A DNA stretch of 52,489 nucleotides, taken from NCBI GenBank assembly GCA_017435465.1, contig JAFSEX010000051.1:1-52489 (forward strand), read 5' to 3'. This document shows positions 1 to 52,489 of the stretch, in pieces. A program made the translations under genes and the position numbers. The stretch's first letter is position 1. Each line of letters starts with the position of its first letter. Source of the stretch: Bacilli bacterium. GTDB lineage: Bacteria; Bacillota_I; Bacilli_A; RF39; UBA660. The notes beneath the pieces are model-generated. The model made no database searches. It had not been told where the DNA came from and saw only the letters and a list, made by a program, of their open reading frames with translations.

Positions 1-64
1 AATACTTTACCATATTATTAATATTTTATCAATTATTAGTATTATTTTCTTTAGAATACCTTAA

Positions 65-98
65 AAAATGTGCATTTTCTTTTGAAAATACACATTTT
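65..98. terminator. Bidirectional terminator after the polysaccharide operon
   Basis: A hairpin with 8-bp outer arms (AAAATGTG/CACATTTT), one C-A mismatch and 6-bp inner arms (ATTTTC/GAAAAT). A-runs on one side and T-runs on the other give a U-tract in both directions. It lies just past the last minus-strand gene of the operon, so it probably ends that transcript. Nothing else was recognised in positions 1-155. Confidence 0.65.
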
Positions 99-155
99 TA
101 TACCAATCGCACTTATTTGTGCACTTTAGTTTGATTTAACGTCAATTAATTATAC

Positions 156-521
156 TTATTTTTTAAAATTAACAATTATGACACCTATAGTCATAATGGC
201 AAATCCAACCCATTTAATTACACTAGATGGTTCTTTTAAAAACATAATTGATGAAACAAAAATTAATATACTTGTAACAGTTGAAACAATTGGAATAATA
301 TATGTTATATCATATTTAGGTAAAATAAGAATATATAATAAGAAACTTATTAAATATAATATTAATCCAATTATAGAAATTATATTAACTTTTATGGATA
401 AATTACCATTTTCAAATAATATTCCAAACTCTTTTGTTGCACCATATTTATATAATATAAGTCCTGCTACTGTGCAAAGAACATATAATATAGGAAAAAT
501 AATATTCATTTTTTTTGCCAT
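156..521 (-). CDS. SMR/EamA-like four-helix membrane protein
   Basis: A 121-residue protein made almost entirely of four hydrophobic helices (about 8-26, 44-68, 73-95 and 101-118), with a Lys-rich end. Size and the C-terminal pattern (FLKEPSSVIKWVGFAIMTIGV) resemble the small multidrug resistance/EamA half-transporters. Some relatives (ArnE/ArnF type) move lipid-linked sugars. It is the last gene of the leftward glycan operon, 26 bases after a GT2, so a lipid-carrier flippase or accessory role is plausible; that is inference from context. The start has GGGTGAT eight bases upstream. Confidence 0.6.
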   Translation of the reverse strand: MAKKMNIIFPILYVLCTVAGLILYKYGATKEFGILFENGNLSIKVNIISIIGLILYLISFLLYILILPKYDITYIIPIVSTVTSILIFVSSIMFLKEPSSVIKWVGFAIMTIGVIIVNFKK

Positions 522-547
522 CCCTTCTAATCACCCGTTTCACATTA

Positions 548-1579
548 TTACCATTTAATATCTATTTTTAAATATTTTATCATAAAATTATATAAATATA
601 AAAAGAATATAAAAACATTTAATTTATATGATATTCTGACAATACTTAATATTATAGATTTTATTGTTATTTTATTATTAATTCTTATTTTAGTTTTATC
701 CCAATAAACAAATGTATTATTTAATTGATTTTTAATATATTTTAAATATTTATTTAAAGACTTATTTTCATTTTTAATTCTAGATGCCATACTAATTCCT
801 AAATGTAAAAATGCAATTAAATCAATCATTTTTAAATACGCAACATCTACTCTTTTTTCTATATATTCTTTTCTAATTTCTGATAAATTTTTTTCTAACT
901 CTTCAGCTTTATCAATTGTTGTTTCAAATATTAATGAATCACTTCTCACAACATAATGCCATAATTCCTGCTTTAAAAATGATATTTGTTTCGTTTTAGG
1001 AATAATATTTAAAAAGAATATTAAATCTTCAGCAGCTACTGGTTTATCACTAAACTTTTCATCGATTATTAATTCTCTTTTAAATAACTTTCCCCAAGCA
1101 CTTGGACTGATAAAAGCTAGTTCACCAATATTTTTTGGTTTATTTTCTAATTTATTAAAATTCATTGATGTCATTTCATGGCTATATATTTTATATGTAA
1201 TATCATCTATTCTATTAAAACCACAACACACTATATCAGATTTATCTTTTATTATTTTTTTATACATTAATTCAATTGTATCTGACTCAATATAGTCATC
1301 ACTATCTAAAAATAAAATGTATTTTCCTCTAGATTTTTCTATACCTTTGTTTCTTGCATTACCAAGCCCTTTACCATCTTGTTCTATATTTATAATTTTT
1401 TTATGTTTTTTTAAGTAATCATTAACTATATTCTTAGTTGGATCTTCTCCTTTACCACCTACACATATAATTTCTAAATTATCATAAGTTTGATTAATTA
1501 CTGAATCTAGACATCTGCTAATTTGTTTTTCAACTTTATAATATGGAATGATAATACTTATTAAATCTTTTTTTTTCAT
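548..1579 (-). CDS. Family 2 glycosyltransferase
   Basis: A 343-residue GT-A enzyme. The N-terminus (ISIIIPYYKVEKQISRCLDS) is the nucleotide-sugar binding strand of GT2, and a DSDD metal-binding motif follows at about residue 92 (ILFLDSDDYIES). The variant IICVGGKGEDPT replaces the usual VNDGSTD. The C-terminal 100 residues are basic and hydrophobic and may hold it to the membrane. It starts one base after gmhA stops, so the two are probably co-translated, which suggests it transfers the heptose or the next sugar of the unit. Donor and acceptor cannot be read from sequence. Confidence 0.85.
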   Translation of the reverse strand: MKKKDLISIIIPYYKVEKQISRCLDSVINQTYDNLEIICVGGKGEDPTKNIVNDYLKKHKKIINIEQDGKGLGNARNKGIEKSRGKYILFLDSDDYIESDTIELMYKKIIKDKSDIVCCGFNRIDDITYKIYSHEMTSMNFNKLENKPKNIGELAFISPSAWGKLFKRELIIDEKFSDKPVAAEDLIFFLNIIPKTKQISFLKQELWHYVVRSDSLIFETTIDKAEELEKNLSEIRKEYIEKRVDVAYLKMIDLIAFLHLGISMASRIKNENKSLNKYLKYIKNQLNNTFVYWDKTKIRINNKITIKSIILSIVRISYKLNVFIFFLYLYNFMIKYLKIDIKW

Positions 1580-1580
1580 A

Positions 1581-2186
1581 TTAATGATAATCCTTTAAAT
1601 TGTCACCTGATATTTTATTTTGAGTTAATAGATTATAAAAAATTTTCATCATCATATGATCGAATGTCATATGAATATCTTCAGCAATTTGCATATCAGT
1701 TATATCCGCATGCATTTTGCAATCTGCTAATTCTTTTAGTTTTCCTCCAGAATATCCAGTCATTCCAATGACTTTTGCTCCACATTCTTTGGCATATTCA
1801 CATGCATTTAATACATTTTTAGAATTACCACTGCCAGAAATCCCTATAATAATATCTTTTTCAGTAATTTTGTTTAATAATGGAAATCTAAACACTTCTT
1901 CATATCCAATATCATTTGCAACTGCCATCATTGTTGAAATATTATCATTTAAACATATGAAATTAAATTTTTTATCTACATATTCACTAATACCTTTATT
2001 AAAATCATTTTGCATATGTGATGCTGTTGAAGCGCTTCCACCATTTCCACATACATATATATTTCCTCCATTTTGATATGTTTCATAAATTAAATTCATG
2101 GCTTCATTAATTTCATCAAGGTTTAAGTTATTTATAATATTAATTTCTCTTTCATAATATTCTTTAATTGCATCTTTAAAATTCAT
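1581..2186 (-). CDS. gmhA: Phosphoheptose isomerase (sedoheptulose-7-phosphate isomerase)
   Basis: A 201-residue SIS-domain protein of normal GmhA length. It carries the phosphosugar loop CGNGGSASTASH near residue 46, a second SIS signature (GISGSGNSKN), and the late acidic/His segment (QIAEDIHMTFDH) that supplies catalytic residues in GmhA. GmhA converts sedoheptulose 7-phosphate to D-glycero-D-manno-heptose 7-phosphate. The three partner activities are encoded within 3.3 kb upstream on the same strand, which makes the assignment firm. The gene overlaps hddC-gmhB by 11 bases. Confidence 0.9.
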   Translation of the reverse strand: MNFKDAIKEYYEREINIINNLNLDEINEAMNLIYETYQNGGNIYVCGNGGSASTASHMQNDFNKGISEYVDKKFNFICLNDNISTMMAVANDIGYEEVFRFPLLNKITEKDIIIGISGSGNSKNVLNACEYAKECGAKVIGMTGYSGGKLKELADCKMHADITDMQIAEDIHMTFDHMMMKIFYNLLTQNKISGDNLKDYH

Positions 2187-3492
2187 TTTTAATACCTCTT
2201 TCTATTATTTCAATGGCTTCAAACAAATTATTTGATATATATGTAGGGTTTATATCAAATTTATTATCCAAGCCTTTTTGTCCTGTTTTTACTAATATAG
2301 ATTTCATTTTTGCATTTTCTCCTGTTTTAATATCCAATGTTGAATCACCTATAATAAATGATTTAGATAAATCTATATTATATTCTTTAACTGCTTGTTC
2401 TAACATTCCTATATTGGGTTTTCTACAATCACATTTAATTTTTAATTCAGGAACTTCACCTTCAAAACCTTTATCAGGATGATGAGGACAATAATATATT
2501 TTATCAATATATGCACCATTTTCCCCTAGTAATGTTTCTAATCTTTTATGTATTTCATCAAGATTTTCTATTGTACTTTCTCCTCTAGCAATTATTGGTT
2601 GATTAGTTATAATTATACATAAGTATTCACTTTTATTTATTTTTTTGATGGCTTCAGATGCTAAAGGCAATAATTCAACTTGTGATACTTTATTTAAAAA
2701 AGGAATATATTCTATTATTGTTCCATCCCTATCTAAGAAAATAGCTTTCTGTTTATTTTCTAAATTTCTTTTTTTACATAAACCAGTCTTATAATCATTA
2801 ATTACCATTTCATATCTTTCAGGTGTTCCCATATCTTTTGCATATTCAGTAGATATATAAGTATATACCTTATTAGTTTTTATGTACGGAACAACTATAT
2901 CTTTTTCATAACTATATTTTTTTTCTTCATTTAATAAATCAAGTACTTCATTTGAAAATATTATTATTCCTGCATTAACTATGTTTTTATAATTGTATTT
3001 AGTTCTATCATTTGTTTTATAATCAAAATCAAGTACAACATTATTATTTTCTACAATTAAATCACTATCAAAAGGATGTGAATTTGGATGAGCAAATAAT
3101 GTTATTTTAGCATTATTTTCGATATGAAATTTTATCATTCTTTTAAAATCTATATCAATAAAAACATCTGCTAATAAGAAAATAAAATCTTCATTTATTT
3201 TGTCTTTTAAATAGTATAATGCACCTGCTGTACCCAATAAGTTATTTTGATTTTCTTCAAAATAACTTATTTTTACTCCTAAATCTTGTCCATCTTTAAA
3301 ATACTCTTTAATTACATTTCCTAAATGACCAATTATGATTATTATATCTGTTATACCAGACTTTTTTAAATTCATTATTTGATGATAAAGTATTGGATAT
3401 CCACATACTTCTAACATTGGTTTAGGAATTGTATCTCCTGTTATAGAACTTATCCTTGTACCTTTACCTCCTGCTTGTATTATTGCTTTCAT
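2176..3492 (-). CDS. hddC-gmhB: Fused heptose-1-phosphate guanylyltransferase / heptose-1,7-bisphosphate phosphatase
   Basis: 438 residues with two complete domains. Residues 1 to about 235 are a nucleotidyltransferase (AIIQAGGKGTRI, then IPKPMLEV), like HddC, which makes GDP-heptose from the 1-phosphate. Residues about 250-435 are a HAD phosphatase of the GmhB type: LDRDGTI nucleophile motif, TNQ, a zinc-type Cys/His cluster (CPHHP...CDCRKP) and GDSTLD. GmhB removes the 7-phosphate. Both belong to the same pathway and are usually separate genes. The order phosphatase-then-transferase in the pathway is the reverse of the order in the protein. The start overlaps the epimerase stop (TAATG). Confidence 0.85.
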   Translation of the reverse strand: MKAIIQAGGKGTRISSITGDTIPKPMLEVCGYPILYHQIMNLKKSGITDIIIIIGHLGNVIKEYFKDGQDLGVKISYFEENQNNLLGTAGALYYLKDKINEDFIFLLADVFIDIDFKRMIKFHIENNAKITLFAHPNSHPFDSDLIVENNNVVLDFDYKTNDRTKYNYKNIVNAGIIIFSNEVLDLLNEEKKYSYEKDIVVPYIKTNKVYTYISTEYAKDMGTPERYEMVINDYKTGLCKKRNLENKQKAIFLDRDGTIIEYIPFLNKVSQVELLPLASEAIKKINKSEYLCIIITNQPIIARGESTIENLDEIHKRLETLLGENGAYIDKIYYCPHHPDKGFEGEVPELKIKCDCRKPNIGMLEQAVKEYNIDLSKSFIIGDSTLDIKTGENAKMKSILVKTGQKGLDNKFDINPTYISNNLFEAIEIIERGIKNEF

Positions 3493-4430
3493 TATTTTAT
3501 TAAACTCCTAACAGTTTCTTCAACAGCTTCATCAGATGTATGTTTTGCAGTCCACCCCTTATTATGAATCTTTGATAAATCGTATTGAAATTTTGGAATA
3601 TCACCTTTCCATCCGACATTTCCTCCTGTATATTTATATGTAACATTGTTATAACCTAATTCTTTACACACTATGTCAGCAATTTTTGTTACACTAGTTG
3701 CTGTTTCAACACCAGCATTATATATTTCAACACCAAGATTAAATTCTTTTGTTAAATAAATCATAGCTTCGATTAAATCAAGTACGTAAATATATGGTTT
3801 TGTTTGTGTTCCATCACCTAAAATTTCTAATTCATTAGGATTTTTTTCTAATTTCTTTTTGAAATCATAGATAACACCATGAGTTAAATGTGGACCTATT
3901 ACATTTGGAAATCTAAAAATCACAACATTAAAATCATTCATATATGCATACGATGAAATAAATGATTCACTTGCATATTTTGCACCACCATAATATGAAA
4001 TTGGTTTTAAATCACCCATATCTTCTGTTAATAATTGATTTGTCTTATCACCATATACTGCACTTGTTGATGAAAAGAATAAATTTTTAATATTATTTCT
4101 TTTCATTAATTCTAAAACACTTCTAGTTGTCATAAATGTATCTCTAAAATCAACATCAGGATTTTGACCACCCTTTTGGATATCAGAATTAGCAGCTAAA
4201 TGATATACAATGTCGAATTTTTCATCTTTTAATAATTCGCAAAATTTTTCTGTTTCATCAATATTACATTCAATAATTTTTAGATTTTTATTATTTAAAA
4301 CTGCATTTAAGTTTTCTTTTTTTCCAAGTGTATAGTTATCAACAACTACAACACTATGTCCATTATTTAATAGTCTTTCTACTAAATGTGAGCCAATAAA
4401 ACCAGCTCCACCTGTTACTAATATATTCAT
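3492..4430 (-). CDS. NAD-dependent sugar epimerase/dehydratase (extended SDR)
   Basis: A 312-residue extended short-chain dehydrogenase. It has the Rossmann loop GGAGFIGSH at the N-terminus, the S-S-T triad region (FFSSTSAVYG) and the catalytic YYGGAK (YxxxK) motif. It resembles UDP-glucose 4-epimerase-type enzymes. It sits between hddA and hddC-gmhB, so its substrate may be GDP-heptose or another nucleotide sugar of the same unit; that is inferred. I chose the second ATG, 8 bases after AAGGAG, over the ATG two codons upstream. Confidence 0.82.
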   Translation of the reverse strand: MNILVTGGAGFIGSHLVERLLNNGHSVVVVDNYTLGKKENLNAVLNNKNLKIIECNIDETEKFCELLKDEKFDIVYHLAANSDIQKGGQNPDVDFRDTFMTTRSVLELMKRNNIKNLFFSSTSAVYGDKTNQLLTEDMGDLKPISYYGGAKYASESFISSYAYMNDFNVVIFRFPNVIGPHLTHGVIYDFKKKLEKNPNELEILGDGTQTKPYIYVLDLIEAMIYLTKEFNLGVEIYNAGVETATSVTKIADIVCKELGYNNVTYKYTGGNVGWKGDIPKFQYDLSKIHNKGWTAKHTSDEAVEETVRSLIK

Positions 4431-4442
4431 AATCATTTCTCC

Positions 4443-5417
4443 TTAATTTACAAATATTGGTACTGACCCTTGATGATCAAATTTAAATTCTACTTCTTTT
4501 AATTCTTTCATTGCTTCTCTAAATTTTTCTTGATTTTCACATGGGACATAGAATAATAAGAAACCACAACCTCCTGCACCTAGTAATTTACCACCAGTAG
4601 CTCCATTTTTAATTGCCAAATCATAATATTTATCAATTTCTGGATTACTTATACCTTTTGCAAGGGTTTTCTTTAATAACCAACTTTTATGTAACGTCTC
4701 ACCAACATAATCTATATTATTATTTTCCAATTCATATTTTAATTTTTCTGTCATTTTGCACATTTCTAATAAATTATTTTCTTTGTCTTTGGCTGATGTT
4801 ACATTTTTGCTTTGTTCTTTCAAAATTTCTGATGCTGAATGTATTCCACCAACATATAACATTATTAAATTATCTTCTAATTTGTTATATGATTCTTTAT
4901 TCATTAGTACTGGAGTCACATCAACACTACCATCCTTATTAAATTTATAAAAATTCAAACCGCCATATGCAGCAGCATATTGATCTTGTTTCCCAATAGG
5001 ATTTTTTAATTTATCAATTTCCACTTCACATGCTTCAGAAGCCAATTTTTCTTTTGAAACATATTCTCTTTTATAACAATATAATGCATTTAATAATCCT
5101 ACTGTAAAGGAACTTGAACTACCTAACCCTGTTCCTTGTGGAATATCTGCAATAGAAGTAATTTCAACACCTGATATATTAAAATCATTTAAACATTGTC
5201 TAAAATAATTATGTTCAATTTCATTTCTTTTTTCTACAATTTCAGTTTTTGAATATTTTAAAGCAATTTTATTATCAAACGATGGATGAACAGTAATATA
5301 CATATATTTTTTAATTGTAGTACTTAGTACACAACCACCATGTTTTTCATAAAATGATGGTAAATCACTTCCTCCACCACATAAACTTACTCTAAATGGA
5401 GTTCTTGTTATTATCAT
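4443..5417 (-). CDS. hddA: D-glycero-alpha-D-manno-heptose 7-phosphate kinase
   Basis: A 324-residue GHMP-family kinase. The N-terminus ITRTPFRVSLCGGGSDLP, the ATP loop GTGLGSSSSF at about residue 95 and the C-terminal GAGGCGFLLFY match HddA, which phosphorylates heptose 7-phosphate at C1. The product is the substrate of the GmhB domain encoded two genes downstream. With gmhA and hddC this completes the GDP-heptose route known from S-layer and capsule biosynthesis. The start overlaps the stop of the larger upstream neighbour's partner (DUF2304) by one base. Confidence 0.88.
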   Translation of the reverse strand: MIITRTPFRVSLCGGGSDLPSFYEKHGGCVLSTTIKKYMYITVHPSFDNKIALKYSKTEIVEKRNEIEHNYFRQCLNDFNISGVEITSIADIPQGTGLGSSSSFTVGLLNALYCYKREYVSKEKLASEACEVEIDKLKNPIGKQDQYAAAYGGLNFYKFNKDGSVDVTPVLMNKESYNKLEDNLIMLYVGGIHSASEILKEQSKNVTSAKDKENNLLEMCKMTEKLKYELENNNIDYVGETLHKSWLLKKTLAKGISNPEIDKYYDLAIKNGATGGKLLGAGGCGFLLFYVPCENQEKFREAMKELKEVEFKFDHQGSVPIFVN

Positions 5418-5746
5418 TATTTATCATTCTCCTTACTTTTTAAAAGTGCTAAATTTTGTGCAAGTTCAATTATTTTTTCTTGTTGTTCAGCAATTTTTTG
5501 ACTATTTCTAAAATTTATAAATAATAAAAATATAATACATAACATAAATAATAACGATGGGGGATAATCAATTCCAACAAATTTCGAAATCCAAACAATT
5601 ATATTAGGAAATATAGATAGTATTAATACCCCTATTCCACCACATATCCAAAAGAAACTTTCTACAACATTAAATTTTCCATTTTTAACTGCTGTAAAAA
5701 TATATATAAGATAAATGATACCAAGTATTATAAAGAATATATTCAT
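5417..5746 (-). CDS. DUF2304 small membrane protein
   Basis: A 109-residue protein with three hydrophobic helices (about 3-20, 30-50 and 63-82) and a charged, likely coiled-coil tail (SQKIAEQQEKIIELAQNLALLK). Length, topology and position directly after a dolichyl-phosphate-sugar synthase-like GT2 match the DUF2304 family, which is typically paired with such enzymes. Its biochemical role is unknown to me; helping the GT2 engage the membrane or its lipid carrier is a reasonable guess. Stop and start codons overlap both neighbours by one base, so translation is tightly coupled. Confidence 0.7.
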   Translation of the reverse strand: MNIFFIILGIIYLIYIFTAVKNGKFNVVESFFWICGGIGVLILSIFPNIIVWISKFVGIDYPPSLLFMLCIIFLLFINFRNSQKIAEQQEKIIELAQNLALLKSKENDK

Positions 5747-8031
5747 TATTTACCATCTACCTTTCTACCTATATTTTTAATCACTATAAAACATATTGTA
5801 TAAAATATTTTAATCATATATTTTATTGGTTTAATTATTCCACCATGCATACTTTCCCCAGTCTCTCTAAGTCTCATTTTTACTGGAACTTCTTCTATCT
5901 TATACCCTTGATATAACATTTCCATAACAAGATTTGCATCAGGAAACTCTGGATAATTCCCCATTTTAGAATAATATTCAATAACATTTCTATTTAATAA
6001 TTGAAATCCTGATAATGGATCAGCCACTTTCTTTTTACAAAACAGATTAATTAGAAATGAGAAAAATTTTGTTCCAATTCTTCTAAATAATGGACAAGGA
6101 TATCCCATATCTACTAGATATCTGGAACCAATAACAATATCACAATTAGTTTCTTTTTGTTTTTCAATCATTTTAACGGCTTCTTTTGCAATATGTTGTC
6201 CATCAGCATCAAATTGTATTACAAAATCATAATCATTTTCATATGCATATTTAATCCCTGTTTGTACAGCCATTGCATATTTCATATTAAATATATTAGT
6301 AATACATTTAACTTTGTTTTTTTCTACTATTTCTTTCGTATTATCTTTACTACAGTCATTAATCACTAAAATATCTGCATAATTAACATCTGTCTTTATT
6401 TCTTTTAATACTTTTTCAATATTCTCAGCTTCATTGTAAGCTGGAATAACGAATAAAATTTTATTACTTTTGTTTATATTTTTTTTCATTTTAACAACTT
6501 CACTCTCTTTATTAATTGTAATTAAACTAATTATACCTAATATTGTTGCAGGTAAACTAATATAAATATATCTATCAATAATAGCACCCGTAACTACATG
6601 AAATAACGTATGTAATAAGGAAAAACTTAAAAAGATAAATGCAATTTCATATTTTTTACCATTTTTCTTAAAAATTTTAATAAATGAAAATAGCCAAATA
6701 AAAGGTAATAATAAATATAATAATTTAAATCCTATAGTATTTATTTTTATAAATGGTGAATATAAAATTTTTACAAAATTATTATTAATATTATCAATTT
6801 TTAAATTATTAACATACGAATGATATGGTTGTATCCATTTAAAATTACTATCGACATCTTCTAAAAAGTGTAAACCAATACTTTTATTTTCACCTTCAAA
6901 ATTTAATATTTGTTTAACTGGTCTATAATAGTTTTTATAACTTGATGAAACATAGACATTTATACTAGCTAAATAATTAGAAATATAAGAATCAATAAAA
7001 ATAATTGGATGCTCGGTAAACGCATTAACAGTAAAAATAATTGCTTCTGAGGTACTAAAAGGAGCGTTATTATAATAGAAGACTTTTGCACCTAAAATTT
7101 CTTCATTAATATTATGTATATAATATATGATATAATTTTTATTATTGTTATTAAGCATATTTATTATTTTATTTTTATCTTCAAAACTTAGATATTCATC
7201 ATTTAATACATATTCTATAGTATAATATTCATCATCAAATTTCTTATCATAATTACTATTACCATTCAAGATAGAATTGCTTAAAAAATATGAGTTATTT
7301 TCTCCACCTTCATAATCTACATTTTTATATTCTAAAAAAACTTTCCACATGTTTATTGATAATAACAATATAATTGTTGGAATTATTAATAATAAAGAAT
7401 TTTTAATAATTTTTTTAGTATTTTTAATTTTTAAAAAAACAACACAAAATATTGGAAATAAAGATATCGTAAAATATGGTTGTTTTAAAAACCATGCAAA
7501 TACAAACATTATTGTAAGTCCAAAAATATATAATACTAGTCTTTTATTATTTATATCTTTTTGTCTATTAATATATATTACAAATATACAATTTATTATA
7601 CTAAATGTGATTGCTACAAATTCTGTTAATAACCCATGATAATATCCAAATAAAATTGGATTTAATATAATAAATAATAATAATAATATATATGATATGT
7701 ATTTTTTAAATCCCTTAATATTATTTTTATTTAAAGTTTTATTCACAAAAATATAACTAATTATTAATAATGATATATAAAAAGTATATAAACAGATTCT
7801 TAAACTTATTTCATGATTTCCAAATATTTTTAAAAATACAAATTGAACTGCTGCCATTGTAGGTCCTCTTACAACATCCCAAGATGAAAACGAATCTAAT
7901 CCTAGGAATATTTTTGCAGTATGATAATAAATTGTAGAATCGGGATATATTAAAGTTGGTATAGTAAAAAAGGCAATACTTATGATAAATAGTGTTAATA
8001 TAAGCAATAAATTTTTAGTTGTTTTTTTCAT
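5746..8031 (-). CDS. Fusion of a polytopic GT-C-like membrane domain and a DPM1-like GT2
   Basis: 761 residues. Residues 1 to about 505 are a polytopic membrane domain with about ten helices and large external loops, similar in layout to GT-C (mannosyltransferase-like) enzymes. Residues about 520-761 are a soluble GT2: ILFVIPAYNEAENIEKVL, DADGQH metal motif, ADPLSGFQLLNR, as in polyprenyl-phosphate sugar synthases. One polypeptide could thus charge a lipid carrier and use it. At the junction an internal ATG (complement of 6487-6489, residue 515) has a weak GAGAGTG upstream, so a separate 247-residue GT2 may also be made. It overlaps its upstream neighbour by 17 bases. Confidence 0.8.
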   Translation of the reverse strand: MKKTTKNLLLILTLFIISIAFFTIPTLIYPDSTIYYHTAKIFLGLDSFSSWDVVRGPTMAAVQFVFLKIFGNHEISLRICLYTFYISLLIISYIFVNKTLNKNNIKGFKKYISYILLLLFIILNPILFGYYHGLLTEFVAITFSIINCIFVIYINRQKDINNKRLVLYIFGLTIMFVFAWFLKQPYFTISLFPIFCVVFLKIKNTKKIIKNSLLLIIPTIILLLSINMWKVFLEYKNVDYEGGENNSYFLSNSILNGNSNYDKKFDDEYYTIEYVLNDEYLSFEDKNKIINMLNNNNKNYIIYYIHNINEEILGAKVFYYNNAPFSTSEAIIFTVNAFTEHPIIFIDSYISNYLASINVYVSSSYKNYYRPVKQILNFEGENKSIGLHFLEDVDSNFKWIQPYHSYVNNLKIDNINNNFVKILYSPFIKINTIGFKLLYLLLPFIWLFSFIKIFKKNGKKYEIAFIFLSFSLLHTLFHVVTGAIIDRYIYISLPATILGIISLITINKESEVVKMKKNINKSNKILFVIPAYNEAENIEKVLKEIKTDVNYADILVINDCSKDNTKEIVEKNKVKCITNIFNMKYAMAVQTGIKYAYENDYDFVIQFDADGQHIAKEAVKMIEKQKETNCDIVIGSRYLVDMGYPCPLFRRIGTKFFSFLINLFCKKKVADPLSGFQLLNRNVIEYYSKMGNYPEFPDANLVMEMLYQGYKIEEVPVKMRLRETGESMHGGIIKPIKYMIKIFYTICFIVIKNIGRKVDGK

Positions 8032-8929
8032 ATTTAGTTCTCCATTTTTTATATTCCTTCATTATAAGATTGTAATTGTTTTTAATATTTTTAATTTTTT
8101 CTGTTATCTCATTAATATCATCATCACTTTTTAATACCAACATTTCTTTTAAAGTATTATTATCATTTAAAAGGTTTGTATTCCCCAATATACATGGAAT
8201 ACCCATATCCATGCTTTTAATAAAGTATGAAAACTCAGTATTTGAAAAACTACAATATAAATTTATATAATTGTTTTTTATAATATCATCAAAAGAATTA
8301 CATACTTCATATTTAATATTAAATCTTTCACAAAACTTCTTCGTTACAATCATCGGATTTAATAATTTTATAGTATATTCTTGAAAAAAAGTACAAGCAC
8401 TTAATTGATTATATATATTATCATAAACATCATAATCTGTAGCGATAATACCAATAGTATTATAATTCGAAAATTTACTTTTTTTTGTTTTATTTGATTT
8501 TATATTTAATTTTAATAAATCTGTTGGTATAGATTGTTTATCTAATATTTTAAATAATTCTTCATCTAATACAATTATTTTTGATATTATTTTTCTATTA
8601 TAATAATCAAAAATTGTTTTAAACCAAAAATAATTATATGGAGATGCTAAATTAGCAATTGAATTCGAATAAATCCATGAAACAACAATATTTTTTTTTA
8701 AATATGGTAATATTTTTCCAAAAAAATGAGTATTACTATAAAGAATTATCTTTAACTCCTTATTATTTATAGTTTCAACTAATTCATTTAAATATTCATC
8801 TGTTGTATTAAATTCTAAATTAATTAATTTATCATATTTTATTTTATAATTATTTACAAGATTTTTAACATTATTATCTGCACTAATTAATAACGTTGAT
8901 TTATTTTTTATACTTTTTAAATCATACAT
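8015..8929 (-). CDS. Divergent glycosyltransferase, GT4-like, paralogue of its neighbour's C-terminal domain
   Basis: 304 residues, no membrane segments. No strong signature, but the C-terminal part (SFSNTEFSYFIKSMDMGIPC, then a Leu-rich helix ending YKKWRTKY) parallels the neighbour's C-terminal domain (SECAPMLPLESFEVGVPC ... YEKWKDKN). That is the nucleotide-sugar site of GT-B enzymes. The usual catalytic Glu in the E-x7-E region is partly kept. I picked the ATG with GAGGTG six bases upstream, three codons inside the longest frame. It is probably an active transferase of this locus, acceptor unknown. Confidence 0.6.
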   Translation of the reverse strand: MYDLKSIKNKSTLLISADNNVKNLVNNYKIKYDKLINLEFNTTDEYLNELVETINNKELKIILYSNTHFFGKILPYLKKNIVVSWIYSNSIANLASPYNYFWFKTIFDYYNRKIISKIIVLDEELFKILDKQSIPTDLLKLNIKSNKTKKSKFSNYNTIGIIATDYDVYDNIYNQLSACTFFQEYTIKLLNPMIVTKKFCERFNIKYEVCNSFDDIIKNNYINLYCSFSNTEFSYFIKSMDMGIPCILGNTNLLNDNNTLKEMLVLKSDDDINEITEKIKNIKNNYNLIMKEYKKWRTKYEKNN

Positions 8930-8934
8930 TAATA

Positions 8935-10728
8935 TCACCTCTTTAAGAAAGTCAAAACATCATTTTTAGAATTTTGAATATTTTTATCTTTCCATTTTTC
9001 ATATAATTTTAATATTGTGTTTTTATTTTCTAAACATATTTTTATTTTTTCCATTATTTCTGTAGGACTAGTTTCATTATTTACGACAAGATATTTTTCC
9101 AACTCTTCTCCTTTAAAATAATGGTGATTGTTTCCTGTTATACAAGGAACACCCACTTCAAAACTTTCCAATGGCAACATTGGTGCACATTCTGAAAGTG
9201 TAACATATAAATTAATATCATTATTATTCATTCGTTCAAAAAGTTTTTCTCTAGATAATGGTTTATCTAATCCATCAATTTCCACACCAAATATTTTTGC
9301 TATTCTAATTGCTTCGTCATTTAATGGAACCATATCAAGAACAACGTTATCCATTAAAGCAACCGCGGCAATTTGTGTAAACATATTTTTTCTTGGTTCT
9401 GTACTAGTAGCAGCATATAACCCGATTCGGATTTTATCATTTTTCTTTTTTTCTTTTTCATAATCATTTTCAAATTCAACTTTATTTGTAATAAAATGAG
9501 CTTTATATCCTTGATTTTCATAAAATTTCATTAAACTTTGTTTGCAAGTTCCCATGACATCAATTATGCCATCTTTATGTAAATCAAATATTTGTTGATT
9601 CATTTTCCAACCAAATGGTTCCAATATTTGTGAATGGCTACCATGCCAATAAGTTTTAATTTTAATACTAGGATTTTTCTTTTTAATATATATCGCTAAC
9701 TTATCCCAACCATCACACATACCACTATAAATTAATTGTTTATAATTATTTTCAATAATTATTTTGCCAATTTTTTTAATATCTTTTTTTCTTATTAAAT
9801 CATACGATAAAATTGGATTTTCAAATAATTCTTTGGTAGCGTTTGTAATGCCCATCCATTTAGGATGAAAAACCACATATTCTAAATTTTTATTATTATT
9901 TAAATTATTTATAAGTGTTTGTATATTATTTAAATATTGGGGAGTAATTTTCCTTTTATATCTAATATATAATACTAAAGGATATAAACAAATTTTAATT
10001 ATTTTCTTTATTAATCTTTTACACAATCTAACAATACTAATTAATTTTTGTCCTTTCTTTTTTCCAAAAATTCTAAAAATTTTATTTTCTCTTTGTTCCC
10101 ATTTTGGCACCCAACTTGCATCATAATAATGTATCATACAAGTATTATCAGTAAAAACATTATTTTGATGATCATAAGATAACGGATAAAAATATTCTCT
10201 AGGATAAATATATATATCGTGATTTAATATTTGAATATCTTTAACATCACTTTTAAAATCTTCTAAAATACTACTAATAATTCTTGGTATACTAAATTCA
10301 TACAAATCTTCTGTATTAAAATGATCTTGCGATCTATAAAAATCTAACATTTTTTTAGATAAGTAACTTTTTGGATTTTTTTCACCCCATACACCACAAG
10401 CAATTAAATTAGAATCTTCTACCCCAAGAAATGTTTCTTTATCCAATAAAAAATCGATATTTTTTGTAATTTCCATATCAGTATCAAAATAAATACCACC
10501 ATATTCATACATAGCCTTAGTTCTCGCATAATCTGCAACAAAAGCCCATTTTTTATTTTCATAAGCTTCTTTTATAAATGGACATTCATTCAAATCAACA
10601 TTTTCTTCAGACCATTTTATAATTTCATAATCAGGTAAATATTTTTTCCAACTTTTGATACATTTTTTTGCTAATTTAGGAAGTGGTTTACCGCCAAACC
10701 AACAATAGTGAATATACTTTTTTGCCAT
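8935..10728 (-). CDS. Two-domain glycosyltransferase (GT32-like plus GT4-like)
   Basis: 597 residues. Residues 1 to about 240 are a GT32/Och1-like sugar transferase: IHYCWFGGKPLP start, ADYARTKAMYEYGGIYFDTD with the DxD motif, and late ASWVPKWEQR. Residues about 265-597 form a GT-B domain with an IGLYAATSTEPRKN strand and the donor-site motif APMLPLESFEVGVP. A short basic hydrophobic stretch (about 228-255) joins them and may touch the membrane. Two catalytic domains in one chain would add two successive sugars. Gene 8015-8929 resembles the second domain, suggesting duplication. Confidence 0.78.
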   Translation of the reverse strand: MAKKYIHYCWFGGKPLPKLAKKCIKSWKKYLPDYEIIKWSEENVDLNECPFIKEAYENKKWAFVADYARTKAMYEYGGIYFDTDMEITKNIDFLLDKETFLGVEDSNLIACGVWGEKNPKSYLSKKMLDFYRSQDHFNTEDLYEFSIPRIISSILEDFKSDVKDIQILNHDIYIYPREYFYPLSYDHQNNVFTDNTCMIHYYDASWVPKWEQRENKIFRIFGKKKGQKLISIVRLCKRLIKKIIKICLYPLVLYIRYKRKITPQYLNNIQTLINNLNNNKNLEYVVFHPKWMGITNATKELFENPILSYDLIRKKDIKKIGKIIIENNYKQLIYSGMCDGWDKLAIYIKKKNPSIKIKTYWHGSHSQILEPFGWKMNQQIFDLHKDGIIDVMGTCKQSLMKFYENQGYKAHFITNKVEFENDYEKEKKKNDKIRIGLYAATSTEPRKNMFTQIAAVALMDNVVLDMVPLNDEAIRIAKIFGVEIDGLDKPLSREKLFERMNNNDINLYVTLSECAPMLPLESFEVGVPCITGNNHHYFKGEELEKYLVVNNETSPTEIMEKIKICLENKNTILKLYEKWKDKNIQNSKNDVLTFLKR

Positions 10729-10746
10729 TCTAACACTCCTTATAGT

Positions 10747-11496
10747 CTATTTAGACATTTGTTTTTCATAATATTTATTACACACTTCTTCAGTATCACC
10801 TATCATAACCATTTCTCCATGATCAATCCAAACTACTTTTGTACATAATTCTTTTATAGCTTGTAATGTATGTGATACATATAAAACTGTAGTTCCACCT
10901 TTTATCATTTCCATCATTTTTTTCTTACTTTTCTCTTGAAATTTAATATCCCCCACAGATAATATTTCATCAACAATTAAGATTTCAGGATCAACTATTG
11001 TTGAGATTGCAAAAGCAAGTTTTGCAGTCATACCAGAAGAAAAGTTTTTAATAGGTACATCTAAGAAGTCTCTAAGTTCTGAAAATTCTACAATTTCTTC
11101 AAATTTTTCATCTAAGAATTTTTTAGAATATCCTAATACAGCTCCATTTAAATAAATATTTTCACGAGCAGTAAGTTCTGCATCGAAACCAGCTCCAAGT
11201 TCAATCATTGGTGAAATAACACCATTTACTGTTACTTTTCCTTTAGTAGGTTTCATAACCCCACTTACAACTTTAAGCATTGTACTTTTCCCTGCACCAT
11301 TGCTACCAATAAGACCTACAACTTCACCTTTTTCAACTTCAAAACTAATATTCTTTAAAGCCCAAAAGTCTTGTGGTTTCTTTTTATCTTTTTTATTAAA
11401 TTCAAAAAATCTAATAAATGCTTCTTTGAAGGAAAAGTTTTTTTCTATTCCTAAATTAAATTTCATAGAAACATTATCTAGTTTTATCATACTCAT
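10747..11496 (-). CDS. Polysaccharide/teichoic acid ABC exporter, ATP-binding subunit (TagH/Wzt type)
   Basis: A 249-residue ATPase with Walker A GSNGAGKST, signature NFSSGMTAKLAF and Walker B ILIVDEILSVGD, plus the SHTLQAIKELC His switch. The motif SPMIELGAGFDAELTARENI is typical of the O-antigen/teichoic-acid exporter subgroup. It ends soon after the nucleotide-binding domain, so it lacks the C-terminal carbohydrate-recognition domain of long Wzt proteins. It pairs with the permease 14 bases upstream. Together they would flip the finished lipid-linked polymer to the cell surface. Confidence 0.88.
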   Translation of the reverse strand: MSMIKLDNVSMKFNLGIEKNFSFKEAFIRFFEFNKKDKKKPQDFWALKNISFEVEKGEVVGLIGSNGAGKSTMLKVVSGVMKPTKGKVTVNGVISPMIELGAGFDAELTARENIYLNGAVLGYSKKFLDEKFEEIVEFSELRDFLDVPIKNFSSGMTAKLAFAISTIVDPEILIVDEILSVGDIKFQEKSKKKMMEMIKGGTTVLYVSHTLQAIKELCTKVVWIDHGEMVMIGDTEEVCNKYYEKQMSK

Positions 11497-11510
11497 AAAT
11501 TCTTCTCCTC

Positions 11511-12299
11511 CTATACATAATAAATAAATTTATCTTGTTTTTTCTTAAATACTATACATCCAATTATAAATACAATTATTGAAGATATTCCACACCAAGC
11601 AAATGCACTAAGTGATGGTGTTTTAGCATCCAACAATATTGTTCTAGCAAATGTAATATATTGATATAATGGATTAAATTTAAATAATTGTTGTAAATAC
11701 ATTGGAAGCATACTTATATCATAAAATATTGGAGTAAAATATTGCCATATTGTTAAGATTATACTATAAATATAAAACATATCTCTTAAAAATACTGAAA
11801 CGGTTGCTAGGATAAATCCAATACCTGTTGTAAATAAGAATAAACAAATAAATGCATATGGTAATAGTAAATAATTCCAACTTATTGGTGCCCCAGTTAT
11901 TATTACTATTAACAATAATGGAATTAATGATAATACAAAGTTAATTCCCACAAATAAACATTTAGATAATGGAAATATATATTTTGGAATATAAACTTTA
12001 GTCATTAATTGAAAGTTATATACAATAGAAACCATAGCGGTGTTACTTGCTTCACTAAAATAATTAAATATAACTAACCCACTCATCAAATAAACTAAAT
12101 AGTTTACTCCTTCCATTCTAAATTTAAACATTTGTGAGAATACTAGTGCCATAACTGACATCATTAATAATGGCTGTAATAAACTCCATAATACACCTAA
12201 AACAGATCTTTTATATTTTACTTTAAAATCTCTTGATATCATTTGACTCATTAAAAATGAATATCTCTTAAAATTATTAATTATATTTTTTATAAACAT
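11511..12299 (-). CDS. Polysaccharide/teichoic acid ABC exporter, permease (TagG/Wzm type)
   Basis: A 262-residue ABC-2 permease with six hydrophobic segments and the family N-terminus RDFKVKYKRSVLGVLWSLLQP. It is the membrane partner of the ATPase that follows. I start it at the ATG with AAGGAG nine bases upstream. A start 12 codons earlier is open but would lie at or before the predicted transcription start. First gene of the large leftward glycan operon, directly behind a good promoter. Confidence 0.88.
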   Translation of the reverse strand: MFIKNIINNFKRYSFLMSQMISRDFKVKYKRSVLGVLWSLLQPLLMMSVMALVFSQMFKFRMEGVNYLVYLMSGLVIFNYFSEASNTAMVSIVYNFQLMTKVYIPKYIFPLSKCLFVGINFVLSLIPLLLIVIITGAPISWNYLLLPYAFICLFLFTTGIGFILATVSVFLRDMFYIYSIILTIWQYFTPIFYDISMLPMYLQQLFKFNPLYQYITFARTILLDAKTPSLSAFAWCGISSIIVFIIGCIVFKKKQDKFIYYV

Positions 12300-12334
12300 A
12301 ATTCGTGTCTCCTTTTTATCAATTTCTCTATTCA

Positions 12335-12364
12335 ATTATAACAAATTATTAGTGTATTTATCAA
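12335..12364 (-). promoter_or_regulatory. Promoter of the main polysaccharide operon
   Basis: On the minus strand: TTGATA (complement of 12359-12364), 18-base spacer, TATAAT (complement of 12335-12340) preceded by TGT, an extended -10. The predicted start is near 12328, giving a leader of about 29 bases before the permease ATG. Confidence 0.65.
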
Positions 12365-12398
12365 GGATAAGGGACATATTTAATAAATTAACGACAAA

Positions 12399-12421
12399 AA
12401 AAGATGAAAAATTCATCTTTT
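12399..12421. terminator. Terminator after the first DUF1016 gene
   Basis: Ten-bp perfect stem AAAAGATGAA/TTCATCTTTT with a 3-base loop, flanked by seven A on the left, which is a U-tract for minus-strand transcripts. It separates the DUF1016 gene from the exporter promoter. A second hairpin (AATTCCA.../...TGGAATT) at 12429-12453 lies between it and the stop codon. Confidence 0.65.
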
Positions 12422-12466
12422 GATAATCCAAAATTCCACCCAATGGTTGGAATTTATAATTATAAA

Positions 12467-13462
12467 TTATTTCTTAACATCTACTAAATTCTTTACTTCT
12501 CTTAATTTATTTTTTAGTAAATTTTTATCTATTAATTTTAATTGATATTCAGAAATTAAAGTTTGTGACATATTTTTACTTAATGAATATTCAACAACAT
12601 CTTTATCTTTAGAACTACACAAAATAATTCCTACGCTTGGATTTTCATTTTCTTTTTTTACATCTCTATCTAATGCTTCTAAATACAAATTCATTTTTCC
12701 TAAATATTCAGCTTTATATTCCCCTAATTTTAATTCAAATGCAACTAGGCAAGATAATTCACGATTATAAAATAATAAATCTATAAAAAAATCATGATTA
12801 CCAACTTGTACTTTATATTCATTACCTATAAAAGTAAAATCTTTGCCTATTTCTAAAATAAAGTTTTTAAGATTATTTATAATTGAATTTCTTAAATCAC
12901 TTTCAGAAAATTCTTCTGGTAAATCTAAAAATTCCAAACTATAAGTATCTAGTATTCTGGTATTAGGATAATCATCTTCATCAATAGTTTTTATAATATC
13001 AGGTAATTGCTTTTCATTTGATAATGTATATCTTTCATAATATGATGAAGATATTTGTCTATCTAATTCTCTTTTTGAATATTTATTTTTAACAGCTAGT
13101 TGTAAATAAAAATGTCTTTCCTTTCTTGATTTAGAACCACTTAAAATCAATAAATTATTTGTCCAAGATAATTGCGTCACCAGTGGTGTCGCAATCTCAT
13201 CGTTTTCATATATTCTGTAAAATTGAATCATACGTTCTATATTTCTCTTAGTAAATCCTTTAATATTTGGATAATTATTTTTCATAAATTCCGCTGCTTT
13301 TGTAGTTATTTTATCACCATATTTACTTTCTTTTTGTAAATTGTACAAAAATTTACCAACATCTAAGTACATTAAAATTAGTTCCTCATTAATTTTTATA
13401 TATGCATTATTTTTTCTTTGTTCTATTAATTCAATTATTTGGTTAAAATTTTCTTCTAACAT
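12467..13462 (-). CDS. DUF1016 (YhcG-like) PDDEXK nuclease family protein
   Basis: A 331-residue soluble protein. The N-terminal half carries the DUF1016 N-domain pattern (YLDVGKFLYNLQ, KYGDKI, GFTKRNIERMIQFYRIY, QLSWTNNLLIL). The C-terminal half has the PD-(D/E)xK-type core: FFIDLLFYNRELSCLVAFELK with D, E and K at the expected spacing. Family members sit in genomic islands and are suspected in DNA processing or defence; no activity is proven for this one. GGAGGT lies ten bases before the ATG. The gene contains a 23-bp near-palindrome (13172-13194) at codons for TPLVTQ. A paralogue lies at 20254-21183. Confidence 0.85.
   Translation of the reverse strand: MLEENFNQIIELIEQRKNNAYIKINEELILMYLDVGKFLYNLQKESKYGDKITTKAAEFMKNNYPNIKGFTKRNIERMIQFYRIYENDEIATPLVTQLSWTNNLLILSGSKSRKERHFYLQLAVKNKYSKRELDRQISSSYYERYTLSNEKQLPDIIKTIDEDDYPNTRILDTYSLEFLDLPEEFSESDLRNSIINNLKNFILEIGKDFTFIGNEYKVQVGNHDFFIDLLFYNRELSCLVAFELKLGEYKAEYLGKMNLYLEALDRDVKKENENPSVGIILCSSKDKDVVEYSLSKNMSQTLISEYQLKLIDKNLLKNKLREVKNLVDVKK
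13172..13194. repeat. Near-palindrome inside the first DUF1016 gene
   Basis: TTGCG and CACCA arms with complementary partners around one central base and one mismatch pair. It falls just before the conserved QLSW codons. The paralogue has a different palindrome at the same codons. Confidence 0.7.
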
Positions 13463-13578
13463 AGTTTATTCAACCTCCAATATTATAATAATTTTTAAAT
13501 TAAATTCCATTTCATTAATAAGGTTTCAATATATTAATATTCAATTTTTCCTTCTTTTTCTTTTTTAAAACAAAAAAA

Positions 13579-13598
13579 GTCAACTTAATTAAGTCGAC
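13579..13598. terminator. Terminator with the ACTTAATTAAGT core
   Basis: Twenty-base inverted repeat GTC-a-ACTTAATTAAGT-c-GAC with seven A on its left, giving a U-tract for minus-strand transcripts. It ends the PemK-like locus. The same core recurs at 15807-15824. The rest of the 13463-13615 gap holds a TATAAT box (about 13485) near the DUF1016 start and nothing else I recognise. Confidence 0.6.
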
Positions 13599-13615
13599 CT
13601 TGTAATTTTTAAATA

Positions 13616-14018
13616 TCAATTCGTTTGTTTTTCCGTAGATTGATTAAATTTATTTATAAAATCTGTATTAAATATATCAATTATAGCCTTGTAATATTTT
13701 AAAAATTGTTTTTTTGGAAGTGTTGTAATTTTACCAATTAATTGTCTTTGTTCTATTCTTTCAGGGATTTCTATTCTAATGTATGATTTTTTATTCAATC
13801 CAATTTTTAATTTCTTCAACATTTTTTAATTTGTTTTTCTTTGTAGTTATTTTTAAAGCTAGAAAATCTTCATTTTCTAAAATCAACATTCCTTTACCTT
13901 CATCTACAATCAAAAATGGTCTAATTTGAAATCCTGTATCAAAATTATTTTTATGCTTAACAAATAAAATAGGTATTGCTACTAACCATATTTCTCCTAT
14001 TTTTGCATCAATATTCAT
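13616..14018 (-). pseudogene. PemK/MazF-like toxin gene, frameshifted
   Basis: Two overlapping frames together spell one PemK-like protein. Codons from 14018 give MNIDAKIGEIWLV...RPFLIVDEGKGM...LALKITTK...IKNW and stop at 13791. The next frame, readable from 13822, gives IGLNKKSYIRIEIPERIEQR...IGKITTLP. In intact family members these are continuous (W...GLNKKSYIR, then the I-G-K/R-L strand). The break is near 13795. Either a frameshift has inactivated an mRNA endonuclease toxin or recoding joins the parts; there is an A6 run at the site. Start context is weak (GGG only). Confidence 0.7.
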
Positions 14019-14071
14019 ATAAATTTAATTTCCCTAACTATGTTTGGGCACATACGAACATTATTAAAACA

Positions 14072-14266
14072 CTAACAACTTTTTCCTTTTTTTAATATTG
14101 TTTCATTAATCCCTAAAAATTTTAAAAATTCATTGGAATTATATTCTTTTTTTATTTTATTAGGAACTTTCAAATTTTTACAATAGTTTTGATATTCAAC
14201 TAAAGTCATACTTAACATTTCTGCACATTCTTTTTGTGATTCAAGAAATTGTTTTTCACTCATCAT
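14072..14266 (-). CDS. Small charged protein, candidate partner of the PemK-like gene
   Basis: A 64-residue protein with a strong start (GGAGGTG, seven bases, ATG). The first half (EKQFLESQKECAEMLSMTLV) looks like a helix-turn-helix-sized helical segment; the end is basic (LKKGKSC). It lies 53 bases upstream of the toxin-like frame on the same strand, the position of an antitoxin. I do not recognise a named family, so an antitoxin role is inferred from position only. Confidence 0.5.
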   Translation of the reverse strand: MMSEKQFLESQKECAEMLSMTLVEYQNYCKNLKVPNKIKKEYNSNEFLKFLGINETILKKGKSC

Positions 14267-14391
14267 AAAAATTCACCTCCGTTACTCCCAAGTAAACTAT
14301 ATCATAAAATTTTATAAAAAACAATAGTTGTTCATTGTACCCTTCAATATAATATTATTGAAAATAAATATAAAATACTTTAAAAGATAAA

Positions 14392-14427
14392 AAAAATAGT
14401 AAACTTTAAAGTAAGTAAACTATTTTT
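14392..14427. terminator. Probable terminator of the ATPase gene
   Basis: AAAAATAGT/ACTATTTTT arms enclose a loop that itself holds the 10-bp palindrome ACTTTAAAGT. On the minus strand the stem is followed by a U-run. It lies 14 bases past the ATPase stop. The 14281-14391 stretch holds no gene I can support. Confidence 0.5.
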
Positions 14428-14441
14428 CTACAATCTATAAA

Positions 14442-15647
14442 TTAAATTTTGTCATCTAATAAAAAATCGATTAAATTTAAATGGATTATACCATCACGAG
14501 ATAAGTCCATTTTATCAAGTGATATAACATATTTAGGATAATTATCATCTATAGACTTAAATGCTCCAAATTCTCTTTCAATGGTTCTATCATTTCCATA
14601 TAGTTCATAAGTCACTTGAATATATTTTATTTTTCCATCTTTTTTTATTAGAAAATCAACTTCACCATTTTTTGTTTTACCAATATATACTTCATAATTC
14701 CTATTTATTAATTCATTATAAACAATATTTTCTAATATTATATAACTTTTAAATTCAGGATTATTATTTTTTATTTGAGCAATTCCTAAGTCAGTAGCAT
14801 AATATTTATTAAGTGTTTTCAATACTCCTTTACCAGCAATATCATATCTATATACTTTTTTAAGAATTAGAGCTTTACAAAGAGCATCTATATAATTATA
14901 TAATGTTTCGTTAGATATCTTTTTATATTCTTTTTCCAAAAATTTATTTATATTTTCTGCAGAAAACTCTCTACCAGCAGTTTCTATTAAATATTGTAAA
15001 ATCATATCAAATAAAATCGTATCTTTTAAATTAAGTCTTTTTACAACATCCCTAAGTATTATAGAATCATATACACTATGTAAATAATTTTTAATATCTA
15101 CTTCATTAGAAAATTCACATCTATTAGGAAGTCCACCCCATTTAGCATAATCCCAAAATGTTTCAATATCATACACATTTTTATTTGTTAATTCAACATA
15201 TTCTTTATATGATAAAGGATTAATATTAAATAGAACATATCTACCTGATAAGACAGTTGATAATTCATCAGATAACATTTTACTATTAGAACCAGTAATA
15301 AAAATACTAATATTTTTGACAGATGCCCTTAATGAATTAATTACTTTTTCGAAAGAATCAACATTTTGAACTTCATCTAAAAATAAATAATAAATTTTTT
15401 TATCCTTGATTTTACTCTTTATATATTTATTAAGTTCTTTATAATCAAGTAAATCTTCATATTCTATAAATTCAAAATTAATAAAAATTATGTGGTCTTC
15501 ATCAATATTTCTTTTTTCTTTTAGTTCTTCTATAATTTGATTTAAAATAACAGATTTACCACATCTTCTTATTCCAACTAAAACCTTAATTAAATCAGAA
15601 TCGTAAAAACCTCTAATCTTAGATAAATAATTTTCTCTTATAAGCAT
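14442..15647 (-). CDS. AAA-family ATPase with DUF4143 C-terminal domain
   Basis: 401 residues. The N-terminal ATPase has Walker A GIRRCGKSVIL, Walker B YYLFLDEVQN and the sensor-like FITGSNSKML. The C-terminal third has the DUF4143 nuclease-like pattern (YATDLGIAQ ... LENIVYNELINRNYEVYIGK...EVDFLI). These are common orphan ATPases in gut Bacteria and Archaea; the cellular job is unknown. The ATG chosen has GAGGTG six bases upstream; the longer frame starts at a GTG inside that SD. A 30-bp perfect palindrome lies just upstream of its promoter. Confidence 0.85.
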   Translation of the reverse strand: MLIRENYLSKIRGFYDSDLIKVLVGIRRCGKSVILNQIIEELKEKRNIDEDHIIFINFEFIEYEDLLDYKELNKYIKSKIKDKKIYYLFLDEVQNVDSFEKVINSLRASVKNISIFITGSNSKMLSDELSTVLSGRYVLFNINPLSYKEYVELTNKNVYDIETFWDYAKWGGLPNRCEFSNEVDIKNYLHSVYDSIILRDVVKRLNLKDTILFDMILQYLIETAGREFSAENINKFLEKEYKKISNETLYNYIDALCKALILKKVYRYDIAGKGVLKTLNKYYATDLGIAQIKNNNPEFKSYIILENIVYNELINRNYEVYIGKTKNGEVDFLIKKDGKIKYIQVTYELYGNDRTIEREFGAFKSIDDNYPKYVISLDKMDLSRDGIIHLNLIDFLLDDKI

Positions 15648-15666
15648 TCTAATCACCTCTGATTAC

Positions 15667-15722
15667 ATTATATATTATTTTTATATTTTTGTAAAGTTAT
15701 TACGATTAATCGTAATAACTTT
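15667..15722 (-). promoter_or_regulatory. Promoter and 30-bp perfect palindrome upstream of the ATPase
   Basis: A perfect inverted repeat occupies 15693-15722 (arm AAAGTTATTACGATT). A TATAAT box lies at complement 15667-15672, eleven bases before the ATPase ATG after the SD. The palindrome covers where the -35 should be, so it could be an operator for a repressor. A half-copy (ATTATTACG) recurs at 15737-15745. Confidence 0.5.
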
Positions 15723-15806
15723 ATTTTATTAAAAATTATTACGTTCACTTTTAGTATATACAAAAATTAATAATATAATGAAAACACTTTAAAAATTCTA
15801 AAAAAA

Positions 15807-15824
15807 TCGACTTAATTAAGTCGA
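15807..15824. terminator. Terminator of the second glycan operon
   Basis: A perfect 18-bp palindrome, TCGACTTAATTAAGTCGA, with seven A on the left (U-tract on the minus strand) and seven T on the right. It follows the last GT2 stop directly. It shares a 16-base core with the terminator at 13579-13598. Confidence 0.7.
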
Positions 15825-16784
15825 CTATTTTTTTATTAAATTATATAAACTACAATATATTTTAGTTATTTTTTTATTTTTTTCTATTATAGATTTAAAA
15901 ATATTTTTATTTTTAAAATGTTTAGATTTTTTCCAATTTGGAAAATTTTTGTTTAAAAAATCAAATGCATCATCAATAAATTTTTCTCTTAAAATCTTAT
16001 CTTTTTGATATCTTTGTTGAACAGTATATGTTGTTAATTTCTTAACATTTAACCATTCTAAATATTCACTAACATATTCATTATCTTTCAATATCCCATT
16101 AACACTATGCAATACTTTAAAAATATCAAATATACGTTCATCCATAGTAGTTGTTTCACTATTATCATGAACCATAAAATAACATAATGGTTCATTTATT
16201 TTACCAATTAAATCTGATTTGTCTAATAATTTTACAACAAGTGGCATATCTTCATATTTTATATTTTCTGGGAATCTCATATTTTTATCATCAAATAACT
16301 CTCTTTTTATAAATTTATTACATGGTCCCATGTTAATATCAAGTAATAGATTTGGTGATTCATTTAATGTAGTATTTTCAAAACTTGGAATATCAAATCT
16401 TTGAATTGATTGACTATTTTCTAAATAATGATAATAATCACATACTAAAAAATCTAAATTATCATTTACACATCTATTATACATATTTTCAAACATACTT
16501 TCATGTATAAAATCATCACTATCAATAAAACATATATATTCACTTGTAGCTTTATCAATCCCAAAATTTCTAGTATTTCCTATCCCATGATTTTTTCTTT
16601 TAAAATATTTTACTCTTTCATCATCTTCGTATTTTAAAATTATTTCATGAGAATTATCTGTGCTTCCATCATTTATAATTATCAATTCAAATTCCTTTAG
16701 AGTTTGATTAAGTATACTTTGAATACATTTATCTAAATATTGTTCACTATTATATACAGGTATTATCGCACTAACCTTTGTCAT
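15825..16784 (-). CDS. Family 2 glycosyltransferase
   Basis: A 319-residue GT-A enzyme with VSAIIPVYNSEQYLDKCIQS, IIINDGSTDNS, NFGIDKAT and the metal motif CFIDSDDFI. The EDMP acid/base-type motif (NIKYEDMPLV) is also present. It overlaps the upstream GT2 by 4 bases (ATGA) and has GAAGGTGG as SD. Third gene of the small operon whose first product is a polymerase-GT4 fusion; it would build the repeat unit of a second glycan. Specificity is unknown. Confidence 0.88.
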   Translation of the reverse strand: MTKVSAIIPVYNSEQYLDKCIQSILNQTLKEFELIIINDGSTDNSHEIILKYEDDERVKYFKRKNHGIGNTRNFGIDKATSEYICFIDSDDFIHESMFENMYNRCVNDNLDFLVCDYYHYLENSQSIQRFDIPSFENTTLNESPNLLLDINMGPCNKFIKRELFDDKNMRFPENIKYEDMPLVVKLLDKSDLIGKINEPLCYFMVHDNSETTTMDERIFDIFKVLHSVNGILKDNEYVSEYLEWLNVKKLTTYTVQQRYQKDKILREKFIDDAFDFLNKNFPNWKKSKHFKNKNIFKSIIEKNKKITKIYCSLYNLIKK

Positions 16785-17731
16785 TTAACCACCTTCAAAT
16801 ATAAATTTAAATTTAATTTTAATAGATTTTTCTTTAACTTTCTTTTTAATGTATCGTCCATTAGTTTATCTTTAATTTCATATTTATTTAATTCTTTATC
16901 AAATATTTTTAAATCTTCTTCATTTAAATCATGTGCTTTTAAAATTACACTATTCGCAATAAAACTATAAAATACTTTTTTATAATGATCATCTACATCT
17001 TTTAATTTATAAACCTTGTCAAATAAATATTTATAGTGTTCTAAAGTATCATAAACTTTTTTCTTGTTTTTGGAATAATCAGTAGTAGACATAATACTAT
17101 CATTTCTTTGTACATAATTATATCCAATATAATCAATAGATGTAACAGTATTTGACTTCATAATTATATATGGAATAATTCCAAAATCTTCATGATACAT
17201 ATTTTTTTTAAATTTAAATTTATTTTTTAAGTAAAATTCTCTATTGTAAGCATAACAACATGCAGGTTCAACAAATTTATAATTAATTATTTTTAAAAAA
17301 GCTTCAGATCCAGTTAAAGTTTTAAATTCTTCTTCGTGGAATCTATCTATAACTTTATAATTTGTATTAATAGTTTTAATTTGAAATCTTACTAAATCAA
17401 TATCATCTTTTAATATTGAATCTAATTTTTTTAATAAATTTTTTTCAATATAATCATCACTATCAACAAATAATAAATAATCACCTGTTGATTCTTTCAC
17501 TCCAAAGTTCCTAGCTTCAGATAATCCATTATTTTTTGTAATAAAGCATTTAAACTTATCTTTATATCTTTTAACATATTTATCAATAATTTTTTGAGAA
17601 TTATCAGTACTTCCATCATTTACAATAATAACTTCATAATCTTTAAAACTTTGAGATAATATACTATCAAAACATTTTGGTAAAAATGATGAAGTATTAT
17701 AAACTGGAATAATTATACTAAACTTAGGCAT
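16781..17731 (-). CDS. Family 2 glycosyltransferase
   Basis: A 316-residue GT-A enzyme: FSIIIPVYNTSSFLPKCFDS, VIIVNDGSTDNSQ, GLSEARNFGV, LLFVDSDDYIE, and the late YHEDFG motif equivalent to ED of GT2 catalytic bases. It is related to its downstream neighbour at the N-terminus, with a different C-terminal third. The start overlaps the preceding stop (TAATG). Likely a cytoplasmic transferase acting on a lipid-linked intermediate. Confidence 0.88.
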   Translation of the reverse strand: MPKFSIIIPVYNTSSFLPKCFDSILSQSFKDYEVIIVNDGSTDNSQKIIDKYVKRYKDKFKCFITKNNGLSEARNFGVKESTGDYLLFVDSDDYIEKNLLKKLDSILKDDIDLVRFQIKTINTNYKVIDRFHEEEFKTLTGSEAFLKIINYKFVEPACCYAYNREFYLKNKFKFKKNMYHEDFGIIPYIIMKSNTVTSIDYIGYNYVQRNDSIMSTTDYSKNKKKVYDTLEHYKYLFDKVYKLKDVDDHYKKVFYSFIANSVILKAHDLNEEDLKIFDKELNKYEIKDKLMDDTLKRKLKKNLLKLNLNLYLKVVK

Positions 17732-20040
17732 TATATCACCTCTTCGAAAATATTTTCTAAAATAATCATTTTTTCTTTATTAATTTTTTCAAAATCAACA
17801 GTTTCTAACTTAATTTCTTGTGATAGTATTTCATTAATTTCATTAACCATTTTTCCTTCATCTTTTGATATTATATATCCAAATCTATTTGGTATAGATA
17901 TATAATCATCTGTTACATCAATAGTACTAATTATTGGTTTATTTAAAATTATTGCCTCGTTATAGACAACCGGAAATCCTTCATAATCAGAAGTTAAAAT
18001 TATATAATCTGCCATATTCATATATTGATATGGATTTTTTTGTTCTCCATATAATTTAACCCTTTTCTCTAATTTATTTTCTTTAATAAATTTTAAGACT
18101 AATTCATAATCTTTACCATTACCTATCATCCATAATTCTAAATTTGAATGTTTTTTATTTAATTCTATAAATACATTTAATAATCTTGTTAATTTTTTAG
18201 ATTCTTCTTCAAATCTTCCAACAAACATAAATACTTTTTTATCTTTAGGTTTTTTCACATCAATTTTCTCTTTAGATAATTCTAATATTTTTTTACTATC
18301 CACAAAATTGTTAATAACCATACTTTTATTTTTAATATTAGGATATATTTCACATAAATCATTTTTAGATTCATTAGAAACAAAAATTATTTTTCTAAAT
18401 TTATCTAAACTTCTTGAATCAAAAAATTCTTTTATCTTATTTATATCCTTATTATAAACATATTTATAATTACTATGAATGTATAAAACTGAATTTTTAG
18501 AAGAAAGACGTGATATTAAGTTACAAGGAAGAGAATATGTAGCATAACAACAACTAAAATCATAACTTTTATAATTGAATAAGATCCATTTAATTTGTTT
18601 ACAAAGATTAATTAATTTTCTAAGTATTATGTTTTTACTTTCACTAACTCTATATTCGATAACTTTAATATCTTCAGGAACTCTATCTAAAAATACTCCT
18701 TGTTTTTTTTCTAATAATAAAGTTACATCATATTTAGTTAAATCAATTTTATTTAATAAATTTATTAATGCATTTTCTATTCCACCAACATTTAAGTCAT
18801 ATGAACAAAATAATAATTTCTTTTTCATTTTATCATCACTTCCAATAACAAACTTAAGTAATATAATTGATACAAATATACTCACTGCAGGTGCTGTAAA
18901 TACGTGACCTGCAAAAAATGAAATAAATATTGTTAAGAATACTGGCAATAAATATTGATAATTAAATTTTTTCTTATTTAAAATAATAACATATCCAATA
19001 CTTCCAAAATATATCATAAATCCTACTATTCCATGTCTATAAAATATATCAAAAGGATCCATTTCTATCATCTTTTTATTACTTGAATATCCTATTCCAA
19101 CCAATTTAGAAGTTATATCACTTTCAATATACTTTTTGTTTGTATCACTTAAAAAACTTAATCTTTCACTAAATATAAAATGATCTATTGTTTTAGTATC
19201 TCTAAATATATCATCAATACTATCTATACCTAAAAATTCAGTGTGTATAATAATATTTTTATATATTGGTGTTGTTGGGATTAATAATATAAATGCAATT
19301 ATTACAATTATTGTTGAAACAATAGTTGTTCCAACTATCTTTTTATATCCTTTTTTTAATAATAATTTTACAAATTTAAAACAATATATAACTAAACATA
19401 ATCCTAAACTTAATAAAGGAATTCTAGTACCAACTTTAAAAGATACAAATACTACTAAAATTAAAAATATTAATTTAATAATATTAAATTTTTTAAATAT
19501 TGATTCAAACAATATTGGTAAAATCAGTGCAATAATTGCTCCTATTTCATTTGCTGAATTAAACCATCCTACATGTCCAGTTTTTGCTACCATATAACTA
19601 TCAAATGCACTATTAGTTATTTCAGCAAGTATTATAATAAAAATATATATGAATAGAGATAATAATATATATTTATTATCAATTATAGTTTCTTCTTTAA
19701 AAATATTATATAAACATATAAATACTATTGGAAAATAAAATGTTCTAAGTGTATTTGTTATTTCAAAAAATGATAAATGATTTAATATAAATAATATTAA
19801 ATATATAAAAATTGTACTTATAAGAATAATACTTTTTTTTCTATAAAGACATTTTGAAATAAATATTAAATAGTATATTAAAAACAACATAAATAAAAAT
19901 CTAACTATTGTTCCAAATGAAAATAATAAATCAAAATTAATACTTATACTTGTTAATAAATCAATTATTGGTTGAGACAAAATAAATATTGATAATATTA
20001 GTATTATATTATTTTTAATAAACTTATTAATATTACTCAC
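17731..20040 (-). CDS. Fusion of an O-antigen-polymerase-like membrane domain and a GT4 glycosyltransferase
   Basis: 769 residues. Residues 1 to about 395 hold roughly eleven hydrophobic helices with one long loop, the layout of Wzy/WaaL-type polymerase-ligases (FFAGHVFTAPAVSIF near the end). Residues about 397-769 are a complete GT4: LLFCSYDLNVGGIENALINL at the start, VFMFVGRFEEESKKLTRL, and EGFPVVYNEAIILNKP with the E-x7-E motif. The internal Met at the junction (complement of 18826-18828) has GGAAGTG seven bases upstream, so a free GT4 may also be made. I favour the GTG start, which has GGTGAT before it; an ATG four codons earlier sits at the predicted transcription start. Confidence 0.8.
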   Translation of the reverse strand: MSNINKFIKNNIILILSIFILSQPIIDLLTSISINFDLLFSFGTIVRFLFMLFLIYYLIFISKCLYRKKSIILISTIFIYLILFILNHLSFFEITNTLRTFYFPIVFICLYNIFKEETIIDNKYILLSLFIYIFIIILAEITNSAFDSYMVAKTGHVGWFNSANEIGAIIALILPILFESIFKKFNIIKLIFLILVVFVSFKVGTRIPLLSLGLCLVIYCFKFVKLLLKKGYKKIVGTTIVSTIIVIIAFILLIPTTPIYKNIIIHTEFLGIDSIDDIFRDTKTIDHFIFSERLSFLSDTNKKYIESDITSKLVGIGYSSNKKMIEMDPFDIFYRHGIVGFMIYFGSIGYVIILNKKKFNYQYLLPVFLTIFISFFAGHVFTAPAVSIFVSIILLKFVIGSDDKMKKKLLFCSYDLNVGGIENALINLLNKIDLTKYDVTLLLEKKQGVFLDRVPEDIKVIEYRVSESKNIILRKLINLCKQIKWILFNYKSYDFSCCYATYSLPCNLISRLSSKNSVLYIHSNYKYVYNKDINKIKEFFDSRSLDKFRKIIFVSNESKNDLCEIYPNIKNKSMVINNFVDSKKILELSKEKIDVKKPKDKKVFMFVGRFEEESKKLTRLLNVFIELNKKHSNLELWMIGNGKDYELVLKFIKENKLEKRVKLYGEQKNPYQYMNMADYIILTSDYEGFPVVYNEAIILNKPIISTIDVTDDYISIPNRFGYIISKDEGKMVNEINEILSQEIKLETVDFEKINKEKMIILENIFEEVI

Positions 20041-20056
20041 ATAAATCACCATATTA

Positions 20057-20085
20057 ATTGTACCAAACTATGTAATTATTGTCTA
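20057..20085 (-). promoter_or_regulatory. Promoter of the second glycan operon
   Basis: Minus strand TAGACA (complement 20080-20085), 17-base spacer, TACAAT (complement 20057-20062) with an extended TGG. The start near 20050 leaves about ten leader bases before the GTG, or a leaderless ATG at 20052. Confidence 0.6.
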
Positions 20086-20253
20086 GTTTTAGATTTTTTT
20101 ATTAATTTTATAAAACACGATAACAAATTAATATTAATTTCAAAATTCTATTAATATAAAGTAATATTTCTAATTATTATTTAAATTAAATATTTGGATT
20201 TATCAATTTTTATTATATTAATTTCTATGATAACATGATATTTGGTGATACCT

Positions 20254-21183
20254 ATGGATAAATATTTAGGTAATATAAAAACATTAATTGAAGATAATAT
20301 AGTAGAAATAAAAAAACAACAAATCAGTGTAAATAATCATACATTAATTACATATTTCAATATTGGTAAATTGTTGGTGAGTGCCCAAGGTGGTAAAAAA
20401 CGTTCCAAATATGGTGATAAATTAATTAAAGAATATTCTATTATTTTAACTAATGAATATGGGAAGTTTTATAGTTATAGAAATTTATGGTTTATGAAAC
20501 AATTATATTTAACATTTGAAAAAGTGAACTCACTGAGTTCACAATTGACATGGACACATTATAGATATATTTTACCAATTAAAAATGAATCAAAAAGAAA
20601 CTATTATATTAACCTTTCTATTGAAAACAGATTAAGTGTTAGAGAATTAATTAAAGAGATTAAAAATAATTCTTATGAAAGATTAATTGGTGATAAAGAT
20701 AATATAAAATTAAAATATACTAATGATAATAATACAACTAATTTAACTATACTAGATATGATTAAAGATCCAATATTAATTAGTATTGGAAATAAGAATA
20801 TTGATAAATTAACTGAAAAAGCATTAAAAAAATATATATTAGAAAGTATTGAAAAAGTACTTTTAGAACTAGGTTGTGGATTTAGTTTTGTTGGTAGTGA
20901 AAAAAGAATAAAAGTTGGAAACAATTACAGATTTATTGATTTAGTGTTTTTTAATATTGAACTTAATTGTTATGTTCTGTTAGAATTAAAAATAAATAAA
21001 TTAGATATAAAAGATATTGGACAATTAGAATTCTATGTAAAATATTATGATACAGAAATAAAAAAAGATTTTCATAATACAACAATAGGCATTATAATAT
21101 GTAAGAAAAATGATCCCAATATTTCTAAATATAATAATTCTAATATATTTATCTCTAGCTATCAATTAATTGATAACAAATGA
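20254..21183 (+). CDS. DUF1016 (YhcG-like) PDDEXK nuclease family protein, second copy
   Basis: 309 residues and the only sizeable + strand gene in the left half. It has the same domain order as 12467-13462: NIGKLL...KYGDKLIKEYS, YSYRNLWFMKQLY, QLTWTHYRYIL, then the nuclease-like core FIDLVFFNIELNCYVLLELK. Identity to the first copy is clearly low, so this is an old duplication or separate acquisition. ATG at 20254 has GGTGAT four bases upstream; a TTG twelve bases earlier is less likely. It carries a 19-bp palindrome (20524-20542) at the codons before QLTW. Confidence 0.85.
   Translation: MDKYLGNIKTLIEDNIVEIKKQQISVNNHTLITYFNIGKLLVSAQGGKKRSKYGDKLIKEYSIILTNEYGKFYSYRNLWFMKQLYLTFEKVNSLSSQLTWTHYRYILPIKNESKRNYYINLSIENRLSVRELIKEIKNNSYERLIGDKDNIKLKYTNDNNTTNLTILDMIKDPILISIGNKNIDKLTEKALKKYILESIEKVLLELGCGFSFVGSEKRIKVGNNYRFIDLVFFNIELNCYVLLELKINKLDIKDIGQLEFYVKYYDTEIKKDFHNTTIGIIICKKNDPNISKYNNSNIFISSYQLIDNK
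20524..20542. repeat. Palindrome inside the second DUF1016 gene
   Basis: GTGAACTCA and TGAGTTCAC around one central base. The 7-bp arms GTGAACT/AGTTCAC recur in the gene's own terminator at 21186-21213. Confidence 0.8.
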
Positions 21184-21185
21184 TT

Positions 21186-21213
21186 AAAAGTGAACTCTTT
21201 TAAGTTCACTTTT
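21186..21213. terminator. Bidirectional terminator between convergent genes
   Basis: Eleven-bp stem AAAAGTGAACT/AGTTCACTTTT with a 6-base loop. It serves the DUF1016 gene on the + strand and the cohesin-like gene on the minus strand. Confidence 0.85.
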
Positions 21214-21216
21214 TAT

Positions 21217-22548
21217 TTAATTAATTTTTAATTTATTCTTTTTTCTTTTTCTTAAAATATTAATACATATAATTATAATAACAAGTGCAAGTACTCCACT
21301 TAAAACTCCTAAACCAATTATTAAACCAGAATAACTATTAATTTTTTCAGATAATAAATTCATTTCGTCAGTATAATATCTTTGTAAAGTATTTTCTACA
21401 CTATCATATAAATACCAACCTTTTTTACCATTCTCAATATTCACACCATATATTAACGAAAATTTAGATGTTTTAGAAACTTTGTATGCATCTGTTTCAA
21501 TTTCTCCAATTTTTATTTTAGCTTTAATATAACCTTTTGGAACTTCATCAGTTGGAAGTGGATTAAATACTAACATTTCAAACACATATTCTTGATATAA
21601 AGTAAATTTTTGAACATCTTTATCTAATTCATAAATGTATAATGCAATATTCCCTTCTTCATCTTTAAGTCCAATTAATGTATAACCAGTTGCTTCATTT
21701 TTAAAAGCAGGTACTTCTTCTTCGTTAATTGTAATAGTAGTTTCTTCAAATAGTTTTGGAACTGGTAAGAATTCACGTTTTCTTATTACAGTATATTTTT
21801 TACCATCAACATCTACTTCGATTGGCGATAGTTCCCTAACTTTTGCATTAATAACATATTTTCTTACATTACCATTTTGAGCAGTAACTGAAACTTCAAT
21901 TTTATTATCTCCTTCAGAAACTTGAATTTCACCATCTCCAGTAACTGAAGCAGTACTATCTTCTTTAGTCGCATTAACTTTTATGCTTGTAGTTTCAGGC
22001 TCTAATTCAATAGAATATTCTAAAGTTTCTTTATTAAATTCAGGAGTTAGTGTTGCTCCTTCTACACTTAAACTTTTTAAATAATTGTTTTTACTGTATG
22101 TTGCTTCTAACTCTGCTTGAGTCATTACTTTAATTGAAGTATTTTTCTTAGTTAAAGTCATATCACTTTCACTATTAAAATCTACAACTCGAGCAGAAGA
22201 TATAGATACATTAGCGCTTCCACTTGCTTTTGCTTTAAACGTAAAAGTATATGATACAGATTTTTTATTTGCACTTGTCGCCACATTAGCTGCACGTTGT
22301 ACACTTTCTGCAGTACTACTGGTTAAAGTAAGTTTTGATGTATCATAAGAAATTGCAAAATCCCATGAACCAAGTGCGCTTGCTGATGAAATTGTTGCAG
22401 TTACTTTGACAGTATTACCCACAATAACAGTTGAAGTTGAAGGTTTTAATGTTATAGTTGCATTAGCTGCATAAACTTCTCCTCTAAATAAGAAAATAGA
22501 AAATATAAATGTTAAAATATACCCCAAATATTTAATTCTTTTATTCAT
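21217..22548 (-). CDS. Membrane-anchored surface protein with cohesin-like and cadherin-like domains
   Basis: 443 residues. Signal peptide 1-28 (cleavage after VYA). Residues about 30-140 form a cohesin-like beta domain (VGNTVKVTATISS, LGSWDFAISYDTSKLTLTS, VSYTFTFKAKASGSANVSI). Residues about 150-240 are a cadherin-like beta-sandwich repeat (LKSLSVEGATLTPEF ... VTAQNGNVRKYVINAK). A further extracellular region leads to one membrane helix (about 410-433) and a basic tail RKRKKNK. No LPXTG motif. It lies 10 bases after the dockerin gene, so the two products probably bind each other at the surface. The ATG six bases after AGGTGG was chosen. Confidence 0.75.
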   Translation of the reverse strand: MNKRIKYLGYILTFIFSIFLFRGEVYAANATITLKPSTSTVIVGNTVKVTATISSASALGSWDFAISYDTSKLTLTSSTAESVQRAANVATSANKKSVSYTFTFKAKASGSANVSISSARVVDFNSESDMTLTKKNTSIKVMTQAELEATYSKNNYLKSLSVEGATLTPEFNKETLEYSIELEPETTSIKVNATKEDSTASVTGDGEIQVSEGDNKIEVSVTAQNGNVRKYVINAKVRELSPIEVDVDGKKYTVIRKREFLPVPKLFEETTITINEEEVPAFKNEATGYTLIGLKDEEGNIALYIYELDKDVQKFTLYQEYVFEMLVFNPLPTDEVPKGYIKAKIKIGEIETDAYKVSKTSKFSLIYGVNIENGKKGWYLYDSVENTLQRYYTDEMNLLSEKINSYSGLIIGLGVLSGVLALVIIIICINILRKRKKNKLKIN

Positions 22549-22558
22549 TTTTAACCAC

Positions 22559-24565
22559 CTATCCACTTATAGTAATTGTTCCTAAAATATGTTTTTGAAC
22601 TCTAAGTAAATCTACAATATCAACTTTACCATCGTTATTAACATCAGCTGCTTTTTGATACGTACTAGAGAATGTTGTAGAACCTAAAATTTGTTTTTGA
22701 ACTCTAAGTAAATCTACAATATCAATCGAACTATCTCCACTAACATCACCTTTAATTATAACAGTATAAGTATTAGTTTTTCCACCACTAGTTATAGTAA
22801 CAGTATCACCTGTACCTAGTGATTTATTAGATTTTACTGTTCCATTCGCATCTTTAATTACAACCGTTGCTGAACTACTCATTTTTTTAACATTATTAAC
22901 GATTACATCAGAATTAGTTCCTAAATTAATTCCACTAATAAAACTATCATTAACCTTAACTCCAATATTATTTACAATATCAGTTGGAGTTACCACAGTT
23001 TCATTTGGACTAGAACTTTTTATAACATTAACTGTATATGTTCTAACATCGCCATTTTGTGCAGTAACTTTTACATTAATTTTATTTTCTCCGTTACTTA
23101 AAATTATATCACCAGTACCAGAAATAGACCCTTTATTTTTTACTGATGTCGCACTTACATTAATTTTACTAACTGTTGATGCCACATAATGAGTATAACT
23201 TGTATTATCTCCATCAAATGAATTTACAGTTTCTCCATTAATTTTTAAATCAGATAAATAATTATTTGGATTACCTGCATTAGGTAAAGAAGTTGAACTA
23301 GGCATGTTATTATATACTGGTATATTTAATACTAATGCTCTATCTAAAACACCAGTATTTCTATATGTACTTGTTGTACTACTTGCAATTGAAGCATGTG
23401 CCTTAACATTAGTTGCATATTGATGTGTTGGATCTATGGATCCTATCTTAACATTAAAATATTCTTGATATAATGTATTTTGACCTATATTAACATAATT
23501 ATTATAAATCCATTTTGCACCATTATATATTGCATCTTCAGGAGTTCTCCATGGCATATGATATGATGTTTTTAAACTGTCACTACTAAGTATACCTGAA
23601 GCGTAGGCAAGTCCCCTATCTACTGCAGTTGGAACTTTTCCATCGTAATAAGCCCCAATATTATAGAAGTTGTAATATGGTCCTTCATAATAAATTCCAT
23701 TATATGTAAAACCAGATCCATTTGTTGAATTAGTACCATTTACTCCTACTTCTTGTCTAGATTTAGCTGCAATATGAATAGGACTTATACCAATATCAGT
23801 TCCCGATGTATAAAATGAATTTGCTAAATGACTCATAAATGTATTATTTAATACACCTTGTACAGCATCCAAAGTTTGATAACTACTTTCTAATTTTAAA
23901 CTTTCAAACATAACAGCATAATTTTCTGTTAACCAAGTTCTAGGGTCTAAATAATATTCAATTACTTTTCTATTGGCTGAATACCAAGTTGAACCTTCAG
24001 TAGGTGTAAAAGTATCAGTTTTATAATTATAATATCCTGGGTCAGTACGTCTATAACCCTCACTAGAACCATTTATATATTTATATTCTATTTCTTTGTC
24101 TACAACATAATTCCAATCTAAATTAGTGTTAATTGCATTAAATTGCCAATTTGGATGTTGTTCATGTAATCCTTTTAAATATGGCAAATAACTATCTGGA
24201 AACTTTTTTTGTTTCATTTGTTGTTCAAATGTACCATTAGGATCTACTTCAACTATATTTTCAATATTAACTCCACTACTACAAATATAACCTGTAATAC
24301 CATTACTAGTAGTTACTTTTAACCAAGGATTATTACATCCACTATCATATGCCCCTTCTATTCCTGTTTGTAAGACAGTTACAACTGCACCAGCATCAAG
24401 ACCATCAACCTTCTTACTATTTTGATGATATGATTCTCTAACATTTTTTCCACTTGTTAAAGTTCCTATCATTATCGCATTAACATCTTTTATATTAAAA
24501 AAGAAAGTACAAATTATGGTTATACAAAACATAATATTTAATACTTTTTTACTAAATTTTACCAC
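22559..24565 (-). CDS. Secreted glucosaminidase with SH3 and C-terminal dockerin
   Basis: 668 residues. Signal peptide 1 to about 31 (ends DVNA). Residues about 33-105 are a bacterial SH3 domain. Residues about 120-430 match the endo-beta-N-acetylglucosaminidase/GH73-type domain (FPDSYLPYLKGLHEQHPNWQ, SLKLESSYQTLDAVQ, FYNIGAYY). A cadherin-like repeat follows (VTAQNGDVRTYTVNV). The end is a type I dockerin: two Ca-loop repeats, DVSGDSSIDIVDLLRVQK and DVNNDGKVDIVDLLRVQK. It should cut peptidoglycan glycan strands while held on a cohesin. GTG start with AAAGGAGG eight bases upstream; TACAAT promoter box at complement 24598-24603. Confidence 0.85.
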   Translation of the reverse strand: MVKFSKKVLNIMFCITIICTFFFNIKDVNAIMIGTLTSGKNVRESYHQNSKKVDGLDAGAVVTVLQTGIEGAYDSGCNNPWLKVTTSNGITGYICSSGVNIENIVEVDPNGTFEQQMKQKKFPDSYLPYLKGLHEQHPNWQFNAINTNLDWNYVVDKEIEYKYINGSSEGYRRTDPGYYNYKTDTFTPTEGSTWYSANRKVIEYYLDPRTWLTENYAVMFESLKLESSYQTLDAVQGVLNNTFMSHLANSFYTSGTDIGISPIHIAAKSRQEVGVNGTNSTNGSGFTYNGIYYEGPYYNFYNIGAYYDGKVPTAVDRGLAYASGILSSDSLKTSYHMPWRTPEDAIYNGAKWIYNNYVNIGQNTLYQEYFNVKIGSIDPTHQYATNVKAHASIASSTTSTYRNTGVLDRALVLNIPVYNNMPSSTSLPNAGNPNNYLSDLKINGETVNSFDGDNTSYTHYVASTVSKINVSATSVKNKGSISGTGDIILSNGENKINVKVTAQNGDVRTYTVNVIKSSSPNETVVTPTDIVNNIGVKVNDSFISGINLGTNSDVIVNNVKKMSSSATVVIKDANGTVKSNKSLGTGDTVTITSGGKTNTYTVIIKGDVSGDSSIDIVDLLRVQKQILGSTTFSSTYQKAADVNNDGKVDIVDLLRVQKHILGTITISG

Positions 24566-24658
24566 AATGATTACCTCCTTTATTCTATACTTAATATATT
24601 GTAACACAAATGATTAAAAATTACTAATGGATTGTCGAAATTTATATTAAAATGTAAA

Positions 24659-24685
24659 AAATAGTATCAAATAATAATACTATTT
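24659..24685. terminator. Terminator overlapping the rluB stop
   Basis: AAATAGTAT/ATACTATTT stem, 9-base loop, with a U-tract on the minus strand. The rluB stop codon lies in the stem. Confidence 0.6.
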
Positions 24686-25393
24686 AAACATTCCATATAA
24701 TTGTTTTACCTCTTTAATTGTTAATTTTCTATATTCTCCTGATTTTAAAGTTCCAGTTGTAAAGAAAGCAAAAACTTCTCTTTTTAATTTTAATACTTCA
24801 AACCCAACTGATTCAAACATTTTTTTAACTTGATGATTTCTACCCTCATGAATTGTTAATTGAACAATACAAGTATTTGTTTTCTTATCAACTTTTTTTA
24901 GTTTTACTCTTGCTTTAGATGTTTTATATCCATCAATCATTACACCATTTTCAAGTTTTTTTATTGCCCCAACATCAATTATTCCTTTAACTTTTGCAAT
25001 ATAAATTTTATCAACCTTATTTTTAGGATGTGTAAGTAAATTTGATAATTCGCCGTCATTTGTCAATAATAATACTCCAGTAGTATCATAATCTAATCTT
25101 CCAACGGGATAAATTCTTGCATCAGTCTTGATTATATCTACAACAGTTTTTCTATTTTTATCATCTTTTGATGTTGATACTACTCCTCTTGGTTTATATA
25201 ATAAATAATATTCCTTAGGATCTTTAGCAAGCTTCACACCATCTATTTCAATTAAATCTTTTTCACTAACTTTAATACCTAATTCATTTATAATTTTTCC
25301 ATTAACACTTACCCTATTATCTAATATTAATTTTTCTGCTTCTCTTCTAGAACAATATCCATTATTTGCGATAACTTTTTGTAATCTTTCCAT
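24680..25393 (-). CDS. rluB: 23S rRNA pseudouridine synthase, RluB/RsuA family
   Basis: 237 residues. N-terminal S4 RNA-binding domain (ERLQKVIANNGYCSRREAEKLI...VSVNGKI) and the synthase domain with the catalytic GRLDYDTTGVLLLTNDGEL motif, then the family segment EGRNHQVKKMFE. It isomerises uridine in rRNA; RluB versus RsuA cannot be fixed by motif, though length and context favour the Gram-positive RluB. SD GAGGTG five bases before ATG; extended TATAAT at complement 25418-25423. Confidence 0.88.
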   Translation of the reverse strand: MERLQKVIANNGYCSRREAEKLILDNRVSVNGKIINELGIKVSEKDLIEIDGVKLAKDPKEYYLLYKPRGVVSTSKDDKNRKTVVDIIKTDARIYPVGRLDYDTTGVLLLTNDGELSNLLTHPKNKVDKIYIAKVKGIIDVGAIKKLENGVMIDGYKTSKARVKLKKVDKKTNTCIVQLTIHEGRNHQVKKMFESVGFEVLKLKREVFAFFTTGTLKSGEYRKLTIKEVKQLYGMFK

Positions 25394-25444
25394 ATAGTCA
25401 CCTCTTTTTATGAGAGTATTATAACATTTTTTTGTGACTTTGGG

Positions 25445-25473
25445 TATACAAATAATTAATTATATGATATTAT
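25445..25473 (+). promoter_or_regulatory. Antisense promoter of peptide locus A
   Basis: TATACA (25445-25450), 17-base spacer, TATTAT (25468-25473) with extended TGA. It points right, toward the 3' end of the leftward peptide gene. Confidence 0.55.
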
Positions 25474-25479
25474 GTATAT

Positions 25480-25583
25480 AGATGAGAAAAAAACCATAAA
25501 ATAAATAAAGGAACACTTAATATTGGCGTGTTGAGTGAACCCATTATAGGTTGTCACCTAACTACGGTTAGGTGAATTTTTTT
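25480..25583 (+). ncRNA. Predicted antisense RNA of peptide locus A
   Basis: About 105 bases from the promoter at 25445-25473 to a strong Rho-independent terminator: CACCTAAC-TACG-GTTAGGTG at 25555-25574 followed by seven T. It ends exactly at the peptide stop codon (25582-25584) and is fully complementary to the 3' untranslated part of the peptide mRNA. It also contains a near copy of the mRNA 5' end (25510-25542). Ends are predicted, not measured. Confidence 0.55.
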
Positions 25584-25715
25584 ATACTTTTAAAAATAAT
25601 AACTTTATTAATAAAAGAATGATGATAATCAAAGAAAAAATTAAAAAATCTTTTTTTGTCATAATCATCACCTCCAGTTTTTTCTTGGAGGTTCACCCAA
25701 CATATTAAATGTTCC
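25510..25715. repeat. Inverted repeat enclosing peptide gene A
   Basis: Arms at 25510-25542 and 25690-25715. On the minus strand, GGAACATTTAATAT plus GTTGGGTGAACC at the 5' end pairs with the 3' arm, with about seven extra bases in the latter and a few G-U pairs. The 5' arm begins where the transcript is predicted to start, so the whole mRNA closes end to end. Confidence 0.75.
25582..25662 (-). CDS. 26-residue hydrophobic peptide A, type I toxin-like
   Basis: Begins MTKKDFLIFSLIIII, continues as an uninterrupted hydrophobic helix and ends LFLKV. Basic N-terminus plus one helix is the form of membrane-acting type I toxins. Peptide C at 51595-51678 shares the K-K-D-F-L-I-x-S-L start. The SD GGAGG is six bases before the ATG and lies in a 7-bp hairpin (ACCTCCA/TGGAGGT, 25670-25692), which should hide it from ribosomes. 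An in-frame ATG two codons earlier abuts the SD. Promoter at 25724-25752, antisense RNA opposite the 3' end. Toxic action is inferred. Confidence 0.65.
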   Translation of the reverse strand: MTKKDFLIFSLIIIILLLIKLLFLKV

Positions 25716-25723
25716 TATAATTA

Positions 25724-25752
25724 AGTATACCATAGGTTAACGTTTGAGTAAA
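25724..25752 (-). promoter_or_regulatory. Promoter of peptide gene A
   Basis: Minus strand TTTACT (complement 25747-25752), 17-base spacer, TATACT (complement 25724-25729) with extended TGG. The start near 25716 coincides with the first base of the inverted repeat. Confidence 0.6.
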
Positions 25753-25758
25753 TATATT

Positions 25759-26277
25759 TTAAAATAAAATTGATACAACTATAATACTAGAGATTATCCC
25801 AACTAAATCAGCAAGTAATCCTACCCAAAGGGAATATCTTATTTTTTTTATACCCACAGTTCCAAAATATAAAGTCAAAATATATATTGTGGTATCTGTG
25901 CTTCCTTGAATTGTAGATGCTAATCTTCCAATAAAAGAATCAGCACCAAAGTTTTGTAAAATATTATTTAAAACGGATAGTGAAGCAGATCCCGAAACAG
26001 GTCTTAAAAGTGCCATAGGTAAAATATCCATTGGTACTTTTATTAATTCAAAAAAAGGGTTTAAAAAACTTAAAATAAAGTCTAATACATTACTTTTAAT
26101 TAAAATATTTACTCCAAGTATCATACCAAGCATATAAGGAAAAGTAGAAATACCAATTTCTACTCCTTCTTTTGCACCATTTACAAATACATCATAAACA
26201 TTTACTTTTTTTATAATTCCGTATAAAACTACAAATAAAACTAAAAGAGGAATAAATATATTTGATATTAAAGTCAT
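25759..26277 (-). CDS. spmB: Spore maturation protein B
   Basis: A 172-residue membrane protein of the nucleoside-recognition/gate family: GAKEGVEIGISTFPYMLGMI, MALLRPVSGSASLSVL and GSTDTTIYILTLYFGTVGI are SpmB hallmarks. With SpmA it is linked in Bacillus to spore core dehydration. It overlaps spmA by 4 bases and follows dacF in the order seen in sporulating Bacillota (D,D-carboxypeptidase, spmA, spmB). Spm homologues also occur in non-sporulating species. Confidence 0.9.
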   Translation of the reverse strand: MTLISNIFIPLLVLFVVLYGIIKKVNVYDVFVNGAKEGVEIGISTFPYMLGMILGVNILIKSNVLDFILSFLNPFFELIKVPMDILPMALLRPVSGSASLSVLNNILQNFGADSFIGRLASTIQGSTDTTIYILTLYFGTVGIKKIRYSLWVGLLADLVGIISSIIVVSILF

Positions 26278-26861
26278 TTTTTACACGCCCTTTTTTTCGC
26301 AACTATTCTATCTATTATTAATCCAGCAACTGTAGAAAGCGTAGTCGCAATTAAACTAGTTATAACAATATCAGTAGGATTTGCACTTCCATGCATCATT
26401 CTAAGTGAAATAACTGTAGTTGGAATTAGAGTGAAACCTGTAGTATTTAAAACTAAAAATGTAATCATACTTCTAGAAGCTGTAGTTTTATCTTTATTAA
26501 TTTCTTGAAGTGATTTCATAGCCTTAAGTCCAAAAGGTGTTGCGGCATTTCCAAGTCCAAACATGTTAATAACAATATTAGATGCGATATAACCTAGTGA
26601 TTCATGACCTTTTGGAATTTCTGGAAAAAGTTTACCTAAAATGGGCGCAACTGCCTTAGAAAATTTATCTAATAATTTACTTTCTTTTGCAATATTCATA
26701 ATACCTGTCCATAAGGCTACCAAAGGAAACATTTTTAAAACCATTTCCAATGTTGTTTTAGAACTTTCTAATATTTCAGTATTTAAAACTTCGTAATTAT
26801 TTGTTATTACACCATAAATTATTCCAGCGATTATAAAGAAGGCCCAAATGAAATTTACCAT
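26274..26861 (-). CDS. spmA: Spore maturation protein A
   Basis: A 195-residue polytopic protein. MFPLVALWTGIMNIAKESKL, NMFGLGNAATPFGLKAM and LNTTGFTLIPTTVISLR are characteristic of SpmA. It overlaps dacF by 7 bases and spmB by 4, so the three are one translational unit. No promoter is visible between them. Confidence 0.9.
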   Translation of the reverse strand: MVNFIWAFFIIAGIIYGVITNNYEVLNTEILESSKTTLEMVLKMFPLVALWTGIMNIAKESKLLDKFSKAVAPILGKLFPEIPKGHESLGYIASNIVINMFGLGNAATPFGLKAMKSLQEINKDKTTASRSMITFLVLNTTGFTLIPTTVISLRMMHGSANPTDIVITSLIATTLSTVAGLIIDRIVAKKRACKK

Positions 26862-27934
26862 TTAAACCATCCTAATATTTTAGAGAAAAATCCTTCTTTT
26901 TTCACTTTCTCATTTTTTTCTAAATATATTTTTTCTTCATGAATAATTTTATTATCAAAATATATAGATGCAATTCCAGCTACATTATTTTTAATGTTTT
27001 TCTTATTTTTTTCTAACTTAACATCAATTCTAAATTTATCTTTTTCATTTTCCTTTATAGTGTAATAGTAATCATTTTTAATATATAACTTTCCATTAAA
27101 TTTATTATTTTTAACTTCAAATGTATTTTTATTTAAAACTCTATATTTAGTATAATTGTTAAAAACATATTCATATGCTTCTTTATGTTCAGTAAAATCA
27201 CTAGGATCATTTAAGGTTACAACCGCAATATTTAAATTGTTTTTAGATGCAGTTGTTACTAACGTTCTTCTTGCACTATCTGTAAAACCTGTTTTTCCGC
27301 CCGTTGTATATTCATAAGTAAATAATAATTTGTTTTTATTTTTCCACACGTAAGTTTTTTTATTTGTTTTAACAGTATGACTTTTTGTTCCAACAATTTG
27401 TCTATATGTTTCATTTTTCATCGCATAACTAGTAAGTAATGCCATATCATAACTTGTTGAATAATTTTTTGTTTCTTCATCAAGTCCATGTGGATTTAAA
27501 AATATTGTGTTTTTCATTCCTATTTTTTTAGCTTTCTCGTTCATAATTTCTGCAAACTTTTCTACACTACCACTAATGTATTTAGCAATCATTAATGCAG
27601 CATCATTACCACTTCTAAGCATAAGCCCATATACAAGTTCAATTAATGGAATTTGTTCTCCAATTTCTATATAGATTCCAGAGCCATAAGCTTTTAATAT
27701 ACTATCATCAACTGTTACAATATCATTTAATTTACCACTTTCAATTGCAATAATTGCAGTCATTATTTTAGTTATTGATGCAATTAATCTTTCTTCATTT
27801 TGATTTTTACTATATAAAACTCTATTACTATCCATATCCATTATTGTTATTGCTTTAGCATCATTACCTAATGCATAAATACTTTTAGGGATTAATAAAA
27901 CAATTAAACAAAATATAACTACAATTTTTTTCAT
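26855..27934 (-). CDS. dacF: D-alanyl-D-alanine carboxypeptidase (S11 family, DacF-like)
   Basis: 359 residues with a signal peptide (to about 22). All penicillin-binding motifs are present: SITK (SxxK) near residue 55, SGN in LRSGNDAALM, and KTG in TTGGKTGFT. A C-terminal beta domain and a short basic tail (KILGWFKW) probably lie on the membrane face. It trims pentapeptides in peptidoglycan. Linkage to spmAB suggests the sporulation-type DacB/DacF role. ATG chosen 5 bases after AGGTGA. Confidence 0.9.
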   Translation of the reverse strand: MKKIVVIFCLIVLLIPKSIYALGNDAKAITIMDMDSNRVLYSKNQNEERLIASITKIMTAIIAIESGKLNDIVTVDDSILKAYGSGIYIEIGEQIPLIELVYGLMLRSGNDAALMIAKYISGSVEKFAEIMNEKAKKIGMKNTIFLNPHGLDEETKNYSTSYDMALLTSYAMKNETYRQIVGTKSHTVKTNKKTYVWKNKNKLLFTYEYTTGGKTGFTDSARRTLVTTASKNNLNIAVVTLNDPSDFTEHKEAYEYVFNNYTKYRVLNKNTFEVKNNKFNGKLYIKNDYYYTIKENEKDKFRIDVKLEKNKKNIKNNVAGIASIYFDNKIIHEEKIYLEKNEKVKKEGFFSKILGWFKW

Positions 27935-27962
27935 AATACTCACCTATAAAATTCTATGAAAA

Positions 27963-27983
27963 AAAGGACTAGTTTAGTCCTTT
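27963..27983. terminator. Terminator after the histidine-kinase-like gene
   Basis: AAAGGACTA/TAGTCCTTT with a 3-base loop and a long U-tract on the minus strand. Confidence 0.8.
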
Positions 27984-28029
27984 AACTTATCAACATATTT
28001 CAGTATTTGTTTTTATTTTGAAAATATTT

Positions 28030-29853
28030 TTAAATAAATTTTTTAGCAATTCTACTAGTCTCACTTTTAATATTTTCTTTTAATAAATAATCTTTAAAAC
28101 CATCTTCAATATAGTGATGTTTTATACCTTCTTTAACCTTACTAAGCATTATTACAACAGGTGTATTAAACCCTTTTATTGTTTTCAACTCTTTTAATGT
28201 ATCTAAACCGCTAAGATTAGGCATTTCATCATCAACTATTATTAAATCAAACTTTTCCTTTGAACTAATTTTGTCAATACAATCTTTTCCATACATTGTA
28301 GTTGTAACATTTGCATTTTGTTCTTTAAATATATTTTCAATTACATTTAATTCTTCAATATTATCGTTAACTACTAATACTCTTTTATTTCTAAATGATG
28401 CATTTTCATATTTCATTGAAGCATTACTTTTTTCAACATCTTTTATTTTTTGGTCTAATACAATAATAATTTCAGTACCTTTTTCTTCTTCACTTTTAAT
28501 CATTATTGAACCACCTAAGTGTTTGATTACCTTTTTAGCAAGTTTTATATCTAAGTCAATTGTTCCTAGTTTGCTTACATCATCATCAGATAATTCTTCA
28601 TCTGATTTTAATAAATCATTAACTTTAGATATATTCATTCCAATACCTGAATCTTCAATAGTTATTATTAATCTACAAACATCATATTTAATAATTGAAT
28701 CAATATTAAATTCGATAAATCCTTTTTTAGTATACTTAAGTGAATTATTTAAAAATGTCATAATTACTTGTTTTAATTTTATAACATCACCATATAAAGA
28801 CTCAGGTAAATTATTATCAATGTTATATCTAAATTCAATATTATCTTTTTTTTCTTTATTTAAACGAACTTTTATTTCGTCAATTATATTATAAATATTA
28901 TAAACACTATTTATTACTTTAATCTTTTTATTATCCAAACCAGTAACATCTGTTATATCATTTATTATATAAGATAATCTTCTAGAACTAGAGTGTATTA
29001 CATTAATACCCTTTTGTAATTTTGTAATGTCATTTTCACCTAATAAATCTTCACTAACGTGATAAATATAACTTACTGGATTTTTGATTTCACCTGTTAA
29101 TTTAAATAAGAAATTAGATTTTTCTTCATTTGTTTTTTCAATTAATACTCTGTTTTCATTTAATTCTTCAATAAGTTTTGTATCAGGGTTTTCAATAGTG
29201 TGGAACATAAAATTAACTAAAAACGCAGTTAATGATGTTACAACTAAAATTTCTGGATTAGACAATTGTAATAAGATTACAGGTATACATATAAAAATAA
29301 ATATTAGTATTGGAACAACTTTTTTAATAGGTATATTTTTTCTATTTTTAATAACTATAAATAACCAACTTAAAATTCCAAGCCCTGCAAGAGCATATAC
29401 AAATATTGTATTTTCTCCAAATAAATAAACTGAGTTCCCTTCTTTATAATAAGTAAATTTTAAAACGAAATTTAAAATTATTGATACAATTAAAATTCCT
29501 GTAATAAATTTTATTATTTTAACAGATTTACTTTTTTTATTTAATCCTTTAATAGAATCCATTTCAGCTTTATCTGATAAAATTATTAAATAAATTGTAA
29601 TAAGATATATAAATAATAATAAATATGCCAAATAAAATTTAACTACTAACCAACGTATAAAACTAGTATCTGGAAGATACAAGTGACAATATATACCTGC
29701 TATATCTAATAATATTCCAACTATTACTGTAATTAATAGATAATTATATACTTTGTTTTCTATTGTATCTACTTTATCTTTTGTAATAAATAATGATAAA
29801 ATTAAAATAGTATAAATTAAACTTAATATTAATAAAGGTATACTTGGATGCAT
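28030..29853 (-). CDS. Membrane hybrid histidine-kinase-like protein lacking the phospho-acceptor His
   Basis: 607 residues. Seven hydrophobic helices fill about 1-220. A HisKA-like helix follows, but the H-box reads LTGEIKNP at 252-259 where SHEIRTP is expected, so Gly254 replaces the His. The ATPase domain looks intact: FLNNSLKYT (N box), EDSGIGM (G1) and GTEIIIVL (G2). Residues about 483-607 are a receiver domain with acceptor LIIVDDEMP and DYLLK. It may be a signalling scaffold, or phosphorylate another site; canonical autophosphorylation is unlikely. GGAG eight bases before ATG. No partner regulator is adjacent. Confidence 0.8.
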   Translation of the reverse strand: MHPSIPLLILSLIYTILILSLFITKDKVDTIENKVYNYLLITVIVGILLDIAGIYCHLYLPDTSFIRWLVVKFYLAYLLLFIYLITIYLIILSDKAEMDSIKGLNKKSKSVKIIKFITGILIVSIILNFVLKFTYYKEGNSVYLFGENTIFVYALAGLGILSWLFIVIKNRKNIPIKKVVPILIFIFICIPVILLQLSNPEILVVTSLTAFLVNFMFHTIENPDTKLIEELNENRVLIEKTNEEKSNFLFKLTGEIKNPVSYIYHVSEDLLGENDITKLQKGINVIHSSSRRLSYIINDITDVTGLDNKKIKVINSVYNIYNIIDEIKVRLNKEKKDNIEFRYNIDNNLPESLYGDVIKLKQVIMTFLNNSLKYTKKGFIEFNIDSIIKYDVCRLIITIEDSGIGMNISKVNDLLKSDEELSDDDVSKLGTIDLDIKLAKKVIKHLGGSIMIKSEEEKGTEIIIVLDQKIKDVEKSNASMKYENASFRNKRVLVVNDNIEELNVIENIFKEQNANVTTTMYGKDCIDKISSKEKFDLIIVDDEMPNLSGLDTLKELKTIKGFNTPVVIMLSKVKEGIKHHYIEDGFKDYLLKENIKSETSRIAKKFI

Positions 29854-29902
29854 AAAATCAACTCCTACTCTATTACTAAATTCATTATACTATATTTATT
29901 TT

Positions 29903-31294
29903 TTATTTTCTATTTATTTTTAAAATTTTGGCATTTTTTAATTTATTATAATAATCAGTATTCTCTGTCAATCCTTCTTTTTGAATTTTTAAGTATTTTT
30001 CATATGCTTCTTCTTTAGACAAGTTGTCCAATTTAAATGGTTCTTTAAAATTAACAATTAATTTATTTTCTAATTCTAAATCTTTTATCCACAATACAGT
30101 AATTGGCTGTATATATGAATTAGTATTTTTCGCTAAAGATATAAATGATGGGTCAAATGTACCAAAATCCTGACCTTCAGGTCTATTAGTAGTACCTTCA
30201 GGGAATATACCAACCATTTGTTTTTGATTTAAAAATAATGTCATATTTTTTATTGAATTAAAATTTTTTGCGTTAGGATTATCCCTCAATCTTTCTATTG
30301 GAAAATATTCAAATTTTTTAAATGATTTACTAGTAATTTTGCACAATACTTTATTTTTACTGTTATTAAATATACTATCTTTACCATCAAAAAATCTTTT
30401 TAGCGCTGCCCAATGAATATTTTTATCATATATACTAGTAATAATTAGTGGATCTAATGTACTACGATGATTGGGAGCAACAACAATACCAGAATTAATA
30501 TCTTTTAATAAATTTTCACCATTTAAGATTATTGGTTTAAATTTATTCATTATAATTGGTATTACCATTCTAGCTTTTTTATAAAAATCATCGGAATTTA
30601 TAATTCTATTTATTATTTCTAACTCTTTTTTTCCTAATACTTTCTCTAATGCATCAGATGCTTCTGTAAAATCTTTTATTTTAACTATATTTTTATTTTC
30701 TAATATATCTTCATTATATTTTTCACTTAAACATATTACTTTTAATCCACTATTTTCTAAATTCTTTATTATTTCACTTTTATCTTCAAATACAACATTA
30801 GGATTACTTTTTTGAATTCCTTTAATTTTTTCTTCATCATTTTTATAAAAATGAAATGAATCATGTTTTATATGAACACCATTAAATAAACATTGTAGAT
30901 AAGTAAATTTTCTACACACTTCTCCAATTATATTTTCATCTGTTGTTTTTGCTCTAGATGAATGAATCTCTATTGTGTATCCTTTTTTTTCACATTCTTT
31001 TAAAAATTCACTTGCTCCTAATTTAAATTTATTTAATAAAGAAAACTTAATAAATCTAGGTAAATTAACCCAAAATTTATCTAATGCTTCTTTTGTATAC
31101 TTTTTCGCTTCATCAATATTACAATTATATTTTTTCATAAAGAAGTTATCCATATCAAAAATATCTTCCACTTCTAATTCATCTTCATATATTACTTTCA
31201 TATTATAATTGTCTTTAAAATATGATATAGCATTGTCCTTTATAAATTTACTAAAGTCAGTTAATGTTCCATCTATATCTAATATTATTTTCAT
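29903..31294 (-). CDS. HAD-like phosphatase fused to a PlsC-type acyltransferase
   Basis: 463 residues. Residues 1 to about 225 are a HAD fold (ILDIDGTLTDF; VVFEDKSEII late), like the NT5C/YorS deoxynucleotidase type. Residues about 245-463 are a 1-acylglycerol-3-phosphate acyltransferase: NHRSTLD (the NHx4D catalytic box) and FPEGTTNRPEG. PlsC makes phosphatidic acid. The HAD half might act on a lipid or nucleotide phosphate; substrate unknown. No membrane helix is obvious. ATG chosen with GGGGGAT upstream. Confidence 0.82.
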   Translation of the reverse strand: MKIILDIDGTLTDFSKFIKDNAISYFKDNYNMKVIYEDELEVEDIFDMDNFFMKKYNCNIDEAKKYTKEALDKFWVNLPRFIKFSLLNKFKLGASEFLKECEKKGYTIEIHSSRAKTTDENIIGEVCRKFTYLQCLFNGVHIKHDSFHFYKNDEEKIKGIQKSNPNVVFEDKSEIIKNLENSGLKVICLSEKYNEDILENKNIVKIKDFTEASDALEKVLGKKELEIINRIINSDDFYKKARMVIPIIMNKFKPIILNGENLLKDINSGIVVAPNHRSTLDPLIITSIYDKNIHWAALKRFFDGKDSIFNNSKNKVLCKITSKSFKKFEYFPIERLRDNPNAKNFNSIKNMTLFLNQKQMVGIFPEGTTNRPEGQDFGTFDPSFISLAKNTNSYIQPITVLWIKDLELENKLIVNFKEPFKLDNLSKEEAYEKYLKIQKEGLTENTDYYNKLKNAKILKINRK

Positions 31295-31324
31295 AAAATC
31301 CCCCAAGTCTTTCTATTAAAATTT

Positions 31325-31978
31325 TTAATATTCAAAATCTATTAAATCTTCATGCATAACTTCCTCAATTGAATTAATATCTAATTCTTCAATTCTATCT
31401 ACTCTGCATTTTTCTGAATCTAGAATTGCTAAAGTTTTATTTACTGCATCATCTAAATCGTCATTCACTACAACATAATTATATTGAGAAATTTCATTAA
31501 TTTCTTTATAAATTGATTTAAATCTTCTAAAAAGCGATTCTTTTGTTTCACTTCCACGTTTAATTAAACGTTTTTTTAACTCTCTCATTGATGGGGGTAA
31601 GATAAATATAAATATTGCTTCAGCATATTTTTCTTTAATCTGTAATGCTCCTTGTATATCAATTACTAATATTACATCTATACCTTGATTTAGAATATCA
31701 AATAAATTTTTCTTTGGTGTACCATAATAATCTTTTTCATGAACTATAGCATATTCTAACAATTCATCATTTTTAATTGCTTCTTTAAATTCATCTACTG
31801 AAACAAAATAATAATCCCTACCATCTTTCTCATAATCCCTTTTTTCTCTAGTAGTCATAGAAATAGACATTTGTATATTTTTACGTTTTTTAAGTATTTT
31901 ATTACATATACTATCTTTCCCACAGCCACTTGGTCCCGAAATTACAATTAAATCACCCTTATTTTTTTTCTTTATCAT
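31325..31978 (-). CDS. gmk: Guanylate kinase
   Basis: 217 residues with P-loop VISGPSGCGKDSI, TTREKRDYEKDGRDYYFVS (GMP-binding) and IFIFILPPSMRELKKRLIKRG. It phosphorylates GMP to GDP. Residue 15-18 region has D after GCGK where S/T is usual (GKDS), a known tolerated variant. The true ATG has AGGAGGG close upstream and lies 20 bases inside the lon gene, so it is translationally coupled to lon. The acidic tail (EVMHEDLIDFEY) is longer than usual. Confidence 0.9.
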   Translation of the reverse strand: MIKKKNKGDLIVISGPSGCGKDSICNKILKKRKNIQMSISMTTREKRDYEKDGRDYYFVSVDEFKEAIKNDELLEYAIVHEKDYYGTPKKNLFDILNQGIDVILVIDIQGALQIKEKYAEAIFIFILPPSMRELKKRLIKRGSETKESLFRRFKSIYKEINEISQYNYVVVNDDLDDAVNKTLAILDSEKCRVDRIEELDINSIEEVMHEDLIDFEY

Positions 31979-34307
31979 ATTCCCTCCTATTATATAAATA
32001 ATTATATACTTCATTATAATTTCTAACAAAAATATATTTCATTTTATCATTTATTTCTTTTGGAATATTTATAATATCTTTTTCATTTTCATAAGGTAAT
32101 ATTACAGTTTTAACTCCACTTCTATTGGCACCAATAACTTTTTCTTTTAATCCACCAATAGGTAATATTTTTCCTCTTAATGTAATTTCTCCTGTCATTG
32201 CAATTTTATTATCTACAAATTTTTTAGTTAATGCACTAATTAATGCACTAGTTAAAGCAATTCCTGCACTTGGTCCATCTTTTGGGATTGCGCCTTCTGG
32301 AACGTGTATATGAATATCAATATTTTCAAATAAATCTTCTTTAATTTTAAATAATTTGGCATTACTTTTTATATAACTAAGTGCGATAGATGCACTTTCT
32401 TTCATAACATCGCCTAATGATCCAGTAAGATTAAGTTTTCCACTACCTTTATAATATATTACTTCTATAGGTAATATGTCACCACCAAAAGATGTATAGG
32501 CAAGTCCATTAACTACTCCAACTTCATTATTTGAGGATTTTTCTGTATAAAAATATTTTTTAAGTCCCAAATATTTTTCTAATGTATTATCATAAATTTT
32601 ATATAATACATTCTTATCTCCTGTCATAACAATTGATTTAACAACTTTTCTTATTATTGTACTAATTAATCTTTCAAGTTCCCTAACTCCTGCTTCTTTA
32701 GTATAATTTCTAATTATTGTTAAAATTGTCTTATCAGGTATAAATATATTATTTTTATTAATCCCATGTTCTTTAATTATTTTAGGTATTAAATATTTTT
32801 TAGCAATATCTAATTTTTCATATTCAGTATAACTAGATAATTCTATTATTTCTAATCTATCTTTCAATGGTTCTGGTATTTGATGTAAATAGTTTGCCGT
32901 TAAAATAAATACTACATCTGATAAATCAACTTCTTCTTCAATATAGTTATCTACAAAATACTTATTTTGTTCTTTATCTAGAACTTCTAAAAGTGCACTA
33001 GCTGGATCTCCTTTTATATCTTTAGTCATTTTATCAACTTCATCAATTAAAAATACTGGATTAAAGCTTTTTGATTTTTTTATTGATTGAATGATTTTTC
33101 CAGGTGAAGAACCAATATATGTTCTTCTATGCCCCATTATTTCTGCTTCATCATTGATTCCCCCAACACTAATTTTTACAAAATTACGATTTAGACTTTT
33201 CGCAATTGAAAATGCAAGGGACGTTTTACCAGTACCAGGAGGTCCTACAAAACATAAAATAGGAGAACTTGAATTTTTACTCATTTGTTTAACCGCTAAA
33301 AACTCTACAATTCGCTCTTTAATCTTCTCAAGTCCATAATGCGTATTATCTAATATTTGTTTAGATTTATTTAAATTTTTATTATCTTTTGTATATATAC
33401 CCCAAGGAAGACTTAATAAAGTATCAATATATCCCTTTAACATACTGTATTCTGGGGAATTAGGTGTCATCATTTCATATCTATTTATTTCATTATTTAA
33501 TTTTTCAGTAATTTTATATGAACATTTTAAAGTTTTAACTTTATTTCTTAATTTTTCAATTTCATCTTCTTTACTGTTTACATCGCCAAGTTCTTCTTTA
33601 ATAATTCTAATTTTTTCTCTTAAAAAATATTCTTTTTGAGTATCTTCAAGATTTTGTCTTAAATCATTATCAAGTTTGTTTTCTAATTTTATAATTTCTA
33701 ATTCATCTTTAATATCTTGAAGTAACATTTTAACTCTAATAGTTGGATTTAACATATCTACATATTCAATTTTTCTACTAACTGGTGTTGGTAAAAACTG
33801 ACACACTATATCAGAAATAACATTTATATCTGTAATACCAGATAATTCTGATAAAATACTATTGCTGATATAAGGTGCTTTTGAAATAAGTAATTCTAGT
33901 TCTTTTAATAATCTTCTAACAAGAGCGAATTCTTCCTTTTCGTCTATTTCAAAATTTGTTACTGGACCTATAACACTTTCTAAACTATCAGCTTCATCTC
34001 CATATTTTATATAGTTATGAACTTCAGCTCTATGCAATCCCGACAAAATAATTCTAACATGTCCATTTGCTAAAGTAATTTTATTTTTAATTTTTGCTAC
34101 TACTCCAACTTTAGGTAAATCTCTTATTTGTATACTTTCTTCTAAAGTATCTGTTTGGGTAACAACCATTACATGATTATCTGAATGATCTTCTGAATTT
34201 AATAATATATTTTTATCTGCATTGCTTGCAAATTCAACTCTAAGATCACAATGTGGAAGCAAAACTATCCCCTTTAAAATGATGACTGGTAAGTTAGTTT
34301 TAATCAT
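31959..34307 (-). CDS. lon: ATP-dependent protease Lon
   Basis: 782 residues, usual LonA length. N-terminal LAN domain from VIILKGIVLLPHCDLRVEF, coiled middle, AAA+ module with GPPGTGKTSLAF and Walker B VFLIDEVDKM, and the Ser-Lys protease domain with PKDGPSAGIALTSAL (catalytic Ser) and GGLKEKVIGA (catalytic Lys). ATG chosen eight bases after AGGAGG. Lon degrades misfolded and regulatory proteins in the cytoplasm. Confidence 0.95.
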   Translation of the reverse strand: MIKTNLPVIILKGIVLLPHCDLRVEFASNADKNILLNSEDHSDNHVMVVTQTDTLEESIQIRDLPKVGVVAKIKNKITLANGHVRIILSGLHRAEVHNYIKYGDEADSLESVIGPVTNFEIDEKEEFALVRRLLKELELLISKAPYISNSILSELSGITDINVISDIVCQFLPTPVSRKIEYVDMLNPTIRVKMLLQDIKDELEIIKLENKLDNDLRQNLEDTQKEYFLREKIRIIKEELGDVNSKEDEIEKLRNKVKTLKCSYKITEKLNNEINRYEMMTPNSPEYSMLKGYIDTLLSLPWGIYTKDNKNLNKSKQILDNTHYGLEKIKERIVEFLAVKQMSKNSSSPILCFVGPPGTGKTSLAFSIAKSLNRNFVKISVGGINDEAEIMGHRRTYIGSSPGKIIQSIKKSKSFNPVFLIDEVDKMTKDIKGDPASALLEVLDKEQNKYFVDNYIEEEVDLSDVVFILTANYLHQIPEPLKDRLEIIELSSYTEYEKLDIAKKYLIPKIIKEHGINKNNIFIPDKTILTIIRNYTKEAGVRELERLISTIIRKVVKSIVMTGDKNVLYKIYDNTLEKYLGLKKYFYTEKSSNNEVGVVNGLAYTSFGGDILPIEVIYYKGSGKLNLTGSLGDVMKESASIALSYIKSNAKLFKIKEDLFENIDIHIHVPEGAIPKDGPSAGIALTSALISALTKKFVDNKIAMTGEITLRGKILPIGGLKEKVIGANRSGVKTVILPYENEKDIINIPKEINDKMKYIFVRNYNEVYNYLYNRREYDKEKK

Positions 34308-34338
34308 AAGGGACACCTCCTAGAAAATACTAATTTTT

Positions 34339-34367
34339 ATTATATATTAAATGATTTTTTTTGTCTA
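34339..34367 (-). promoter_or_regulatory. Promoter of lon-gmk
   Basis: Minus strand TAGACA (complement 34362-34367), 17-base spacer, TATAAT (complement 34339-34344). The start near 34332 gives a leader of about 25 bases. No CIRCE-like operator was seen. Confidence 0.6.
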
Positions 34368-34394
34368 TCAAAATACATCAATTAACAAAAATTT

Positions 34395-35150
34395 CTATTT
34401 TTTAATCTCTAATCCAATTGGACAATGATCACTACCTAATATATTAGAATATATTTCAGCGTTTGTAACATTACTAATAAATGATGATGATACTAAGAAA
34501 TAGTCTATTCTCCATCCAATATTTCTTTCTCTAACACCTTTCATATAACTCCACCAAGTATATGAATCTTTTTTATCTTTATTAAAATATCTAAATGTAT
34601 CTATAAAACCACTATTTAAAAGACTCGTAAATTTTTCTCTTTCCTCATAAGTAAATCCTGCATTTCCTATATTTTGTTTTGCATTTTTGATATCAATTTC
34701 ATTGTGTGCGACATTAAAGTCACCACATATTATTACTGGTTTAGTTTTTTCTAAGTTCTTAACATATTTGAGAAAATCATCTTCCCATTTCATTCTATAT
34801 GGTAATCTTTCTAAACTACGTTTAACATTTGGAACATAAACATTTATTAAATAAAAATTTTCAAATTCTAAGGTTATAATTCTTCCCTCATTATCATGTT
34901 CTAAAATATTCATACCATAACTAACATTTAGGGGTTTTATTTTAGTATATATCATTGTCCCAGAATATCCTTTTTTCTCTGCAATATTTATATACTCATA
35001 ATATCCATTAGGTACAAATGGTATTTGTTCTTTTGTTGCTTTAACTTCTTGTAAGCAAAAAATATCTGCATCTATATTCTTAAAAAAATTTTCAAATCCT
35101 TTATTCAAACAAGCTCTAAAACCCGCGACATTCCACGATACTAGTTTCAT
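34395..35150 (-). CDS. exoA: Exodeoxyribonuclease III (AP endonuclease)
   Basis: 251 residues. KLVSWNVAGFRACL (Asn), FCLQEVKAT (Glu metal ligand), CGDFNVAHNEID (D-x-N), and GSDHCPIGLEI (catalytic His) are the xth/ExoA signature set. It cuts DNA at abasic sites and degrades 3' ends for repair. Single gene between the lon promoter and a hypothetical gene. Confidence 0.95.
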   Translation of the reverse strand: MKLVSWNVAGFRACLNKGFENFFKNIDADIFCLQEVKATKEQIPFVPNGYYEYINIAEKKGYSGTMIYTKIKPLNVSYGMNILEHDNEGRIITLEFENFYLINVYVPNVKRSLERLPYRMKWEDDFLKYVKNLEKTKPVIICGDFNVAHNEIDIKNAKQNIGNAGFTYEEREKFTSLLNSGFIDTFRYFNKDKKDSYTWWSYMKGVRERNIGWRIDYFLVSSSFISNVTNAEIYSNILGSDHCPIGLEIKK

Positions 35151-35179
35151 AATTAATCACCAAAATAATTATAAAACAA

Positions 35180-35205
35180 AAAAAGATATAAAACTATATC
35201 TTTTT
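35180..35205. terminator. Bidirectional terminator
   Basis: Eleven-bp stem AAAAAGATATA/TATATCTTTTT with a 4-base loop, between the 35211 gene stop and exoA. Confidence 0.8.
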
Positions 35206-35210
35206 AAAAT

Positions 35211-35627
35211 TTATCGAATCATATTTAATAAATTAATCTTAAACATATCTTTTTCTGAATGTTCTTTTGATACTACAACACCTTTATATGTTGTTAATTC
35301 TGATCTATGTCCTTCACTTAAAATATCATCTGGTGTAATTGTATCAAACATAACAATTCTATTATTTTCATACACAGTATAATGTAATACTACATCACCA
35401 TGTACTTTAATAAACATTGCGTCAGTAGGTAATTTTAATTCATAAGATTTTGTTCCTTGTTGTTTATTTGTAGAAACAAGTTCTCCTAAAAATATACCCT
35501 CTTTGAATTTAGGACAATATTCAAAAGCTAATTTTTTATATGCAAGCATATTATATTTTTTTAAAGCTCTTTCCCTTTTTCTAAATTCATTTTCGTCAAC
35601 GTACTCGATAATATAAGAATTTTTCAT
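35211..35627 (-). CDS. Conserved-looking soluble protein of unknown function
   Basis: 138 residues, no signal or membrane helix. A basic N-terminal helix (ENEFRKRERALKKYNMLAYK) is followed by a beta-rich part (FIKVHGDVVLHYTVYENNRIV). I do not recognise the family. It has its own perfect promoter, a 50-base leader with GGGGGTTG as SD, and a terminator, so it is a monocistronic, probably well-expressed gene. Confidence 0.75.
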   Translation of the reverse strand: MKNSYIIEYVDENEFRKRERALKKYNMLAYKKLAFEYCPKFKEGIFLGELVSTNKQQGTKSYELKLPTDAMFIKVHGDVVLHYTVYENNRIVMFDTITPDDILSEGHRSELTTYKGVVVSKEHSEKDMFKINLLNMIR

Positions 35628-35685
35628 ATATATCAACCCCCAAAATATAAAACCCCTTATATCCTTTTTTCACTAATGTGCATAA

Positions 35686-35714
35686 ATTATAACATTTTTT
35701 TAAATATTTGTCAA
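35686..35714 (-). promoter_or_regulatory. Consensus sigma-A promoter of the 35211 gene
   Basis: Minus strand TTGACA (complement 35709-35714), 17 bases, TATAAT (complement 35686-35691), with extended TGT: a perfect match, the strongest promoter in the window by sequence. Confidence 0.85.
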
Positions 35715-35821
35715 ATGTTGTGTAAAATCATCTTGTTTTAAATCAATTTTTATGATATCATTCATGTGGAAGGCTTTCCCCTTTATATAATTATTATGTT
35801 AAATTTATTTTATAATATACA

Positions 35822-35847
35822 AAAAAATAACCGTTTGGTTATTTTTT
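35822..35847. terminator. Terminator at the end of the 35839 gene
   Basis: AAAATAACC/GGTTATTTT with a 4-base loop and U-tract; the gene's stop codon is in the stem. Confidence 0.75.
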
Positions 35848-36639
35848 ATATAATTTTAATGCCTTTGGTATTGATATTTCTTCTTTATTATATTTTATAT
35901 CATTATTTTCTAAATATTCAGTATAAGGCAATAAATTTTGATAATAACTATTATTACAATTTTTAAAACTAAATTCAGGATATATTTGATTGTTATGTAA
36001 ATTTAATAATTTATTTTTATGTTTTAACAATAAACAATTTAATGCTAAATAATCATATTCAAGATATTCTGTACCCCCATGAAGTCCATGATAATACATT
36101 ATTTTGGCACCATTATTGAAAAGCATATATTTTTGTGGTACGTCATAATATATGCGCTGTTTATCATTTGAAAGCCCATAACAAAACTTTAACTTTCCTA
36201 CATAGAATTTATTTAATGGGAATTTATCATTGTTATACAATGGTTTATTAAAAATTGTATTTTTTTTAAATAAACTTTTAAATATTTTTAGTCCTTCTTT
36301 AATAGATAAATCCTCGGAAATATTATAGGCCGTTTTAGGTAATAATTTTTTTAAAGATACAAGATTATTTATATATTTAGAATTGTTATATAAATTTCCA
36401 TTATGTAAACAAACATAACCATTTTTATTTCTATAAAAAATTGTAAGAAAACTATCATACTTTATACTACTATTCCATGTATTTGGTTTTTCTAATATAA
36501 GAGGTAGTGCCCCACTTTGTTCTAAATCAATTTTTGTAAGCATTTCTTTTGGATTTTGTTTAAAATTTGAAACATTATCTAAAACTTGTGGTATATGTAA
36601 TTCTCCTATATAAAAATTATCTAAATCATATTTTGTCAT
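35839..36639 (-). CDS. Unknown protein with internal duplication
   Basis: 266 residues, soluble, rich in Asn, Tyr and Leu. Two halves repeat the same order: FYIGELHIPQVL ... FLTIFYRNKNGYVCLHNGNLY ... KKLLPKTAYN...SIKEGLKIFKSL, and FYVGKLKFCYGL ... LLKHKNKLLNLHNNQIY ... QNLLPYTEYL...SIPKALKLYKK. No family is recognised. ATG chosen with AAAGGA upstream. It stands alone between two terminators. Confidence 0.65.
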   Translation of the reverse strand: MTKYDLDNFYIGELHIPQVLDNVSNFKQNPKEMLTKIDLEQSGALPLILEKPNTWNSSIKYDSFLTIFYRNKNGYVCLHNGNLYNNSKYINNLVSLKKLLPKTAYNISEDLSIKEGLKIFKSLFKKNTIFNKPLYNNDKFPLNKFYVGKLKFCYGLSNDKQRIYYDVPQKYMLFNNGAKIMYYHGLHGGTEYLEYDYLALNCLLLKHKNKLLNLHNNQIYPEFSFKNCNNSYYQNLLPYTEYLENNDIKYNKEEISIPKALKLYKK

Positions 36640-36726
36640 TGTTGTCGTCCTTTCAATTAGTATTATATCAAAATACAAAAGAAAAGAAAAGAGTGTATTC
36701 TCCCTTCCCCCAATTCAATAATATTT

Positions 36727-36762
36727 AAAAAGTTAAGAAATATTCTACTTTCTTAACTTTTT
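36727..36762. terminator. Terminator of the rlmN-rpe operon
   Basis: Fourteen-bp stem AAAAAGTTAAGAAA/TTTCTTAACTTTTT; the rpe stop lies in the loop. It closes the operon. Confidence 0.8.
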
Positions 36763-37383
36763 GATTTGTTCTTCATAAAATTCATTATTTGTAATATAAC
36801 TACCGCTAACTAATATATTACATCCAGCATTTATACATAATTTTGATGTATTATCATTTATTCCACCGTCAACTTCAATTTGTACAACTAAGTTGTTTTC
36901 ATCAATATACTTTCTTAATTTTTTAATTTTAGCAATTGACGATTCAATAAATTTTTGTCCACCCAATCCTGGTTCTACACTCATTATTAATACTAAATCT
37001 ATTTTATCTAAAATATCAAATATTTCTTCTACATTAGTATTTGGTTTAATTGAGATACCAACTTTAATATTTAAACTTTTTATTAAATCAATATATTTTA
37101 AATAATCTTCTATCTCATAATGAATTGTAATATATTCTGGATTTAAATTTTTATAACTATTTATATAACCTTTAGGATTACTAACCATTAAATGTACATC
37201 TAATTTTTTAGTAGTATTTTTTTTAACTTCTAGCATTTCTTCATAAGAAAATGATTTATTTGGAACAAAATTTCCATCCATTATGTCTAAATGTATATAA
37301 TCTGTGCTTGTATTATCTAATTTCTTAATATTATCAATAAAATTATCTTTAATACTTAATATTGACGTTGATATTTGTACCAT
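36745..37383 (-). CDS. rpe: Ribulose-phosphate 3-epimerase
   Basis: 212 residues, TIM barrel. ISTSILSI, YIHLDIMDGNFVPN, LDVHLMV, SVEPGLGGQKF and EVDGGIN are the Rpe motifs with metal-binding His/Asp residues. It interconverts ribulose 5-phosphate and xylulose 5-phosphate, feeding the sedoheptulose 7-phosphate used by gmhA. ATG one base after rsgA stops, SD AAGGTG inside rsgA. Confidence 0.93.
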   Translation of the reverse strand: MVQISTSILSIKDNFIDNIKKLDNTSTDYIHLDIMDGNFVPNKSFSYEEMLEVKKNTTKKLDVHLMVSNPKGYINSYKNLNPEYITIHYEIEDYLKYIDLIKSLNIKVGISIKPNTNVEEIFDILDKIDLVLIMSVEPGLGGQKFIESSIAKIKKLRKYIDENNLVVQIEVDGGINDNTSKLCINAGCNILVSGSYITNNEFYEEQIKKLRK

Positions 37384-37384
37384 T

Positions 37385-38221
37385 TTATTCACCTTCTTTT
37401 ACAAAACGTTTATAGTTTTCATATCTACTTTCTAATATTTTATTCTCATTAACCAATTTTTTCACATAACATTCTTTTTCATTTATATGTGAACAATTTT
37501 TATATTCGCAATTTTCACCATGTTTTTTAATTTCAACAAAAGTATTAGATAATTCATCTTTTGGAATTTCTTTTAAATCAAATGATGAAAAACCTGGAGT
37601 ATCTGCGACTAATCCTTTAAATAAATTAAATAATTCTACATGTCTTGTAGTATGTTTACCACGATTTAGGGCATTAGATATTTCTCCAGTTTTAAGTTTT
37701 AAATTTTTATCTAATTTATTTAATAATGTTGATTTTCCTGCACCACTTTGTCCAGCAAATACAGTTAATTTATTTTTAAATACTTTTTTAATTTTTCTTA
37801 TTTCCGTATTAAAAAATATTTTATATCCAATTTTTTTATAATATTTTATAATATTTTTAATATCTTTTTTTTCTTCTTTGTTTAACAAATCCATTTTAGT
37901 AAAACAAATTATTGGTGTAATGTTATTATATTCTAACATTGATATCATTTTATCTAGTAGGTTTGCTGAAAAATCAGGTTTTTTAACACTTGTTATTATC
38001 ATTACTTGATCAATATTTGCAAGTGGTGGTCTAACTAACGAATTATTTCTTTCCTTAATTTCATTTATTATTTTTTTATCTATATCTATAACAACCAAAT
38101 CCCCAACTAGAGGAGTAATTTTGTTATTTCTAAATACTCCTCTAGCTTTACATTCGTATATATTATCTTTAGTTTCTACAGTGTATAAATCACTTAGTAA
38201 CTTTATTATTCTACCTTGCAT
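37385..38221 (-). CDS. rsgA: Ribosome small-subunit biogenesis GTPase RsgA
   Basis: 278 residues. N-terminal OB fold, then a circularly permuted GTPase (G4 FTKMD before G1 GQSGAGKSTLL, then DTPGFSSF) and the zinc finger CEYKNCSHINEKEC. It matures the 30S subunit. In Bacillota the gene sits after prkC, as here; it overlaps the prkC stop by one base. Confidence 0.95.
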   Translation of the reverse strand: MQGRIIKLLSDLYTVETKDNIYECKARGVFRNNKITPLVGDLVVIDIDKKIINEIKERNNSLVRPPLANIDQVMIITSVKKPDFSANLLDKMISMLEYNNITPIICFTKMDLLNKEEKKDIKNIIKYYKKIGYKIFFNTEIRKIKKVFKNKLTVFAGQSGAGKSTLLNKLDKNLKLKTGEISNALNRGKHTTRHVELFNLFKGLVADTPGFSSFDLKEIPKDELSNTFVEIKKHGENCEYKNCSHINEKECYVKKLVNENKILESRYENYKRFVKEGE

Positions 38222-40065
38222 TAGTTACCTTCTTTTGTAGTATCACTAGTTGTATCTGTATTAGGTTTGGTTGTATCTTCTTTATCTTTTTCATTATCTT
38301 TATTTGAATTTTTATCATCTTCTGGCTCTATAATATTTTCATTTTGATCATCTGTTGGATTTTGAATTTCTTCGGGTGCTTTCGCAATTGTAACTGAGAA
38401 TGTTACATTTTCTTTAATTGCAGTACCTGCTCTTCTACTTTGCCATATTACTGTTCCGACATCGGCAGTTGATGATTCTTTTTCAGAAACTTCTAATTGT
38501 AAGTTATATTCACTTGCAAATTCTCTTACCTCTTCTTCCGTCCATTTTTCTCCTACCATATCTGGATATAAATTCATATTTGGAATATATAATGTAACTG
38601 TTGAACCTTTTGATACTTTACTTCCAGCCACTGGATTTTGTTCTAAAATAATATTTTCTTTATCATCTGTTAAATCTTCTATATCTCTTTTTTCAACTAA
38701 TACATTAAGTCCTAAGATATCTTCTAATCTAACTTTAACTTCTAAATAATTTTGTCCAACATAATCTTCCATTTCAATATCTTCTGTACCAACAGACTCA
38801 TAAAGTGTTATTTTAGTTCCTTTTTTAACACTTCTTCCTATTGCAGGTGAAGTTTTAACAATCTTACCCACTTCTATTTCTTCACTTTCAATCTTTTCAG
38901 TTTCAAGCTTAACTTTTAGACCATTTTCTTTTAAGATTTCTTCAGCTTCTACTATTGTTAAATCTGATACATCTGGTATTTTTACTTCTTTATTATTGCT
39001 TTTTGTAACAAATAAGAATATGCTTGCTCCTATAATTATTAATCCAATAATTACACATGAAAGGATGATTGCTAACTTATTTTTCTTTTTTTCTTTTTTA
39101 TCTTCATCATCTTCAATTTTAGTTGCAACTTCACTAGATTTTTCATCTTGTTTATTAACATCCTCTATTTTTTCCATGATTTTTGTATCATCTAAATCAT
39201 TTTCTGGGTATTTATATACATATCTTTTTTCATCTTTTCTATCTTCATCTAAAGCTGTTTTTAAATCTTCATACATACTTCTAACATCTTTATATCTATT
39301 TTTAGGATTTTTAGCAGTAGCTTTAAGTAAGATATTTTCTAATGTTTGTGGAATATCAGGATTTATTAGTGTTATATCTGGTAATGGTTCTTTCATTTGT
39401 TTTAAAGCAATTTCAACAGCATTCTCACCCTTAAATGGAATTGAACCAGTTAATAATTCATACATTAAAATTCCTAATGAATATATATCACTTTTAACAC
39501 TTGAACCTTTTCCACTTGCTTGTTCTGGTGGAAGATAATGTACTGAACCCATTACTGAATTTGTTTGTGTAAGCTGTGTTGCATTTATTGCCATCGCAAT
39601 ACCAAAATCAGTAATTTTTACTAATCCATTTTCCATTATCATTATATTTTGTGGTTTTATATCTCTATGAATTATATATGAATCATGAGCATGTGCAAGT
39701 CCATCAGTTAATTGTAACATAATATCGATTACTTCATTTATAGTTAATGTTCCACGTCTTTTAATTAATTGTTTTAATGTTTTACCATCAACATATTCCA
39801 TAACAATATAATATTGTCCTTCATCTTCCCCAACATCATACATTTCAACAATGTTTGGATGAGAAAGACTACTTGCAGATAGTGCTTCTCTTTGGAAACG
39901 TCTTACAAACTTTTCATCATTTGATAAATCTCCTCTTAATACTTTTAAGGCAACGTTTCTATCTAAAATTGTATCGTATGCAAGATATACGTTTGCCATA
40001 CCACCTTCACCAATTGTTTTAATGATTTGATATCTATCATTAATTTTTTGCCCCTTTATCATCAT
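38221..40065 (-). CDS. prkC: PASTA-domain serine/threonine protein kinase
   Basis: 614 residues. Kinase domain about 11-275 (GEGGMANVYLA, VALKVLRG, IIHRDIKPQNIM, ITDFGIA), an acidic linker, one membrane helix about 333-356, and three extracellular PASTA repeats, then a Glu/Asp/Thr/Lys-rich tail (ENIIEPEDDKNSNKD). It senses muropeptides or lipid II and phosphorylates cytoplasmic targets. ATGA overlap with its phosphatase partner upstream. The low-complexity C-terminal tail is unusual in length. Confidence 0.95.
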   Translation of the reverse strand: MMIKGQKINDRYQIIKTIGEGGMANVYLAYDTILDRNVALKVLRGDLSNDEKFVRRFQREALSASSLSHPNIVEMYDVGEDEGQYYIVMEYVDGKTLKQLIKRRGTLTINEVIDIMLQLTDGLAHAHDSYIIHRDIKPQNIMIMENGLVKITDFGIAMAINATQLTQTNSVMGSVHYLPPEQASGKGSSVKSDIYSLGILMYELLTGSIPFKGENAVEIALKQMKEPLPDITLINPDIPQTLENILLKATAKNPKNRYKDVRSMYEDLKTALDEDRKDEKRYVYKYPENDLDDTKIMEKIEDVNKQDEKSSEVATKIEDDEDKKEKKKNKLAIILSCVIIGLIIIGASIFLFVTKSNNKEVKIPDVSDLTIVEAEEILKENGLKVKLETEKIESEEIEVGKIVKTSPAIGRSVKKGTKITLYESVGTEDIEMEDYVGQNYLEVKVRLEDILGLNVLVEKRDIEDLTDDKENIILEQNPVAGSKVSKGSTVTLYIPNMNLYPDMVGEKWTEEEVREFASEYNLQLEVSEKESSTADVGTVIWQSRRAGTAIKENVTFSVTIAKAPEEIQNPTDDQNENIIEPEDDKNSNKDNEKDKEDTTKPNTDTTSDTTKEGN

Positions 40066-40808
40066 TCTACGTCACCACTTTCATTTTCCAAATACGCTAT
40101 TGAAATGTTATCAAGCCCTCCACGTGCATTACTTTTTCTAATTAATTTTATTACTTTATCTTCTATTTCTAATTCTTCATCTAATAATACTTTTTCTATT
40201 TGTTCATATGTAAGCATATTAGTAAGTCCATCACTACATAATAAAATTGCATCCAATGATGTATCAACATCAAATATATCTAATTCTACAATTTCATTTG
40301 CTCCTAAAGCTTTCATTAACACATTTTTCTTTGGATGATGTTTTGCTTCTTCTTCAGTCAATTCACCAGATTTAACTAGTAAATTAACTAATGTATGATC
40401 TTGTGTAACTTTTGTTAATTTATTATCTTTTAATACAAATCCCGAACTATCTCCAATATTTCCAATTAATATAAATTCATTAGTTAAAAGTGCGGTAACC
40501 AAAGTTGTACCCATACCTACACTTTCAGGATGTTCATTTGTATATTTGAAGATTAAAGCATTTACTTCATTAACGCTATCTTTAAGCCAATTAATCGCAT
40601 CTTGTTTATTTCCAACACTTGAAATATCTGAAAATCTTTTTCCTAAATGTGATATAGCAATTGATGATGCGACTTCTCCAGCTTTATGTCCGCCCATTCC
40701 ATCAGCAACAGCCATCAATATTTCTCCATTTTTATTTTTAACTATTGTTACACTATCTTCGTTGTGATCTCTTACTTTACCAGAATCAGTTAAATAAAAG
40801 CTCTTCAT
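40062..40808 (-). CDS. prpC: PP2C-type protein phosphatase
   Basis: 248 residues. TDSGKVRDHNEDSV, VADGMGGHKAGE and the late GGLDNISIAYLE are the metal-binding Asp motifs of the PP2C/Stp family. It reverses PrkC phosphorylation. SD GAGGAGG overlaps the rlmN stop. Confidence 0.95.
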   Translation of the reverse strand: MKSFYLTDSGKVRDHNEDSVTIVKNKNGEILMAVADGMGGHKAGEVASSIAISHLGKRFSDISSVGNKQDAINWLKDSVNEVNALIFKYTNEHPESVGMGTTLVTALLTNEFILIGNIGDSSGFVLKDNKLTKVTQDHTLVNLLVKSGELTEEEAKHHPKKNVLMKALGANEIVELDIFDVDTSLDAILLCSDGLTNMLTYEQIEKVLLDEELEIEDKVIKLIRKSNARGGLDNISIAYLENESGDVE

Positions 40809-40809
40809 A

Positions 40810-41832
40810 CTATTCCTCCTCATGTTTACTCCTTAATTGACCACATGCTGCATCAATTAAGGAACCAAATTCTCTTCTTACGGTTACGTTTATACCATTC
40901 TTCTTTAGTATATCATAAAACTCAACAATTTTTTCATTTTTAGTTCGTTTATATTCAATATTATTTGTTTCATTATAAGGTATCATATTAACATATGCAT
41001 TTAATCCTTTTAGCAAAATAGATAATTCTTTTGCACATTCCTTAGAATCATTAATTCCTTCTAACATAATATATTCAAAAGTTACTCTTCTATTAGTCTT
41101 TTTTATATATTCTTTTATAACTCCAATTAATTCACTAATATTATATCTTTTATTTATAGGCATTATTTTATTTCTAATTTCATCATTAGGTGCATGAAAT
41201 GAAATAGCCAAATTAACTTGTAAATTTTCATTCATAAATTTTCTAATTTTATCTACAAGTCCACAAGTAGATATTGTAATATGTCTAGCACCTAATTCTA
41301 AACCCTTTGGATTATTAATAATTCTAATAAATTTTAATACATTATCGTAATTATCAAATGGTTCACCTATTCCCATTAAAACCACATGACTAATTCTAAG
41401 TTTTTCAACATCTTCAATGACTAATATTTGTTGTACCATTTCGTAAGTTTCAAGATTTCTTTTTTTCTTTAATCTACCACTTTCACAAAATTTACAACCC
41501 ATATTACAACCAACTTGAGTAGATATACATAAACTATTTCCATAATTATGTATCATTAATACAGCTTCAATATAATTTCCATCTTCAAGTTTAAATAGAT
41601 ATTTTTTTACATCCTTACCATTTTTAATATCTACTATCTCAATTTTATCAAATTTAAAATTATTTTCAATATTCTTTAAAGTATCTTTCTTAATATTTGT
41701 CATTTCATCTATACATTTTACTCTTTTTTTGTATAGCCAATCAAATATTTGTAAAGCTTTAAACTTTTTTTCACCAATACTTAAAAAATATTCTTCTAAT
41801 TCATCTAAAGTATAATTATATATATTGTTCAT
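40810..41832 (-). CDS. rlmN: 23S rRNA (adenine-C2)-methyltransferase RlmN
   Basis: 340 residues, radical SAM. The cluster motif is CNMGCKFC (CxxxCxxC). STQVG and GIGEPFDNYDNV follow, with the two catalytic Cys (about residue 115 region and the near C-terminal DAACGQL). It methylates A2503 of 23S rRNA and some tRNAs. First gene of a five-gene run. SD GGGAAGTGA. Confidence 0.93.
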   Translation of the reverse strand: MNNIYNYTLDELEEYFLSIGEKKFKALQIFDWLYKKRVKCIDEMTNIKKDTLKNIENNFKFDKIEIVDIKNGKDVKKYLFKLEDGNYIEAVLMIHNYGNSLCISTQVGCNMGCKFCESGRLKKKRNLETYEMVQQILVIEDVEKLRISHVVLMGIGEPFDNYDNVLKFIRIINNPKGLELGARHITISTCGLVDKIRKFMNENLQVNLAISFHAPNDEIRNKIMPINKRYNISELIGVIKEYIKKTNRRVTFEYIMLEGINDSKECAKELSILLKGLNAYVNMIPYNETNNIEYKRTKNEKIVEFYDILKKNGINVTVRREFGSLIDAACGQLRSKHEEE

Positions 41833-41853
41833 GAGTTCACTTCCCTAAGAATA

Positions 41854-41859
41854 ATTATA
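41854..41859 (-). promoter_or_regulatory. Extended -10 of the rlmN operon
   Basis: Minus strand TGGTATAAT with no convincing -35; the region upstream is the terminator of the neighbouring surface gene. Confidence 0.5.
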
Positions 41860-41873
41860 CCAAAAAATAGAAA

Positions 41874-41894
41874 AACTGAACATATAGTTCAGTT
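41874..41894. terminator. Terminator of the surface-protein gene
   Basis: AACTGAAC/GTTCAGTT with a 5-base loop and a U-tract on the minus strand. Confidence 0.75.
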
Positions 41895-41900
41895 AATAAA

Positions 41901-43280
41901 TTATGGTTTATAGATAACATCTACATTAGTCGTACCATTATAGTTCCATGGAAATACAAAAAGGTCTTCCCCACTACCATCAAAATATCCTGTGCGATTT
42001 TCATTATTCCATGCTGGTGCTTCACTTTTTCCTAATACTATAATTTCTGTTAAATTTTTATTAGTATAAAATGCATATTCCTCAATTGTATCAACACTTT
42101 CTGGGATTACTACTGTAGTTAATTGATTGTCAGAAAATGCACCAGAACCAATAGAAGTAACACTATTTGGTATTGTTACACTTGTTAATTGATTATTTTC
42201 AAATGCACTATTTCCAATAGAAGTAACACTATTTGGGATTACTACACTTGTTAATTGATTCCCAGAAAATGCTTCTTCACCAATAGAAGTAACACTATTT
42301 GGTATTGATAAACTACTTAACTTATTATACATAAATGTTCCACCATCACCAATAGAAGTAACACTATTTGGAATAAATATACTTGTTAATTGATTTGACA
42401 TAAATGACGTTAATCCAATTTTAGTAACAGTATTTGGTATAACTACACTTGTTAATAAATTAGTTCTTGTTATCTCTATTGGTAACGAGCTACCATCGCC
42501 GTAATCAATGTATATTCCCGGATGAAAACTATCACCAATTTCAGTAACAGTAACCCCATTAACTACTGGGGGAATTATAATATCTCCACCTGGACCGTTA
42601 TATGCAGTTAAAACTCCTGCTTCTGATACTGTAAAATCACTTTCAGGACTTGTCCAGTATTCTTCTCCTGTTGCTGTTATTGTTGCTTTAAATTCTTCTC
42701 CCATCATCACACTTTGATTTAAGTGTGTTTCTTCTATCCAGATATATAGATTGTATTCTTTTTCATCATATGTTGTTACACCATCTTCTGTTACTGGTGC
42801 TTCAAATACTTGGTATGGTGCGATATCCATACTATTTCCTTCAATTAGGAATGTTCCATTACTAACATTCTTTTCTATATTATTTGTTTTATCTGTTACT
42901 TCATATAATGACCATACAAAGTCATATCTTCTAAGATCATCTGGTAATGTCATATTTTCTAGTGATAGATGTACATACATCTTTTTATCTCCTAGATTTT
43001 TGATTGTAAAGTTTTTTGTTACTGCTTTTCCTACTGTAGTTACTTTTCCTGTTTCATCTTGTGTTGGTAGGGCTGTTTCTCTAATTAGTGGTGATATACC
43101 ACTTGCATTTGCGATTGGGGATCCATCTGCATAATCTATATCTAGATTTGCAGTTGTAACAGTTTGTTCTTCACTACTATCTTGCGCCATAAAGTACGCA
43201 AAACTTATTCCTAGTGCTAGTGCTAGTACTACTACTAATGATGCGATCGCTGTTGTTGTTTTGTTTTTTCTTTCATTCAT
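41901..43280 (-). CDS. Surface protein: TasA/camelysin-like N-terminus with BspA-type leucine-rich repeats
   Basis: 459 residues. Signal/anchor helix about 8-33 (TTTAIASLVVVLALALGISF), then a beta domain of about 170 residues like SipW-processed TasA/camelysin proteins (YFMAQDSSEEQTVTTANLDI). From about 240 come BspA-type (LRR_5) repeats of the form IPNSVTSIG-x-x-AF-x-x-NQLTSV. Four are near identical at DNA level, spaced 66-69 bases (starts near 42148, 42214, 42280, 42349). It is probably a secreted adhesin or matrix protein. G+C is visibly higher than in neighbours. ATG chosen ten bases after AGGAGGAG. No sipW gene is in the window. Confidence 0.78.
   Translation of the reverse strand: MNERKNKTTTAIASLVVVLALALGISFAYFMAQDSSEEQTVTTANLDIDYADGSPIANASGISPLIRETALPTQDETGKVTTVGKAVTKNFTIKNLGDKKMYVHLSLENMTLPDDLRRYDFVWSLYEVTDKTNNIEKNVSNGTFLIEGNSMDIAPYQVFEAPVTEDGVTTYDEKEYNLYIWIEETHLNQSVMMGEEFKATITATGEEYWTSPESDFTVSEAGVLTAYNGPGGDIIIPPVVNGVTVTEIGDSFHPGIYIDYGDGSSLPIEITRTNLLTSVVIPNTVTKIGLTSFMSNQLTSIFIPNSVTSIGDGGTFMYNKLSSLSIPNSVTSIGEEAFSGNQLTSVVIPNSVTSIGNSAFENNQLTSVTIPNSVTSIGSGAFSDNQLTTVVIPESVDTIEEYAFYTNKNLTEIIVLGKSEAPAWNNENRTGYFDGSGEDLFVFPWNYNGTTNVDVIYKP
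42148..42440. repeat. Tandem 66-69 bp coding repeats
   Basis: Four copies of a 23-base identical core, beginning CCAATAGAAGTAACAC on the + strand, at 42148, 42214, 42280 and 42349. They encode leucine-rich repeats and could gain or lose units by recombination. Confidence 0.85.
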
Positions 43281-43398
43281 ATTATACACTCTCCTCCTAC
43301 TTCCTATTATGGATATTTTTTATAATATTATTATATAATAGTTTTTAATAATATTATTGTGGTAATTTTTACCATCTATCCACAATTATCAATATTAG

Positions 43399-43427
43399 TA
43401 TATAATATTTTTCCCCCCCCGAGTCAA
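43399..43427 (-). promoter_or_regulatory. Putative phase-variable promoter with a G8 spacer tract
   Basis: Minus strand TTGACT (complement 43422-43427), then a spacer containing eight consecutive G (43413-43420), then TATATA at 17 bases (complement 43399-43404) or TATACT at 19 (complement 43397-43402). The leader to the ATG would be about 110 bases. It contains a nested hairpin (TTGTGG...GGTAA/TTACC...CCACAA, about 43361-43386). The 43428-43562 remainder holds an ACTTTAC/GTAAAGT inverted repeat (about 43462-43483) and no gene. Confidence 0.5.
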
Positions 43428-43562
43428 GAAAAAGTTTTCAACAGGTGTCTAGTAGAGTTATACTTTACATGTAGTGGTAAAGTAAAAGTAGACAACACAG
43501 GGGGATTTAATTTTCGCAGTTGTTGTGGTAAAATATATAAAATTTTTATGCCGAGAAAACTT

Positions 43563-44261
43563 TTAGTTTATCAAAATATTTTCCAATTTTTTTATTTTCT
43601 CATTGTCCATTGAAGGAACATTGATAAGTTTGTATGGAATATTCAATTTTTCATATTTATTAACACCCATAGTATGATATGGAAGTAATTCCACCTTTTC
43701 CACATTTTTAATTGGTTCAATAAATTTTTTTAATTCCATAATATATTTTTCATTATCATTAATACCAGGAATAATAACTTGTCTTAACCATAACTTTTTA
43801 TTTTTCTTTTGGCATATACCTAAAAACTCTAAAAAGTTATCTATTTTTGTACCTGTTATTTGTTCATATCCTTCAGGTGTAATATGCTTTATATCTAAGA
43901 TTACTAAATCAACATAATTTAGTAATTCTAAATAATTACTACCAATGCCTGAAGTATCTAAACAAATATTTATATTTTCATTTTTTAACAATTTACAACA
44001 TTCTAATAAAAACTTAGTTTGACCTAAAGGTTCACCACCTGAAAAAGTAACTCCTCCATCATTTCCATAATATGGTTTATATCTTTTTATTTTCTCGACT
44101 AATTCAAAAGGTGTATATTTCATTCCTCCTTTAAAACTCCAAGTTTCAGGATTATGACAAAATATGCACCTTAATGGACAGCCTTGCATAAATACAACTG
44201 TACGTATTCCAGGTCCATCAACTAGACCCATACTTTCAATTTTATTTATATAACCTATCAT
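43563..44261 (-). CDS. pflA: Pyruvate formate-lyase activating enzyme
   Basis: 232 residues, radical SAM. Cluster motif CPLRCIFCHNPET and glycine-rich TFSGGEPLGQ. It installs the glycyl radical on PflB anaerobically. It overlaps the pflB stop (TAATG), so the two are coupled. Confidence 0.95.
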   Translation of the reverse strand: MIGYINKIESMGLVDGPGIRTVVFMQGCPLRCIFCHNPETWSFKGGMKYTPFELVEKIKRYKPYYGNDGGVTFSGGEPLGQTKFLLECCKLLKNENINICLDTSGIGSNYLELLNYVDLVILDIKHITPEGYEQITGTKIDNFLEFLGICQKKNKKLWLRQVIIPGINDNEKYIMELKKFIEPIKNVEKVELLPYHTMGVNKYEKLNIPYKLINVPSMDNEKIKKLENILIN

Positions 44262-46489
44262 TATAAACTTTCGTGGAAAGTTCTTGAAATTACTTCTTCT
44301 TGTTGTTTTCTAGTTAATCTATTAAATCTAACAGCATAACCAGATACACGAATTGTAAGTAACGGATATTTATCTGGATTTTCCATTGCATCAATTAATG
44401 TTTCACGATCTAAAACGTTAACATTTAAATGATGTGCACCTTGTGAGAAATATCCATCCATTAAACTAACTAAATTTTTAACTCTGTCATCATTATCTTT
44501 ACCTAATGAATTAGGGATGATTGAGAATGTATTAGAAACACCATCTTTACAACAACAAGCATAATCTAATTTTGCAACTGAGTTTAATGAAGCTATAGCG
44601 CCATTTTCATCTCTACCATGCATTGGATTTGCTCCTGGTGCGAATGCTACTCCTTTTTTTCTACCATCAGGTGTTGCTCCTGTTTTTGTTCCATAAACAA
44701 CATTTGATGTGATTGTTAAAACTGACATTGTTGGTTCAGCATCTCTATATGTTTTATGACTAGATAATTCTTTAAACATTTTTTCTAACACTTCTTTAGC
44801 AATATTGTCTACTCTATCATCATCATTACCGTATTTTGGATAATCACCAATTACTTCAAAGTCAATAGCGATTCCATCTTCATTTCTAATTGGTTTAACT
44901 TTAGCATATTTAATTGCAGACAATGAATCAGCTACAACTGAAAGTCCTGCAACACCATATGCCATGTATCTATGAACATCAGTATCATGTAATGCCATTT
45001 GTCCTGCTTCGTATGCATATTTATCATGCATGTAATGAATAATGTTCATTGCATCTGAATAAATTTCAGCAACTTTTTCTAACATTTTGAAGTATGAAGC
45101 TTTAACTTTATCATAATCTAATACTTCATCCATCATAATATCAAACCCATCAATGACTTTTTGATTTTTCATTTCATCAATACCACCATTGATTGAATAT
45201 AATAATGATTTAGCTAAGTTACAACGAGCACCAAAGAATTGCATATCTTTTCCTACTCTCATTGCTGATACACAACAAGCAATTGCGTAATCATCACCAT
45301 AAATTGGTCTCATAACATCATCATTTTCATATTGAATTGAATCTGTTTTAATACTCATATTTGCACAATATTTTTTGAAATTTTCTGGTAATTTAGTACT
45401 CCATAATACTGTCATATTTGGTTCTGGTGCTGGATCAAGATTAGTTAGGGTATGTAAAATTCTATAAGAGGTTTTAGTGACCATAGAATTTCCATCTTCA
45501 TTAATACCACCGATTGAACATGTTACCCAAGTAGGATCTCCAGAGAATAGTTCATCATATTCTGGAGTTCTTAAATGACGAGCTAATCTTAATTTAATTA
45601 CAAATTGATCGATTAATTCTTGAATTTCTTCTTCAGTTATTTTACCTTCTTTTAAATCTCTTTCAAAGTAAATATCTAAGAATGCATCTACTCTACCAAG
45701 ACTCATAGCAGCCCCATTATTTTCTTTAATAGCTGCTAAATATCCAAAATACAACCATTGAACAGCTTCTTTTGAATCGCTAGCTGGTTTAGAAATATCA
45801 TATCCATATTTACTTGCCATATCTTTAATTTCTTTTAAGGCACGATATTGCATTGATAATTCTTCTCTTTTACGGATTAAGTCTTCTACCATTCTTCCTT
45901 TATAAACTTTATCCCATTCATTTTTCTTACATTCCATTAAGTAATCAATACCATATAATGCGATGCGTCTATAATCACCAATGATTCTTCCTCTACCATA
46001 AGCATCAGGAAGCCCAGTTAATAAACCTACATGACGAGCAACTCTAATATCGTCAGTATATGCATCAAATACGCCTTGATTATGTGTTTTTCTAAATTCA
46101 TTAAAGTATTTATCAACTTCAGGATTTAATTTATATCCATATGCATCAAGTTCACTATAAACCATACGGATTCCACCATATGGATTTACAATTCTTTTTA
46201 GTGGCGCATCAGTTTGAAGACCAACAATTACTTCATTATTTTTATCTATATATCCTGCTTCAAATGCATTTATTCCCGACATATGATCAACATCAATATC
46301 AAGAACATGTTTTTCCAATTCTTCTTTTAATAATTCGGAACATTTATCCCAAACATTTTTAGTTTTAGAAGAAATGCTTGATAAAAATGATTCATCATTA
46401 TTATACGATTTATAATTTGATTGAATGAAATCTTTAACATTAATTTCATTACACCATTTTCCTATATTAAAACCTCTCCATTGTTCCAT
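44261..46489 (-). CDS. pflB: Formate C-acetyltransferase (pyruvate formate-lyase)
   Basis: 742 residues. Active-site pair CCVSAMRVG near 400 and the C-terminal glycyl-radical loop [14 protein letters not shown]. It splits pyruvate with CoA to acetyl-CoA and formate, a marker of anaerobic fermentation. Extended -10 (TGTTATAAT, complement 46539-46544) about 50 bases upstream. Codon use is less AT-biased than its neighbours, in line with high expression. Confidence 0.97.
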
Positions 46490-46562
46490 TTTATTACTTC
46501 CTCTCTATATAAATTTTTCTAAAAAAACGCATTAGTTCATTATAACACAATTATTTCATCTT

Positions 46563-46592
46563 ATTTCAAAAAAGTAATGCATTTTTTGAAAT
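46563..46592. terminator. Terminator after holA
   Basis: ATTTCAAAAAA/TTTTTTGAAAT with an 8-base loop. On the minus strand an alternative pairs AAAAAATGCATTA with TAATGCGTTTTTT (to 46521) and encloses the pflB promoter. The two folds exclude each other. Confidence 0.45.
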
Positions 46593-46605
46593 TTTACTGA
46601 TAATT

Positions 46606-47565
46606 TTACATATTTAGAAAAAATAATTCTAACCCAATATTTTTATTTACTTTTCCACTTTTGATATCTATATCTAGGTTTGCTAAATCAACTAGATATT
46701 TTATTAATTTGTTTGTATCGATAGTCTTAGATTTTTCATGTGCCAATTTTATTCTATATGGATGAATACCTAATTTTTTCGCAATTTCACTCTCATTCAT
46801 ACCATCATTAATTAATAATTTAGTTTGTAAAATTAATCTAAATTGATTTGCTAACATAACTATTATTTTAGTTGGCTCTTCATCACTATTTTTCATTAAA
46901 TCTTCATAAATTTCAAATATTTTAACTTTATTATTTGATACTACACTATCAATTAAGTCAAATACATTATTATGAATATTTTTAGATATAATAGATTTTA
47001 CATCGTTATCAGTAATTATTCTTTCTTGTAATTTGTACATCATCAATTTATTTAGTTCATTATTAAGATTCATTAAATCATTACCAATATATTTTATTAT
47101 TAAATCTATACTACTATTATTAACTTTAAATCCGTTTTTTATTAATCTATTTTTAACATAGTCAAATAAATCATAATCACTAAGTTTATTGCAATTTATA
47201 ACTGTACATAATTTTTTCAATTCCTTGGATATTTTTTTTCTTTCATCAATATTTTTATTTAAAACTATAATTAATATTGATTCTGGATTTGGATTTTTTA
47301 AATATTCAAGTAATAAATCTGTATTATAATTATTATCTTTCTTTACTTCACTAGACAAAAATATTGAATTATCACTCATAACTATTTTTCTATTACCAAA
47401 CATATCATACATATTTAATTCTTCTACTAAAGTTTCAATTGTATTTTCTTCCATGTTATATTTTATTATAGAGTCTTCATTTATTTTTGATGCATTAATT
47501 ATCTTTTTTATATTTTCTTTTATTAAAAATAAATCTTCTCCATATATTAAGTAATTGTTATTCAT
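46606..47565 (-). CDS. holA: DNA polymerase III delta subunit
   Basis: 319 residues. YLIYGEDLFLIKENI start, MSDNSIFLSS, LNNELNKLMMYK, and the C-terminal collar helices (ANQFRLILQTKLL ... KLGIHPYRIKLA) match HolA, the clamp-loader arm. ATG chosen four bases after GGTGAT. Divergent from the DUF192 gene. Confidence 0.9.
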   Translation of the reverse strand: MNNNYLIYGEDLFLIKENIKKIINASKINEDSIIKYNMEENTIETLVEELNMYDMFGNRKIVMSDNSIFLSSEVKKDNNYNTDLLLEYLKNPNPESILIIVLNKNIDERKKISKELKKLCTVINCNKLSDYDLFDYVKNRLIKNGFKVNNSSIDLIIKYIGNDLMNLNNELNKLMMYKLQERIITDNDVKSIISKNIHNNVFDLIDSVVSNNKVKIFEIYEDLMKNSDEEPTKIIVMLANQFRLILQTKLLINDGMNESEIAKKLGIHPYRIKLAHEKSKTIDTNKLIKYLVDLANLDIDIKSGKVNKNIGLELFFLNM

Positions 47566-47612
47566 GTGTATCACCAACTCTTATATTAATATTATAACAA
47601 ATTATAAATTTA

Positions 47613-47640
47613 TTGACTATAATTTTTAGTATGATATTAT
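47613..47640 (+). promoter_or_regulatory. Promoter of the DUF192 gene
   Basis: TTGACT (47613-47618), 16-base spacer, TATTAT (47635-47640) with extended TGA. Leader about 10 bases. Confidence 0.6.
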
Positions 47641-47655
47641 ATAAATGGTGATAAC

Positions 47656-47973
47656 ATGTATTTATTATTAGATAATAAAAAAATTAAAATTAAAGATTGT
47701 GTAAAATTTAAGGATAGATTATTCGGTTTAATGTTTAAAAAAAACATATGCGAAGGTTTATTATTTAGAAAGTGTAATTCTATTCATACATTTTTTATGT
47801 TTGAAGATATTGATGTAATTGGTCTTGATAATAATGATATAGTTATAGGATACAAAAAGAGTTTAAAACCATATAAAATTTTCAAGATTAGAGGTGCAAA
47901 AAAAATAATAGAATTACCGTGTAAGTCTATTAATGAAGATATATTGAACAAAAAAATAATTTTTAAAAATTAA
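47656..47973 (+). CDS. DUF192 family protein
   Basis: 105 residues. The motifs RLFGLMFKKN, GLLFRKCNSIHTFFMFEDIDVIGLD and IIELPCKSI are the DUF192 fold. Many relatives have a signal peptide; this one has none, so it is cytoplasmic. The function of the family is not established. SD GGTGAT five bases upstream. Confidence 0.85.
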   Translation: MYLLLDNKKIKIKDCVKFKDRLFGLMFKKNICEGLLFRKCNSIHTFFMFEDIDVIGLDNNDIVIGYKKSLKPYKIFKIRGAKKIIELPCKSINEDILNKKIIFKN

Positions 47974-47984
47974 CATTAAGTTTA

Positions 47985-48013
47985 TTGTTTTAGAAACAAA
48001 TGTTTGGTATAAT
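47985..48013 (+). promoter_or_regulatory. Promoter of peptide gene B
   Basis: TTGTTT (47985-47990), 17-base spacer, TATAAT (48008-48013) with extended TGG. The spacer segment ACAAATGTTTG is identical in the promoter of locus C, at the same spacing. Confidence 0.7.
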
Positions 48014-48019
48014 TAATAT

Positions 48020-48237
48020 GGATACATTTGAAAATATCAGAGGTTTTCCCTTTCTTTAAAGAAAGGTGGTGGTATTATGAACAAAAGAGAAATAGCTTTA
48101 TATATCATAATTCTACTATTATTCTTTATAGTAATAGTTTTACTATTTAAATAATAAAAACATCTGATTTCAACAACTGTTGATTTCAGATGAATATCCA
48201 CGGGGATTACATCTGATTCAGCCAATCAAATGTATCC
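48020..48237. repeat. Inverted repeat enclosing peptide gene B
   Basis: GGATACATTTG (48020-48030) pairs perfectly with CAAATGTATCC (48227-48237), which is followed by a T-rich tract. The 5' arm starts at the predicted transcription start, so the mRNA closes end to end as at locus A. Confidence 0.8.
48077..48154 (+). CDS. 25-residue hydrophobic peptide B, type I toxin-like
   Basis: MNKREIALYIIILLLFFIVI then VLLFK: basic start, one hydrophobic helix, Lys end. The SD GGTGG is eight bases before the ATG, next to a perfect 18-bp palindrome (CCTTTCTTT/AAAGAAAGG, 48049-48066) that takes in its first bases. Promoter, end-to-end fold and antisense RNA match locus A. A longer minus-strand frame across this region has no SD and is a shadow. 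Toxicity is inferred. Confidence 0.65.
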   Translation: MNKREIALYIIILLLFFIVIVLLFK

Positions 48238-48265
48238 TTTTTTATTTTATTCAAGTTTCCTTGAC
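48152..48265 (-). ncRNA. Predicted antisense RNA of peptide locus B
   Basis: About 114 bases from the promoter at 48272-48300 to a terminator: arms CATCTGA-TT-TCAACA and partner at 48161-48192, with U5 on the minus strand. It ends at the peptide stop codon and covers the 3' untranslated part of the peptide mRNA. Confidence 0.6.
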
Positions 48266-48271
48266 GTATTC

Positions 48272-48300
48272 ATTATAACATAAAAATAATTTTTTAACAA
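48272..48300 (-). promoter_or_regulatory. Antisense promoter of peptide locus B
   Basis: Minus strand TTGTTA (complement 48295-48300), 17 bases, TATAAT (complement 48272-48277) with extended TGT, placed directly after the obg stop. Stronger than the sense promoter by consensus. Confidence 0.75.
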
Positions 48301-48304
48301 TATC

Positions 48305-49582
48305 TTACGCCTTAAGTTCAAATATATAATCTAATATTCTAACTGAATCTCCTTCTTGTGCCCCTAATTCATATAATTTATCATCGATACCCATTTTTCT
48401 AAGTTTATTTGAAAATCTTTTAATACTATCATCACTATTGAATTTTGTCATTCTAAATAGTTTTTCAATTTCATCTCCACTAACAACCCAAGTATCATCA
48501 CTATCTTTGGTAATTTTAAATGGTTGTTCTTTTTTAAATTTATATAGTACATGACTTTCAAATTTACTTTCTTCGTAAATAGGTTCAACTTCAATTTTAT
48601 CTAACATATCAGCTAGTTCAGTTAGAATTTCATCTATTCCATCTCTATATATCGCGCTCATTTCAAATACTTTAACTGAAGGTTCTAAACTTTTAAATTT
48701 TTCTAAATTTTCTTTAGCTCCTGGTATATCCATTTTATTTGCGATAACAATCATAGGTTTTTTACTAATTTTTTCGTTGAAGTCTTTTAATTCTTTATTA
48801 ATGATTAAATAATCTTCATGTGGGTCTCTACCTTCAAATCCACTCATATCTATTATGTGAGCAATTACTCTAGTTCTTTCAATATGTCTTAAAAATTGAT
48901 CACCTAAGCCTTCACCTAGAGATGCCCCTTCTATTAATCCAGGCATATCTGCAGCAACAAAACTTCTACCATCACGTGTTTTTACAACCCCTAAATTTGG
49001 AGATAAAGTTGTAAAATGATATGCAGCAATTTTAGGTTTTGATGCAGATATTACAGACAAGAATGTAGATTTACCAACACTTGGCATACCAACAAAGCCT
49101 ACGTCTGCTAAAAGTTTTAATTCAACTTTAATTTCTCTTTCTTCTCCAGGTTCACCATATTCACTTATTTCTGGTGCAGGATTAGCGTGAGTCGCAAAAG
49201 CTTTGTTTCCTCTACCACCTCTACCACCAGTTGCGATTATTGCTTCTTCTCCATGCTTAGTTAAATCTGCAACTATAAGATTAGTTCCAATATCTGTAAC
49301 TGTAGTACCAGGTGGAACTTTAATGATTACATCTTCTGCATTTTTACCATTACGTGTAGAACCTTCTCCGTGATTTCCTCTTTTTCCGCGAATTATTTTT
49401 TGATATCTTAAATCAATTAAAGTTCTAAGTCCTTCATCAACTTTAAATATTATATTACTACCTCTACCACCATTACCACCAGATGGTCCACCCATTGGAA
49501 TATACTTTTCTCTTCTAAAAGCAGTACATCCATCTCCACCATTTCCAGCAATAACTTTAAGGATAACTTCATCTATAAACAT
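48305..49582 (-). CDS. obg: Obg-family ribosome-associated GTPase
   Basis: 425 residues. Glycine-rich Obg fold about 1-158 (GGNGGRGSNI), GTPase about 160-330 (GMPSVGKSTFL, DMPGLIEGA, ANKMD), and a C-terminal OCT domain about 345-425. Acts in 50S assembly and stress signalling. ATG chosen with GGTGGTG upstream; TATAAT at complement 49600-49605. Confidence 0.95.
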   Translation of the reverse strand: MFIDEVILKVIAGNGGDGCTAFRREKYIPMGGPSGGNGGRGSNIIFKVDEGLRTLIDLRYQKIIRGKRGNHGEGSTRNGKNAEDVIIKVPPGTTVTDIGTNLIVADLTKHGEEAIIATGGRGGRGNKAFATHANPAPEISEYGEPGEEREIKVELKLLADVGFVGMPSVGKSTFLSVISASKPKIAAYHFTTLSPNLGVVKTRDGRSFVAADMPGLIEGASLGEGLGDQFLRHIERTRVIAHIIDMSGFEGRDPHEDYLIINKELKDFNEKISKKPMIVIANKMDIPGAKENLEKFKSLEPSVKVFEMSAIYRDGIDEILTELADMLDKIEVEPIYEESKFESHVLYKFKKEQPFKITKDSDDTWVVSGDEIEKLFRMTKFNSDDSIKRFSNKLRKMGIDDKLYELGAQEGDSVRILDYIFELKA

Positions 49583-49621
49583 ATATATCACCACCAACAA
49601 TTATATAATATTTTTAAAAAG

Positions 49622-49647
49622 AAAAATAGTAAAATTTACTATTTTTT
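49622..49647. terminator. Terminator of the 49639 gene
   Basis: AAAAATAGTAAA/TTTACTATTTTT with U-tracts both ways; the stop codon is in the stem. Confidence 0.65.
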
Positions 49648-50265
49648 TGCAAATAAAGGTACAGTTATTGATCCAACTATTATTAACATTATAGTTATTC
49701 CTAAAATATTTATTTTTAAGGGATTATTTTCAGCACTATCAACTATATCATTAGTTAATAAATAATCTGAACAATGTTCTAAATCTACTAAAACATATCC
49801 TTCTTCATCCACTTCATAACTATTTTTGTATTTTAAAACTTCTAAATCATCTTCATAATAATATAGATTAACTTCTTCACCAGGATTATATTTATCTTTT
49901 ACATATACTTTAACTTTTGTATTTTTAGGTAAATACCCATGATGATCAAAAGATAATATTTTTGTGGTTGTATCTAAATTATTTAATTCATTTAAAAATT
50001 TACTATTAAATTTTAAATCTAAATTTATTTTTTCCTTTTCATTCATTTCATTTTTATCAAAAATCCAAGAATAAATTAATTTATTATCTTTATTAGTATA
50101 ATTATATGTAATATATCTTACATCTTCAAATCTTTGTAATTGTTCATAACCAGGATTTTCAACTATTTTAATATCATTATCTGGTATATTTCGAATAAAT
50201 GAGATTAGTGCATATGAAAATGCAAAAATCATAATACTTATAAAACTTAGTTTTAAATATTTCAT
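49639..50265 (-). CDS. Exported membrane-anchored protein of unknown function
   Basis: 208 residues. N-terminal hydrophobic signal (about 5-24), an extracellular Asn/Asp/Lys-rich domain, and a C-terminal membrane helix (about 184-204) with tail AKK. The segment EEGYVLVDLEHCSDYLLTN resembles a short motif often found at the end of Gram-positive surface domains before the anchor. I cannot name it. Strong SD AAAGGAGG. It splits the usual rpmA-obg neighbourhood. Confidence 0.75.
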   Translation of the reverse strand: MKYLKLSFISIMIFAFSYALISFIRNIPDNDIKIVENPGYEQLQRFEDVRYITYNYTNKDNKLIYSWIFDKNEMNEKEKINLDLKFNSKFLNELNNLDTTTKILSFDHHGYLPKNTKVKVYVKDKYNPGEEVNLYYYEDDLEVLKYKNSYEVDEEGYVLVDLEHCSDYLLTNDIVDSAENNPLKINILGITIMLIIVGSITVPLFAKK

Positions 50266-50309
50266 ATTTTAACCTCCTTTATTCTAATAAAAGTTTATCA
50301 TTAAATAGA

Positions 50310-50338
50310 AAAAAAGACAATTGATAACTGTCTTTTTT
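50310..50338. terminator. Terminator of the rplU-prp-rpmA operon
   Basis: AAAAAAGACA/TGTCTTTTTT with a 9-base loop. Confidence 0.85.
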
Positions 50339-50356
50339 AAATATCTTTACTGTAAA

Positions 50357-50647
50357 TTAAATTGTTTCATAAACGCTTACTTGTTTTTTATCTTTTCCTT
50401 TGCGTTCATATTTAACATATCCATCTATTTTAGTAAATAATGTATGATCATTTCCCATACCAACATTTGTACCAGCATAGATTTTTGTACCACGTTGACG
50501 ATAAATTATACTACCAGCGCTAATAAATTCACCATCACTTGCTTTAGCTCCTAATCTTCTACCAGCAGAATCTCTACCGTTTGAAGAAGAACCTTTACCT
50601 TTTTTATGTGCAAATAATTGAATATTTAATTTCATTAATTGTGGCAT
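50357..50647 (-). CDS. rpmA: 50S ribosomal protein L27
   Basis: 96 residues. Core [22 protein letters not shown] is L27. The N-terminal extension [13 protein letters not shown] before HKKG is the Bacillota leader that must be removed by Prp. The start at 50647 is supported by GAGGAGGTG at the right distance. Confidence 0.97.
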
Positions 50648-50961
50648 ATAGACACCTCCTCTTTAATATTAATATATTTTTTATAATCTTTTTCTAAAGA
50701 ATTTAATAAGTCAATCATATTCTTAATTAGGCTATCAACAACATTATTATGGTTTAATATTTTAATATTTAAATAGCCATCATTTTCTTTATAATCTATC
50801 GCATCATTATATATATTTAAAATTCCATTAACTGTAGTAATTGCGATACTACTAACAGAAGCACATACTATATCTTTGCCATACTCATCATATAAAGAAT
50901 GTCCACTTATAGTTATATTTTCTATAAGTTCATTATTTTTTTTAATAATTACCTTAATCAT
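50635..50961 (-). CDS. prp: Ribosomal-processing cysteine protease Prp
   Basis: 108 residues. The catalytic pair is in [19 protein letters not shown] (His near 21, Cys near 33). It cleaves the L27 leader. Position between rplU and rpmA and a 13-base overlap with rpmA are diagnostic. Confidence 0.93.
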
Positions 50962-50972
50962 TTTAACACCAA

Positions 50973-51272
50973 TTAAGCTTCAATTTTTGTAATTGTAATT
51001 TTTGTATATGGTTGTCTATGACCTTGAGTTCTACGGTATTTTTTCTTTGGTTTATATTTGTAAACAACAACTTTCTTTTGTTTACCATGTTTTTCAACTT
51101 TACCAGTTACTTTCGCACCTTTAACATAAGGTGTACCGATTTTTCCATCAACAGCCATAACAGTATCGAATACAACATCACTTAAAGCTTCAACATTTAA
51201 TTTTTCAACATAAATAACTGAACCTTCAGTAACATAGTATTGTTTACCACCTGTTTCAATAATTGCTTTCAT
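50973..51272 (-). CDS. rplU: 50S ribosomal protein L21
   Basis: 99 residues. [18 protein letters not shown] and [18 protein letters not shown] are L21. The ATG has AAAGGAGG upstream. An apparent longer frame reads into the leader RNA. Confidence 0.97.
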
Positions 51273-51274
51273 AT

Positions 51275-51378
51275 TATACCTCCTTTTTTTGTTTCTAAGA
51301 CTCGCCATTAAGGTACATAATCATATGTTTTTTTAAACCTTTTCAGTGCGGTTGTAGAGTTAGAGGCCCTACAAACAT
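51275..51378 (-). ncRNA. L21 leader (ribosomal autoregulatory 5' UTR)
   Basis: About 100-base leader between promoter and rplU. On the minus strand it holds a TGTAG/CTACA stem with loop GGCCTCTAACT, an AACCGCAC...GGTT stem, and ATGGCGAGTCTTAG before the SD. These match my memory of the Bacillota L21 leader family. Presumably a ribosomal protein binds it to limit operon expression. Confidence 0.7.
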
Positions 51379-51383
51379 TAAAC

Positions 51384-51412
51384 ATTCTACCATAATCAAC
51401 GGGTTAAGTCAA
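51384..51412 (-). promoter_or_regulatory. Promoter of rplU-prp-rpmA
   Basis: Minus strand TTGACT (complement 51407-51412), 17 bases, TAGAAT (complement 51384-51389) with extended TGG. Confidence 0.75.
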
Positions 51413-51504
51413 ATTTTTTTATGATTTTTATTTAATAATGTTATCTTTTTATTTTATGTGTTTTAGGTTGTATATATGATTTTTTAAAAATTAGTTCAAA
51501 ATCA

Positions 51505-51533
51505 TTGTTTTGCGTACAAATGTTTGCTGTAAT
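51505..51533 (+). promoter_or_regulatory. Promoter of peptide gene C
   Basis: TTGTTT (51505-51510), 17-base spacer, TGTAAT (51528-51533). It shares ACAAATGTTTG at the same place as the promoter of locus B. Confidence 0.55.
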
Positions 51534-51594
51534 AAATTAAGAACATTTAATAAGTTGGGTGGAGCTAAACTTCTAAAAGAAGGGAGGCGATACA

Positions 51595-51678
51595 ATGAAC
51601 AAGAAGGATTTTTTAATTCTATCTCTAGTAATTATTATCTTCCTTTTATTATTATTACTATTTATAGTCCTAATATAA
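51595..51678 (+). CDS. 27-residue hydrophobic peptide C, type I toxin-like
   Basis: Starts MNKKDFLILSLVIIIF and stays hydrophobic to the end (FIVLI). Eight of the first ten residues match peptide A. SD GGGAGG lies about eight bases upstream, next to a CTTCT/AGAAG hairpin. The leader GAACATTTAATA-AGTTGGGTG is nearly the leader of locus A, and AGTTGGGTG (51553-51561) can pair with CACCTAACT (51687-51695) past the stop. A convincing antisense promoter was not found here, so this copy may be an orphan or be controlled in trans. Confidence 0.6.
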   Translation: MNKKDFLILSLVIIIFLLLLLLFIVLI

Positions 51679-51725
51679 AAGAGAATCACCTAACTCATCC
51701 ATAAACTATACCCATAAAAATAGAC

Positions 51726-51752
51726 AGATAGGAAAAAACACCTATCTTTTTT
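51726..51752 (+). terminator. Terminator of peptide gene C
   Basis: AGATAGG/CCTATCT with an 8-base loop and six T. Confidence 0.75.
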
Positions 51753-51786
51753 GATATAATAAAATATAAACATAGGAGGATTAAAT

Positions 51787-52311
51787 ATGGCAAAATTTAC
51801 AAACAAAAGAAAAAAAGAATTATTAGAAAATAAATATATTTTAACTTTTGCAAAAGACCATATCATTTATACTGAAACTTTTAGAAAAAAAGTTATATTA
51901 GAATTAAGTAATGGAAAAACAATATTACAAATATTTAAAGAATGTGGTTTTGATCCAAATGAAATTGGATTATCATCAATAAAGGCAAATAAACATAATT
52001 GGTCCAAAGAGTTTAAAATAATAGAAGAAAATGGAAAAAGAAAAGTTATAAGAATAAAAGGAGCCTATCCTATTTTAAATGATAATGGTAATATTAAATA
52101 TATTCCAGTTGAAGGTGGAAGTTTAGTAAACGATTATACTGAAATAGAAATTGAGGAACTAAAAAAGAATAAGTATGTAGAATTTGTAAGTAAGGATAAA
52201 ATTACATTTACGAAAGAATTTAAAATTCTATTCATTTCTGAATTTAATGTTAAAGTCAATATAAAAATGCACAAAAAGTTGAAAATAAAAATGTACAAAA
52301 AATTTAATTAA
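51787..52311 (+). pseudogene. IS3 OrfA-like HTH protein, interrupted by an IS21-like element
   Basis: SD AGGAGG and ATG are good. Native codons run to about 52247 (FTNKRKKELLENKYI ... KVILELSNGKTILQIFKECGF, a helix-turn-helix; then a second similar unit KNKYVEFVSKDKITFTKEFK). After ISEFN the frame enters insertion-sequence DNA and ends in KMHKKLKIKMYKKFN. The second domain is cut short. The family occurs beside IS3-type transposases, so this is a remnant of an older mobile element. Confidence 0.65.
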
Positions 52312-52489
52312 TTTTGTATAGGTTCAGAGACATCTGAATCTATTTTTAATTTATCTTTTAAACGGTAAGATTTGCCATTAATGTTAATAATGTGTGAATG
52401 ATGTAATAATCTATCTAAAATGGCATTTGCTAGAGTCACATCATTAAATATTTCATGCCATTTACCAAAAGGTTTATTTGTAGTAATAA
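52248..52489 (-). mobile_element. IS21-like element, one end only
   Basis: The terminal sequence begins TGTTAAAGTC at 52248. Two related 23-24 base direct repeats follow (each containing ATAAAAATG-y-ACAAAAA), as in the multiple transposase sites of IS21 ends. The istB reading frame ends just inside. The other end and istA lie beyond the window. Confidence 0.75.
52308..52489 (-). CDS. istB: IstB-like ATP-binding helper protein, C-terminal part
   Basis: 59 codons to the stop. ITTNKPFGKWHEIFNDVTLA and ILDRLLHHSHIININGKSYR match the conserved C-terminus of IstB (NxPFxxWxxIF, AILDRLLHHS). It is the IS21 transposition helper ATPase. The start and Walker motifs lie to the right of the window. It overlaps the interrupted HTH frame by 4 bases on the other strand. 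Confidence 0.88.
   Translation of the reverse strand, partial: ITTNKPFGKWHEIFNDVTLANAILDRLLHHSHIININGKSYRLKDKLKIDSDVSEPIQN

Follow-up and report, generated by a model that had tools for sequence, protein, structure and literature searches.

A putative type I toxin-antitoxin cassette family of uncultured Bacilli with predicted end-paired mRNA, sequestered SD and convergent antisense RNA

The window analysed here is the whole 52,489-nucleotide stretch of contig JAFSEX010000051.1 from a Bacilli bacterium (assembly GCA_017435465.1). Between spmB and an rluB-like gene it carries a compact cassette, locus A, with predicted convergent transcripts (Table 1). The leftward promoter TTTACT-17-TATACT aims at the GG at 25715, the mRNA start predicted in a first-pass annotation of the sequence, on one arm of an inverted repeat; its -10 box and spacing align in 54 loci. 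The SD is hidden in a stem of 7 bp, ACCTCCA/TGGAGGT, just as that annotation described. The stop codon of the peptide is TAA at 25584-25582, and the start has been corrected: ATG 25662 is the most likely start codon, preferred because of homology with other loci.

On the opposite strand, the expected rightward promoter with a 17-base spacer is present (TATACA-17-TATTAT, 25445-25473), and the region holds a single terminator-like site, at 25554-25575 on the plus strand, where shuffles lead one to expect 0.1. The T-tract of this terminator does overlap the peptide stop; its stem had been called GC-rich, but only four of its nine pairs are G-C. Because the conserved 3' arm lies beyond it, the predicted mRNA must read through this antisense terminator to reach that arm. 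The mRNA probably ends in the U-rich tract at 25487..25509. The annotation was right about the pairing of the two arms; its placement of the actual mRNA end at the 3' arm is less secure, because in locus A the mRNA strand forms only a weak hairpin at that place. Many other loci, too, have a weak mRNA-strand hairpin at the putative 3' end, which could be made differently and may be something other than a classical hairpin terminator.

Table 1. Predicted features of locus A and of the related copies in the window
Feature	Position	Strand	Detail
Locus A, 290-base cassette			flanked by spmB, 25759-26277 (-), and rluB-like gene, 24680-25393 (-)
mRNA promoter	25724..25752	-	-35 TTTACT 25752-25747; 17-nt spacer CAAACGTTAACCTATGG; -10 TATACT 25729-25724
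mRNA leader 5' arm, GGAACAUUUAAUAUGUUGGGUGAACC	25690..25715	-	predicted transcript start 25715
SD hairpin, ACCTCCA / TGGAGGT	25670..25693	-	SD GGAGGT at 25675-25670
Peptide ORF, 26 aa, MTKKDFLIFSLIIIILLLIKLLFLKV	25582..25662	-	single hydrophobic span; pN/pS 0.32 in own subtype
3' arm	25510..25542	both	on the mRNA (-), pairs with 5' arm
U-rich tract past 3' arm	25487..25509	-	CCUUUUUUAUUUUAU in most loci
Antisense promoter, TATACA-17-TATTAT	25445..25473	+	TTGACA or TTGTNA here in most other copies
Antisense RNA, ~105 nt	25480..25584	+	complementary to entire mRNA 3' UTR; covariance model R1 match
Conserved antisense-RNA linker, AUAAAAUAAAAAAGG	25487..25509	+	opposite strand of mRNA U-rich tract
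Hairpin HP2 in antisense RNA	25514-25523 with 25528-25537	+	within 3' arm; repeats mRNA 5' sequence
Antisense terminator hairpin H3 and U-tract	25554..25583	+	strand CACCUAAC able to pair with leader GUUGGGUG
Second intact copy in window	47985..48269	mRNA +; antisense RNA 48269-48151 -	ORF 48077-48154 MNKREIALYIIILLLFFIVIVLLFK
LexA-like box, GAAACAAATGTTTG	47993-48006		in promoter of second intact copy
Truncated third copy (copy B)	51500..51694	+	ORF 51595-51678 MNKKDFLILSLVIIIFLLLLLLFIVLI; promoter and leader kept

A search of the window's genome returned ten further related stretches, about a dozen loci in all, with the same layout and compensating sequence differences. A covariance model built on the antisense RNA (R1) has 12 matches in this genome, including 48151-48269 of the window; the truncated copy in the window has lost its 3' arm and antisense promoter. 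Beyond this genome, R1 matches occur in 26 of 37 same-family genomes (24 genera), at up to 14 per genome and in some cases as tandem arrays, and in none of 23 genomes of other families. The same restriction appears in wider samples: across the class, all 31 positive genomes belong to the host family (31 of 51) and 0 of 344 other-family genomes are positive, and all eight positives of a phylum-wide sample are of the host family. Named records bearing the antisense 5' end are MAGs labelled uncultured Bacilli, Tenericutes and similar, including Candidatus Ventrenecus; RF39 is the probable order. Pfam, NCBIfam and Rfam, the last searched at gathering as well as permissive thresholds, yielded no credible match, and none of their families covers the cassette. 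Tandem arrays at L087, L086, L102, L093 and L092 hold two to four cassettes at a spacing of ~300-650 nt, with subtypes sometimes mixed. The window also contains a ribosomal protein L21 leader at 51288-51363 on the minus strand (RF00559, 52 bits).

The claimed pairing of the mRNA ends is borne out in locus A itself and by its relatives. The 5' arm (25715-25690) and 3' arm (25510-25542) form a duplex of -36.7 kcal/mol, whereas 2000 shuffles of the arms average -12.6 and get no lower than -28.0, and only locus A reached that value among 1740 same-geometry segment pairs sampled across the window. In more than 50 loci the two arms covary. Since MAFFT alignment of both arms shifted the anchors, the count of covariation used fixed ones (the first GG after the -10 box and the CC before the U-tract). 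At the first 12 arm positions, 87% of cells are paired in 29 distinct arm pairs under strict anchoring, with 77 double-changed cells; pairing is 94% when well anchored, and the controls gave 28-50% for slid arms and a mean of 67% (maximum 79%) for whole-arm shuffles. One locus (L096) lacks one base in both arms relative to the other loci and keeps full pairing. Another (L066) joins the leader of one subtype to the 3' arm of another, with 8 of 12 pairs, which may reflect recombination of adjacent cassettes or an error in assigning the pair.

Folding points to two coexisting elements. RNAfold gives the outer 5'-3' helix a mean probability of 0.94 over 51 loci and closes the SD hairpin alongside it, as in all states tested; the SD region is ~80% paired on average in the predicted ensembles of the 51 loci. 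As is typical of type I systems, the primary toxin transcript is thus predicted to be inactive through sequestration of its SD. Masking the 3' UTR brings no gain in predicted SD accessibility (0.18 against 0.20). We tried the 5'-3' helix alone as the device that hides the SD and found it unsupported by folding; it is not needed for that role, because the SD hairpin is predicted closed in all tested states.

The antisense terminator could also reach the leader. In locus A the suggested contact between GTTGGGTG and CACCTAAC amounts to 8 bp including one G-U, and an equivalent recurs across loci, leader-to-terminator complementarity being found in nearly all of them. Between the leader and the antisense terminator strand, pairing energies are -15.3 kcal/mol for cognate partners, -12.8 within a subtype and -8.9 between subtypes. 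The four hairpins of the antisense RNA show 406 double-changed cells over 84 sequences, against 148 in shuffles, in an alignment that had been fitted to the structure.

Palindromic structures can in principle act on either strand, and we told the two apart by the fact that what pairs as G-U on one strand becomes an A-C mismatch on its complement. Of 52 loci, 46 have the stabler 5'-3' helix on the mRNA strand and 3 on the opposite one, the outer pairs of this helix including 39 G-U and 5 A-C; the SD hairpin region favours the mRNA strand in 34 loci and the other in 4 (n=52). The antisense strand is favoured by HP2 (37 to 9) and HP1 (27 to 2), and the terminator hairpin is strand-neutral (15 to 20). 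By this test, the 5'-3' and SD helices belong to the predicted mRNA, and HP1 and HP2 to the predicted antisense RNA. This helix-by-helix asymmetry supports one structured transcript on each strand, in keeping with the earlier proposal of an antisense RNA opposing the mRNA. The case for the antisense RNA is drawn from sequence throughout: promoter, terminator, covarying hairpins and strand asymmetry.

Sixty-five of the 84 antisense matches passed a filter for a hydrophobic ORF ending near the antisense terminator, a few of which are doubtful picks by the automatic rule (e.g., L074_611, L103 and L116_580). Nearly all encode 24-37 aa with a hydrophobic span, within the range of the small hydrophobic peptides, usually below 60 aa, of type I systems, and in most loci no more than a dozen or so nt separate the stop codon from the antisense terminator. 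Peptide subtypes include MxKKDFLI..., MTKRExSxFIIILLLF... and MKKRxFxIKxLR..., plus rarer ones. In three subtypes pN/pS is 0.32, 0.33 and 0.46, against 0.55-1.80 in shifted frames, for sequence pairs that are not independent; by this measure (pN/pS ~0.3) the predicted peptides are under purifying selection. A divergent subtype (L105, L115) has peptides ending in KIVPTV, and in it the antisense-terminator-like hairpin has apparently shifted into the 3' end of the ORF.

The empty site in a genome of the same genus (G001), in which spmB and rluB are adjacent across a short intergenic stretch that lacks the cassette, indicates by comparison that the cassette is gained or lost as one unit. In another genome (G002) no cassette follows spmB and a different gene is found there instead. 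Next to antisense RNAs that are still intact, some toxin ORFs are broken; poly-T slippage, nonsense mutation, frameshift and IS insertion were all seen. Such a pattern is as expected for a putative toxin-antitoxin pair, subject to a search bias, because the loci were found via the antisense RNA. A search for carriage on mobile elements gave no match in plasmids or phages, and two patterns went unmatched in viral contigs. In two genomes (L015, L080) the end of an IS3-like transposase gene adjoins the antisense terminator hairpin, which suggests that the hairpin is an insertion target.

Many copies appear to be wired to DNA damage. The box AACN4GTTY lies between -35 and -10 in 24 of 54 distinct toxin promoters, where shuffles give 0.23 expected and a maximum of 3 in 500; controls within the ORF (0/54) and upstream (0/55) are empty. 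In the same genome this box precedes recA, lexA (twice) and a Y-family polymerase gene, and it lies near the recA start in 10 of 12 family genomes checked and in none of the checked genomes from other families. The RAACN4GTTYG boxes at lexA (two), recA and the Y-family polymerase (L243, L245, L235) define the SOS motif of the lineage. Because 24 of 54 toxin promoters carry this LexA box of recA and lexA, many cassette copies are probably SOS-induced. Locus A is not among them: its promoter lacks the LexA box and has a GTTAAC motif instead, common to three other copies in its genome. The genome contains five instances of TTTACT-N-GTTAAC, four at cassettes, and a reversed control pattern is about as frequent; no regulator was identified for this promoter class. 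More LexA-like boxes in the same genome (L234, L236, L240, L242) lie near an ORF6N/KilA-N-like ORF and unknown ORFs, which are possibly further SOS genes.

Locus A is very probably a member of a new multi-copy type I toxin-antitoxin cassette family. The sequences themselves show its architecture and covariation, the strand on which each helix acts, the constraint on the coding region, the number of copies, the restriction to one lineage and the LexA boxes. Comparative data support each element of the first-pass proposal: paired mRNA ends, a hidden SD and an antisense RNA able to compete for both ends. The toxin-antitoxin reading, the copy number, the lineage restriction and the LexA boxes go beyond that annotation. 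We infer toxicity, transcript ends, RNase III decay, the activation step and SOS induction along the following lines. An mRNA of ~220 nt would encode the 26-aa single-span membrane peptide, the presumed toxin, and during its synthesis a local hairpin would hide the SD. Once the 3' end is completed, the 5' leader would pair with it over ~20 bp, so that the part upstream of the SD hairpin is buried and the mRNA becomes blunt at both ends. The convergent antisense RNA of ~105 nt, the putative antitoxin, would bind the mRNA all along the 3' UTR between the stop codon and the 3' end, giving a full duplex that RNase III would cut; the antisense terminator strand may also pair with the leader. Toxin would be produced when mRNA outruns antisense RNA, for example on removal of LexA from the LexA-box toxin promoters. 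A further, tentative idea, one we think could well fail, is that the antisense RNA acts as a two-ended clamp, HP2, as a copy of the mRNA 5' arm, competing the leader off the 3' arm and the terminator strand binding the leader so that both mRNA ends are sealed together, and that leader, HP2 and terminator hairpins co-evolve at each locus as a specificity code.

Other readings can be weighed against the same observations. Were the inverted repeat the terminal repeat of a MITE-like small mobile element and the ORF incidental, the many dispersed copies, the tandem arrays and the empty spmB-rluB site would be accommodated. The repeat is internal, however, with conserved sequence extending beyond it on both sides into two promoters; its arms vary between subtypes yet covary within each locus; the ORF is under purifying selection; and G-U use is strand-specific, which implies RNA function. 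On these grounds we reject the mobile-repeat reading, to which we give scarcely any credence.

An unlikely alternative is that the peptide is a regulated small membrane protein, used in stress or signalling under the same antisense control, and not a toxin. Purifying selection conserves the peptides, whose role as toxins is putative, and many copies look SOS-linked, which would suit such a protein. Against it stand the hidden SD, the paired mRNA ends and a constitutive-looking antisense RNA, which are hallmarks of type I toxins (PMC6733600), as well as the ORFs broken by frameshift, nonsense mutation or insertion beside intact antisense RNAs and the multi-copy, patchy occurrence. It is also most improbable that the antisense RNA serves mainly as an activator, taking the 3' arm, freeing the leader and opening translation. 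Full complementarity to the 3' arm would let it displace the leader, but predicted SD accessibility stays flat when the 3' UTR is masked, the full 3'-UTR duplex is an RNase III substrate, and the antisense terminator strand has complementarity to the leader as well.

If the toxin-antitoxin interpretation holds, this is a new type I family in an uncultured lineage, found via RNA architecture and not protein homology. A specificity code at each locus, should it exist, would allow one small genome to harbour many near-identical cassettes, some of them LexA-controlled. The cassettes offer a large natural covarying set for studying the evolution of 5'-3' mRNA folding and antisense specificity, and the SOS link that they suggest for type I peptides in Bacilli can be put to the test. 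The G-U versus A-C asymmetry test is a general way to infer the acting strand of palindromic structures that lack RNA data.

Among known systems, AapA/IsoA of Helicobacter and Campylobacter and hok/sok share with the cassette a hydrophobic peptide of ~30 aa, 5'-3' long-distance pairing in the inactive mRNA, a transient SD-hiding hairpin, an antisense RNA and multiple chromosomal copies (PMC6733600), and sequence relation to either is undetectable. Long-distance pairing of the predicted toxin mRNA is found here too, but IsoA lies opposite the small ORF, whereas the cassette antisense RNA begins downstream and is confined to the 3' UTR, terminating at the stop codon, so that it is not opposite the toxin ORF. 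AapA relies on the long-distance pairing itself to block the ribosome site, while in the cassette the SD hairpin coexists with it. Fst/par of pAD1 resembles the cassette in its convergent promoters, ~30-aa membrane peptide, SD-hiding 5' stem-loop and an antisense RNA that touches the mRNA at terminator hairpin and leader (PMC7472228). In par, however, one bidirectional terminator is shared and direct repeats cover the start site; the cassette mRNA reads through the antisense terminator, locus A's sole terminator-like site being on the plus strand, and its repeats are inverted. The Fst PXXXG motif is absent from all 25 representative cassette peptides (alignment A4). Because defining features of each fail, the cassette is filed with neither AapA/IsoA nor Fst/par; it fits type I toxin-antitoxin systems in general, with putative toxicity and neutralisation.

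In BsrG/SR4 and TxpA/RatA of B. subtilis and RCd of C. difficile, toxin mRNA and antisense RNA are likewise convergent and overlap in the 3' part of the former, and their long complementarity suggests RNA degradation (PMC6563280). The toxins of these systems are longer than the cassette peptides (for example 34-59 aa in C. difficile) and mostly prophage-borne, and no homology to these systems was found, the Rfam BsrG model scoring 10 bits against a cut-off of 55. SOS-induced type I toxins are exemplified by tisB/istR-1, dinQ/agrB and symE/symR, and the SOS-linked type I systems named in that source are from E. coli only (PMC6563280). Many cassette promoters carry LexA boxes as well, with SOS control suggested by these boxes and locus A excluded, whereas the E. 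coli systems are SOS-induced; host phylum, peptides and antisense geometry differ. The best reading of these comparisons is that the family may merge hok/AapA-like end-to-end folding of the mRNA with a BsrG/par-like convergent antisense RNA.
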